Source: a bacterium (GTDB lineage: Bacteria; Patescibacteriota; Gracilibacteria; BD1-5; UBA6164). From it: a DNA stretch of 64,000 bases. Shown one piece after another: positions 1 to 64,000 of the stretch; the stretch's first letter is position 1, and every line of letters begins with the position of its first letter. The notes beneath the pieces are model-generated. The model was not told the origin of the DNA and did not search any database. It was given only the letters and a program-made list of their open reading frames with translations. The stretch covers positions 434,001 through 498,000 of the forward strand of contig JAGXIW010000003.1 in assembly GCA_024635475.1 (NCBI GenBank), written 5' to 3'. The translations under genes were made by a program, and so were the position numbers.

Positions 1-49
1 AGATGTTCTAAAAAAAATCAGTATTTTATAATTGTAAAAAAACATAATT

Positions 50-727
50 ATGGATTTAAAATCAAATGTAACAGTTAAGGAAATAGTAAGTTTTTTAAAA
101 GATTTATTAATTATCGGAGTTATAGTTTTTGTTATAAGGACTTTTTTTATCTTGCCTTTTCAGATAAACTGACAATCAATGTACCAAAGTTATTATGATG
201 GAGAGTTTATAATTGTTGATAGATTTTCATATACTTTTTTACACAAACCAAATAGATGAGATGTTGTTGTCTTTAGACCACATATTAGTGAAGATAAAGA
301 ATATTTTTTAAAAAGAATTATAGGATTACCATGAGATAAAATCAAAATAGAAAATTGAAAAGTATATGTATTTTCAATATCTAAAAATACTTTTGTAGAA
401 TTACAAGAACCATATTTATCTGATTCAAATAGAAATGCAACTTTTGTTTCTTGAGACAAAGCAAGTCATATATATGAAGTGCCACTTGATAGTTATTTTG
501 TTATGTGAGATAATAGAAATCATTCAACAGATAGTAGAACTTGTTTTTCCAGTTGTTATATCCCTTGAACTACAAATTATGCAAAACAATATGATATAAT
601 ATGAAAAATATATATAGATTTAGGGTATTTCCGTATATCTAAATTTGATTTTGTTCATCCAAATTTGTGAATAAACACAAAACCAAAATGGTTTTCAACT
701 TCTAGAACTCATAATTACGATTTATAA
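50..727 (+). CDS. lepB: Signal peptidase I (TGA=Gly)
   Basis: Code-25 translation MDLKSNVTVKEIVSFLKDLLIIGVIVFVIRTFFILPFQINGQSMYQSYYDGEF...RGDVVVF...KRIIGLPGDK...YFVMGDNRNHSTDSR; SPase I motifs. Confidence 0.93.
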
Positions 728-728
728 A

Positions 729-1067
729 ATGAAAAAAACTTGAGATATTTGAGAGATTATGGCTATAAAATATCTAAAGGAGAAATGATATATTATATTG
801 GAAACAAATTTTAAGTTTAGTACGATTTGAGAGGTAGATATAATAACTAAATTAGACGATTTATATATTTTTTTTGAGGTAAAATACAGACAAAATGATA
901 AATATGGTATTTGAGAAGAAAGTATAAATTATTATAAAAAACTAAAAATAAAAAAAACAATAAATTATTATTGTTTAAAGAAAAAAATAGATTTAGAAAA
1001 TGCTAGATTTGATGTGATTGCCATCTTGGGAGATAAATTAAATCATCATGAAAATGTAGAAATCTAA
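729..1067 (+). CDS. YraN/UPF0102 family nuclease-like protein
   Basis: MKKTGDIGEIMAIKYLKEKGYIILETNFKFSTIGEVDIITKLDDLYIFFEVKYRQ; GE-DII-FVEVK pattern. Confidence 0.85.
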
Positions 1068-1152
1068 TAAATTTGCATTTTTCAGCATTTTTATATAATG
1101 TACCAAAAATTATTTAGTTTTTCAATTTCTTTAAATAAATTCAAAAACAAGT

Positions 1153-1239
1153 ATGAAGTTTGAACAAAGTCCAAACTTCATACAGGGAACGATTTTCATT
1201 TACTTAAGAAAAATTGAAAAATCATTTTTTTACTTTTAA
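1153..1239 (+). promoter_or_regulatory. Candidate attenuator leader of the ABC-F gene: 28-codon uORF (MKFEQSPNFIQGTIFIYLRKIEKSFFYF) spanning a 12-bp perfect hairpin and a terminator-like hairpin
   Basis: GTATGAAGTTTG(1151-1162)/CAAACTTCATAC(1172-1183); GATTTTCA(1191-1198)/TGAAAAATC(1215-1223) followed by ATTTTTTT; 20 bp upstream of the ABC-F ATG. Confidence 0.45.
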
Positions 1240-1258
1240 AAATTAATTTAAGCAAATA

Positions 1259-2725
1259 ATGGCTGTAATAAATGAAACTGTAATCAGTTTTAAAGATGTA
1301 GAATTTTTCTACGATTTTAGAAAACCTATTTTAGAAAATGTAACTTTCAATGTAAGAAAATGATCTAAAATAACAATAATGGGGCAAAATTGAGCTTGAA
1401 AATCAACAATTTTCAAGTTGATAAATTGAACTTTAGAAAAAAAATCATGAGTAGTTAATGTAGGGCAAAAACTTACAATAGCAACTTGATATCAAGTCGT
1501 AATGCCAGAAGACAAAGAATTAACGGTTCAAGCTTTTTTTAGAAAGTATTTTCCTGATAAAACAGTTTTTAATATAGATAAACAAATAGGAGAAATACTT
1601 GATGTAGTTAATTTAAAAGCTCCACTTGATAAGACTATAAAAGCATTTTCTGGATGACAACAAGCTAGATTATTGCTTGCTGCTGCACTTATTCAAAACC
1701 CAGATATATTACTTTTAGATGAACCTACAAATAATCTAGATAGAGATGGTATTTGGCACTTGACTACATTTTTACAAAATTATAAAAAAACAGTTTTGGT
1801 TATATCTCATGATAGTGAATTTCTAAATAGTTTTACTGATTGAGTATTGTATTTAGATGTGCATACTAAAAAAGTAGAACAATTTGTTTGAGATTACAAT
1901 GATGTAGTTGAACAAATTAAGAAGAATATGGAAAAAGAAAATATGGCAAATGCTAGACTTGCAAAAGAAGCACAAGCTAAAAAAGAACAAGCAAATGTAT
2001 TTGCTCATAAGTGAGGTAAATTGAGACTTGTAGCAAAAAAGATGAGAGAAGCTGCAGAAGAACTAGAAGACGATATGGTTGATACAAGAAAAGAAGATAA
2101 AACAATAAGAGAATTTACAATTCCACTTCAAGAAGATGTAGGTTGAGTGCTTTTATCAATTCATTCTGTTCATATTATTCAAAATGATGAAGTTACGGTA
2201 AAAAATATAGAAGTAGAGCTTAGAAAAGATAATCATCTACTTTTATCTTGACCAAATTGAATAGGTAAATCTACGCTACTTGAAAAAATTGTATCATGAA
2301 AAGAAGATTGATGTAAATTAACTCCTTGAGTAAAAATAGGTTATTATAGACAAGATTTTTCAAATCTAGATTTTTCTCAGACTGTTTATGATTGTCTGAG
2401 AGAAGCCGCATGAGAAGGTTTGCCAGAACAGGATTTGAGATCAAAAGCTGCCTGATTTCTAATAACTTGAGAAATAATGAAAACTTGTATTTGAGATTTA
2501 TCAGAATGACAAAAATGACTTGTTGCTTTTTGTAGATTGGTATTTTTACAACCAGGGATTTTGATACTTGATGAACCAACAAATCATATCAATTTTAGAC
2601 ATATTCCAGTCATTGCTAAGGCTCTTGATGAATTCAAAGGTGGGATGATATTGGTTTCACATGTGGATGAGTTTGTTCGGCAAATTAGAATTGATGACTA
2701 TCTTGATTTAGATAATGTAAAATAG
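1259..2725 (+). CDS. ABC-F family ATPase (two ATP-binding domains)
   Basis: MAVINETVISFKDVEFFYDFRKPILENVTFNVRKGSKITIMGQNGAGKSTIFKLI ... LDEPTNNLD ... second domain LSGPNGIGKSTLLEKI ... LDEPTNH. Confidence 0.92.
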
Positions 2726-2797
2726 AAAGTAGAATTTCTTGACAATAAAAAATATTTAGTATAATTTCCCGATGTCAGTATTTATTATTATCTTAAT

Positions 2798-3382
2798 ATG
2801 AGGCAACGAGAATATTTAAATAATTCTTGAGTTACAAGATTATTATCTTGAATAAGTGAAATAATTTCCAATTTTTTGGAAGAAAATACGCAAAGAGTTA
2901 TGTTTTTGTTATCAATAAATAAAAAAGAAACTCAAATAGAGGATCCAATGTCAAGGTTTTTACAAGTTAGCCGAGAGCTAGAAATTTTTTTTAATCAATC
3001 TAGTTGAATAACTAGACAAAAAGAAGAAGTTGAAAAAGTATTAAATACCAATCAATTAAAAGTAGAAAGTCTTCAACAATTAAGTGATTTTATAGATAGA
3101 TCTAATCTAAAAAGTAATTTAAAAAGAGAACTTCAAAATATATCTAAATGAGAGTTAAATATAAATTCTTTAGTTGCACTGATAGTTGTTGATATAAGAG
3201 AGAATAAGGAAGTATATAATGAATTACTTAAAATATTAAAAAATATTGATATTACTATAATAGATAGGTTATTGGTTATATTTGGTTGAGAAAATTGTGT
3301 GAATGAAGATGATTGTAATGAGTTAGAAGGAATAGATGATTTTAATATTTATAAGATGCTATCTGATATAAAAAATAACTAA
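2798..3382 (+). CDS. Hypothetical protein, helical
   Basis: Uninterrupted code-25 ORF MRQREYLNNSGVTRLLSGISEIISNFLEENTQ...; TTGACA/TATAAT-like promoter upstream. Confidence 0.7.
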
Positions 3383-3573
3383 AATAAATAAATTTTTATA
3401 AGAAGTTTGTTATGAGTGAATAGAAATTTTTATCATAACAGCTTTTTTTATTTAAGCTTTTCACTTATTTTATAATTATTTTTATTTTAAATGATTTAAA
3501 ATAATTTGATTTTTCGTAGAATTTATTAATATGTATTAGTAAAAACTTGTTATTATATAATTCAAAATAATTT

Positions 3574-4314
3574 GTGTTAAAAATCAAAAATCTAAAAATA
3601 AATGTAGGAGAAAAAGAAATTTTGAAATGAATTGATATAAATTTTGAAATTTGAAAAAATTATTTAATTTTATGAAAAAATTGAAGTGGAAAATCAAGTT
3701 TGGTTAATTTTTTGATGTGAAATACAAAATATGAATATATACAAGGAGATATTTCTATTGATAATAAAGATTTATTAAAAATGGGGGTTTCAGAAAGATC
3801 TAGAGCTTGAATTTTTCTTTCTTTTCAGCATATTGTAGAAATACCTTGAATTAATTTGTGAGAATATCTAAGAATAATTTATAATAATCATTTATCATTA
3901 AGAGATTCTAAGGTGCCGGTACCTAAGTTATCGCCATTTATATTTAAGAGATTTATAAAAAAGTATTTAGAAGAACTTGATATAAAAGAAAGTTTTTTAG
4001 AGAGAGATCTCAATGTATGATTTTCTGGAGGAGAAAAAAGAAAAATAGAGATTCTTCAAGCCCGTTTACTTAATCCGAAATATATGATTTTTGATGAAGT
4101 GGATTCAGGACTTGATTTGGATGCTTTTAAGATAGTTGCATCTTTGATAGCAAAGCTTGATAATAAAGACAATTCTATAATTATGATTACTCATAATTTT
4201 AAGATAATGGATTATATAGATTTTGATAAAGTTTATGTACTAAAAGATTGAAGCATTGATAAAGAGTGAGGAGTAGAAATTGTAAATGAGATAAAAGAAA
4301 AGGGGTTTAAATAA
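3574..4314 (+). CDS. sufC: Fe-S assembly ATPase SufC (GTG start)
   Basis: ILGKNGSGKSSLVNFLMG...GIFLSFQHIVEIPGINLGEYLR...VGFSGGEKRKIEILQ...FDEVDSGLDLDAFKIVA. Confidence 0.93.
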
Positions 4315-4347
4315 AAAAAGGGCTCTCAGACCCGAAGGCCTGAGAGG
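4314..4347 (-). terminator. Intrinsic terminator of antisense unit 1
   Basis: Minus strand CCTCTCAGgccttcgggtCTGAGAGcccTTTTTTT. Confidence 0.8.
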
Positions 4348-4361
4348 AAAAACGGAGAGGA

Positions 4362-4601
4362 TTATTGGAACAATGGAATTCCTATAATCTGGCTGGTAAG
4401 TTTTTCAACTTTCCTTAACAATTGTTGAATATGTTTAAAATTTCTTGCCTTTTCAGGTACTTTCAGAAGCCTTTTGGCCTTATGGTTAAGACCTTCAGCT
4501 TCTTTCTTTTTCCGTTGAAGGGCAAGAAAACTTCTTTCTTTTTTATTTCTTGCTGAAATAACAATTGGGCATCCAGATAGTGGGTCTGTTCCTTGTAACA
4601 T
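4362..4601 (-). CDS. Small basic protein of antisense unit 1; no TGA codons; SD AGGAG
   Basis: MLQGTDPLSGCPIVISARNKKERSFLALQRKKKEAEG...; flanked by SD, leader, promoter, terminator on the same strand. Confidence 0.6.
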   Translation of the reverse strand: MLQGTDPLSGCPIVISARNKKERSFLALQRKKKEAEGLNHKAKRLLKVPEKARNFKHIQQLLRKVEKLTSQIIGIPLFQ

Positions 4602-4614
4602 AAAATTGCTCCTA

Positions 4615-4696
4615 TTTAATTACTTTCTTTCACAAAAATTAGCCCCTATATGGGTAAGTGATGAACTATCATCATTGCTAGTCTGGAAAGAGAAGT
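4615..4696 (-). ncRNA. Structured 5' leader of antisense unit 1
   Basis: CTTTCCAGACTAGCAATGATGATAGTTCATCACTTACCCATATAGGGGCTAATTTTTGTGAAAG; nested stems, same architecture as 6555-6633 and 8085-8161. Confidence 0.6.
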
Positions 4697-4702
4697 GAAT
4701 CC

Positions 4703-4730
4703 TTTATAAGTACAATTAATATAAAGTCAA
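4703..4730 (-). promoter_or_regulatory. Sigma70-like promoter of antisense unit 1
   Basis: Minus strand TTGACT-N16-TATAAA. Confidence 0.7.
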
Positions 4731-4746
4731 ATAAAATATAAAAAAT

Positions 4747-6147
4747 ATGTTAAAAACTAATAATAAAGAACAAAGTCCATGGAATTACAGTGATGATGTA
4801 TTATATAAACATGAGCTAATTCAGTGAGTAAATGAGCAAGTAGTTAGACAAATATCATCTTCAAATAAAGAACCAAAATGGATGCTTGAACTTAGACTTA
4901 AAGCATTAGATATTTATAATAAAAAATCGATACCTAATTGGGGACCTAGTTTAGATAAGCTTGATTTAGATAGTATTTATTATTTTGCTAAACCAGTTTG
5001 AGCAGGTGATAATAAGACTTGGGATGAAGTTCCTGAAAATATAAAAAAGACTTTTCTAAGACTTGGTATTCCTGAATCTGAGAAAAAAGCATTAGCTTGA
5101 GTATGAGCACAGTATGATAGTGAAGTAGTTTATCATAGTTTAAAGGCAGAATTAAAAGAAAAATGAGTTATATTTGATGATATGTCTACAGCTTTACAAA
5201 ATCCAAAATATGAAAGTATTATAAAAAAATATTTTTCCAAAGCCATATCAATAGCTGATCATAAATTTGCAAGTCTTCACTATGCTGTTTGGAGTTGAGG
5301 TACTTTTTTGTATGTACCAAAGTGAGTTAAAATAGATGAACCATTACAATCTTATTTCAGGATGAATGTAAAATCAGGATGACAATTTGAACACACAATT
5401 ATTATTCTGGAAGAAGGAGCTGAAACTCATTATATAGAGTGATGTAGTGCTCCAAAATATGATACAAACTCGCTTCATGCTGGGTGTGTTGAGATATTTG
5501 TAGGTAAATGAGCATTTATGAGATATAGTTCAGTAGAAAATTGGAGTTTAGATACATTTAACTTAAATACAAAAAGAGCTATAGTAGAAGAAAATGCAAA
5601 AATAGAGTGGGTATGATGAAATATGTGATCAAATACTACTATGCTTTATCCTTGTAGTGTACTTATTTGAGATAATTCTCGTGCTGACCACTTATGAGTA
5701 GCATTTGCAAATTCAGGGCAAAATCAAGACACTGGAGCAAAGGTAATACATATAGGGAAAAACACTTCTTCAAATATTATTTCAAAATCTATAAGTAAAT
5801 GAGGTTGAATTAATACTTATAGGTGACTAGTAGATATAAAAAAGTCAGCAATTTGAAGTATATCAAAGATAGATTGTGACGGACTTATAATAGATGAATT
5901 ATCAATTAATAATGCAATTCCTGATATAAGAGTTTGAAATACAAATTCTACGGTTGCTCATGAAGCAACAGCAGGAAAAATAAATGATGAATTTTTATTT
6001 TATCTTATGTCTAGATGAATAAGTGAACAAGAAGCAACAGGACTTATTGTTAACGGTTTTGTTAGCCCAATACTTAAGGAATTACCACTTGAATATGCTA
6101 GTGAGATGAATGTGCTTATTTCTATGGAATTTGAGGGAGGATTTTAG
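4747..6147 (+). CDS. sufB: Fe-S assembly protein SufB
   Basis: [10 protein letters not shown]...[21 protein letters not shown]...[22 protein letters not shown]...SKSISKGGGINTYRG...[26 protein letters not shown]. Confidence 0.96.
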
Positions 6148-6167
6148 ATTAGTTATATTTTTAAAAT

Positions 6168-6193
6168 AAAAAAAGATCCAGCCCGGAGGCTGG
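6168..6193 (-). terminator. Intrinsic terminator of antisense unit 2
   Basis: Minus strand CCAGCCtccGGGCTGGatcTTTTTTT. Confidence 0.8.
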
Positions 6194-6217
6194 AAGAAGG
6201 AGGAAAAAAAGTTTATA

Positions 6218-6553
6218 TTATATGTAAAGAAGATATAATATAAATAAGTAGCATAATAACTCGCCTTTTGCCATGTAGGATATATATATGTAGTTTTTTA
6301 AAATATCTAAAAAAATTATAATTATCCCAATGGTTCCAATAAAACCAAAAACTATATTAAATAATTCTTGCTTACCAAAAAATATTGCAAGAATTTTTAT
6401 AGAAACTATTTCTAAAGCCAAAGTTGAGGCTAAGGATATTTGAAAAGTTTCTTTTTTTAATATATATGGAATCATACATAGAAAAGGTGGTGTTATAAGT
6501 ACAACAACAATAGATAGATAATTAATAATAAAATTAATATATTTCATTTCCAT
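6218..6553 (-). CDS. Small hydrophobic membrane protein of antisense unit 2; no TGA codons; SD AAGGAG
   Basis: MEMKYINFIINYLSIVVVLITPPFLCMIPYILKKET...; several TM segments. Confidence 0.65.
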   Translation of the reverse strand: MEMKYINFIINYLSIVVVLITPPFLCMIPYILKKETFQISLASTLALEIVSIKILAIFFGKQELFNIVFGFIGTIGIIIIFLDILKNYIYISYMAKGELLCYLFILYLLYI

Positions 6554-6554
6554 T

Positions 6555-6633
6555 TTTTTCTCCTTTTGTTACAATCTTTCATAAAAGATTAGTCTTGATA
6601 AATTTCAAGAATGCTAATCCTAGAAAGAAAAGT
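6555..6633 (-). ncRNA. Structured 5' leader of antisense unit 2
   Basis: CTTTCTAGGATTAGCATTCTTGAAATTTATCAAGACTAATCTTTTATGAAAG; GATTAG/CTAATC and TCTTGA/TCAAGA stems. Confidence 0.55.
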
Positions 6634-6639
6634 AATTGT

Positions 6640-6667
6640 ATATTAGATAAAAATGTATTATTGTCAA
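6640..6667 (-). promoter_or_regulatory. Sigma70-like promoter of antisense unit 2
   Basis: Minus strand TTGACA-N16-TAATAT. Confidence 0.75.
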
Positions 6668-6751
6668 ATTGAAAAATATAATTGTCATTCCTGTGAAGAC
6701 AGGAATCTATAAAAATAGTATTCCTTTTTTTAAAACAATTTAATTACTATT

Positions 6752-7044
6752 TACTTTTGATTCCAAAAGTAACAAAAGAATTTAAGGGATTTCATCCCCT
6801 TAAAAATCCCTGAAGTGGTGGTAAGTTTTTGTACGGATAACATATTTAGTTTAATTTTAGGAATTTGCTTTACCTTTCAATTGCCACTTAGTGAAGATAT
6901 GGAGATTTTTACTATATTGGCAAGCATTTAGAAATATGGGGTCTTAGGGGGTGAGATTCTAGTGAGTAGTAACAGAAAGCACAAAATATAAATTCTGAAA
7001 TTTGAAACCCCCTAAATCTTTTGCTACTTTTGGATTCAAAAGTA
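6752..7044. mobile_element. MITE-like element with 28-bp imperfect terminal inverted repeats
   Basis: 6752-6779 versus reverse complement of 7017-7044: 26/28 identical; no ORF inside. Confidence 0.6.
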
Positions 7045-7142
7045 AGACAAAAAGTATTATTCAAATTTTATTTTTACTAAAAATATAGAATTTACTTTTT
7101 TTTGATATTGTTTATACTCTTAATCACTTAATCTTTTGTTTT

Positions 7143-7817
7143 ATGAAAATACAAAAAAACTGATTTTATCTGATTGATGATAGTTTTACTGAAAATATAG
7201 AAATATGAGAGTGAGTTTATGCTTTTGTATTTTTAAATGAGACAAGTAAATCATTTATTTTTAATTTGAAAAAAAATTCTAGACTAGATTATTTTGGATT
7301 TTTTAGTAAGAAATCTAGTTCTAAAATTGAATTTAATCAATTTGAAGATAATTCTTTGTTAAATGTAAAACAGATGTTTTTTAATAATGAAATGGATTTA
7401 TCATCAGATATAAAATCGGTTATAAATTCAAATAATTCAAATAGTTTTATAAATATTACTTCAATTATAAGAGACAAAAAACTTAGTATTGATTCAAGTA
7501 TAGAAATAGAAAAATGACTTTTTTGAGTTGAAGCAAATTTAAAACAAAAAAACATATTTATTTGAAATTCTTGATTAGTTAGAGGTTTGCCAAAGTTACT
7601 TGTAAAGAGTTCTTCGGTTAAAGCAAGTCATTCTTGTAAAGTTGAAAGGATAAACGATGAAGTACTTTTTTATCTAAAATCCAGGTGAATAAGTGAAAAT
7701 AAAGCAATTTTGATGATGATAGAAAGTTATTTTTTAAAGAATTTTGGTTGTTTAAAGATGATGGATGAAAGTGTTTATGAAAAAGTTTATAATGATTTTT
7801 TGATTTTGAATAAATAA
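7143..7817 (+). CDS. sufD: Short SufD-like Fe-S scaffold protein
   Basis: C-terminal GLVRGLPKLLVKSSSVKASHSCKVERINDEVLFYLKSRGISENKA matches the SufB/SufD C-terminus; position in suf cluster. Confidence 0.8.
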
Positions 7818-7826
7818 GGATAAAAT

Positions 7827-7856
7827 AAAAAAAGATCCAGCCCAAGGGGCTGGATG
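7827..7856 (-). terminator. Intrinsic terminator of antisense unit 3
   Basis: Minus strand CATCCAGCCCcttGGGCTGGatcTTTTTTT. Confidence 0.85.
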
Positions 7857-7877
7857 AAGGAGGAAAAAAAATATAGT

Positions 7878-8075
7878 TTATCTATAGTTATAGTAACATA
7901 AACACATAGCTATAACTATATAAATAATAATAGGTGTAACCTTTATAATCATTTCTTTTGATTTTGAATAATTCCTTTTTTCACAAAAAGAAAATAAGAA
8001 TAACAAAAGAAAATAAAAAAACGGAAAACTTCCATAAAATAAATATTTTTCTAAATTTATCAAATTCATTCGCAT
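7878..8075 (-). CDS. Small hydrophobic membrane protein of antisense unit 3; SD AAAGGAG
   Basis: MRMNLINLEKYLFYGSFPFFYFLLLFLFSFCEKRNYSKSKEMIIKVTPIIIYIVIAMCLCYYNYR; no TGA codon. Confidence 0.6.
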   Translation of the reverse strand: MRMNLINLEKYLFYGSFPFFYFLLLFLFSFCEKRNYSKSKEMIIKVTPIIIYIVIAMCLCYYNYR

Positions 8076-8084
8076 GTCTCCTTT

Positions 8085-8161
8085 TTTTACTTTTTTCACA
8101 AAAGTTAGTCCCGATATGGGTAATTGATGAAAATTCATCGTTACTAACTTGGAAAGAAAGT
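8085..8161 (-). ncRNA. Structured 5' leader of antisense unit 3
   Basis: CTTTCTTTCCAAGTTAGTAACGATGAATTTTCATCAATTACCCATATCGGGACTAACTTTTGTGAAAAAAG; three-way-junction-like. Confidence 0.6.
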
Positions 8162-8167
8162 TGATGT

Positions 8168-8195
8168 ATAGTAAATATTTTTAAAAAAATGTCAA
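8168..8195 (-). promoter_or_regulatory. Sigma70-like promoter of antisense unit 3
   Basis: Minus strand TTGACA-N16-TACTAT. Confidence 0.65.
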
Positions 8196-8310
8196 ATGAA
8201 ATTTTTCAAAATAATAATAATTAGATTTACATGGATATTAGATTTACTTTTATTATTTTTTTCTTATACTCTTTAACATTTATACTCTTAAATTTTTAAT
8301 TTTTAAACAT

Positions 8311-9588
8311 ATGAAAGATTTCAAAAAAGATTTTCCGATATTTGCAAATAATCCTGGACTTGTATATCTTGATAGTACGGCTTCAAGTCAGAAACCTGCA
8401 TTTGTAATTGATTGAATTAAAACATATCTTGAAAATGATTACAGTAATATTCATAGAGGAGCTTATTGTTTAGCTGAGAGATCAGAAAATTTATATGAAA
8501 AAAGTAAGAAAAAAGTTGTAGAGTTTATCGGTGCTGACAATTGGAGAGAAGTAATTTACACTTACAATGCTAATTATGCTCTCAATTTTATTGCTTGAAG
8601 TTTGAGAAAATCACAATTTTTCAAAAAATGAGACAAAGTTTTGGTAAGTATTGTAGAACATCATAGTAATATAGTTCCATGGCTAATTCTTAGAGATGAG
8701 ATTTGAATAGAACTTGAGTATATAAATGTAGATAATGATTATAATCTAGATTTAGAAGACTTGAAATCAAAACTTGACTCAAGTGTAAAAGTGGTTTCAA
8801 TAACTCAAGTATCAAATGTAACTGGACAGATTTTTAATTTGGAAGAGGTAGGAAGTATTATAAGAGAATTTAAATGAAATAACTGAAAAAATAGAATGCT
8901 TCATACCTCGCAATGACAAATATCATTTCCACTTTTTATTATTGATGCAAGTCAAAGTTTTCCACACTTAAAAGTTGATGTAAAAAAATTAAATTGTGAT
9001 ATGATTTTTTTTACAGCTCACAAAGTTATGGCTGATAGTTGACTTGGAGTTTGGTGGGCTAAAAAAGAAATTTTGGATAAACTAAAACCTGTATTTTCAG
9101 GTTGATGATCAATTGCTTGGGTTAAAAAACTAGAATATAAAGATAATAATTCACTACCAGAAAAATTTGAAACGGGAACTCCAAATGTGGTAGGGGCGGT
9201 TTCATTATTAAAAGCACTAGAATATATTGAAAACATAGGATGATATGAAAAAATAGAAGAAGTAGAAAAAGAATTGGTTTCTTATGCAATACAAAAATGG
9301 AAAACTATAAAACAAAAGATTGACATTAAAATACTTTGAAACTTAGAAATAAAAAATAGAATTTGAGTATTTAGCTTTCTAATTCCTTGAATTCACAGCA
9401 TTGATATAGCCGATTATTTAGCTGAAGAAGGTGTTTGTGTAAGAGCCGGGCAACATTGTGCTGAACCATTTTTACAAAGTGAAAGTTGTAACCATACTTG
9501 TAGAATGAGTTTATATTTATATAATGATAAAAATGATATTGATAGATTTTTTGAAGTTTTAGAAAAATCTATAAAAGAATTAAAGTAA
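8311..9588 (+). CDS. sufS: Cysteine desulfurase SufS
   Basis: LVYLDSTASSQKP...SNIHRGAYCLAERS...DASQSFPHLKVDV...FTAHKVMADSGLGVWW...VRAGQHCAEPF. Confidence 0.95.
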
Positions 9589-9610
9589 AATTATTTTGTT
9601 TGAAAAATAA

Positions 9611-9644
9611 AAAAAATCCCATTTTTATAAAAATGGGATTTTTT
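9611..9644. terminator. Bidirectional intrinsic terminator between sufS and rplL
   Basis: AAAAAATCCCATTTTTATAAAAATGGGATTTTTT. Confidence 0.9.
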
Positions 9645-9664
9645 AATTAAATAATTCTAGTTAA

Positions 9665-10036
9665 TTATTTTAATTCAACTTCAGCTCCTTGTTCAATTAA
9701 TTTAGCTTTCATAGCTTCAGCATCATCTTTAGGTACTCATTTTTTGATTTCTCAACCATTGTCAGCTATAGCTTTAGCTTCAATTAATCCAAGACCAGTA
9801 ACTTCTCTTATAACTTTGATTACAGCTATTTTGTTAGCTCAAACTGATTTTAAGATTAAGTCAAAAGTTGATTTTTCTTCAGCTTCTCAAGCTCAAGCAG
9901 CAGCAACCATAACAGGAGCAGCAGCACTTACACCAAATTCTTCTTCCATAGATTTAACTAGGTCATTTAGTTCAACTATTGAAAGTTCTTTAACTAAATC
10001 CATAATTTTTTTAGAGTTTCCAGCTAATTCAGCCAT
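9665..10036 (-). CDS. rplL: Ribosomal protein L7/L12
   Basis: [40 protein letters not shown]...[41 protein letters not shown]. Confidence 0.96.
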
Positions 10037-10222
10037 ATTATAAAATTTAAAAAATAAAACTAGATTTTAGAATCTTAGAATTTTAGAGCTTTAGAAATTA
10101 TTATATATTTAATAATGTTCTAAAAAGCTAAAGCCTAAAAATCTAAATAATCTACTTTCTAACTAATTAATAGCTAGTTCCCAAACTTTTAAATATTTAA
10201 AAGTTTGGTTTTAGTTATCAAT

Positions 10223-10954
10223 TTAAGCAACTACTTCTTCTTTACTTTCTTCAGTTACTTCAGTTATAACTTCTTCAGCTTTTACTTCTGGAGTAGCTTC
10301 AACTGGAGCTTCTTCTGTTTTAACTTCTTCTACAGTTTCTTCAATTTTTGCCTCAACTGGAGTTTCAGCTTTAACTTCTTCTTCTTTTTTCTCTTCTACT
10401 TTAGGTTCAGCTTTTTTTGCTGAAGGAGCACTTCATAGATTTGCTTTTCCTTCATCTGTAAGTTTTTTAGCAGCAGCATCAAAAAATCTTGCAAGAGCAG
10501 AAACTGGAGACATCATACTTCAAACAAGTCTTCCAAGTAATATTTCTCTGCTTGGTATTGCAGCAATGATAGCAGTTTCTTTTCCATCTTTTACACTTCA
10601 TTCAAAATATGATCAAGCCCAAACAATTTTAGGATTTTTAGCAAATGTTTTCATAAATTCATTTACTTTTCATAAAGCAGAAACTGCATCGTCATTTGAA
10701 CAAACTACAGCAATTTGACCAGGAAGTATAGAGTCATCAATCTCTACATTGTAAACTTCTTTAAAAGCAATTTTTATAAGAGTCTTTTTAACTAAGGAAA
10801 AACTAGAATTTACTTTTCTTAATTCTTTTCTTAAATTTGTAATTTCTTCAACTGTTAATCAGTTATTTGTAGTAAATGCTATTGATTTAGCATTTTTAAT
10901 ATTATTTTTCAAATTATCCAAGATATCAATCTTTTTAGTTTTAGATACAGCCAT
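10223..10954 (-). CDS. rplJ: Ribosomal protein L10 with long acidic/Ala-rich C-terminal tail
   Basis: MAVSKTKKIDILDNLKNNIKNAKSIAFTTNNWLTVEEITNLRKELRKVNSSF...; tail EEKKEEVKAETPVEAKIEETVEEVKTEEAPVEATPEVKAEEVITEVTEESKEEVVA. Confidence 0.9.
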
Positions 10955-10991
10955 TTTAGAATTTTTAAATTATAAAGGAATATTTTAATAA

Positions 10992-11027
10992 AAGAAAAAA
11001 TCTCTTTGTTTGAGACAAAGAGATTTT
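10992..11027 (-). terminator. Attenuator/terminator hairpin in rplJ leader
   Basis: Minus strand AAAAATCTCTTTGTCTCAAACAAAGAGATTTTTTC. Confidence 0.75.
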
Positions 11028-11048
11028 TAAATTATTTAAATTTAATTT

Positions 11049-11098
11049 TCACTTTATCTAGGTAGGACTTATCTTGTTTGCCTACTGTCTACGATTTA
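11049..11098 (-). promoter_or_regulatory. Ribosomal protein L10 leader (L10/L12 autoregulatory site)
   Basis: Minus strand ATCGTAGACAGTAGGCAAACAAGATAAGTCCTACCTAGATAAAGTG resembles the L10 leader and lies upstream of rplJ. Confidence 0.7.
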
Positions 11099-11217
11099 AG
11101 TAAAGTTATTATATTGGAATTTTTATAATTGCAAGTTTTTTATATTTTTTTTCATAATAATTATTGACTTTTACATAAAAACATTATTATATAATTATTA
11201 AAAATTAATAATTATAT

Positions 11218-13278
11218 ATGTCTAAGTTTATAGATTTTGAAAAGATTAAACTAAATACTGTAGAATTAGAGACTTGACTTTACCCTAATTGAAAGATTGA
11301 GGATTTTTGTAATAATACTATAGATTGAAAAGTATTAGATTGTAATATAAAAGATTTTTTTAGTATTCAAAGTAAAAGATTTGCATTTTGAGACAATTAT
11401 AAAGATAATAATCAAATTGAAACAATAAATAGTGATTGAGAAACAGAAAATAAAAATATTCCAACTATAATTAATTGATGAATGTGAACAAATGTTTCAT
11501 CAGCAAGTTTAGTTGAAGCAATGAATAAATTATGATTTTGATGACATTTATCATCAATTTGAATTTGAATGTATTATTTTTATGAAAGATATAAAAATCG
11601 TTTTAATAAAGATTTTAAATGGAATAATTCTTTAGATAATATTGTACAAACAGAATTTGATATAATTTTTAAGGATGAATTATGATTAAGTGATGAGTTT
11701 ATAAAAAAACATTTTTTTGTATGTGATGAATTATGTGATGAGAAAAATCCAAATAAAAAAAACAAATGATTTAACTGAGAATTAGCAAAAGAAAGAACAT
11801 CTAGGATGATGGATTTAGTTGCTACTTACAGACAAACAAAAGATTTAAAATCTAGGGAAAATAATGTTTGAATAAATTGTATGTATAAGACAAGCTCTTA
11901 TATAGCATCATTGAAAATAGCAGCACTGTGTTGAATAGACTATGTTACTACTGCAGCTTGAAATCCTACAAAAAATCCAAAGGAAATTTTAAAAGATTTT
12001 TCAGAGGATTTAAAAAAAGAATGAAAAACATGTTCAATACCTGCTATGTGATTGCTTGTATCTTCTAGTAAAATACTTGTAGATTTTGATTATGATTATT
12101 ATACATTCGAAGAATGAGCCTTGGCATGATGACATATATTGAGATTATCAAAAGATGATAAGTTTAAAGAATTAAAATTGATTAAGGATAAATTTATAAA
12201 AGCTTGAAAAAAAATTCCACCATTTTATGCGGCTTGATGAGTTTCAACAAATAAAGAGATAAAAGAAGTTTTAGATTATACAGTGGTAGATTTAGATATT
12301 TTTATAAAAATAAGAGAAGTTTTAGATGGTAAAAAATTAGATAAAAATATAATTAAAGAAATAAGAGACGGTTTAGATTGTATAGGGTTAGATTCAGATA
12401 TAATTAAAGAAATAAGAGACGGTTTAGATGGTAAAAAATTAGATTCAGATATAATAAAAAGAATAAAAGATGCTTTAATAGTAAAATGATTTGATTGAGT
12501 TCAAATTTGAACTATAGCAGCAGTATCTGAAGAAGCTTGTGATGGTGATTGAAAAGAGTTTAAAGAAAGACTTATTTGATGAAATCATTTATGAGAAAAT
12601 ACTGAAATTGACACAAAATTCTTTGAATGAGTAGATCAAGCTAAACAAGGTTTTGAAAAGATAGTAGGTGATTTCAACAAACAAATCTTATCAATATTAG
12701 ACAAAACAGAAATAGAGCAGGAAACTCCAGAAATAAAAAGAGTTAGAGATTATTTATATAAAGTAGTTTATAATGCTTTTTTTGATGAAAAAATAGATAA
12801 GTTATCAGACAAAGAACAAGAGTATTATAATAAAATCAAGGAATTTTTTTATGTGAGATATAAATGAAAAACGGATAAAATAAAAAAAGTATTTAGAGAT
12901 ATGTGAAATGCTATGAAATTTTTACAGGAGTTTGAAAAATATGTAAAAGAAAATTGAAAAAAACCTACTATGTTAGTTTTTGATAGTACAGCATGATTTC
13001 CAGGTAGAACAAAAATTATTCCTAAAATGTATGAAGTCATTGCTTGAAATGTAAAACCAACTTGATGTACTTGATGTTTAACAGATTGTATATGTGCTTG
13101 AAGATGAAGTGTTAGAGAAGATAGATGATCAAAATTTTGTATTTATAATTGGCTAAATTATCTTAATCCTGATAAAAATATAGCATTTTCATGAAGAAGT
13201 ACAGTTCCATATGCAGAAATTAGACCTATTAGAGATTCAATGGCTTATCTAATGGGAACTTATGTAAAAAGGAAATAA
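11218..13278 (+). CDS. Nitronate monooxygenase / FabK-like flavin oxidoreductase with tandem-repeat insertion and C-terminal Cys-rich region
   Basis: IPTIINGGMGTNVSSASLVEAM...LSSIGIGMYY...GIDYVTTAAGNP...PPFYAAGGVSTNKEI...GFDGVQIGTIAAVSEEA. Confidence 0.75.
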
Positions 13279-13301
13279 TTTGAAAATCATATACTAATCA
13301 T

Positions 13302-13337
13302 AAAAAAACAAGAATTAAAATTTTTAATTCTTGTTTT
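13302..13337 (+). terminator. Intrinsic terminator
   Basis: AAAACAAGAATTAAAATTTTTAATTCTTGTTTT. Confidence 0.85.
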
Positions 13338-13405
13338 CATACAGTTTTCATACAGTTGGATATTAATATGTAACCGTGTATTATTTATTCTTTAATTTTA
13401 AAATT

Positions 13406-14794
13406 ATGAAAAAAATAATTGGTTTAATTGTACTTACATTTGTAAGTATTCTCGGTGTTTCTGCAGCTACTCCAATCGCAGTAGATGATATGGTAACTAT
13501 TAATGAGTGAGCCTCTATTGAAATAAATGTATTGTGAAATGATACAGATGTTGATAATGATACTTTAATGGTAACTTGAATATTAAATACAACAAATTGA
13601 ATTTCTATAATTACAACATCTTGAACTGTTAGGTATACTCCTTCTATTGATTTTAATTGAACTTGAAGTTTTGATTATATTGTAAGCGATTGAGTACTAA
13701 CAGATACATGACATGTAGTTATAACTGTCAATTCTGTAAATGATTCACCAGTTGCAATTGATGATACATTTACTATGACTAAAAATACAACTGCTGTAAT
13801 AAATGTGGTATGAAATGATATTGATGTGGACTGAGATAACCTAGTTATTACTTCTTTATGAAATATATCAAATTGAACATGAGTAATTACTACATCATGA
13901 AAATCAGTTACATTTACCCCAAATATGGATTTTGTATGAAATATAAGTTTTAGTTATGTTGTAAATGATTGAGTTTCGATGGATACATGAACTGTAACAG
14001 TAACTATAAGTTCTGTAAATAGTTCACCGATTGCAAATGATGATAAAATCAGTACATTTAGGAATACTGAAAAAACATTTGATCCAAGAACTAATGATAC
14101 AGATGCAAATTGAGATACATTAACTATTATATGAAAAACAAATTGAACTTATGGTACTGTAAGTTTTTCTAGTACTCAAGTTACTTATAAACCAGATGAA
14201 GATTTCTATTGAAATGACAGTTTTACATATACAATAAGTGATTGAAACTGATGAACAGATGTTTGAACCGTAAATATAACAGTTACTCGTACTGATTATC
14301 AAGATAAACCAGTTCAAAATATTCAAAAAGAATTTATTGATAAATTTAAAGAACTTAAAAATAGATATAGAAATCAAATGAATAGTGAAGAATATAAAAG
14401 ATTAAAAAAAGAATTAAGAAATGAATATTTTCTTAAACTTAAGGAAGTAACAGGACAATGAGATCAATGAGAATCTGAAGAAGATGAAGATGAAGATGAA
14501 GATGAAGATGACAATAATGTAAAATATAAATATCAATGAAATTCAGCTAAAGAAATGTATAAAGATCAATTTCAAGTAAAATATTGAAGTAAAATTTCTT
14601 CACTTGATGATGCTAAATTAAATATAGTTATTTGAAGAATAGATATTTTGATAAATACTATAAATAGTTCAAATGATTATTCAGCACTAACAAAATCTAA
14701 GCTAAATACTATGTTGTTAGCTCTTAGAGAATTAATTTTAGAAGAAATGGATGATAGTGAATGAATAATTGATATTGATTCACTATTTGAGTAG
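13406..14794 (+). CDS. Secreted protein with three tandem cadherin/VCBS-like Ig repeats and acidic run
   Basis: Signal peptide MKKIIGLIVLTFVSILGVSAA; repeats ...SPVAIDDTFTMTKNTTAVINVVGNDIDVDGDNLVITS...; EEDEDEDEDEDD. Confidence 0.85.
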
Positions 14795-14825
14795 TTAAAT
14801 TATTTATTTAAAAATATCATAGATA

Positions 14826-14863
14826 AAAAGTAGAATGTAAATAAAAAAACATTCTATTTTTTA
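14826..14863 (+). terminator. Intrinsic terminator
   Basis: AAAAAGTAGAATGTaaataaaaaaACATTCTATTTTTT. Confidence 0.75.
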
Positions 14864-14934
14864 TAAGAAAAAATCATTTTGAAAAATATTAAACTTATGT
14901 ACAATTAAAATACTTAATATTACAAGATAAATTT

Positions 14935-16611
14935 ATGTCAATAATTGAAGAATTAGAAAATAGTGTAGATATTGTTGATTTGGTTTGAAAATATGCTAGA
15001 CTGAAAAAAGTTTGAGCTAATTATAAGAGTCTTTGTCCTTTTCCTGGTCATAGTGAGAAGACTCCTTCTTTTGTTGTCAGTCCAAGTAAACAGATAGCTT
15101 ATTGTTTTGGTTGTCATAAATGATGATGACCTATTAAGTTTGTAATGGACATAGAAAATTGTGAATTTAAAGAGTCTGTAGAAATACTATGAAACTTGAC
15201 TGGGGTGAAGGTAAAGTGATTTGAAAATATGAAAGACAAAGAAGTTATTAAAAAAGAAAAAAATCTTTATACGCTTTATAAAGATATATCAAATTATTAT
15301 AAATCTAGTTTAAAAAGATATCCTGAGATACAAAAATACATAAAAGATAGATGATTAAATGAAGAAAGTATAGATACTTTTTCTTTATGATACTCTGATG
15401 ATTGAGTAAATTTGTATAATTATTTAAAAGAAAAATGATATGATGATGAGGTAATCAGAGAATCACAAGTATTTTTGGATTTAGGAAATAAAAAAGACAA
15501 ATTTCTTGCAAGAGTTATATTTCCTATAAAAAATCATAGATGAGATATAGTTGCCTTTGCATGAAGAATTATTAATGCTGGAGAGCCAAAGTATCTAAAT
15601 TCGCCAGCTTCAAGAATATATGATAAATCAAATATACTTTATTGACTTTTTGAAGCAAGACAAGAAATAACAAAAAAGGATTTTGTTATAATTACTGAGG
15701 GATATATGGATACGATAAGTCTTCATCAGTATGGTTTTAAAAATACTGTAGCAGTAAGTGGGACTGCACTAACAGAAAAACATCTCATTTTACTTAAGAG
15801 ACTTACAAATAAAATCTATCTTTGTTTTGATAATGATAAGGCTTGAGAACAAGCAACAAGACTTAGTTTAGAAATACTTAAAAATAAATGATTTGAAGTA
15901 AATATAATAGTTATGGATTGATGAAAAGATCCAGATGAACTGCTTAAATCATGAGTAGATTTCAATGTATTAATAGAAAAAGCAGTCTCACCAGTAGTTT
16001 ATTATATAAAAAAAAGTCAGTTCAATATAAAAAGCATAGATGATAAAAAAAATACTTTAAAGACAATTTTAGAAGTACTCAAAAGTTATAGTGATAACAT
16101 AGAAAAAGATTTTTATATAAAAGAAATATCTAATTTATTAGATATTCCTACAAAACTGATTTATGATGAATTAAATAAAATTCCAAATAAAAAAGAGGAT
16201 TTATGATGAGAAGTTTCTCTCCAAATTACAAGCCAAGATTTTGCTATATCTTATATAATAATTGATAAAAATCATAGAGAACAAATTGGTAGAGAATTGG
16301 TATTCTTAGATGATTTAGATTCTATTTTGAAAGATGCTTTAAAAGAAGATAATTTTTTAAATAACTATACTTTAGAGAAAAGAGAATTATATAGATGATT
16401 AGCTTTGGAAATGGAAGAGAGATTAACAGCTTTTACAGATGACAAGATAAAAGATGATATAAAAAAACTTTGTCAGAAAATCAACTCTGATATATTTAAA
16501 AAAGAATCAGTAAAATTAAAAGATATATTATTAAATGATAAAAATAATTTAGAAGCTTTGATTAAATATAATAATCTAATTAAAAAAGCAAAAGAAATGA
16601 AGATAGTGTAG
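14935..16611 (+). CDS. dnaG: DNA primase
   Basis: [54 protein letters not shown]...[14 protein letters not shown]...FDNDKAG. Confidence 0.96.
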
Positions 16612-16683
16612 TTTTCTTTACAAATTTAATAAACTAAATAAACTGTCTACTAAAGACTAAAAATTAATTCCTAACTCTAATTT

Positions 16684-17127
16684 ATGTATTGTCCAAAATG
16701 TAAAAGTGAAGATACTAGAGTTCTCGATACTAGAATTGTTGAAAATGGTAAATTAGTAAAAAGAAAAAGGGAATGTGAGAATTGTTTTCATAAGTTTACT
16801 ACTTTTGAGAGAATAGAGTTTCCTAAATTTTTTGTGTTGAAAAATAATTGAAAAAAAGAGTTTTATAATAGGGATAAATTAGAAGATTCTATAATAAAGG
16901 CTTGCAATAAAAGATATATAGATTTAGATAAGATAGAACAGATGATTATAGATTTAGAAAACTCTTGGGCATCAAACAAAAAAGCTATTTCAAGTAAGAG
17001 AGTCTGAAAAGATATTTTAGAATGATTAAAAAAACTAGATGAAGTAGCTTATATAAGATATGCTTCTGTTTATCATAATTTTACAAATAAAGGAGATTTT
17101 TTAGATTTCATAAACAAAGAAAAATAA
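16684..17127 (+). CDS. nrdR: Transcriptional repressor NrdR
   Basis: MYCPKCKSEDTRVLDTRIVENGKLVKRKRECENCFHKFTTFERIE + ATP-cone. Confidence 0.96.
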
Positions 17128-17234
17128 TGCTAAAATTCTAACTTATTGTACTATTAGAGTGAACAATTTTATTGGCTTTAAAAAAGCAAAAATAATGTCA
17201 AATTTATTAAAAAAATAATGCCTCAAAAATAATA

Positions 17235-17270
17235 AATACTAAAGTCAAGTTGATTTTAGTATTTTTTTTT
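17235..17270 (+). terminator. Intrinsic terminator
   Basis: AATACTAAAgtcaagttgatTTTAGTATTTTTTTTT. Confidence 0.75.
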
Positions 17271-17334
17271 GATTTTTTTAAAAACTATATATAGTGAGTT
17301 AATACAAAATATTTTACTACATATAGTTATTTTT

Positions 17335-19515
17335 ATGAAATTCTTTAAAGCAAAAAAAAGAAACGGGAGCTTTGTTACATTTGATGAATCTAAAATAGAA
17401 AGTGCAATTAAAAAGGCAATTATTTCAGTTTGATGAGATGATTTTTCTGAAATTTCAGCTTTGGTTAAAAAAGTTACTAAATTATTAGGTAAAAAAGTTT
17501 GAGAATCTATTCCTAATGTTGAGGATATACAAGACTCAGTAGAAGAAATTTTAATAAAAGAATGACATGATAAAGTTGCTAAAGCTTATATACTTTATCG
17601 TCAAAAGAGAAATGAATCAAGAATTACTAAGGATGTAGCTGTTGATGTAGGTAATACTATGCAAGAATATCTAAATAGATCTGATTGGAGAGTAAATGCT
17701 AATGCTAATTCTTGATACAGTTTAGGATGATTAATTCTAAATGTATCTTGAAAAATAACAGCTAATTATTGGCTGAGTTATATTTATCCAAAAGAAATAG
17801 GAGAATTACATAGAAATTGAGATTATCATATACATGATTTAGATATGTTTTCTGGATATTGTGCTTGATGGAGTTTAAGACAACTTTTAGAAGAATGATT
17901 TAATTGACTACCAAATAGACTAGAATCTGCTCCACCAAAAAATCTACAATCTGTTGTAAATCAGATGATTAATTTCTTATGAACTCTACAAAATGAATGG
18001 GCTTGAGCTCAAGCATTTTCAAGTTTTGATACTTACTTGGCACCTTTTATACACAAATATAAAAGACATGTAGAAAAAGAATTAGAAGAAGTAAATGCAA
18101 AATTTGATAATGAAGAAGAAAAGAAAAAATATATTTATGATAAGACTTATAAATATGTTGTTCAACAAATGCAAAATTTTATATTTTGATTAAATGTTCC
18201 TAGTAGATGGGGAACACAGACTCCTTTTACAAATATCACTTTAGATCTTATTTGTCCAGAAGATTTAAGAGATAAGGCATTATTGCTTTGAGGAATTGAT
18301 GAATGATATTATGAAAAAAAATACGGAGAATTACAAGAAGAAATGGATATAATAAATAAGGCATTGGTAGATGTATATACTGCTTGAGATGCAAAGTGAA
18401 ATGTATTTACTTTCCCAATACCAACATACAATATAACAGAAGATTTTGACCGGAATAGTGAGGTAGTTAATTGAGTATTTGAAATGACAGCAAAATATGG
18501 AATTCCTTATTTTCAAAACTTTGTATGAAGTCAATTTAAAAAAGTAAAAGATAAAGATTGAAAAACTATTAAAGTAAGAAATGAAGATGCTTATACTCCA
18601 TGAGCTGTTAGAAGTATGTGTTGTAGATTACAACTTGATTTAAAAGAACTTTTAAAAAGAGGAAATTGACTTTTTGGTTCAGCTGAGATGACTGGAAGTA
18701 TATGAGTTGTAACTATAAATATGGCAAGAATTGGATATAGTTATAAATGAGATATGGAATGATTTAAATCAAGACTTTTATATCTTATGAATCAAGCTAA
18801 AGCTTCTCTAGAATTAAAAAGAAAAGAATTAACAAAATGGTTAGATTTATGACTTTTCCCATATACAAAAAGATATTTACATAGTTTTAGAAATCATTTT
18901 TCAACTATTTGAATTAATTGAGTAAATGAAGCAATTCAAAATTTTACAAATGGTAAAGATGATATATCAACAAAACATGGAAAGAAAATGGCATTGGAAT
19001 TGATGGAATTTATGAGAACACAATTAAAACAATATCAAGAAGAAACTTGAAATTTATATAATTTAGAAGCAACTCCAGCAGAATGAACTACTTATAGATT
19101 TGCTCGTGAAGATAGAAAACAAATTCCTGATATAATTCAGGCTTGAACAGAAAGAGCTCCTTATTATACAAACTCTACACAGTTACCAGTTTGATTTACA
19201 GATGATGCATTTGAAGCTCTTGATTACCAAGATGATTTACAATGTAAATATACAGGATGAACAGTTTTACATCTTTATATGTGAGAAAAGATTACTGATT
19301 GAGAGGCTTGCAAAAATCTAGTAAAAAAAGTTCTGGAAAATTATAGATTGCCTTATATCACTATTACTCCTACTTTTTCTATATGCCCAAAACATGGTTA
19401 TATATCTTGAGAACATGATTATTGTCCAAAATGTGATGAAGAAATTTGATATACATGAGAAAAACAAGATAAAGAGACTAGAGAAATATATACAGCAAAG
19501 AAGAAAAAAGCTTAA
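17335..19515 (+). CDS. nrdD: Anaerobic ribonucleoside-triphosphate reductase, main chain lacking the glycyl-radical domain
   Basis: ATP cone + YHIHDLDMFSGYCAGWSLRQLL...SRWGTQTPFTNITLD...SMCCRLQLD...; ends with Zn-like CPKHGYISGEHDYCPKCDEEIGYTG then stop. Confidence 0.93.
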
Positions 19516-19595
19516 AGACAACATACAAAAGAAGAAAAAAACAAAAATCAAAAATACTTAACTAACCTATTTTTATTTTATTAACTTTTATTATT

Positions 19596-19799
19596 ATGGT
19601 AGCACCTGCAACAAATTTAGAAAAAACTAACTTACAAAGGACAAGATGTGAAATTTATACAAGAGTTATGGGATATTTTAGGCCAGTTACTAATTTTAAT
19701 ACTTGAAAAAAATCAGAATTTTATTCAAGAACTTATTTTAAAGAATGAAAAAGTTTTAATTCAAATTTTATAGATTGTTATTCTTGTCAAGAATGTTAA
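19596..19799 (+). CDS. Separately encoded NrdD glycyl-radical domain
   Basis: MVAPATNLEKTNLQRTRCEIYTRVMGYFRPVTNFNTGKKSEFYSRTYFKEGKSFNSNFIDCYSCQEC; RVxGY glycyl-radical signature. Confidence 0.85.
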
Positions 19800-20500
19800 T
19801 TTCAGCCATACAAAAAACCACATTGTTAGATTATCCATGAAAAGTAGCTTGTATAATATTTACTACTTGATGTAATTTAAGGTGTGGTTTTTGTTATAAT
19901 AGTGAATTTGTAATACCAGAAAAAATATCAAAAATAAAAGACTTTATTCCTGAAAATATATTTTTCAATTTTTTAAAAACAAAAATTTGAAAACTTGATT
20001 GAGTTGTGATTTGTTGAGGAGAACCTACAATACATAAAGATTTATATAATTTTTGTAAAAGTATAAAAGAATTATGATTTTTAGTTAAACTTGATACAAA
20101 TTGACAAAATTCCAAAGTTTTAAAAAACTTGATTGACGATAAACTAGTTGATTATATTGCTATGGATTTTAAAAATTCCTTTGATAAATATAATTTAACA
20201 ACAGGGGTTACAGAAGATTTAGAAAATTATAAACAAAGTATAGACACGATTAAAAATTCGTGAATCGATTATGAATTTAGGACGACTCTGGTAAAATGAA
20301 TTCATACAAAAGAAGATATGGAAGAAATTGCTAAAGTCTTATCTTGAGCTAAGAAATATTATTTACAAAATTTTAAGTGATGAAAAACACTTGATAAAGA
20401 TTTTGTATGAAAAAGTTTCTCTGTAACTGAATTACAAGAATTTAAAGAAGTATGTAAGGTGCATGTAAAAAATGTATTTATAAGGGGGTATGATAAGTAA
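19793..20500 (+). CDS. nrdG: Anaerobic RNR activating protein (radical SAM)
   Basis: MLISAIQKTTLLDYPGKVACIIFTTGCNLRCGFCYNSEFV; CxxxCxxC; overlaps preceding ORF. Confidence 0.92.
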
Positions 20501-20520
20501 TATACATTAAAATTATTTTT

Positions 20521-21417
20521 ATGAAAAGAGCTGATATAAAAGTATGATTTGCATGTAATAATATGTGCTCTTTTTGTGTACAATGAGATAAGAGAACAAA
20601 GTATCCTCCAAGAAGTTTGGAAGACATAAAAAAGATACTCGAAAATGAATTTAAAAATTGATCAAGATGAGTTGTTTTTACCTGATGAGAACCAACTGTT
20701 CATAAAGATTTAACTGAGATTATTAGATATGCAAAAAAAATCTGATTTTTACAAATTCAGATACAATCAAATTGAAGAAACTTTGAAAAATTAGATTATG
20801 TTAAGGAATTGATTGAAGCTTGAGTTACTGAATTTGGTCCATCAATCCACTGATTTAAAAAAGAAACTCACGATAAACAAGTTTGAGCTCCATGAGCTTG
20901 GGATCAAGTTATTAAATGACTCATAAATTTAAAAAATTTAAATCAATTAGTTATAATAAATTCCGTAGTAACTAAATCAAATTACAAAGAAATACCAGAA
21001 TTAGCATCATTACTTGTAAAATTATGAGTAAATCAATTTCAATTTGCATTTGTGCATATACTTTGAAGTGCAGATAAAAATAAGGATACAGTAGTTCCAA
21101 AAAAATCTGAGGCTATTCCTTATATAAAAAAAGGTTTAGATATATGAAAAAAAGCTTGAATAATATGTATGACTGAAGCTATTCCTTTTTGTCTTATGAA
21201 ATGATATGAGTGGGCAATAGCTGAATATAATTTTATGCCAGAAACTACGGTAGTTGATGCTGAGTATAGAACAGAAAGTTATGCTGAATATAGATGGAAT
21301 GAGTGAAAGGCAAAAAGAGATGAATGTAAAAGTTGTACTAAATATAAAATCTGTGAATGACCTTGGAAAGAATATCCATTAATTTATGGTTGGGATGAAT
21401 TTGAGCCAATAAAATAA
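20521..21417 (+). CDS. Radical SAM protein with C-terminal Cys cluster
   Basis: MKRADIKVGFACNNMCSFCVQGDKRTKYPPRSLEDI...GGEPTVHKDL...ECKSCTKYKICEG. Confidence 0.88.
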
Positions 21418-21450
21418 ATGGACAGTTTATATTTTAAAGACTAGTTTAGT

Positions 21451-22038
21451 TTACAATTGATTTTTTAATTTATCTTCTTTATTAAGTCATTTGTCTACTA
21501 TATACCTATTTTTTCTTTCTTCAAGGATTTTTTGTTTTTTCTCTTTTATTAAAGAGATGAATTCATAAGGACTCGGTATGAAATGGACTCTTTTTGTATT
21601 TTCAGTGTTTTCTGCTTGTTGTTGTTCTATAACTACTGTTCAATAATTAAATATATTTGCTAATAATCAGTGAGAAAAGGAATCTATACCAACTACTCTG
21701 TAGAGATCTAAAACTTCTACATCATCCTTTAATAGTAGTGATGATCTAATAAAAATAATTTCTTCATTGGTTATTATTATAATTTTATTTAGGTATTCTA
21801 TAATATATATTATAAATCATAAAAAAGCATAATTTAGTAATATAAAACAAAAACCAAAAATTAAGTAATTAATAGATTTTAAATTGCTAGAAATAGTATT
21901 TCAGTATTTAACTCATATCCAGTACAAAAAAAATGTAATAAGAAGAAAAAAGATAAATTTTGCAATTTTAGATAGAAGAAGTATAAAATGCCTTCTTATT
22001 ATTATATTATTTTCATATTTTTTTATGTAATGAACCAT
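21451..22038 (-). CDS. bPH2 (PH-like) domain membrane protein
   Basis: two TM segments then IITNEEIIFIRSSLLLKDDVEVLDLYRVVGIDSFSHGLLANIFNYWTVVIEQ. Confidence 0.65.
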
Positions 22039-22039
22039 A

Positions 22040-22258
22040 TTATAATAATGTTAGTATTAAAGTAACTGAGAATATTGTGAGAATTATGAAAAAAAAGGAT
22101 ATTACACTCATAACAAATAAATAATTTTTATGTAAATATAAAACTCATATATTATTTATACATTTATCAGTTAGATATTTTAATCTTTTACTGATAAGTA
22201 TATATACAATTGATATGATCACAATATAGATAATTATAAAAGTAAATTTAATAAACAT
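22040..22258 (-). CDS. Small two-TM membrane protein
   Basis: MFIKFTFIIIYIVIISIVYILISKRLKYLTDKCINNIGVLYLHKNYLFVMSVISFFFIILTIFSVTLILTLL. Confidence 0.55.
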
Positions 22259-22399
22259 ATTTCATTTGTACAAGTTATAAAAGTAGCATTATTATATAAA
22301 AAAAAGAAAATAAGTAAAATACTTTTTTATACTAAACCTTTGATGTTTTACGATATTTTAATATAATATAATTCATTAATTATAATAATAAATATCCAT

Positions 22400-23473
22400 A
22401 TGAAATTTAATTTAGATAGTTTAGTTTTAGAATACAATAAACTTGAGGAAGAACTTGCTAACCCAGAGGTTTTTAAAGATCAGAAAAAAGTAAAGGAAGT
22501 TGCTATGAAAAAAAAGCAATTAGAAGAATCTGTATGACTTTATAAAGAATATAAAAAAATAAATGAAGCATTGAATGAAGCAGTAGAAATGATAAATTCC
22601 TCAGATTTAGAGATGAGAGAACTAGCTTTGATGCAAAAAGAGGAATCAGAAATTAAGATAGCAGACCTTGAAGAAAAATTAAAATTTGCATTATTACCAA
22701 GTGATCCAAATGATGAAAAAAATATAATTGTTGAAATAAGAGCTTGAACTTGATGAGAAGAAGCTGCTTTATTTGCATGAGAATTGGCTCGTGCATATCT
22801 AAGTTTTGCGGATGAATTATGATTCAAAGTAGAAATAGATGAGCAAAGTGATGCTGATAGTGGTGGGGTAAAAGAAATGATTTTTGAGGTAAAGTGAGAG
22901 TGAGCATATAGTAAATTTAAGTATGAAGCTGGTACTCACAGAGTTCAAAGAATTCCTGAAACAGAAAATAAATGAAGAGTTCACACTTCTGCTATTACAG
23001 TTGCCGTACTTCCTGAAGTCGATGAAGTAGATATAGAAATTCGCTCAGAAGACATAGAAATGAGTTTTTGTAGAGCTTCTTGAGCAGGTTGACAACATAT
23101 AAATAAAACAGATAGTGCTGTTCATTTAAAACATATTCCTTCTTGAATAGCTGTGTTTTGTCAGGATGGTAGAAGTCAACATAAAAATAGAGAAAAAGCT
23201 TTTCAAATCCTAAGAAGTAAGTTATATGCTTTTGAAGAAGAAAAAAGACTAAAAGAAATTTGAGATACTCGTTTGGCACAAGTTGGATCATGAGACAGGA
23301 GTGAAAAAATAAGAACTTATAATTTTCCACAAGATAGAGTAACTGATCATAGAATAGGTCAGAATTTTTCTTGAATTCCTATAATTATGTCTTGAAAATT
23401 GTGACCTATTATAGATGCACTAGCGGTTGCTGATCAAACAGAACAATTAGAAAAAGCAAGTAGAGGTAGTTAG
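22400..23473 (+). CDS. prfA: Peptide chain release factor 1
   Basis: VEIRAGTGGEEAALFAGELARAY...[26 protein letters not shown]. Confidence 0.96.
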
Positions 23474-23495
23474 GAAAATTTTTATATAAAAAAAT

Positions 23496-23981
23496 ATGGT
23501 ACAAATCTGAACTAGAGAAGAATATTATAAAAAAAAATGAGAAGTAGGTATTTATGGACAAGATAATTGTCCTTTTTGTGATAGAGAGGAACAAAAGTGA
23601 CAAATAGTATGGGAATGAAAAAATTGGTTTTTAATTCATAATATGTTTCCATATTCTTGAACTGAAAAACATATTATGGCAGTTCCATATGAACATAAAC
23701 TTTACTCTACTGATTTAAACTGAGAAGAATTACTTGAAATGAAAGATATATATAAATTTGTAAAAGAGTATTTTTGAGAAGAAAATTATTTTTCTTGTAC
23801 TAGAGAAGCAATGTGAAACAGAAGTGTAGAACATTATCATATACATTTTGTTCCTTGAAGACTACAATGAAAATACCTTAGAAAGATGCTTGAAAATCAA
23901 GGATTTCCTATAATTCAAGACTTAGATATAACAAAAAAATATGATTCTAAAAATTTAAATTATAAAAAACTGTGCTTTTAG
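23496..23981 (+). CDS. HIT-family hydrolase
   Basis: NCPFCDREEQKGQIVWEGKNWFLIHNMFPYSGTEKHIMAVP...SVEHYHIHFVPGR. Confidence 0.9.
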
Positions 23982-24009
23982 TGAATTATTTTTTAATTTT
24001 AAAAAAAAA

Positions 24010-24037
24010 TTGACAAACATATTTTTAAAAATATACT
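24010..24037 (+). promoter_or_regulatory. Promoter of the Phe-leader/aromatic operon
   Basis: TTGACA-N16-TATACT. Confidence 0.75.
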
Positions 24038-24068
24038 GCCTTTATATTTATTATGTACTAAATTTTTT

Positions 24069-24134
24069 ATGAAAATAAATAATTTGTCTTTAAATTTCTT
24101 TTTCTTCTATTTTAGCAGTTATTTCCTAAAATAG
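24069..24134 (+). CDS. Phenylalanine-rich leader peptide MKINNLSLNFFFFYFSSYFLK
   Basis: Phe-rich small ORF upstream of a mutually exclusive hairpin array and the Phe/Tyr operon. Confidence 0.85.
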   Translation: MKINNLSLNFFFFYFSSYFLK

Positions 24135-24198
24135 TCTTTTTTGTTGGAACAATAAAAAAAGTAAAGAGCTATTTTAGAAAAAATAGCTCTTTTTTTAT
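24107..24198 (+). promoter_or_regulatory. Transcription attenuator (four-segment alternating hairpins)
   Basis: Seg1 CTATTTTAG 24107-24115; seg2 CTAAAATAG 24126-24134; seg3 AGAGCTATTTT 24165-24175; seg4 AAAATAGCTCT 24180-24190 followed by T7. Confidence 0.88.
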
Positions 24199-24218
24199 TT
24201 AATATAAATTTTATAATT

Positions 24219-25061
24219 ATGGTGGTTAAAGATTTCTTGAATTGATGTATAAAAACTAATAATAAAATAAATATTCAAGATATAGATAAAATCTTGAATT
24301 CTGGTTTATTAAAGAAAAAATGACATTTCGCAGAATATATAAAAATAGATTGATATATTATAAAAATTTTTCAAAATATTAATTTAACAAGTGATGAATT
24401 AGATAGATTATATAACTGATATATAAAATACAGAAAAAATCTTGATTTATTGGGTATTAGAATACCAAAATGATTTATTGCAGATAAGTATGAGGATAGA
24501 AAAATTCTATTATTTGTTGATGAATTAATAATAGATTGAAAATATTTAGATTTTGAAGATAAATTGTTAAGAGAAAATGATAATATTTTATTATTAAATG
24601 ATTGTACAAAAATATTAAATCATTTAATAAAAATATGAGAAAATAAATTAAATATAAAAAAAACTAATTCATTATTTTTAAATTGTTGAGTAGATTTTAA
24701 ACATTGAAATATACATTTTGATAGTAATTGAGATTTATACCTTTTTGATTTATTTGTTCCAAAGATAAGAGAAAAAAATTGAGAAATATTATATATAGAA
24801 AAAATTCATAGATTATCAAGAGAAGTACTTGATTTTATACATTTTAATAAGATTTGAATTATTTATTGGTTTTATTACAAGATTAAAACTCTTTTAGAAT
24901 GAAAAAAAGATGAATTGGTTAACTCTTTAAAAAATATTGTTATAATAGAAATATTAAATATTTTTAATTGAGATATAAAAGAAGCTAAAAAATATATAGA
25001 AATACTAGATACAAATTACCGTGAATTATCTATAGATATATTATTAAATGATTATATTTAA
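24219..25061 (+). CDS. Putative protein-kinase-fold protein
   Basis: GVDFKHGNIHFDSNGDLYLFDLFVPKIRE resembles a kinase/phosphotransferase catalytic loop. Confidence 0.4.
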
Positions 25062-25077
25062 TTTTTAACATTTTCTT

Positions 25078-26355
25078 ATGAAAACACTAACTCTTCCATG
25101 ATCTAAATCAATTACAAACAGAGATTTTGTATTGGCTGCACTTACAAGCTGACAAACTGTTTTAGATTGAATTTTATTAAGTGACGATACTCATCATATG
25201 ATGAATGCTCTGAAAAGTATATGAATAAATGTTGTTTTAGATTGAAATAAAGCAATAATTGACGGGTGAGTAGAAAAAATTAAATGAGATGATAAAATAT
25301 TATATCTGGGTCAATCCGGAACTTGTATGAGGTTTTTGACTGCTTTGATTGTACTAAATAAATCTTGAACTATAAATTTAACTGGTGAAGAAAGATTACT
25401 TCAAAGACCTATGGGAGATTTGTTTGATGCACTATGACAACTTTGAGTTAAGTTTGAATCAAGTTGAAAATTACCACCAATCAAGGTTTATCCAAGCGAT
25501 ATAAAAACAAATAAAATAAAGATGAACTGAACTTCATCAAGTCAATTTTTTACAGCTATTTTACAAATTGCTCCAGTGCTTGAAAATGGACTTGAAATTG
25601 AAGTTATTTGAGATTTGGTTAGTAAGCCTTACATAGATTTAACAATTAATGAATTAAGAAAATTTTGAAGTTATGTAGAAAATCAAGATCATAAGTATTT
25701 TAAGATACTACCACAAAAGTATAATCCGTGAAAATTACTAGTTGAGTGAGATGCTTCAGCTTTGTCATACATTGCTTGTTTTTGTGCTTTACACGGATGA
25801 ACTATAAAAATAGAAAATATCGGTTCAAATTCAAAACAATGAGATTACAAATTTTTAGATGAGATGAAGATTTTTTGATTATCTTACGAAAGTGATGGAG
25901 AAACTACAATTATTAAAGCTCCTTGAATAAAAAATATAGATCTAAATAAATACAGAGATTATAAAGTAGATTTTGAAAATATGCCTGATGCAAGTATGAG
26001 TTTTATGATTATGAGTATATTTTTACCCGGAAAAACTTTAATAACTTGACTTCAAACTCTTAATCTAAAAGAATGCTTGAGAATAGATGCGATGAGAGAT
26101 GAACTTAGAAAAATCTGAGTTCAGGTTGAAAGTGATGAAAAAAGTATTACAATATGGAAAATACCTTCTGATTATGAACAAAAATATTCTTCCACTACAA
26201 ATAAAATTAATATAGAAACATATAATGATCACAGAATTGCTATGTGTTTCGGTACACTAAATACCTTTATTTGAGGATTAAATATATTAAATCCAAATTG
26301 TGTAGCTAAAACCTATCCAAAATTTTGGGAGGATTTAGAGGACTTGGGAAATTAG
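25078..26355 (+). CDS. aroA: 3-phosphoshikimate 1-carboxyvinyltransferase
   Basis: LTLPGSKSITNRDFVLAALTSGQTVLDG...LGQSGTCMRFLTA...LQRPMGDLFDALGQLG...NDHRIAMCFG. Confidence 0.92.
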
Positions 26356-26359
26356 TACT

Positions 26360-26450
26360 GTCATCCTGAGAGTAACGAAGGATCCCTTTAACCTAGAAAA
26401 GTACACTAAACAATGCTTAAGGGATTCTTCGGTAAAAACCTCAGAATGAC
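26360..26450. repeat. REP-like intergenic inverted repeat
   Basis: GTCATCCTGAGAGTAACGAAGGATCCCTT...AAGGGATTCTTCGGTAAAAACCTCAGAATGAC. Confidence 0.75.
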
Positions 26451-26488
26451 AATATAACAATAAATATTACTTATTTAACAAAAATATT

Positions 26489-26725
26489 ATGGCAAAAAAT
26501 AATTGGTTAGATGACGAAGAAGAAGTTACTTTAGTTGTAAAAGATTGTAATTGAAATATACTTCAAAATTGAGATACAGTAATTGCTACAAAAGACATAA
26601 AAGTAAAATGAGCTTCTGACATAAAAAGATGAGATAAGTTTCCAAAAATAAAACTTACAGACGATGTAGAACTTATAGAATCAGGAAAAATGGTTTTGAG
26701 AACTGAGTTTTTTAAAAAGGTTTAA
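26489..26725 (+). CDS. PhnA/YjdM C-terminal-domain protein
   Basis: VVKDCNGNILQNGDTVIATKDIKVKGASDIKRGDKFPKIKLTDDVELIESGKMVLRTEFFKKV. Confidence 0.85.
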
Positions 26726-26743
26726 TAATTTAATTTAATTTTT

Positions 26744-27808
26744 ATGAACACACATTGAACACTATTCAAAATAACTACTTTCTGAGAATCTCATGGAAAT
26801 GCCTTGTGAGTGGTTATTGACTGACTGCCTTCAAATTTTGAGATTGATATGGATAATATAGCAAATGAGCTTGGTAGGAGAAAGCCTGGGCAAAGTGTTA
26901 TTACAACTCAAAGAAAAGAAAATGATGAAAATTTTGAAGTACTTTCAGGGATTTTTGAATGAAAATCAACAGGACATCCAATCACAATAATCGTGAAAAA
27001 TGAGAACCAAAAATCAAATGATTATTCAAATATCAAAGACCTTTTTAGACCAAATCATGCTGATTTAACTTACCATTTAAAGTATGGGATAAGAGATTAT
27101 AGATGAGGTTGAAGAAGTAGTGGTAGAGAGACTTTGTCTCGTGTAATAGCTTGAGCAATAGCAAAACAATATCTAAAAGAAAAATTTGGTATAGAAATCT
27201 TTGCTTTTACTAAACAAGTTTGAGAATTCAAAGCTGAAAAAATAGATTATAAATTTATAGAACAAAATATACTTAGAACTGGTGATGAGAAAATAGCTTC
27301 AAAGATGATAGAATATGTAGAAGGTATAAAAAATGATTGAAATAGTGTAGGATGAATTATAGAATGTCACATCAAAAATCCACCAAGTTGATTAGGTGAA
27401 CCAGTTTTCGACAAGATAAAATCAAGATTAGCTTCTTCAATGTTGTCTATATGATGAGCTTTAGGTTTTGAGTATGGAGCTTGATTTGATACAGTAAATC
27501 TGACATGAAAAACATACAATGAATGATTCTATAATACTCATTGAAAAGTTTGTTCTAAGCACAACAATTATGCTTGAATTTTGGGTTGAATCTCAACTTG
27601 AGAAGATATAATCTTTAGAGTTGCTATTAAGCCAACTTCAAGTATTTATGCAGAACAGAAAACAGTTGATATAAACTGAAATGAAGTTGATTTCCAAATT
27701 CACTGAAGACATGATCCTTGTATATTACCAAGAGTTGTTCCTGTAATTGAAGCTATGAGTGCAATTGATATACTTGATTTGGTGTTGTTAAATAATTCGA
27801 AGAAGTAG
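26744..27808 (+). CDS. aroC: Chorismate synthase
   Basis: [27 protein letters not shown]...RRKPGQS...[23 protein letters not shown]...[18 protein letters not shown]. Confidence 0.97.
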
Positions 27809-27829
27809 TATATTTAAATAGAAATTATT

Positions 27830-28342
27830 ATGGCTAATTTAGAAACAATAAAATCTGATAAAGAAACTAATCTTCCACATATTTTTGAATTAGAACAATT
27901 AGAAGGGAATGGAGACTTATTAATTACTATAAATTTATGTAAAAGTTTAGAGACTTTTCCTAATTTAAGAATATATAATCCTTTTGGTTCTTCTTTAACT
28001 CCAATAAATACTTATGAAGCACTTGTATCTTTGAAAAAATTATTAGATTGAGAAGATATAGATATAGAGGTAAAAAATTTTATTAAAGAAGCTACTATAA
28101 ATAATTTGGAAGGTAGTATAAGTGTAGAATATATAAAAAATGAAAATAAGGTAGTTTTTACTATAAAGCAAACAAAAGAAAATGGAAACGAAAGATTTAA
28201 GACGAGAAATGCATCTATAATATTTGTATTAGAAAATTCTACAACAGAGTCAAAAGAATTGGTTATTGGTGTGAAGAAAGAAGTTTTTGATTGTTTAGCT
28301 AATTTACAGCATGCAATTTTACAAGATAATAGATTAAATTAA
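27830..28342 (+). CDS. Hypothetical protein in aromatic operon
   Basis: MANLETIKSDKETNLPHIFELEQLEGNGDLLITINL... read through TGA into the second listed ORF in the same frame. Confidence 0.7.
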
Positions 28343-28356
28343 TAATTAATAAATTT

Positions 28357-28620
28357 ATGAACGATTTAGAAAATTTTAGAACAGAACTTGATGAAATTGA
28401 TAAAAACTTGATAGATTCTTTATCTATGAGATTTAAATTGATTGAGAAAATTTGAAAATATAAAAAGAAAAATAATATTACTCCACTACAACAAGATAGA
28501 TGGCAACAAGTTTTGGATTCTAGAAAAGCTTATTGAAAAGAAAAAGAAATAGAAGAAAGTTTTATAGAAGATGTTTGGAATAAAATTCATGAATATTCGT
28601 TGGATATAGAAAAAAAATAA
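28357..28620 (+). CDS. Chorismate mutase (AroQ type)
   Basis: LENFRTELDEIDKNLIDSLSMRFKLIEKIGKYKKKNNITPLQQDRWQQVL. Confidence 0.9.
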
Positions 28621-28658
28621 AAGAGTGAAAATAAATTAATTCTTAACTATAACTTTTT

Positions 28659-29486
28659 ATGAAAATCTATTACCAATGATTTCCTTGAGCATATTCTGAT
28701 AAAGCATCAATAGAAATTGCTTCTGAACTAAAAATTGAAAAAGATAATATATTTTGATTGAGTACATTTAAAGATGTTTTTGATAAAATAAATCATTGAG
28801 ATATCTGAGTTTTACCGATAGAAAATAGTTATGCAGGTTCTATTTATGAAAATTTTTATCATATATTGTCTGGAGATTATCAGATAATAGGAGAGTTAAA
28901 TTTAGATATAGATCATTGTCTTTTAGCTAATACAAAAGATATAAAAGATATAAAATATGTTTATTCTCATCCTCAAGCTTTATCTCAGTGTCAAAATTAT
29001 ATAGAAAAAAAATGATTTGAAGTAATTGAATATAGTGATACGGCATGAGCTGCAAAATTTGTAGAAGAAAGTAAGAGAAAAGATATAGCTTCAATTTCAT
29101 CAGAATTATGTTCTTCTATTTATTCTTTAAATATTTTAGATAAGAATATAAAAGATCAAGAATGAAATACAACTAGATTTTTTGTTATAGTTTCAAAAGA
29201 AGTTTTTGAACAAAATAAGAAGAAGTTGTCTTTGAAAAAAAATTGAAAAATCTCTATAACTTTCAAAACAAAAAATTCTCCTTCAGCTTTATATAAATGT
29301 CTTGGAGCATTTGCTACTAGGTTTATAAACCTGACAAAAATAGAATCACTACCCGCAAAACAAAACCGTTTTGAGTATATTTTTTGGATAGATTTTCAAA
29401 GTAATCTTGATGAAAATATTATAAATGATGCTTTGGAAGAGTTAAAATTTTTTAGTAAGGACTTGGTGATTTTGGGGGATTATTAA
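28659..29486 (+). CDS. pheA: Prephenate dehydratase
   Basis: MKIYYQGFPGAYSDKASIEIA...GVLPIENSYAGSIYENFY...YSHPQALSQCQNYI...NTTRFFVI. Confidence 0.94.
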
Positions 29487-29503
29487 AAATTAAATATATA
29501 TTT

Positions 29504-30343
29504 ATGAAAATCGTAATTATCTGATGAACTTGAGTATTTTGACAGTTTTGGAAAAAATACTTTGAAGAAAAATGATTTGAAGTAATAATTTCTTCAAGAA
29601 GTACTACTATAAAGCCAGAGGAAGCAGTAATTCTTTGAGATGTAATTATTTTTAGTGTGAGTATAAGAAATACTGTTAAAATTATAAGAGATTTATTGCC
29701 ATATATTCCTGCAAATAAACTTATAATGGATTTTACAGGAATAAAATTGAAAGCTAGTGAAGAATTGGCTAAATATACTCTCTGAGAAGTTGTTGCTACC
29801 CATCCTATGTTTGGTCCTTGGGCAACATCTCTAGAAAATCAAAATATAGCTTTTGATCCGATAAAAGCTTGAGTTAAATGGGAAAAAATATATAATTTAT
29901 TGAAACAAGATGGTGCCAATATGATAAATATGTCCTCAAAAAAACATGATGAACTTGTCTCAATTGTTCAATCTGCAGTTCATTTTGTAAATCTACTTCT
30001 TGGGCATATACTTAAGAAAAAATGAATAGATATGGGGCAAATTTTGGATATATGAACACCAATTTCTAGGATACAGATGCTTATATTAGCAAGATTTTTA
30101 AATCAAAATGCATCACTTTATACTGATATGCAACTTCATAATGATTATTATAAAGAGTCTATTTTACCAGAAATAAAAAATTATGTAGATTTCTTGGAAG
30201 GTATAATAAATTCTGGAAATGTAGAAAGTTTTGAAAAAGAATTCAATGATGTAAAAGATCATATGTGAAAAAGTTTTTTAGATAAAGCATTATCTACAAC
30301 AAATATAATTGATAAGGAAGTTAGAAAATTTTTAAAAGAATAA
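29504..30343 (+). CDS. tyrA: Prephenate dehydrogenase
   Basis: MKIVIIGGTGVFGQFWKKYFEEKGFEVIISSR...DFTGIKLKASEEL...THPMFGPWATSLENQNIAFDP. Confidence 0.9.
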
Positions 30344-30354
30344 TTATTAAAAAT

Positions 30355-31677
30355 ATGTTTGAAAACATCATAGAAGAATTACTTGCTAGATACTTGAGTA
30401 ATCAAGTATCAAAAGAAACAATCTTGAATGATTTATTTGAGAATGCTTTTTTGAAAGAAAAATATGTAAATGAAATAAGAAGAAGTACAAATATCTGAAT
30501 AATTGCAAATGAAATTTTTAAAAGACTTTGACTAGTTTGAGTTTGTAAAATAATGGCTATTTGAGATATAGAATATTTCGGAGAATTAAAAACTTCTTGG
30601 CAAAATCTAATGAAAAATAGTTTAGCTAATATTGATTTAAATAAACTAGGTTGATATGATTTAAACTGACAATGAAGCGAAAAATTATCTGATACTTTGT
30701 ATAATTATATGAATCAGTATTATAATTTTTCAGATCAAAAAGGGGAGGTTATAAATGAAATAATTCCTTGTTATGGTGCTACTGATGGACTTGTTATGAT
30801 TTTGGATGCCCTAAAACAAAAATATTCGGGTAAAAAAATCAATTTTATTTATCCTGAAGCTAGCTTTATGGCAAGTGTAAGTATAGCAAAAACTTATGAT
30901 TTAAATATGATAGGTTTAAATAAACCTGCTAAAAATAATTTTTTTATAACAAAAGCTCAGATTGATTGAATAAAAAATGAACTTGAAAATAATAAGAATA
31001 TATATTATTTTACTACTGTTTGAAATCCAACATGAGAAAAAATCTCTGAAAATGATTTGTATGAAATAATGAAATATATACTTAGATTAGACAAAAATCC
31101 TATTTTTATACTTGATAATGTTTATGTAGGGTTGTTAAAAAAACAGATTTCAAGCAATATGTTTGAAAAAATCTTTAAAGATAGAGAGATTTTTGAAAGA
31201 ATTATATTTTGTGAAAGTCTATCAAAAACTCTTTGAACAACAGGTATTAGACTTGCTTGGATTTGGACAGTTAACAAAGAATTAAGCTTATTTTTAAAGA
31301 AAAATATAATTTTAAAAAAAGCATGATATTCCAAGGTTTTGGATGGGTTAGTTTGTAACTTACTTTCAAATTTAGAAGAAACCACAAAATTTCAAGAAAA
31401 AGAATTTGAATTTATATCTATCCAAAGAATTAATTTTTTAGATTATATCAAACACAATTTCTCTGAGTTTTTTGATTTTGAATCAAGCTCAAATGTAGAA
31501 GATAGAGAAGGAATTTATATATTACTTAAAGTGAATCCAGAGTACAATGCTCAGTACATATTTGCAGAAACTCAGATAATATGAGTAAGTATGAAATTAA
31601 GTGATTGAGATTATATAAGGTATTCTTTTGGGAACACTGATTATTTTTTCATAGAAAAACTTGACATATTTAATTAA
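30355..31677 (+). CDS. PLP-dependent aminotransferase class I/II
   Basis: PCYGATDGLVMILDAL...PEASFMASVSIA...TVGNPTGEKI...FILDNVYVGLL...ESLSKTLGTTGIRLAWIW. Confidence 0.85.
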
Positions 31678-31724
31678 AATACCATAATTATGTTTAATAT
31701 TTTAAATATAATTATGGTATTTTA
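31676..31724. terminator. Long AT-rich inverted repeat, probable terminator
   Basis: AAAATACCATAATTATgtttaatattttaaatATAATTATGGTATTTT. Confidence 0.6.
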
Positions 31725-32420
31725 ATGCTTGATAATCAATCAACGGAAACTGCTGAAGAAATAAAAAATAATAAACTCTTTCATAATTATGATAGATTTT
31801 TAGATGTATTTTATGAATGTTTTCGAGATAAGGAATTATCTGACCCATGGTGCCAAAAAAATATAAAAAAAAGGGACATTAATGATTGTTGTGCAAATTT
31901 ATTTCATTTTGCAAAGAGGATAGATTGATTTTATGATAAAGAAACAAGAGTTTATGATATAAATTATCTAGTAAAAATATTTAATCAACATGATTATTAT
32001 AGATTTTTAGATGATATATGAAATTTTGCTTTAGATTATTTTATTCCAAAATATATAGAAGCTGGAATTATAGATGATAAATTAAAAAATATTATAGAAA
32101 CAACAAATAATTCGTGGGAAAAGTTAAAAGTTTTATATTATTATAATAAAAAAATATTAGAGTCTAACAATATAAGAAAGGAGCTTGATAATGTGCAATC
32201 AGAAGAAGTAAAAATAAAAGTTCTTCAAACTCTAGAGGTTGCTTCAGAAAAGGAAAATCCTAAAATTAGTCTTATATTAATGGCTGAAATTTATAGAGTA
32301 ATTAGGCACATAAAAAGGATACTAGATATTTCAAAAGAAAGTAATCATTGATTTAAAATAGATTTAAGTAAAATTGATTTTTCTATAACAGATGGGTGAG
32401 AAGAACAAGATATTAATTAA
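31725..32420 (+). CDS. Hypothetical protein
   Basis: MLDNQSTETAEEIKNNKLFHNYDRFLDVFYECFRDKE...; 3' end overlaps convergent tmk. Confidence 0.7.
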
Positions 32421-33090
32421 TAATTTCTTTCATTATCATTTCAGTAATTATTTCTTTTCATAATATTTCATCATCTTTTACACAATTTATCACAGTCCAG
32501 TTATATTTCTGGGCTATATTTTTTGCTGTAGCATAAGCATTTTTAAGGTGATTTTCGTCGTCTTCATGAATATCTTTATTTTTATCTCATTTTATGTATT
32601 TTCTTTTTTCTTTTTTTTCAACTAGTTTATTTGCTATAATTGGATTTACATCAAGAAATATTACTTTATCAGGTTTTGGAATTCAAAGTATTTCAAACTC
32701 AAGTTCTAAAAGCCAGTCTAAAAAGATATTTACTTCTTTTTCTCTTTTTTTCTCATCTTTAAATTGTTCAATAATTTTACCAGCTTGATGAATCATATTT
32801 GATGAAACATATCTATTTGCAAGTATGTAATCATATTTATCATATTCTTTTTTTAATTTAAAACTTGAATCAAATCTATCAAGAGCATAAAACAAAGAAG
32901 CAGCTTTAGCAGAAATATCTTTTCCATATTTTCAGTTTAAGTATTGTTCCACAAAAAAAGCTCATTTTTTTCCATATCTAGGGTAATCAATCAATTTAAC
33001 TTTTTTTCAAGAGTTTTCTAAGTATTTTTTTAAAAGTAGTGTTTGAGTTCACTTTCAACTTCAATCTATTCATTCTAGTACTATAAACAT
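32413..33090 (-). CDS. tmk: Thymidylate kinase
   Basis: [40 protein letters not shown]...DRFDSSFKLKKEYDKYDYILANRYVSSNMIHQAGKI. Confidence 0.93.
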
Positions 33091-33316
33091 AAAATGTAAT
33101 TAATAATTAATAATTAACAATAAAAATGAAATATTTGTTAATTAAAGATTATTTTAATTATATAGATTTTTTTAAAAAAACTAGTAAAAAATATAAAAAA
33201 ATAATAATAAAATTACTTATAAAATATATTGATTATTTTGCAAGTTAAAAAAGTAGAAAAAAAAAGTTTTTAATGATATAATTATTTGGAATTATTTACA
33301 ATATAATTAAAGATAA

Positions 33317-34543
33317 ATGTTAGACAATAAAGAGATCTTAGAAAAAATGGATGTAAGAAAAAATATAGGGGATGTTGTTGATTATGTAAATAGTATATTT
33401 GCAAAGGCTTTGGAAAGAAAAGCATCAGATATACATATAGAACCAACTGAATTTTTCTTGCTTATTAGATTTCGTCAAGATTGAGATTTTTTTATGATTG
33501 ATAAATTAGATAGAGAAAATATTTCACCAATAATAACAAGATTGAAAGTACTTAGTAAAGTAAAAATAGATGAAAATAAAAAGCCACAAGATTGAAAAAT
33601 AGTATATATGGATAGTACAGATAATAAAAATATAGATATAAGAGTATCGACTTTACCTACATCATATTGAGAAAAAATAGTAATGAGAATACTTAAACCA
33701 GATGCCACTTTAACAAATATAGACAAACTGTGATTTATAGATGTAAATCTAGAAAAAGTTAGAGAAGCTTTGAAATCAAGTTATTGAATAATTTTAGTAG
33801 CATGACCAACATGATCTGGTAAATCAACAACACTTTTTTGAGTACTAAAAAATTATAATCCATTAGAACACAATATATCAACACTTGAGGATCCAATAGA
33901 ATACAATATAGAATATGTAAACCAATCACAAGTTAAGCCTGATATCTGATTTACATTTTCAACATGACTAAGATCATTAGTTAGGCAAGATCCAGATATA
34001 ATAATGGTATGAGAAATAAGAGATAAGGAAACTGCTATTTTAGCGGTAGAAGCAGCATTAACTTGACATTTGGTGTTATCAACAATACATACAAATAGTG
34101 CGACAGCCACAATTCAGAGACTGATAAATATGGGAGTTGAAACATTTTTACTTTCCTCTTCTATTAGAATGGTTATAAGTCAAAGACTTTTAAAAAAGAT
34201 TTGTCAAAATTGTAAGAAAGAAAAAAATTTATCAGAACCTTTACTTAAAAAAGTAAGAGATTTTCTTTATCCTATAATGGATAAATCTGAAGTAGATAGC
34301 TTAGTTTTTTATGAATGAGAAGGGTGTGAGAAATGTAATTGATCTTGATTTAAATGAAGACTTTGAATTCATGAAGTACTAATAGTAGAGCCATATTTAG
34401 AGGGGATGATTATAAATAAAGCTAGTGCTAATGAAATGACAGAATTAGCTATAAAAAATTGAATGGTAACAATATTACAAGATGCTTTAATAAAAGCAGC
34501 TATGGGGTTAACAACAGTTGAACAATCGTTACAACTTATATAA
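33317..34543 (+). CDS. pilB: Type IV pilus assembly ATPase (GspE/PilB)
   Basis: ASDIHIEPTEFFLLIRFRQDG...LVAGPTGSGKSTTLFGVLKNYN...[50 protein letters not shown]. Confidence 0.96.
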
Positions 34544-34555
34544 TTTATCTTAATT

Positions 34556-37366
34556 ATGGATAGAACTGAAAAAAAAGAATCTTTATTTAAAAAAGTTTGG
34601 TTATGATTATCTAATAAACAAGATAAAAATATACAAGATAATATAATAAAAGACCAAAATGAAAATAATCTTAAAGTTATAGATAATAAGATCATTTATA
34701 CAAAAAATAGAATTGATTTTTATTCTAAAAATGAAGATTATAATAAGGCTTTAGATATGCTTAATAATTTTTATGATAATAATCAAGAAGATGAAAAAGC
34801 CATATCTTTTTATAATAAAGAAAAATTTATTTTGGATGCTTTATTGGTTTGAAAAAAGCCATTTTGGAAAAATTTATTTTGAGAAAAAAATAATTATAAC
34901 GATAAAGTAAAATGAGAAAATTTAAAAAATGAAAAAAAAGAAGCTCCTGAAAATAATCAAGAAAAAAAAGAGATAGAAATTATTTGAAATATCGAACAAA
35001 AAATTGAAGACAGCAAAAATGAATCTTCTATTAAAGAAGAGAATACGACCCCTAAAGAAGTTATTGAAAGTAATGAAAATAATAATATAGAAGTTAGTGA
35101 AATAAGTAAAGGTGATAAAAATTGAAATGAAGATATAAATATAAATAAGTTAGAAGAAAAAAAATTATGAATAAAACTGAAAATTAGAAATGGTTTAGAC
35201 GCAAAAAGTATTGGTGTAGAATATAATCAAATAAAAGAAGATTGAAAAAATCAAGAAAAAGTGGAATTGTTAGAACCAAAGATTGAAAATAATGAAATAA
35301 AATTGTGAATTCAAAAAAATAAACAAGAATTAAATAATATTAATTTAGTTAAAATTGGACATAATCTTATACAAGAAGAAGAAAATAGTCAAGAAAAAAC
35401 TGAAAATGTAAATGAAAAAGAAAAAAATAAATTTTTTATTTCTAATATCTTTGGTTTATCTGGATTAAAAGAAGAGAAAACGATAGATTTATTAACTATA
35501 GTAGATTTTGATTGAGCTATTAAATGAATTAGATTTTTTATAAATATAAAGGACTGGGTGAAAGCTAAAAGTTGAATAGAAGAGGTAAAACAAAAAGAAG
35601 AAAAAGCTTTTAATCTATTGTATGATAAGTTAGATTTACAAAAAGAAAAAAGGAAACAAAAAGATTTATATGATAAAAAATTACAAAAAATACAGAAATT
35701 AAAAAATCTCTTAGAGGATGAAAAAAATAAATATAATAAAAAAATAGAAATAGAAAAATTTAGAGTTAAATTTATTCAAATCAAAGAAATGTTAGATGAA
35801 TTAATTTGATGAAGGAAATACTATGAAGCAATGAATTTGATAAATAGTTTTTTTGAAGAAAATAAGGATAGTATTGCAGTTATAGAATTTTCCAATAAGT
35901 GGAAAAATATATTACAAAAAAAGATAAAAAATCAAGAAGGTAGAAAGGAAAAAGAAATATCTAAAAATATTAGAAAAGAAGCAGAAGACCTGATTTGAGA
36001 ACATATTAATTTATGAAATGAAAATATTAGTACTATTATTGATAAAAAAGATACTAATATAAGTTTATTAGAAAAATTAATTGATAAGTTTAATTTATAT
36101 AAAAAATTAAAAATTAAATTAAAGGAAAAAAATTTAATAGATGAAATTACTTTTCTTATAGAGAGTCAAAATGAAATTAATGAATTATCTAAAAGGAATA
36201 AATTAGAGAATATGCATATGTGACTTATAAAAGAGATAGAAAATGACAGGCTTTTATGATATGAACTTTATGCTAAAATTCTATGAAAAGATAAAATAAC
36301 AGGTGATACATTTTGATTTATGGAAGATGATACAACTTATAAATTTTTTCTTTGAGATGCAACTTGACATTGAATACAAGCATGACTTATAGTTACTTTA
36401 CTTACAAGACTGTTTTATAAATTTTCAAAAAATAATTTTTTGGAAAAAATTGTATTTGAAATAAATAATTGATTAAAACAGGATTTAAGAAGTTGAAATT
36501 TTATTACAGCGATATTTTTTGAAATAGATAAGAAAAATCTTGATAATATACAGTATATATGAATGGGGCATGAACCTATATTAATATATAGAAAAAGTAC
36601 AATGAAAATTGAAAAATTGGTAGCATGATGATTAGCTGCTTGAATAAGATTAATAGGTGATATTGAGCAAATAAAAACTCGTAGCATAAAATTAAATGAT
36701 TGAGATATAGTTTTTGTTTATAGTGATTGAATAGTAGAATCAAGAAATTCAGATAATAAATTACTTTGAATTGATTGATTATCTGATATTTTAGAAAAAA
36801 TATGTTTAAATTTTACATTATGAAAAAACATTGATTTATATAGTTCTATAATAGAAGAATTGAAAATATATAGATGATGAAGTTCTAATTTTTTTGATGA
36901 TGCAACTATTTTTATAATGAAAAGAAATACAGATAAGGATTTATTAGATAAAAAATCAGTATATTTAAAAAATTTATCTATAGAGGAGTGACTGTCTAAA
37001 AAAAATATACATGAACTTGAATGAAAAACCAAAGAGGAAGCAGAAATAGAACTTCTAAAAATAAGAAGAGAAAAACAATTAAAACTTATTATATCTAATT
37101 TGGAAAAACTTTATATAACTTGAGAAATACTTAAGTTAAAACAAGAGGCAATAAGATATATAAAAGAGTGATTTATACACAAAAAAATAAATTTATTTTT
37201 AAAAAAAGCTATAGAAAATGAAAGACAATATAAAATAGATTTGAAAACCCAAAAAATGAAAAGTAAATATTCAGTATTGAAAGATTTATTGAAAAAATGA
37301 GATTATGATACTGTTATAAAGGAAGCTAATGAAATAATATCTTCTGATTGAAATATAACTATATAA
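34556..37366 (+). CDS. 937-aa protein with coiled-coil N-terminus and SpoIIE/PP2C-like phosphatase domain
   Basis: GDTFGFMEDDTTYKFFLGDATGHGIQAGLIVTLLTRLFY...MGHEPILIYRKSTMKIEKLVAGGLAAGI...DGDIVFVYSDGIVESRN...FFDDATIFIMKR. Confidence 0.85.
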
Positions 37367-37400
37367 AGTAAGTGAATAATTAATAATTAATTAATGTTTT

Positions 37401-38618
37401 ATGTTTTTTAATGAATTTTACGATAAATATTGAAATTTTGATAATTCTAAATTTTTAACTTTATTAAACAAAGCTAAAAATTTAGAAATAAAAAATAGAA
37501 ATAGAAGATCATTACATAAATCTGCAAAACAGATAGTTTTATTTAGTAGTGTATCAAAAAAAGAAATATGGGGTTTTATTAATAAAATGTCAATATTTAC
37601 AAATTCATGAATTGATATAAAATCAGCATTATCAATAGTTATAAAACAAATTAAAAATCCAAAATTCAAGGATATAATTATAGAAATGAAATTAAATATA
37701 GATCATTGAATAACAATAGCTGAGACAATGCAACAATATCAAAAAATATTTGATTCTTTAGTAACAGCTCTTGTATGAGTATGAGAAAAAACATGACAAT
37801 TATGAAGAATTCTTCAAGAACTTGATAAAAGTTTACTTGAAAATATAGAATTAAAGTGAAAAGTTAAATGAGCGATGATTTATCCTATAATCTTGCTTGT
37901 TTTAACATTTGCAGTAGTTATCTTTATGATGGTATTTATCGTTCCAAAAATTACTGAAACTTTTACAAGAGCAAATATAGCATTACCAAAGTTAACACAG
38001 GTAATAGTAAATGTTTCTAATTTATTCAAAAATGATTTTTTAACTCTTATAGCAATATTTGTATGATTAAATATACTTATTAAATTAATTAAGAAGACCA
38101 ATGCTGGTAAAATGATGTTTGCAAAAATGGTAATTTGAATTCCTGTTTTTTGATCTATATTAAGACAATCAAATATTATATATTTTATAAAATCATTTAC
38201 AATCCTTTTGGATTCATGAGTTTTATTACTAGATGCTTTGAAAATATCAAGTGATGTAGTTCCAAATCTTGTTTATAAAAGAGAAGTAATGAGAATAAAA
38301 AACGAAGTTGAACTTTGATTACCTATATCAAAATCTCTATGATTGAATTTGGATTATGAAGAAAGTTTATATCTAAATAAATTATTCAATGAAGAATTTG
38401 CTTATGTAATAAGTACATGAGAAGAAACTTGAACTTTATCAGATTCTCTTAAAAAAATCTGAGCTAACTATGATGTAGAATTAAAGAGAAAAATATCAAA
38501 TTTATCATCATCTTTAGAACCAATAATCATCGTTATAGTCTGATTTTTGGTCGGTACTATCGTTGTTGGTATAATGCTTCCATTCTTTGAAATGTGAAAG
38601 GTTGCAAAAGAAATTTAA
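37401..38618 (+). CDS. pilC: Type IV pilus inner-membrane protein PilC/GspF
   Basis: FINKMSIFTNSGIDIKSALSIV...VGVGEKTGQLGRILQELDKSLLENIELKGKVKGAMIYPIILL...STGEETGTLSDSLKKIGANYD. Confidence 0.95.
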
Positions 38619-38625
38619 AAAAAAT

Positions 38626-38663
38626 AAAAACTATGTGAATGGATTCCATTCACATAGTTTTTA
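38626..38663. terminator. Intrinsic terminator
   Basis: AAAAACTATGTGAATGgattCCATTCACATAGTTTTTA. Confidence 0.95.
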
Positions 38664-38738
38664 TTTTTGTATAAAATTTGCTCATATTTATATAATATGA
38701 TAAAATAATATAGTTATATTATTCTAATTTTATTAGAA

Positions 38739-39575
38739 ATGTTAAAAGATTTTTTTTCTATATATATACATAATCAAAACTTGATTTATTGAATAATTTT
38801 AGAAATAATTATTATTTTAATTATAGCTGTGATTTTGAAGTATCTTAATACTAAAAGTATTTCTATTTTATTTGAATTGTTATACGAAAAAGTTTATTTA
38901 TTTTATGAAAGTATACTTGGGGAGATGGAAAAAAAATGGATTAAAACTTATATTGTAGTCTTATTTTTTGTGATATTTATATCAAATATGTTGGGAGTAG
39001 TATTAGAATTTGTAGCCCCTATATTTGGAATAGATGAAAAATGAGAATTTATAATGGAACATTATATAACAAACCCGACTTTAAATCTAAATTTTACATT
39101 AGCATTATCTATAAGTAGTATTTTTATGTTACTTGTTATACAATTTTCTAAATTATGATACAAACACTTTTTTCTAGAGTATTTACCAGTTTTTTGAAAA
39201 TGATATATTTTTATGGAAAGATGAAAGTTGAATAAATATATTTATTACTTTTTAAACTTCTTTGTAAAATTATTTGATATAATTTTGTCTTTATTTATAT
39301 CTATATTAGAAATAGTTTGATTGCTTGCAAAAGTTGTTTCTCTAGCTTTTAGATTATTTGGTAATATGGTTTCTTGAAGTATTTTGGTCACTATAATAAT
39401 TATAAGTCTATCCTTAAGCACAAAAGAATTAACATCTTTTCTTTGAGGATTTAGTTTTCCTATAATTTTACCCATTTTTATATATCTACAAGAGATTTTG
39501 ATTGCTTTGGTTCAAGCTTTTGTTTTTCCTTTGCTTGTATCTATTTTTATAAAAACTTCAACATCACATTGATAA
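38739..39575 (+). CDS. atpB: F-type ATP synthase subunit a
   Basis: Polytopic; SLAFRLFGNMVSGSILVTIIIISL...PIILPIFIYLQEILIALVQAFVFPLLVSIFIKTSTSHG. Confidence 0.92.
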
Positions 39576-39643
39576 ATATTAGTTAATAGGTAATAATTTT
39601 TTATTGTTTATTATGTACTATTTATCATTTAATAATATTAATT

Positions 39644-40087
39644 ATGGAATTAAATTTACAAGCTATAGGAGTAGTCTTTAGTATAGGTTTAACTTGAATA
39701 TGAGCATCTTTATGACAACTATTGCTTACAAGAATGGCTATGGATACTCTTGGGAAAAATCCTAAAATAGGTAAAGAAATACTTATCCAGACAACAGTAT
39801 GAATAACTTTGATAGAATCGATAGTTATCTTTTGATTACTAGTTGCATTTAAGATATTAAATACTGAAATTGATTATGTAACAGCTATAGCAGCTTGATT
39901 ATCTATATGACTTACTTGATTTATAGTATGACTTGGAGAATGAAAACTTATGGCAACATCAATAGAATCACTTAATCGTAATCCAGAAAATAAAAACCAA
40001 GTTTTGATGTTTATGATTTTATTTGCAGCACTTTTAGAGTCTGTTGTTATATTTGGTTTACTTGTTTCTCTTAGTCTACTTAAGTAG
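39644..40087 (+). CDS. atpE: ATP synthase subunit c, tandem-duplicated (four TM helices)
   Basis: IGLTGIGASLGQLLLTRMAMDTLGKNPKIGKEILIQTTVGITLIESIVIFGLLVAF + LSIGLTGFIVGLGEGKLMATSIESLNRNPENKNQVLMFMILFAALLESVVIFGLLVSL. Confidence 0.92.
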
Positions 40088-40107
40088 TTTTTTTAAATTA
40101 AATTCTT

Positions 40108-40572
40108 ATGTTTGAAATAGACCCATGATTAGTTGTAGCTCAAATATTAAATTTCTTAATTATGTTTTTTATATTTAAGAAATTTGTATCAGATAGTATG
40201 AGTGATTTAGTTTTGGAAAGAAAAAAATCATTAGAAAAGCTTTTAAGTGCAGATTTTTATTATGATGAAAAAATAAAAAATGCAGAAAAACAAAGACAAG
40301 AAATATTGGATAAAGCTCGCATAGAGTCAAAAGAATATGTAAATCAAAGTCAGGAAATAGCATCAATAAAATCTCAAGAATTAATTCAAAAAGCAAATAG
40401 CGATGTTATGTATATTCTTGATTCATGAAAAAAAGAAGTAGAAAAAGAAAGAGTTGATATGCTTGAAGAAATAGAAGAAAGTGCATTAAATTTATCACTA
40501 GAATTAAATAAAAAATTATTTGGTAATACTTGCCAAAATAGTTCGTTTGTAGATAAACAAATAAAAAAATAA
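40108..40572 (+). CDS. atpF: F-type ATP synthase subunit b
   Basis: GLVVAQILNFLIMFFIFKKFVSDSMSDLVLERKKSLEKLLS + long helix; follows atpE. Confidence 0.85.
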
Positions 40573-40594
40573 TTCAATTTTTATAATTCATTAA

Positions 40595-40632
40595 TAAATC
40601 CTAAGAAATATATTTCTTAGGATTTATTTTTT
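40595..40632. terminator. Intrinsic terminator
   Basis: AAATCCTAAGAAATATATTTCTTAGGATTTATTTTTT. Confidence 0.9.
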
Positions 40633-40711
40633 AATATTCATTCATACAAAAGTTGAAATTTGAAATAAAAAGGTTAATATGTTTTAAGGGTATTTTTTAA
40701 TATTATAAACT

Positions 40712-41638
40712 ATGAATTATTTACAAAAAATGGCTAGTTTTACTGAGGATAATCTTCCTTCACTTGATGAGGTTGTTATTTGAGCTTTAGAATTATTTGA
40801 AAATAATGAAATAAAAAAACTTGATGTAAGTGAATTCAAAAAACCATTAATAGCTTGATCTGGTAATGCTATAGTGACAGCAAGAAATATATTTTCTAAG
40901 ATTGATGCAATCTTTTGTGATGAAACAACAATAGATGATTGTTTAAATAAAGATATAGATGGACTTATTATTTGTTCTGCTTCAGGAGAAAAACATGCTA
41001 TAATCTTTGCTGAAAAAGCACTGAAAAAATGAATCAAAACAAAGCTTCTTACCTGCAATCCCAATTCAACTACTTCAAAAATTATTTGAAAAGAAAATAC
41101 TGTTGTAACTCTTAAAAATAGAGAGCCGTATACTTACAATACTTCAACTTATATGTGATGGATATTTGCATTAACTTGAGAAAAAGTAGAAGACATAAAA
41201 AAGTTTATTGAGAATAATATAGATAAAGTATTAAAAAATGTAGATTTTTCTAAATATGATTCATATCTATTAATTACTCCTGATAAGTTTTCTTGAATTA
41301 ATCAACTTTTTTCAGTTAAATTTATTGAATTATTTTGAAGAAAAATAGCAAGGGATGTATTTTCATATGAACATTTAAAACATGCTATAACTGTTGTTCC
41401 AAATAATAAGGAATTGGCTATATCTTTTGGTAAATGAGAATTTTATTTTGAGTGAAACCATATAAATTTTCCATTACCATTAGATGCTGATTTATGAGCT
41501 ATGATTGCAATAGGATATTATGTAATTTGAAAAATCCAGAATTCTCACCCACATTATTTTAAAAAAAGTATATGAAAATATATAGAAAATGTGAATAAAA
41601 CAGATTTTTGAAAATGACTAAAAATTATAGTTGAGTAA
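40712..41638 (+). CDS. SIS-domain sugar isomerase-like protein
   Basis: PLIAGSGNAIVTARNIF...GLIICSASGEKHAIIFAEKALKKGIKTKLLTCNPNSTTSKI. Confidence 0.7.
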
Positions 41639-41732
41639 ATAATGTATCGCTTATATTCTTATATATTGTAGACTGTTTAAAATAATTAATGATTTAACTA
41701 ATCTCATAAATTTATTTTATAAAAAACAATTA

Positions 41733-42890
41733 ATGAAAATAGCATATATATACAACAATAAAAATAATCATAAAATGTCAAATGGGGCTCATTATATAAA
41801 TGATCTTATAGTTTGTAAGCTAAAGGAAAATTGAGTTGATGTAAAAAGTTTTTTTCCTAGATTTAGCTTAAAAGATATTCCGATAAATTTTGAATGAGTA
41901 AAAAATATTTTATTTTTTTATTCACTACTTGAAAAAAAAGATAAGATTTTAAAATACGATATTATTCAATGAACAACTTATACTCCTTTGGCATTTATGA
42001 GCTTTCCAACACCGATTATATCACACTTTGGTTCGACTACAATTGGTTTTTTAAATTCTGTACCAAAAACAAATTGTATTGAAAATGAATGTCAAAATAT
42101 CTTAAGAACTTTAAATAAAATATGAATCATCAATGATGTTGATATAAAAAGTTGAAAATCATTAAATGATATAGCTTCTATAGAGAAATATGCCGCACAA
42201 AAAGCGGATTATATAATTGCAACTTCTAAAGTCGTCAAAAAAGATTTACTCAAAATATGAATTAAAACAAAAAAAATCATTGTAATTCATAATGCAATAG
42301 AAGATTATTGGTTTTTAAATTACAATAAGATATTTCTTGCAACACCAAAAATTATTTTTCTTGGAAGAATTGGAGAGGATCCATTCACTCTTAAATTAAA
42401 ATGATTAGATCGTCTAATTTATCTTTATCAAAAATTTCCTAAGATTCAAAAAATATCGATAATTAGTTCAAACAGCAAAAAATTGATAGAATATTTGAAA
42501 ACAGATATTGAAAATAACAATGTTGAAGCAAATACTATAAAAGAAAATATTCCTAAAATATTAGCTAATAATTCAGGTAGCATAATGCTTGTAACTTCTC
42601 GCTACGAATGATTTTCTTTAAGTTTGGTAGAATGAATGTCACAATGACTTATTCCTATCTGTTTTCCTGTATGAGTAGTTCCTGAGATAATTCGTAATTG
42701 AGAAAATGGCTTTATAATAAATGATATATATGAAGCTGAAGAAAAAATTCAATATATTCTTGATAACAATAATATTAGAAAAAATTTATCAAAAAATGCA
42801 GAACTCACTGTAAATCAATTTAAATCAGAAATTTTAGCCTCAAAACTTATAAAATTATATAAGAAAATACTAAAAAAAGAGAAAGTTTAA
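41733..42890 (+). CDS. Glycosyltransferase family 4
   Basis: MKIAYIYNNKNNHKMSNGAHYINDL...KKIIVIHNAIE...ATPKIIFLGRIGE...VTSRYEGFSLSLVEGMSQGLIPICFPVGVVPEIIRNGENGFI. Confidence 0.88.
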
Positions 42891-42903
42891 ATAAATTAAA
42901 AAT

Positions 42904-44118
42904 CTAATTTTTTCTAAATCCTAATTTTAAATCATTTCATTTTCAAAGTAGACAAGTTCCAAAAGAAATTTTGTGTGATCAATATCTTGTATTTATATTT
43001 TCAATAGTTTTATATAAATTATAATTATTTTCTTTTCATCTTAAAAGTCAATCAAAGATATTTTTTTGCTGTGGTAAATAATTTCTTAATTCATTAAAAA
43101 TTATTCAAGTAGAACGGTATAGAAAACTCTCGTTATAATTACATTCAAATAATTTAATTAAAGAAGAAAATATAATATTTCTATTATTTGTATGCTCTTG
43201 TAAATTGAATTCATATATAAGAGTTTGAAAATTCTTTGTTCTAAGTAATAAAGCAATTTTTCTTATTTCTAGATTTTTTTCTGTTAGTTTTTCAAAAAGC
43301 CTTTCAAAGTTTTCGATAAGTTGAATAAATAAAAATTTTTTGTCAGAGCTTATATGATGATTAAAACTTCTAGTTCTAGACATAGATTTTATTTCTTTGG
43401 ATTTTTTTACGATAAAAGCATTTACTCAAACGAGTTCCAACCACAAATCAGTAGCTGTTTTTCAGATTTTATTTTTTAAATCCCAAAATCATAATCATAC
43501 AAAATCATAGATACTTTTTGCTTCACCTCTAAGTTTATTTTGGTGTGATTTTCATATAAATGGTATTTTTGATATATCTAAATTTTTAAAAAGTGTAATT
43601 TCTTTTTCTTTATCAAATCATATATAAATTCAAAAAGGTTTATTTATTTTTGAAAATATTTTCGCTTTGATACGAGTATCAGCACATCATATACTTACGG
43701 GAATTCAAATTTCTTTTAAAATATTTTGTTGTAAATTTTTTAAATATGATTCTAAAGACAGTTTATAAAGTTCTGGTAATCATGTTATTTCACAAAAAGC
43801 TTCATCAATAGAAAAAGGTTCCAAAGTCAGGGTACAATCTTCTAAATAATTAAATATCTCATCACTAATTTTTTCATAATAAGAATGGTCTCCATGCAAA
43901 AAAAATCAATTATTTCGAAGTATCTTTTTTGCCTCCCAAATAGGAGTTCATGTTTTGATTCATAATGCTTTACAATTATATGTACAAGCAACAATAATCT
44001 GCTCTCATACACAAACATGTTTTCATCTTAAATTAGGATTTTTGAGTATCTCACATGAAGCAAAAAAACTATCACAATCCAGATGTATAAATACTTTTTT
44101 AGATTTTCTTAATAGCAT
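42904..44118 (-). CDS. Y-family DNA polymerase (DinB/UmuC)
   Basis: KVFIHLDCDSFFASCEILKNPNLRGKHVCVGEQIIVACTYNCKALGIKTGTPI...LEPFSIDEAFCEITG...IGCADTRIKAKIFSKINKPFG. Confidence 0.93.
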
Positions 44119-44179
44119 GATTGTATAAAAATATAATGGTATATATAAAGTATATAAACATTTGTAAAAAAGTAAAATA

Positions 44180-44215
44180 AAAAACTCTTATAAAATAAAT
44201 ATATAAGAGTTTTTT
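44180..44215. terminator. Intrinsic terminator
   Basis: AAAAACTCTTATaaaataaatATATAAGAGTTTTTT. Confidence 0.75.
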
Positions 44216-44289
44216 AAAATGTTGGAATTATAGAAAATAAATTATTATTCTCAACTTCCTGTAACTATCTTTTGTTTTTTAAGAATGAA

Positions 44290-45525
44290 CTATTTAACCG
44301 AAATTTTATCATAAGTAATTTTATAAACTACTCCTTTTTTATCATCTGTAACGAATGCAAGTCATCCTGGAAAGGTAAGTATATCAACTGGACGACCAAG
44401 ACCACTACCTGCCTCATCTAACCAACCATAAATAAAATCTTCTATTTTTTCAACCTTTCAATTATCATCAAGTTTTATATGTACTATCTTATATCAAGTT
44501 GGCTCACTTCTATTCCAAGATCAATGATATGATACTAGTAAATCATTCCAGTAATTTTCTGGCCATCATTCCTCAGGTACAAAACTAAGTCACAAAGGAG
44601 CACTATGTGCTTGTAGATCAATATGTGCAGGAATTTTATCTAGACATGGATTTCTTATATAAGTTTTTTTATCAAATTCACTATCATGTATATTTTGCCC
44701 ATAACAAATTGGCCAACCATAATCATTTCATTTTTTTATTATATTTATTTCATCGGGAGGGATATCATCTCATAAATTATCTCTTCACATTTCAGTTGCC
44801 CACAAATCTCAATTTATTGGATTTGTAGCCATAAATACAGAATTACGAAGTCAACTTGCAACTTTTTCGAAGTTGCTTCAATCAGTATTAACTGAGTAAA
44901 TAGTAGCTATTCTTTCATCTTGTTCAATACAAGTATCACAAGTTGATCATATCGATATATATAATTTGTCATCAGGACCATAGAGTAATGAACGAGTGAA
45001 ATGTCTTCATCACTCAGGCAAATCAATTAATTTGGTAGGTTTAGAATCAGAATAAAGTGTTAATTTCGATAATTTATCACCTTCAGCATAATATAGAGTT
45101 AAACCATCAGGGCTCAAGGCTAATCAGTGAGGATTCTTTAGGCCTTTTATAATATCAATTTTATTCTTAATAACTCAATTGGAATTTTCTAAAAGAGTGA
45201 TTATTCATTCACTTGTACGACTTAATAGATAATTTCATTTTATATCTGGTCATATCAAATCTCTAGCTCATGATAGTTTGTCAGCAAAAATAGAAATAGT
45301 AAAATCTGTAGGTACTTTTAAACCTAAATCGGTTTTATCTATTCAATTATATGTTAGAGTTTCTTTTGTAACATCTTGTTCCTTTGTCTTGTTACTTGTT
45401 CAAGTATTTGTATCAATTATACCTGTATTTGTGTCTTTAATAGTTGGTTTCTGAGAATTCTGATTATTACAACTTGTTAATAAACTAATTAACATTATTG
45501 TTACAATTAATTTTATTTTAATCAT
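44290..45525 (-). CDS. Glucose/sorbosone dehydrogenase-like beta-propeller lipoprotein
   Basis: lipobox ISLLTSCNN; GLKVPTDFTISIFADKLSGARDLI...NPHGLALSPDGLTLYYAEGDK...IYSVNTDGSNFEKVASGLRNSVFMATNPINGDLWATEMGRD. Confidence 0.85.
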
Positions 45526-45742
45526 ATATAAATAGTTAAAATATAAAAAATTTGTAAAAAATAGGTTAGTTGTTTTTAAGAAATAAAATATTATATTTGC
45601 TCTACGATTATAATTTAAAATTAAATAAATTCAAATAAAAAGAGGATTTTAATATTTAAAACATATCTAATAATATTTGTAATTATAATTTTTTTTATAT
45701 AATATAAAATAAATAAATTTTATTATCTAATATTATTAAATT

Positions 45743-46213
45743 ATGTTTAATTTAAAAAAATATTATATTATAATTTCTTTAATCTTAAGTTTATCATTAT
45801 TGGGCAGTTGTTCAAATTGAACTCAAGATACTCAAAATACTAAAATTAATACAGGTGTAACTGAAGTTTCACCAACAGATACAAGTTCAACTTGAACTCA
45901 AAATACTCAAAGTAATACTGGTGTGACAGAAGTTTCACCAACAGATACAAGTTCAAATCTTGTTACAAATATAAATATTAATATAAAAGATTTTTTATTT
46001 AATCCAGAAAGTGTTACGATCAAAGTTTGAACAATTGTAACATGGACCAATGAAGATTCAGCTCCTCATACTGCTACTTCCGGTGGCAATTTTGATTCTT
46101 GAAAATTAAATAAATGAGATTCATTTAGTTTTACATTTCGTGATGTAGGTAATTTTGATTATATTTGTACTTATCACCCAAATATGAAAGGTAAAATAAT
46201 TGTTGAAAATTAA
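45743..46213 (+). CDS. Cupredoxin (plastocyanin-like) lipoprotein
   Basis: lipobox LSLLGSCSN; VTIKVGTIVTWTNEDSAPHTATSGGNFDSGKLNKGDSFSFTFRDVGNFDYICTYHPNMKGKIIVEN (H...C..H..M). Confidence 0.92.
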
Positions 46214-46244
46214 ATTATAATATTAAAAATATTATTAACTAAAT

Positions 46245-46940
46245 TTAATTATAATCTTTTTTTATAATCTTATTTTTTACTATTATTAATGTTAGTATTA
46301 TTAAAATAATGTAACTAGTTAATATTATAAAAAATTCAGTTTGTTTTGATATTATTCAAATTAAAGCCCATATAAATACTATAGAAGTAACTAAAGAATT
46401 ATATTTTTTAATAATTATATAGTTTATAATTCATCATATTATTAATGATATTACTCATAAAATAACTGGTTCTGAATATATGTTTGAATAAACTAAAAAA
46501 ATATGAGCATTTGCTATACTAGCTACTAATATCCATCAAAAGAATAAATCAGATATATTTTGAAATACAACATTTTTTTCTCTATTTATTGACAAATATC
46601 AAAGTATTGATAGTAATATCATCATTATTATTAGACTAACTCAAATATAATTATAATGCCAAGGGAATAACCATAATGCAGATATAATTTGAGCACTAAT
46701 TAATAATAAAATTTTGTTTTTTTTAATTTTAATATTTTTAGCCACCATATAAATTCATAAAAAAATCCAACTCAGATATATAATACTCCAAATTGAAAAA
46801 GTAAATCATGCGGGGGTAATAGATGTTGAATATAAATTTGAGATGTCCGCTTGGCTATTTCAGTTTAATGGTAATATTGATAAATATGATGTTAATCAAA
46901 TTGAAATTATTGAAGAAATTATAAATATATATTTTTTCAT
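46245..46940 (-). CDS. TspO/MBR-like multi-TM membrane protein
   Basis: ITPAGFTFSIWSIIYLSWIFLGIYM...ALWLFPWHYNYI. Confidence 0.55.
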
Positions 46941-47048
46941 AATTATTTTTTATAAAAATAATATAATTATTATATAGATTTTAATATAAAAGTACAAAAT
47001 AAAAAACATAACAATTTAAAAGTTATGTTTTTGGCTTAAAATAGATAT

Positions 47049-47123
47049 TGGTACTCCTATGGGGAATTGAACCCCAGTTCCAGCCTTGAGAAGGCCATGT
47101 CCTAACCACTAGACGATAGGAGC
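47049..47123 (-). tRNA. tRNA-Glu(CTC), CCA encoded
   Basis: GCTCCTATCGTCTAGTGGTTAGGACATGGCCTTCTCAAGGCTGGAACTGGGGTTCAATTCCCCATAGGAGTACCA. Confidence 0.93.
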
Positions 47124-47179
47124 AAAAAATAGAATTTTAGACTAGCAAAAAAAACTAATCTAAAATTCTATTTTAATTA

Positions 47180-47641
47180 TTATAATTTAGCAGCAACATC
47201 TGCTTTACTCATACCATGTATATCAGTAGTAACTCAAGTAGCTCTAGCTGTACCATCTATGATTTTCATAGCTCAAGCTAGATCTTTTGCATTTAAATCT
47301 ACTATTTTTTGTGTAGCGATTTCTTTTAATTGATCAAAAGTTAGGTGTCCAACTTTATCTTTTTGAGGGATTTTTGATCAACTTGCAAGACCTAATTTAG
47401 CTTTTACTAAACCTGATGCAGGTGGTTCTTTTACTACGAAATCGAAACTTTTATCTACATAAACTGTGATAACTACAGGTAGTATAACTCACATTTTATC
47501 TTTTGTTCTGTCATTGAATTGAGCAGTAAATTGAGGAATTGGTACTCAATGTTGTCATAAAGCAGGTCAAACCGGAGGAGCTGGAGTAGCTTGTCCTCAC
47601 TTGATCTGTAACTTTATAAATGCTTTGATTTTTTTTGCCAT
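47180..47641 (-). CDS. rplK: Ribosomal protein L11
   Basis: [46 protein letters not shown]... Confidence 0.97.
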
Positions 47642-47878
47642 ATTTATACAATTAATAGTTAATAATTAATAATTTTTGATTATTAATATTTTATAATAAA
47701 AAAATTTGTGTAGAAGCTCACAGCCCGTAGTTTATTTAAAAAAAACAAAAAATCAATTTTTTATTTGATTTTATTTATTTGCTTTATATAATTGTAAAAT
47801 ATAGAAAGTGTAATAATAATGACTCCAAAAAGTATTTTTTTTACTTTTCTACAATTTAACTTTTTAACTTTAATTTTT

Positions 47879-48319
47879 ATGGATTTAAATAAGGCTCAGG
47901 TAATAGGAAGAGTTACAAGTGATGTAGAACTTAAAACTACTCCAAATGGACAAAATGTAACTAGTTTTTCAGTTGCTACAAATAGAAATTGGGTTGATGG
48001 AAGTTGAATGAAACAAGAACAAGCAGAATTTCATAATATTGTAATTTGGGGAAAACTTGCTGAAATAGCTAGTCAATATCTACAAAAATGAAAAAAAGTT
48101 TTTTTAGAATGAAGATTACAAACTAGAGCTTGGGAAGCACAAGATTGAACAAAAAGATATAAAACAGAGATTATAGCAGACAATATGATTATGCTTGATT
48201 CAGCATGAGCTCCTAATCAATCACCTGCAGAAACTATGGGGAATAATGAAACTCCAGCAATTAAAAAAACAGAACCAAAAAAAGAAGAAGAAATTAATAT
48301 AGCTGATATTCCTTTTTAG
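47879..48319 (+). CDS. ssb: Single-stranded DNA-binding protein
   Basis: MDLNKAQVIGRVTSDVELKTTPNGQNVTSFSVATNRNWVDGSG...[35 protein letters not shown]...IADIPF. Confidence 0.96.
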
Positions 48320-48385
48320 TATTTTAATTTTTGATTTTAAAGAAAAATTATATAAACTATTGTTTATATAATTTTTTTTATTTTT

Positions 48386-51208
48386 ATGAAAGTAGCAATA
48401 GTTTGTGATTGGATAAAAGATTTTGGCTGAGCTGAAATTGTATTATCAGATTTACTTGAGATGTTTCCAAAAGCAGATATATACACATCTGTATTTTTTC
48501 AAGCAAATAATCCTATTTTTAAGTGAAGAATAATAACTACTTCATTTATACAAAAAATTCCTTTTTTAAATAAATCTCATAAATTGGCACTTACTTTAAG
48601 ACCTCTTGCTTTTGAAAGTTTTGATTTTAGAGATTATGATTTAGTTATATCAAGTTCTTCAGCTGAAAGTAAATGAGTAATTACAAAACCAGAAACTTTG
48701 CATATTTGTTATTGTCATACTCCAACTCGTTATTTTTGGAGTCATTATCATGAGTATATAAATATGATGGAATTTGGTATATTAAATCCCATTTGAAAAT
48801 GGTTAATGCCAAAAATAGTTCATAAATTGAGACAATGGGATTTTGTAGCATCAAAGAGACCAGATTATTTTATTGCAAATAGTGAAAATACTGCAAAGAG
48901 AATCAAAAAATATTATAATAGAGAATCTAAGGTTATTTATCCTTGAATTGATTTAAAAAGTTTTAAATTAAATAAAAAAGAAGATGAATATTATCTTTAT
49001 GTTTGAAGATGTATTCCTTATAAAAAATTTGATTTGATAGTAGATACTTTTAATGAAAATGGAAAACCTCTTGTTTTGGTTACAAATACCTCAAATAAAC
49101 TTTACAAAACTCTAAAAGCAAAATCAAATAGTAATATAAAATGGTTTATAAATGTCCCAAGACAAAATATCATAAATTTGTATAGTAATGCTAAAGCATT
49201 TTTATTTCCTCCAGAAGAAGATTTTGGAATCGTTCCTATAGAAGCACAGGCTTCTTGACTTCCAGTTATAGCTTATAAAAAATGAGGAGCTTTGGAATCT
49301 ATTATAGAATGAGTAACTTGAATTTTTTTTGAGGAACAAACTGTGGAAAGTCTAAATAAAGCAATAGCAAAATTTGAAGAAATGGAGTTTGATTATAAAG
49401 AAATAAGGAAACATAGTGAAAAATTTAGTAAAGAAATATTTAAAGAAGAGTTGATGAAATTTATCGAAGAAAAAAATAAAAAAGCTTTTACTTTAGTAGA
49501 ACTTATAGTTGGTATAACTATTTCTATGCTTTTGATGTTGTCTGTTTCTATTTTTGTTACTGACGGAATAAAAAATATCACAAATCAAAAAGTATCACTT
49601 GAAAGTGATTTAGAAATAAAAGAATTTACAAAAGATATTTATGAAAATCTAGATGGGTTAGATAAAAATTATGCAGTAACAAATACTACTTCGGGAGTAT
49701 TATTTAAAGTAAATAAAAATTATGATAAATGATGATTTAGCTATATTTGAGAGCTTTCTTTAGATAAATATTATTGTGCAAGTTGAAGTGAAAATGAAAA
49801 AACAAATCATATAATTACCAAAACTTTTATTCCTTTTGAATGAGAGTGATGAGATATATTTGCTTGAAAAAGTTTTAGTGGTTGATGAATAGAAACAAAT
49901 ATGTTTTCATGAACTATAAATAATTCATGAATTTTATTCTGACCTACTGATGTGGCTTTTAGTTGAACTATTTGATATGTTTCAGATACTTTATGACATA
50001 GTATTTATAGATTTAACACAGCTACATTTTGAAGTTTTGTAAAGATAGCTTGAAAAGAAGTTTTTTGAGATGAATTTATTGATCGAAGTTATTGAACTGG
50101 AATATATTTAAATAACCCAACTTGACTTGAATATGCTACAATTTGATGAACTTGATATTTATTTATAAGCGATACTTTAAATGATAGGATTTTGTATCTA
50201 AATTTAAGTAATAATAAAATAAGCAAATTACTTTGAAGGGAAGAGTGATTAAAAGAACCTACTTGAATTTATTATGATAATACTGAAAAAACTCTTTTTA
50301 TAGCTAATTCTTGAAAAAGAGAAATATTGTCTTATTCGTCAAGTTGAAGTTTTGTAGATAATATAAATTTAAGCTTTACTCCAAAAAATAATATATCACC
50401 AGTCAATAAACTTGAATTTTCTTTTTTATTTTCTTCTGGTAGTAATAATCCTATTCTTACAAGTCCAAGTGGTACATGAAGTTTTATTTTTACAAATTTA
50501 GCAGTAGAAGAGGATTTATATGAAACTTGATCTAGTTATACAGGGACTTATCATTTTGTGAAATATTTAGCTCCAGAAACCTCACAAATATGATGTAGTA
50601 ATTGAATATATAAAATTATTTCTTGAAGTCCAGTTAAATGTACCAATACTTGAACTTGAATACTTTGAACTTATGTAGATAAAACTTTTACTTGATGAAC
50701 CAATTATAATATAAGCATAAATACTTTATCATGAAGTAATTTTTCAAATCCTTGAGCTTATTATACGAAATTAGATTTTTTAAGTTGAAGTACAGTTTCA
50801 GAAACTTATTATTTTCCATATTTTGTAAAGTGAGACAATAATTTGTTTACAAAAAGTGACAATATATTGAAAACTGTTACATGATCTCTATGATACCCAA
50901 CTTGAATTTATGCAAATTGAAGTAATCTAGTTTATAATGATTTTACAAAAAGAGAATTGGTAAATATAACTAAAACTTGAAGTTTTGTATCAAGTTGAAA
51001 TCTAACTCCTTTAGATTTTTCTAAATTAGCATTAAATAGTTACACAGATACGATACTTTATCCTCCGATTAAAAATTATGATATAAAGTATGATAGTGTT
51101 TCAAAATTAATTAATATTTATTTTGAATATTATAAAAATTTTTCTTGTTATAGTGATGAAAATAAATCAAATGTAAAAGAATTTATATTGAAAAAGAATT
51201 TAAAATAA
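48386..51208 (+). CDS. In-frame fusion: GT4 glycosyltransferase + type IV prepilin N-terminus + NHL/beta-propeller-like domain (941 aa)
   Basis: MKVAIVCDWIKDFGGAEIVLSDLLEMFP...[33 protein letters not shown]...FIEEKNKKAFTLVELIVGITISMLLML...PTGLEYATIGGTGYLFISDTLNDRILYLNL... Confidence 0.85.
49454..51208 (+). CDS. Possible internally initiated pseudopilin MKFIEEKNKKA^FTLVELIVG...
   Basis: In-frame ATG gives a canonical-looking prepilin leader. Confidence 0.45.
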
Positions 51209-51209
51209 T

Positions 51210-51239
51210 AAAAAACTTTGTTGGTACAAAGTTTTTTTG
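51210..51239. terminator. Intrinsic terminator
   Basis: AAAAACTTTGttggtaCAAAGTTTTTTTG. Confidence 0.85.
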
Positions 51240-51272
51240 TTTGGGTGATTTATTAAAGGTCAAGATCAAAAT

Positions 51273-51644
51273 CTAATCTTGATATACATAATTTACTCAT
51301 TCTTTTATTACCAGATAATCAGGATTTTCTACATTTTCCATATTTTCTATACTTTCCATATTTTCATTTTTTATCCCATCTATACTTTCTAGATTTGCTA
51401 TTTTAACTTCTAGTTGTTCTTTTTCAATCATTAGATTTTTCTTTTCTTGTTCTAGTTGTCTTATACTAAATCATTTTGTAGCATTTGCATTAATTATCCA
51501 AATATAATAAATAAGTAAGATAAATATGAAGCTTATCATAATAACATAAGTAAAACTTATGTCATATTTTATATCTTGTTTTTCTTTCCATCTTTTAGAT
51601 ATAAATGGTAATTTATTTTCACTTAATATTAGTTTTGGATACAT
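51273..51644 (-). CDS. FtsL/septum-formation-initiator-like protein
   Basis: Single TM then coiled coil ATKGFSIRQLEQEKKNLMIEKEQLEVKIANLES; directly downstream of rsmH. Confidence 0.6.
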
Positions 51645-51663
51645 TTAATTATAGTGTTAAATG

Positions 51664-52593
<930 letters not shown>

Positions 52594-52996
52594 TTTTTAG
52601 CTAGTTTTGTTAAAAATATGTTAATAACTAGATTTTCTTCTCTATAAATAAGTGTTTTCTTAAATAGTTGTATACTTTTTTTTTCTTTTGTCAAAATAAA
52701 GTAAAAAAACGACTAGACAAATTTGAAAAAATATTTTTTTCTTTAAAATAGGCAATATTTTTTTGTTTTTAACAAATTGTTAACTATTTGAATTTAAGTT
52801 ACAAAAATACTGTATTTTTACTTAATTTATGACATAAATTTTGTTAAATATTTTTTTATTTTTTATAAATTTGAATATTTTTTTCTAAATTGACTAATTT
52901 AATTGTAATTTATGTATTAAATATTGACTTTTATTTGACACACATTATAAAATATATTAAAATATTAGTAGATTAATAATTTAATTACTAAAAATT

Positions 52997-54058
52997 ATGG
53001 AAGAAATAGAAAAAGAAAAAAATGAATTAGGTGGGGGATTAAAAATTATATCTTTAAAAACAAAAGTAAATCAATCAATTGCTACAATTGCTGAAGAATC
53101 AACTGAATTAGCTAAACAACCTGAGAATCAATCAATTGCTACAATTGCTGAAGAATCAACTGAATTAGCTAAACAACCTGAAAATCAACAAATTGCTACA
53201 ATTGCTGAAGAATCAATTGATATACATGAACAACCTGAGAATAATTTAATCATAGAAAATAATACTGAAGAGCAAAAATTAGAAGATACACCAATTTCAA
53301 GAAAATTTGTAACTATAAAAAAAGAAGCAGATTTGCCTATATGATATAATACTACAGGTTTAAATGAATGAGAAGAAGATAATACAATTTCTGAAAGTCC
53401 AGTTTCAGAGTTATTTGTAAATTATGTTTCAGATTTTCATAAAAATGAAAAAACAATAATGCAAAAAATTAGGCACTTCAAAATGCTTCCTAAAACAAGT
53501 ATTTGATTTCTTTTTACCATAATTATTATCACGGTTTCTATTATTGCTGTACTTATGAAGGTAGATCCTAATATTCATTCTTTAGATAATTACAAAGCAA
53601 ACTTTTTTTTATTAATATGAAAAGAAGTTAGCATAGATTTAACAAATAATTGAGCTTGAAATGTACCAGCACAAACATGAGTTACAACTACATTAATAAC
53701 AGATAACACACAAACATGAGTTACGAGTACATGAATAATAGAAGGTACACAAACATGAGCTATAAGTACATGAATAATATTAGATACACAAACATGAGCT
53801 ATAAGTACATGAACAACAGAAAATACACAAAAATTAGTTACTAGTACATGAGTAATAGAAGAAGAAAAATTTTTGATAAAAGAAAAATGGTTAAAAATAA
53901 ATCCAGCGACTTTTATAAGACAAGATGGAAGTAGGGAATATTTTTATAAATGAAAATCTTTTTCTAAAGAGCAATTACAAGATGAATTAAGAAATGAAGT
54001 GAAAATTGAAATAGATAAAAAAACAAAAGAATATCTGAATAAATTATATATCAAGTAA
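52997..54058 (+). CDS. Single-TM protein with two separate tandem-repeat regions
   Basis: 3x NQSIATIAEESTELAKQPE before TM; TQTGVTSTGIIEG-type 13-aa repeats after TM. Confidence 0.75.
53069..53239 (+). repeat. Three 57-bp in-frame tandem repeats
   Basis: aatcaatcaattgctacaattgctgaagaatcaactgaattagctaaacaacctgag and near copies. Confidence 0.95.
53670..53865 (+). repeat. About five 39-bp in-frame tandem repeats
   Basis: acacaaacatgagttacgagtacatgaataatagaaggt and near copies. Confidence 0.9.
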
Positions 54059-54064
54059 TTAATA

Positions 54065-54099
54065 AAAAATACTTATTTTCTCAAATAAGTATTTTTTTT
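54065..54099. terminator. Intrinsic terminator
   Basis: AAAAAATACTTATTTTCTCAAATAAGTATTTTTTTT. Confidence 0.85.
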
Positions 54100-54112
54100 A
54101 TTGCTATTTTTA

Positions 54113-54187
54113 TGGTATCCCCAGTAGGAATCGAACCTACATCTGCCCCTTAGGAGGGGGCTGTTCTATCCGTTGAACTATAAGGAC
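54113..54187 (-). tRNA. tRNA-Arg(CCT), CCA encoded
   Basis: GTCCTTATAGTTCAACGGATAGAACAGCCCCCTCCTAAGGGGCAGATGTAGGTTCGATTCCTACTGGGGATACCA. Confidence 0.9.
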
Positions 54188-54211
54188 AAAAGGTAATATA
54201 AGAAATCTAAA

Positions 54212-54781
54212 TTAGACATTTATAAACCATATAACTATACTAATTATAACAAGTATAAGTATAAAAACTATAAGTATATTATTTGTTCATTTTTCATATC
54301 TTAATTCTTTTAATAATTTATATTTATCGTGTTTTAAATCAGTTACTTCTTTTGATAAAAAATCTTTTGATTCTTCAAGTAGAAATTGAGATTTTTTAAA
54401 TTCTATAAGTGAAATAGAGTTTTTTGCTATTTCCTCAGCCCTTCATAACCTTATTGATAAATCTTGAATTACAGAATCCTTTTTATTTATCTCATTTTTT
54501 AAATCCCCATAAATATTATCTAAAACACTTAATGATTTTTCTTGTATTTCAATATTTTCTATAAAATCAGTTTCTGTATTTTTCTTATCTTTTTTTGTAG
54601 GTAGGATAATTTCTTGATTATTTTCTCAAGAATTTTTTAATTTATTTATATCCTCTTCATTTACATAAACAGTTTTTCAATCTTTTTTGATTCTTATTTT
54701 CCCAGATTTAACATATCTATCTATACTTCTTGTAGAGATATTTAATAATTCAGATGCTTCTTTCCTTGTTAATTTATACAT
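54212..54781 (-). CDS. HTH-coiled-coil-TM protein (predicted membrane-anchored DNA-binding protein)
   Basis: MYKLTRKEASELLNISTRSIDRYVKSGKIRIKKDGKTVYVNEEDINKLK ... NNILIVFILILVIISIVIWFINV. Confidence 0.8.
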
Positions 54782-54825
54782 TTTAAGTAATTATGTTATA
54801 AATTTATAAAAAAATAATATAAAAA

Positions 54826-55755
54826 TTATTTATTAAAGTAATCAGTTAATTGAGGGATTATTTGTTTTTTTCTAGATAATCTATTTTTTAAATTAGCTAA
54901 ATTATTTTCTACTTTTGTATCAAAAACTTCTTCAACAACTTTACTATCAACTCAGTCAAGTACTATTGTAGTATTATTTTCTCAGAAAATATCAACAATA
55001 CTAAGCATAATAAATTCTAAAGAAGATTTATTCTTTAAATCTTCAAGTCATTTTAATATTTCATCTTTTTTTGACAAAGCATAACTAGGATTTACAGTTT
55101 CTAGACTTCAAACACCCAATTTTTTTCAAGCAACTTCAAATTCTTTATAATCATATTTTATAAGATCTTCAATACTTATTTCTCATAAATCAGATTTAGC
55201 TTCAAATAAAGGATTCATAAATTCTTTAAAATCATTTATTCAAGTTATTTCTTTTAATTCTTCTGCTATTATAATATCTTCTTTTGTAGTTGTTGCTGAT
55301 CTAAAAACTAGACTATCAGATAGTATTGCCGATAACATCAAGGTTCAGATTTTTTTTGTTATAGGTAGGGAATTCTCTATATACATTTTGTATAATACAC
55401 TAGCTGTAGAACAAAGTTTTTCAGCCCTAATAAATAATGGGTAATTTGTATTTACTGAAAATTTATGATGATCTATTATATATTCAAGATCAAGTTCATC
55501 TATATTATCAATTGTTTGTACTTTTTCATTGTGATCTATAATTCCTACTCTTGTTCAAGGAGGTAGTGTAGTTATAGTTTCAGGAACATCTATATTTAAC
55601 ATATTTAATAAATAAGCTGTTTCATTATTTAGACTTCATAGTTTGTATACTTTCGGATTGTATCACTTATTACTTAAATAATCAGCAAAAATCAAAGAAG
55701 AACAGATACAATCTGTATCAGGAAATTTATGTCAAAAAATTGCTATGTCCATCAT
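54826..55755 (-). CDS. ppaC: Manganese-dependent inorganic pyrophosphatase (DHH/DHHA2)
   Basis: IAIFGHKFPDTDCICSSLIFADYL...RVGIIDHNE...EYIIDHHKF...RAEKLCSTASVLYKMY. Confidence 0.9.
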
Positions 55756-55793
55756 AGTTTTTAGAGATTAAAATAATAAAAATCAATAAATTT

Positions 55794-57167
55794 CTACAGA
55801 TTATATTTCAATTTATCCAAATTCAAAGTTTTATTTGCAATAATTACTTTTGGGCTTACTTCTTCATCATCTGATCATTCAAAAAAGAAATCATTACTAA
55901 AAACTTCAGCTGTAGTAAGTTTTTTCAATTCTTTTTCTATTTTTTTAATTACTCAAATTTTATCAAGTACATCATAGACTCTCATAACTGCTTCAGGATT
56001 TAAGAAATCAGTCATTCTAACTATTTGTTCAATTCTTTTTCAAGTTACTTTATAAGTTTGATCTGAAATATAAGATAATTTAAATTTACTTGAATCTTCT
56101 TGATCTTTTAAATCATAAAGAGTTATTACTTTAGAATCTATAGGTTCTGAATCAGTACTTAGATCAAGAGATTCTCAATCTTTACAATAATTATCAATTA
56201 AATAATCTTTTAATTCTTCTAATCAATAAGAAGTAGCAGAACTAATCACAAAAATCTTCTTTTTTTTATACTTTTTTTTGAATTCGCTATGCATATAATC
56301 AAGCATTTCTTTGTCTAGTAAGTCAGCTTTTGTAAGTACTATTATTTCTTCTTTTTCGGCTAGTTCTTTAGAAAAGTATTCAAGTTCTTTTCTTATATCT
56401 TCATAATCTGTAAAAGCTTGATCAAGTCTATATAAATCAACTAAATGCAACAAAACTCAAGTTCTTTCTATATGTTTTAAAAATTCTATTCATAATCATT
56501 TTCCTTCTGAAGCTCAGGGAATAAGTCCAGGAACATCCTCCAATACTAAAGATTTTCACTTATATTCCATAACTCATAGGTTTGGAATCAAAGTAGTAAA
56601 AGGGTAATCTCATACTTTAGCTTTTACATCAGTAAGAGTATTGATTAAACTTGATTTTCATGCACTTGGAACTCATATGATTCATATATCAGCAACAAGT
56701 TTTAATTCTAGATTTAAATCTAGTTCTTCTCATATATCTCAAAGTTCAGCAAAAGCAGGAGCTTGTCTAGTAGAAGATACAAAATGAGAATTTCAAAATC
56801 ATCATCTTCAACCAGAAACTATAAGTAATTTTTGATTTTTTTCTGTTAAATCATAAATGATTTTTCATGAATTTAAATCTTTAATTATTGTTCAAACTGG
56901 GACATCTAAAATTAAATCTTCTCAAGATAATCAGTGCATATTTTGAGTTCATCATTTTTGTCATTCAGGAGCATTAAAGATTTTTTTATGTCTAAAAGAT
57001 GATAGAGTATTTAAATTATCATTTGTTTGTAAATAGATATTACCTCAATTTCAACCATCTCATCACCGAGGTCATCCCTTTGGTATACACTTTTCTCTTC
57101 TCCAAGAAACAATTCAGTTTCATCATTTTCAAGCGATTACTTTGATTTTTACTTCATCTATGAACAT
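55794..57167 (-). CDS. obg: GTPase Obg/CgtA
   Basis: [47 protein letters not shown]...[35 protein letters not shown] + OCT domain. Confidence 0.97.
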
Positions 57168-57303
57168 AGTAATTAATGATTAATAATTAGTAATGAATGA
57201 TCTTTAAAATTTTAACTAAATATGCTAATTTTCAAAATATAAAAATAAAAAAGTCCAGTTTGCACTGTCCTTAATTGTTAATTATTCATTGTACATTGTT
57301 TTA

Positions 57304-57380
57304 TGGTGTCAGTAGGTGGAGTTGAACCGCCGACCTCAGGGATATGAATCCTGTGCTCTAACCAACTGAGCTATACTGAC
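57304..57380 (-). tRNA. tRNA-Met (CAT, probably elongator), CCA encoded
   Basis: GTCAGTATAGCTCAGTTGGTTAGAGCACAGGATTCATATCCCTGAGGTCGGCGGTTCAACTCCACCTACTGACACCA. Confidence 0.88.
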
Positions 57381-57403
57381 AAATTATCAGTTTTTGTATT
57401 TTT

Positions 57404-57478
57404 TGGTTGCGGAGGTTCGAATCGAACGAACGACCTCAAGGTTATGAGCCTTGCGAGATACCACTTCTCTACTCCGCG
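57404..57478 (-). tRNA. tRNA-fMet (CAT), initiator, CCA encoded
   Basis: CGCGGAGTAGAGAAGTGGTATCTCGCAAGGCTCATAACCTTGAGGTCGTTCGTTCGATTCGAACCTCCGCAACCA; C1:A72 mismatch. Confidence 0.9.
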
Positions 57479-57551
57479 ATATACAGGATAAAAGCTAAAA
57501 GGTTAAAGTAATAATAGCTTTAGTCTTTTAGCTTTTATCTTTATGTTTTTT

Positions 57552-57626
57552 TGGTACAGCTACGGAGAATCGAACTCCGGTTTACGGGATGAAAACCCGA
57601 TGTCCTAACCACTAGACGATAGCTGC
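57552..57626 (-). tRNA. tRNA-Glu(TTC), CCA encoded
   Basis: GCAGCTATCGTCTAGTGGTTAGGACATCGGGTTTTCATCCCGTAAACCGGAGTTCGATTCTCCGTAGCTGTACCA. Confidence 0.93.
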
Positions 57627-57847
57627 ATACATTTTTACAACAATTATTGTAAACCCTATTATATAGAAATATAAAATTAGTCAAAAAAAAATACAAAAAA
57701 AATATAATTTAGTAATCTTTATTTTTTAAAATAAAAGATAAATTTGAAAATGGTGAAAATTTATCTAAACTATGTATTAGATTTTATATGAAAAGATTAA
57801 GTATTATTGAAGTAATTTTAAAATATTTATTTTTTAATTTTATAAAT

Positions 57848-58405
57848 ATGGATAAAGAAAAAAAAGGTACTATAGATTCTTTTTTAGGAGCTTGAGAGAA
57901 AATGTCTGATAACTTTGTTTCAATGTTTTACAATGAATCTTTGGTAAATAAAATAGAATCTCTGGATTTTATGAAAAAATTGATAAATAGTTCTTTTATT
58001 TCATCATTACAAGATTTTTGAAAATGATGGTTTAAACAAGTTTTCATATTTCTTTGATATCTAGCAATAATTTTTGGATTAATAAGTATCGTTTTAGATA
58101 TTTTAGATTTATTGGATTCTTATAGATATTTTAGATGAATTACATCAATTATATCATCAATAGCTATTTCATTTTTGACTGTAATAATCTGATTTTGAAT
58201 GATTAAATTTAAAAAATGGTTTCCTTTTATGGCTTTAATCTTATATATATGACAAATCATTGTTTATCTAGTATTTAATCCTTATGGATGATATATGCAT
58301 TATTGAAGAGGTTCATCAGTATGATATGTTATATTTTCACTTTTATTTTTCGTAATTTGATATGCATTGATTTTAAAAAATAAAAAATTATTTAATCCTA
58401 GCTAG
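57848..58405 (+). CDS. Polytopic membrane protein, unknown (alternative in-frame start 57788)
   Basis: MDKEKKGTIDSFLGAGEKMSDNFVSMFYNESL...; four or more TM segments. Confidence 0.7.
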
Positions 58406-58467
58406 ATGTTATTTAAAAATAAAATTTGAAAATTTTTTTAAAAAGATATAATAAATTTATAAAAAGC

Positions 58468-58672
58468 ATTATTAGTCTGCAATCAACAGACGAGGCTGGA
58501 AGAAGAAAATGAATTTTTCATGATTAGAACTTCCCGGGGTAATAATCCTCGTTAATAAAATAATAATTAAGAAATAGCTTTAGGTGGTAACTCCCTTCTT
58601 CAACAAGGTCACGAAGGGCCAAAAGCACATAATATGAGAATTGTTCTTATTTTTATGTGCTTTTTTATTTTT
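58468..58672 (+). ncRNA. Candidate structured RNA ending in intrinsic terminator
   Basis: GTCTG..CAGAC, ACGAGG..CCTCGT, GGAAG..CTTCC, CCTTC..GAAGG stems, terminator AAAGCACATAA...TTATGTGCTTTTTT. Confidence 0.5.
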
Positions 58673-58686
58673 TTAATAATAATTTT

Positions 58687-58902
58687 ATGAAAACACAATA
58701 TTTGGAGAAGCTAAAAAAAGTACTTGTTGATGATGATTTTTTGGGACTTGATGATGTACTGGAGCTTTCAGTAACTTGAATGCTTACTGAAGATGAAGTT
58801 AATGAAATTGATGAGATACTTAATGAAGCGACTTTGTATGCAGAGTTTAAGGAGGGGGAATACAAAGAAAAAGCTTTGGAGTTGATTGATTTAGTGGTAT
58901 AA
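58687..58902 (+). CDS. Small acidic protein
   Basis: MKTQYLEKLKKVLVDDDFLGLDDVLELSVTGMLTEDEVNEIDEILNEATLYAEFKEGEYKEKALELIDLVV. Confidence 0.65.
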
Positions 58903-58909
58903 GTATTTT

Positions 58910-59060
58910 TCCTCCCCTTATTAGGGGGAGGTTAGGTGAGGGCTTTCTTTTTGTTGCTGTATTGTCATTGCGAGTTTTTTACGAAGCAATCCAGAAATCT
59001 TTTTAGAAACACAATTTAGTTTTACTTTTTACACAAAAAGTAAGCAAAAGTGCTTAAGGC
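58910..59060. repeat. Cluster of palindromic intergenic repeats
   Basis: CCTCCCCTTATTAGGGGGAGG; GTCATTGCGAG..GAAGCAAT; TTACTTTTTACACAAAAAGTAAGCAAAAG. Confidence 0.65.
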
Positions 59061-59173
59061 GGTAAATCTTCGCTGATGAATCTATTAAGTTCTGTGTGTC
59101 GTTTTACGGCGAAGTTGCCCCTTAATAATCCCGTTGACACACATCGTGAAATTTTAGAAATAATTTAGAAAAT

Positions 59174-59680
59174 ATGAATAATAATAACATAACATTTGTA
59201 GCTTGTTGATGAACAATAGATAAGGATTACAGTATATTAAAAGGAAGTTATGATTTTATAATATGAAAACCAAGAATAGCTAATATATTAGAGAATATAA
59301 GATTAAATTATTGATTTGAAGTAATAGAATTAATAAAAAAAGATTCTTTAGATATGAAAGATGATGATAGAAATTTAATTTTAGAGACTGTAAAAAAAGT
59401 AAAAAATGATAAAATTATTATAACACATTGAACTGACACTATGATTGATACTTGAGAGAAATTAAAGCAAATAAGAGATAAAAAAATAATTCTTGTTTGA
59501 AGTAGTAAACCTCAAATTTTTAAAGATTCCGATGCAGATTTTAATATTTGATTTGCTCTGGGAGTTATAAATATAATAGATAAAAATTGAATATATATTG
59601 TTATGAATTGAGAATTATTTGAAATATGAAGTGTAGAGAAAACTCAAGAAGGGGTTTTTAGAAAACTAAACAATAACTAA
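59174..59680 (+). CDS. Asparaginase-like N-terminal-domain protein (short)
   Basis: ITFVACGGTIDKDYSILKG...IIITHGTDTMIDTGEKLKQIRDKKIILVGSSKP. Confidence 0.8.
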
Positions 59681-59720
59681 CTTAACATTTAAAATTTAAT
59701 ACTTAACATTTAATTACCCC

Positions 59721-62700
59721 ATGTTCCCAAAAGTAAACCAAAAACAATCGTTTCCGAAATTGGAAGAAGAAATCCTTAATTATTGGAGAGAGAATGATAC
59801 TTTTAAGAAGTCTATTGAGACTAGAAAAGATAGTGAGGAATTCAATTTTTATGATGGTCCTCCGTTTGCTACTGGGACTCCGCATTATGGTCATATATTG
59901 GCTGGTACGATTAAGGATGTAATTCCTAGATACCAAACTATGCTTGGAAAAAGAGTTGATAGAGTATTTGGGTGGGATTGTCATGGATTACCGATTGAGA
60001 ATATAGTTGAAAAAAAGATGTGAATAAGTTGAAAAGATGATATAGAAAATAAAATCTGAGTTTATGATTTCAATGAGAGTTGTAGGGCAAATGTATTTGG
60101 TTATGTAGATGAATGGAAAAAAACAGTTGAGAGAATGTGAAGATGGGTTGATATGGAAAATGATTATAAGACTATGGATACAAATTTTATGGAATCTGTT
60201 TGGCGGGTATTTAAAAGTATTTATGATAAATGATTAGTGTATGAAGGACATAGAGTTGTGCCTTATTGTCCTCGTTGTACAACTCCACTTTCAAATTTTG
60301 AGGTAAATCAAGGATACAAAGACAAACAAAGTAAGACTGTAACTATTAAATTTAAGGTAAAAAATTGAAAACAAGAAGTTTGTTATAAAGATTTAACTTG
60401 AATTGTTGTAAAAAATTTAAAAGGAGAAATATTATTATGAAAAAAGAAATCAAATTGACTTCTTAGTTTTCCTGGTTGAAAAACTGAAAATTGTGAAACT
60501 CCATTAAATTGTATAAAAAGAGAATTATTAGAAGAAACTTGATTAGAATTAAAAAATGAGCAATTATTTTCTTGTAATACAAGTCTTAGTAATTGAGAAA
60601 ATTGGAAGGAATGTGTTTATGAAATGGTTTTAGAAGATGAATCTTTAGTAAAAAATCCAGAAAAAGATAAATTTGAACATTGGAAATTTTATGATGTAAA
60701 CGATGAAGTTTTAACTGAAAATAATTTTGAGGTTCATTCTTATAATGTATTTAAACAGTTGAAATGACAAAAGATAACTCAAAAATATCATACAATATGA
60801 AACAAATATATCTTAGCTTGGACAACAACTCCTTGGACACTTTATGCAAATCTAGGTCTTGCAGTTTGAAAAGATATAGAATATGTAGAATTACTTGATA
60901 AAACAAACTGAGATACTTATATTTTGGCTAAAGAAAAGGTAAAAGATTATTATAAAAATGAGGAAGATTATTCTATAGTAAGGGAATATAAATGAGCATG
61001 TTTAGTTTGAATGAAATACGAACCTATTTTTCCTGATTTTGATATTCAACTTAATGAGATGAATTCAGATTTATGAACTAGTATAAAACTATGAAAAAAT
61101 TCATGGTCAGTAGTTTTAGGACATCATGTAACTACTGATACTTGAACAGGTATAGTTCATATAGCTCCTGCTTATGGAGAGGATGATTTCATCATCTGAG
61201 AAAAGGAGGATTTATGATTTGTTGCACATATAGATAATAGTTGAAAAACTTATAATTTGCTTGAAAATAATGGTAAATTTGTATTTGATTTCAATGATAT
61301 GGTGGTTCAAGAATTGAAAGATAAAAAATTATCAATAAATATCTGAACAATAGTACATTCTTATCCTCATTGTTGGAGATGTGATACTCCACTTATTTAT
61401 AGAGCAATTTCAGCTTGGTATGTAGCAGTTGAAAAGATAAGAGACAAGATGGTCGCAAATAATGAAAAGACAAATTGGACACCAGATGCTATAAAGCATG
61501 GAAGATTTGGAAAATGGCTTGAACAAGCTCGTGATTGGAATATTTCAAGAAATAGATATTGGGGATCAGCGATACCTGTTTGGCAATCAGAAGATAAAAA
61601 GGAAGAGGTTTGTATATGAAGTATACAAGAACTTTATGATGCAAATAAAGAATATGGACAGATTACAAAAATCATATTTGTAAGACACTGAAGGACTGAT
61701 TATAATGAAAAATGATTGATGGATTATCAAGACAAAGCAAGATTAAATGATTTTTGAAAAAAACAAGCAGAAGCGATAAAAGAAAGATTTAAAGATATAA
61801 AAATAGACAAGATATATAGTTCTCCATTAACAAGATGTGTAGATACAGTGACTCCATTAGCTAATTCAAACTGAATAAAAATAGAAATAGAACAAGATTT
61901 GAGAGAGCTAGATAGTTGAATTTATCAAGATAAAACTCTTGATTTTGATTGGGAAACTGATTTAAATTTTGATGATGAAAAAATATGATCTGGAGAATCT
62001 ATCAGAGATTTATATGATAGAGTGTCATCTTCTTTTGAAAAAATTATAAAAGAAAATAAATGAAAAACTATTGTTGTTTGTTCTCATGGGGAACCTCTAG
62101 TTCTCTTAAAAAAAATTATCAAGGATTATGACTATAAAAAAGATAAACCTAAATTTATCATACAAAACAATATAAATACTAATTTTTTGGAAACTTATGT
62201 TTACTCAGAAAGTCTACAAGAAATTGATTTACACAAGCATTTTGTTGATGATATTTTAGTGAGAAGTAATAGTAATAATTTAAATGTTAAAAAAGTATTG
62301 GGGATTCATTGAAAGTCATCAGATATAAAAAAAGAAACTTGGATAGAAAAACAAAAAGTTTTTGAAAAAATTTGAATGGATTTAGAATTATTTCAGTTCG
62401 ATAGATCAGTAGATCCAACTTATGAATCATGGGAAAAAACTTTTAAAACTATAAGTTTTGATAAATATGATGTTGTTTATACTGATTCTTTATGATGATT
62501 AATGACTGTAAAATATTTATCTAAAAATAATATCAGAGTAAAAAGACTTGTTATGACAGTCCCTTGAAAATCATTTAAAACAGAGAAATGAGAATATCTA
62601 AATGTTAATAATATTTGGGATAGCTTAACAGAAAATTCATATAAAAATTTAGCAGATGAAATAATTGTTATACATGCAAAAGATGATGAGACTGTTCCTT

Positions 62701-64000
62701 TTAGGAATTGAAAAGAGTTTGCAGAAAAACTTAATGCTAAATTTATAGAGCTTGAAACTTGATGACATAGATTAGAAAATAATTACCAATTATTAGCAAA
62801 TTTAACAAAGTATTGAAATAGTATCTCTAAAAAAGTTCTAGGGATTCATGGATTTAAAAGACATCCTGAAACTTTGATTGATTTTTTAAGTCAAACTAAA
62901 CTAAATCTAGAAAAAGAGTGATTTATAGTTGATACTCCTGTATTTGAAGAATGATGAGATATAAATTATAAAAATTGGGAGAAAAAATTGGATGATTTGG
63001 ATTTAAATAATTATGATACAGTATTTACTCATTCTATGTGATGAAGAGTGGTTTTAGAGTACATATTGGAAAAGAAAATAAAACTAGATAGATTAGTACT
63101 TGTTTCTTCTACAAAATATTGAAGTGGTACAAAAGAAGTATCAGACTTTTTTTCAAAAATGAAACATGATGATTTAAGTGAGATAAACAAATATGTAAAA
63201 GAAATAATCCTTTTAACTTCAAAGGATGATAAAACTACTCGTGTAGAATGAGCGAGAAGTTTGGCAAAAGAAATCAATTGAAATTTAATTGAAGTTAATT
63301 GATTTGGACATTTTAATGTAACTGAAAATAAGATAATAGAATGATTAATCAAGTTTTGAACTCCACTAAAAAGAATTCCAGAAGTTCTTGACTGTTGGTT
63401 TGAGTCAGGAAGTATGCCTTATGCTAGTAAACATTATCCTTTTGCTTTTGAAAAGGGTGATGGCTTCAAATTTCCAGCTGATTTTATCGCTGAATGACTT
63501 GATCAGACTAGAGGATGGTTTTATACTCTTATAATACTTTCAACAGCATTATTTGATTCTCCAGCTACTATGAACACCATAGTTAATGGTACAGTTTTAG
63601 CTGAAGATGGTCATAAAATGTCTAAATCTAAACAAAATTATCCAGATCCAAAACTAATTTTTGACAAATATTGAGCTGATGCTATGAGGTTTTATCTTAT
63701 GAATTCTCCTGTTGTAGAAGCCCAAGATCTTAGATTTGCTGAAGTAGGAGTTGAAGAAGTTGTTAAAAAAGTTATATTGCCACTTTGGAATACTTATAGT
63801 TTTTTCACAACTTATGCAAATATAGATAAATTTAAATCAAGTAAATCTCATATATATTATTGTAGACATGGTGAAACAGATCTCAATGTAAAAAAAGTAA
63901 TGAATGGTTGAGATGTAGATTCTTTATTGACAGAAAAATGAAAAAAACAAGCTATATTGGTTTGAAAAAACTTCAAATTATCTGGTGAAAAGATAGATGT
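59721..64000 (+). CDS. ileS: Isoleucyl-tRNA synthetase with multiple inserted hydrolase domains (runs off window end)
   Basis: [49 protein letters not shown]...[14 protein letters not shown]...[16 protein letters not shown]...[11 protein letters not shown]...[10 protein letters not shown]...[17 protein letters not shown]...[14 protein letters not shown]; uninterrupted with TGA=Gly. Confidence 0.95.
60360..60770 (+). other. Nudix hydrolase domain inside ileS
   Basis: [23 protein letters not shown] = perfect Gx5Ex7REUxEExGU box. Confidence 0.92.
61662..62215 (+). other. Histidine phosphatase domain 1 inside ileS
   Basis: [63 protein letters not shown]...[14 protein letters not shown]. Confidence 0.92.
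62289..62815 (+). other. RBBP9/YdeN-like alpha/beta hydrolase domain 1 inside ileS
   Basis: [21 protein letters not shown]...[17 protein letters not shown]...[24 protein letters not shown]...ELETGGHRL. Confidence 0.8.
62829..63350 (+). other. RBBP9/YdeN-like alpha/beta hydrolase domain 2 inside ileS
   Basis: [22 protein letters not shown]...[32 protein letters not shown]...[22 protein letters not shown]...VNGFGHFN. Confidence 0.82.
63838..64000 (+). other. Histidine phosphatase domain 2 inside ileS (truncated by window)
   Basis: [43 protein letters not shown]. Confidence 0.85.

Follow-up and report, generated by a model that had tools for sequence, protein, structure and literature searches.

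The closest described system is the pheL-pheA attenuator of E. coli, in which a short leader containing a run of Phe codons is followed by segments that pair as 1:2, 2:3 or 3:4, and the terminator precedes the chorismate mutase/prephenate dehydratase gene. Attenuators of the trpL/hisL type follow the same logic. T-box leaders also take tRNA charging as input, give antitermination as output and are located before amino-acid operons. Predicted attenuators can fail on testing: PMC1262725 recounts in its background that mutation of leader codons had no effect on the regulation of Streptomyces ilvB, and that the attenuator-like leaders of ilvB and leuA showed no codon dependence of the classical kind when mutated.

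The DNA analyzed here, a stretch of 64,000 nucleotides that we call the window, lies on contig C4 in a Gracilibacteria genome of 1.35 Mb, and its frames open up once TGA is translated as glycine. We consider it very probable that the region starting at 24010 is a ribosome-mediated transcription attenuator of the pheL/trpL type, in agreement with the original prediction, which was made from the nucleotide sequence and called the element analogous to pheL. The window locus shares with pheL-pheA the short Phe-run leader, the three pairings, the modeled profile of responses to ribosome position and the location of the terminator before chorismate mutase and prephenate dehydratase genes. Unlike in E. 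coli, where the terminator is GC-rich (−18.5 kcal/mol), the terminator in the window is A/T-rich, the codon run includes Tyr codons, the product of the operon is Tyr as well as Phe, there is no Shine-Dalgarno sequence, and TGA encodes Gly. The sequences of the two leaders are unrelated. The Rfam model Phe_leader (RF01859) scored 22.8 bits (E 0.15) on the window leader, whereas its gathering cut-off is 55 bits. Within the family, every genome stayed below this value, the sub-threshold matches never fell at known elements, and E. coli was the sole match among 14 control genomes. The sensor codon differs from those of the trpL/hisL-type attenuators, and a Trp-Trp leader precedes trp genes elsewhere in this genome. 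Unlike T-box leaders, the window element has a leader ORF that is predicted to be translated, and no T-box match.

The leader region and its operon

The leader region follows a HIT-domain gene (23496-23981), and prfA-HIT genes precede the operon. A sigma-70-type promoter, TTGACA-16-TATACT, is located at 24010-24037 on the plus strand, which also carries the other leader elements and the operon genes. It matches the consensus at 11 of 12 positions and has a 16-nt spacer. When the 100 nt upstream were shuffled, 0.7% of the shuffles reached this score, and the promoters of three of the relatives described below (G001, G003 and G020) likewise score 11-12 out of 12. The leader peptide ORF, MKINNLSLNFFFFYFSSYFLK, has 21 codons, six of them for Phe and two for Tyr, contains no TGA in frame and ends in TAG (24069-24134). 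Its regulatory codons are Phe-Phe-Phe-Phe-Tyr-Phe (TTC TTT TTC TTC TAT TTT, 24096-24113). Segment 1 (CTATTTTAG, 24107-24115) overlaps the last Phe/Tyr codons. Segment 2 (CTAAAATAGT, 24126-24135; also delimited as CTAAAATAG at 24126-24134) is the antiterminator strand and includes the leader stop codon. An A/T-rich hairpin is predicted between segments 2 and 3 (24137-24159). Segment 3 (GCTATTTTAG, 24168-24177) lies mostly inside the terminator 5′ arm (AAAGAGCTATTTT, 24163-24175), and the 3′ side of the terminator (24180-24196) consists of segment 4 (AAAATAGCTCTTT, 24180-24192) and a tail of seven T (24190-24196). Segment 2 can pair either with segment 1, within the Phe/Tyr codons, or with segment 3, within the terminator 5′ arm. 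The stems are A/T-rich and weak, with 9 bp for 1:2, 10 bp and about −8.5 kcal/mol for 2:3, and 13 bp and −13.4 kcal/mol for 3:4. The fold of the leader was better than those of 200 out of 200 shuffles (z −3.5). The promoter, the 21-amino-acid peptide, the four segments with mutually exclusive pairings and the T7 tract of the original prediction are all present at the positions it gave.

The operon that had been predicted downstream (aroA, aroC, genes for chorismate mutase, prephenate dehydratase and prephenate dehydrogenase, and an aminotransferase gene) was confirmed by Pfam matches, with the addition of a first gene that the prediction did not mention. This gene (24219-25061, 280 amino acids) begins 84 nt after the leader stop codon, has no Pfam or NCBIfam match and had no tblastn match in the subset of relatives with which it was compared; in G001, aroA comes directly after the leader, without this ORF between them. 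A stretch of its product, HGNIHFDSNGDLYLFD, is similar by eye to the catalytic loop found in aminoglycoside/choline-kinase-like proteins. It is followed by aroA, encoding EPSP synthase (25078-26355; PF00275, E 1.2e-89; TIGR01356 above cut-off), a gene for a 78-amino-acid PhnA/YjdM domain protein (26489-26725; PF03831, E 9e-17), aroC, encoding chorismate synthase (26744-27808; PF01264, E 1e-128; TIGR00033 above cut-off), a gene for a 170-amino-acid protein with no Pfam match (27830-28342), and the genes for a type II chorismate mutase (28357-28620; PF01817, E 6e-22), prephenate dehydratase (28659-29486; PF00800, E 5.8e-51) and prephenate dehydrogenase (29504-30343; PF02153 and PF20463). Next is the gene for a class I/II aminotransferase (30355-31677; PF00155, E 2.7e-12), probably aromatic, with a tyrosine transaminase as the top NCBIfam match, below cut-off. 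A 231-amino-acid ORF in the region downstream of the leader had no family match. A palindromic repeat with the look of a REP/MITE-type element (GTCATCCTGAGAGTAACGAAGGATCC ... GGGATTCTTCGGTAAAAACCTCAGAATGAC, 26359-26452) lies between aroA and the PhnA-like gene. Despite the presence of aroA and aroC in the operon, no DAHP synthase of PF00793 was found in the genome, which is about 93% complete; either the gene is absent from the assembly, or the pathway relies on a different enzyme or intermediate.

Recurrence and specificity of the leader

The same anatomy, including a counterpart of the leader peptide, was found before aromatic genes in eight genomes of the order other than that of the window (G000): two of the same genus (G001 and G003), five of other genera of the family (G020, G025, G028, G039 and G040) and one of another family (G053). 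The runs in the nine leaders are NFFFFYF, TFFYFYF, TFFYFYF, TFFFFYF, AFFFFYF, TFFYFFFF, TFFFYFY, TFFFYFF and TFFYFYFF, and the hairpin and T tract are kept in all nine. Conservation of the Phe codons and of the pairing in close relatives, on which the original prediction had staked its refutation, was observed in both same-genus genomes with an aroA/aroC operon (G001, locus L176; G003, locus L054), where segments CTATTTTAG and CTAAAATAG are retained. Beyond the genus, six more genomes keep the leader with unrelated pairing sequences; the segments vary by genus (CTATTTTAG; CTTTGAA; CTTTCAA; TCTTTCAGT) and all pairings are kept. In the minimum-energy fold of the G001 leader, the antiterminator is more stable than the terminator. 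The first recognizable gene downstream is aroA in G001, a shikimate kinase gene in G025, a DAHP synthase gene after a small ORF in G028, a prephenate dehydrogenase gene in G020 and a prephenate dehydratase gene in G039, G040 and G053. Since these first genes differ, the leader does not simply travel along with one gene order. The operon in G003 is long and comprises aroK-aroD, aroE, a DAHP synthase gene, aroB, aroA, aroC, a phenylalanyl-tRNA-synthetase-like gene and the genes for chorismate mutase, prephenate dehydratase and prephenate dehydrogenase; the synthetase-like gene (L054 12240-13466; PF01409 and FDX-ACB) is located between aroC and the chorismate mutase gene. Many relatives in which a lone prephenate dehydratase gene, or a dehydratase-dehydrogenase cluster, lies beside unrelated genes had no leader, and the surroundings of chorismate mutase genes at 20 other genome places showed no convincing one.

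Phe runs are frequent by themselves, and the significance therefore rests on the combination of elements. The F4YF pattern had 11 matches in the AT-rich window genome compared to 4 for a reversed-pattern control, and a Phe-run DNA pattern used alone as a detector in 288 genomes was rejected because it is too frequent in AT-rich genomes. The combination was defined as an ATG-started ORF, 9-45 codons long, in which six or more of nine residues are Phe/Tyr, followed by a terminator-like hairpin identified by a hairpin-specific finder. No Phe/Tyr leader with a terminator appeared in 3000 shuffles of the window intergenic region. The real loci of the order (1.86 Mb strand-bases) contained 12 such combinations, compared to 0, 1 or 2 per run (mean 0.15) in 20 dinucleotide-preserving shuffles; because the loci were picked for their aromatic genes, these counts express specificity within the loci and not a genome-wide rate. 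Nine of the 12 real leaders, and none from the shuffles, had a 2:3 stem at least as stable as −5.8 kcal/mol, and aromatic amino-acid genes are downstream of all nine leaders that have both the terminator and this strong stem. The other three candidates lack such a stem. Loci with his and trp genes were added to the scanned set, and two candidates were discarded: MVVGINMPGWWNW in L066 (7974-7933), with the look of a Trp leader, overlaps a sequence that by eye is tRNA-like and has no antiterminator, and MYKIKSIYSRHHEGHQS, a chance His match in L046/L184, lies just 3′ of an aminotransferase gene and not upstream of his genes. This chance match indicates that His matches are less specific than Phe/Tyr matches.

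Ribosome position and competing explanations

The effect of the ribosome was modeled on a transcript ending before segment 4, with everything masked as far as 13 nt beyond the first base of the A-site codon, and the readout was the fraction of the terminator 5′ arm held by upstream RNA. In the nine leaders, the 5′ arm was held (0.76-0.99 at nearly every position) when the ribosome was in the Phe/Tyr run and was freed 1-4 codons past it. In the window, the fraction dropped from 0.76 at the last Phe to 0.54 two codons later and 0.13 three codons later. E. coli pheL, used as the positive control, gave 0.84 over the run, 0.64 at the last Phe and 0.06 one codon later, a similar modeled profile that supports the analogy originally drawn. 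The modeled switch point matches the end of the run, which places the codon run where a stalled ribosome would antiterminate, and a ribosome at the regulatory codons is predicted to free an antiterminator that is mutually exclusive with the terminator. All computational tests favored the attenuator reading of the original prediction except in one part: the 1:2 state expected for no translation does not appear clearly terminating in the equilibrium model. Without a ribosome, segment 3 stays paired in most leaders (0.72 in the window), so that protection by 1:2 pairing (‘superattenuation’), if it works, must be kinetic.

The leaders differ from the genes in their choice of codons. C-ending Phe/Tyr codons were observed 29 times compared to 9.1 expected from the genes (z 7.3), and TTC accounts for four of the six Phe codons of the window leader compared to 7.8% in window genes (p = 0.0005). 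The excess may reflect either a charging-sensitive codon choice, which PMC1183508 discusses as a topic in E. coli, or the avoidance of long U tracts. No Shine-Dalgarno motif was found before the leader or before any window gene (0 of 47); its absence upstream of the leader is therefore normal here. The 20 nt upstream of the gene starts in the window are about 92% A+T.

For the attenuator, we infer the transcription start, ribosome stalling, the actual termination and the response to starvation as follows. RNA polymerase would start near 24044 and a ribosome would enter the 21-codon leader. With ample Phe-tRNA and Tyr-tRNA, the ribosome would pass FFFFYF, reach the stop codon and mask segments 1 and 2; segment 3 would then pair with segment 4 and transcription would end at the T7 tract. 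When Phe-tRNA (or Tyr-tRNA) is scarce, the ribosome would stall in the run and mask segment 1, and segment 2, still exposed, would pair with segment 3 ahead of the synthesis of segment 4. In this case no terminator would form and the operon would be transcribed.

Three other explanations were considered. The hairpin could be a constitutive terminator that separates the operon from the prfA-HIT genes before it, the Phe-rich ORF being an accident of AT-rich DNA. The 11 F4YF matches in the genome fit this idea, as does the hairpin, which is terminator-like and scores on the minus strand too. However, the promoter and the leader lie between the HIT gene and the hairpin, and such a terminator would cut the operon off from its own promoter. 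In the shuffles the full combination was never obtained, and its nine occurrences all precede aromatic genes. We regard this explanation as very unlikely. A device in which the ribosome position controls entry at the first gene's start, or in which ribosomes reinitiate there, without transcription termination, is equally improbable. It would suit the distance of 84 nt between the leader stop codon and the first gene, and reinitiation at leader peptides has been proposed (PMC4833913). Against it, the hairpin and T tract, kept in nine of nine leaders, leave the start of the first gene uncovered.

Least probable of all is a direct sensor of tRNA (a T-box) or a metabolite riboswitch with an untranslated ORF. 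T-boxes and riboswitches likewise switch between a terminator and an antiterminator, but Rfam gave no match to either, whether with gathering thresholds across the window or with E values up to 10 near the leader. Moreover, the conserved part is the ORF with its codon run, and the sensor codons become Trp and His before trp and hisD genes.

Leaders for other amino acids and the possible reach of attenuation

In the genome of the window, the Trp-Trp leader MQNLYFTTAWWLITKNNSFSYTFCV (L256 9893-9816, about 524892-524815 of contig C4, minus strand), which has a terminator and a 2:3 stem of 12 bp, precedes trpC, trpD, trpF and a fused trpE-G, and a similar Trp leader is found in G003 (L257 10615-10556, minus strand). 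In G012, two successive leaders (WW and WWHTPPW; L259 4954-4877 and 4809-4738, minus strand), each with its own terminator-like hairpin, precede trpB-trpA. The scan found no continuous strong 2:3 stem in the second one. Judging from their sequences, this pair is a possible tandem ribosome-mediated attenuator. A His leader in G009, MKKKNIYINIHHHLLEHCSKANGLFGGTKM (HHHLLEH; L248 471-563), has a terminator and an antiterminator weaker than in the Phe cases, and precedes a gene without known family and hisD. More distant members of the class have F/Y- or W/F/Y-rich leaders before genes for prephenate dehydrogenase-prephenate dehydratase (G086), DAHP synthase-prephenate dehydratase (G250), chorismate mutase-prephenate dehydratase (G081) and DAHP synthase-aroB-aroA (G229). 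In the Trp, His and distant leaders the modeled switch was at or near the end of the run, except for the second G012 leader, where it was two codons past WW and ahead of the third Trp codon. In G002 and G004, two genomes of the same genus, where no His leader was found at the hisD loci, hisD comes after a gene of the Trp repressor family (L246 3503-3823; L247 11139-11459; the family was tested for G002), and a repressor may act there in place of an attenuator.

The predicted mechanism is the classical one; the novelty lies in the lineage where it occurs and in its recurrence with several sensor codons across the class. A literature search found no report of leader-peptide attenuation in Gracilibacteria or Patescibacteria; since most subscription papers and preprints were outside its coverage, this is weak evidence of novelty. 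To our knowledge, regulation in the Candidate Phyla Radiation is almost untested because nearly none of these bacteria can be manipulated, and the leader offers a concrete, checkable regulatory device for one of them. We lean toward the view that classical ribosome-mediated attenuation is a general means of controlling amino-acid synthesis in the class, whether or not UGA is read as glycine, with mixed Phe/Tyr(/Trp) runs serving aromatic operons, Trp-Trp serving trp and His runs serving his, operating in the window on messages without Shine-Dalgarno motifs and in one genome through tandem trp attenuators. If this is true, attenuation would be old in the class, and transcription and translation would be tightly coupled in these reduced cells. 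It would imply that ribosomes closely trail the polymerase in UGA-recoding cells without Shine-Dalgarno motifs. The sensor codons of a leader could name the amino acid made by an uncharacterized operon, and some of these cells would tune their own synthesis of aromatic amino acids and not be wholly dependent on a host.
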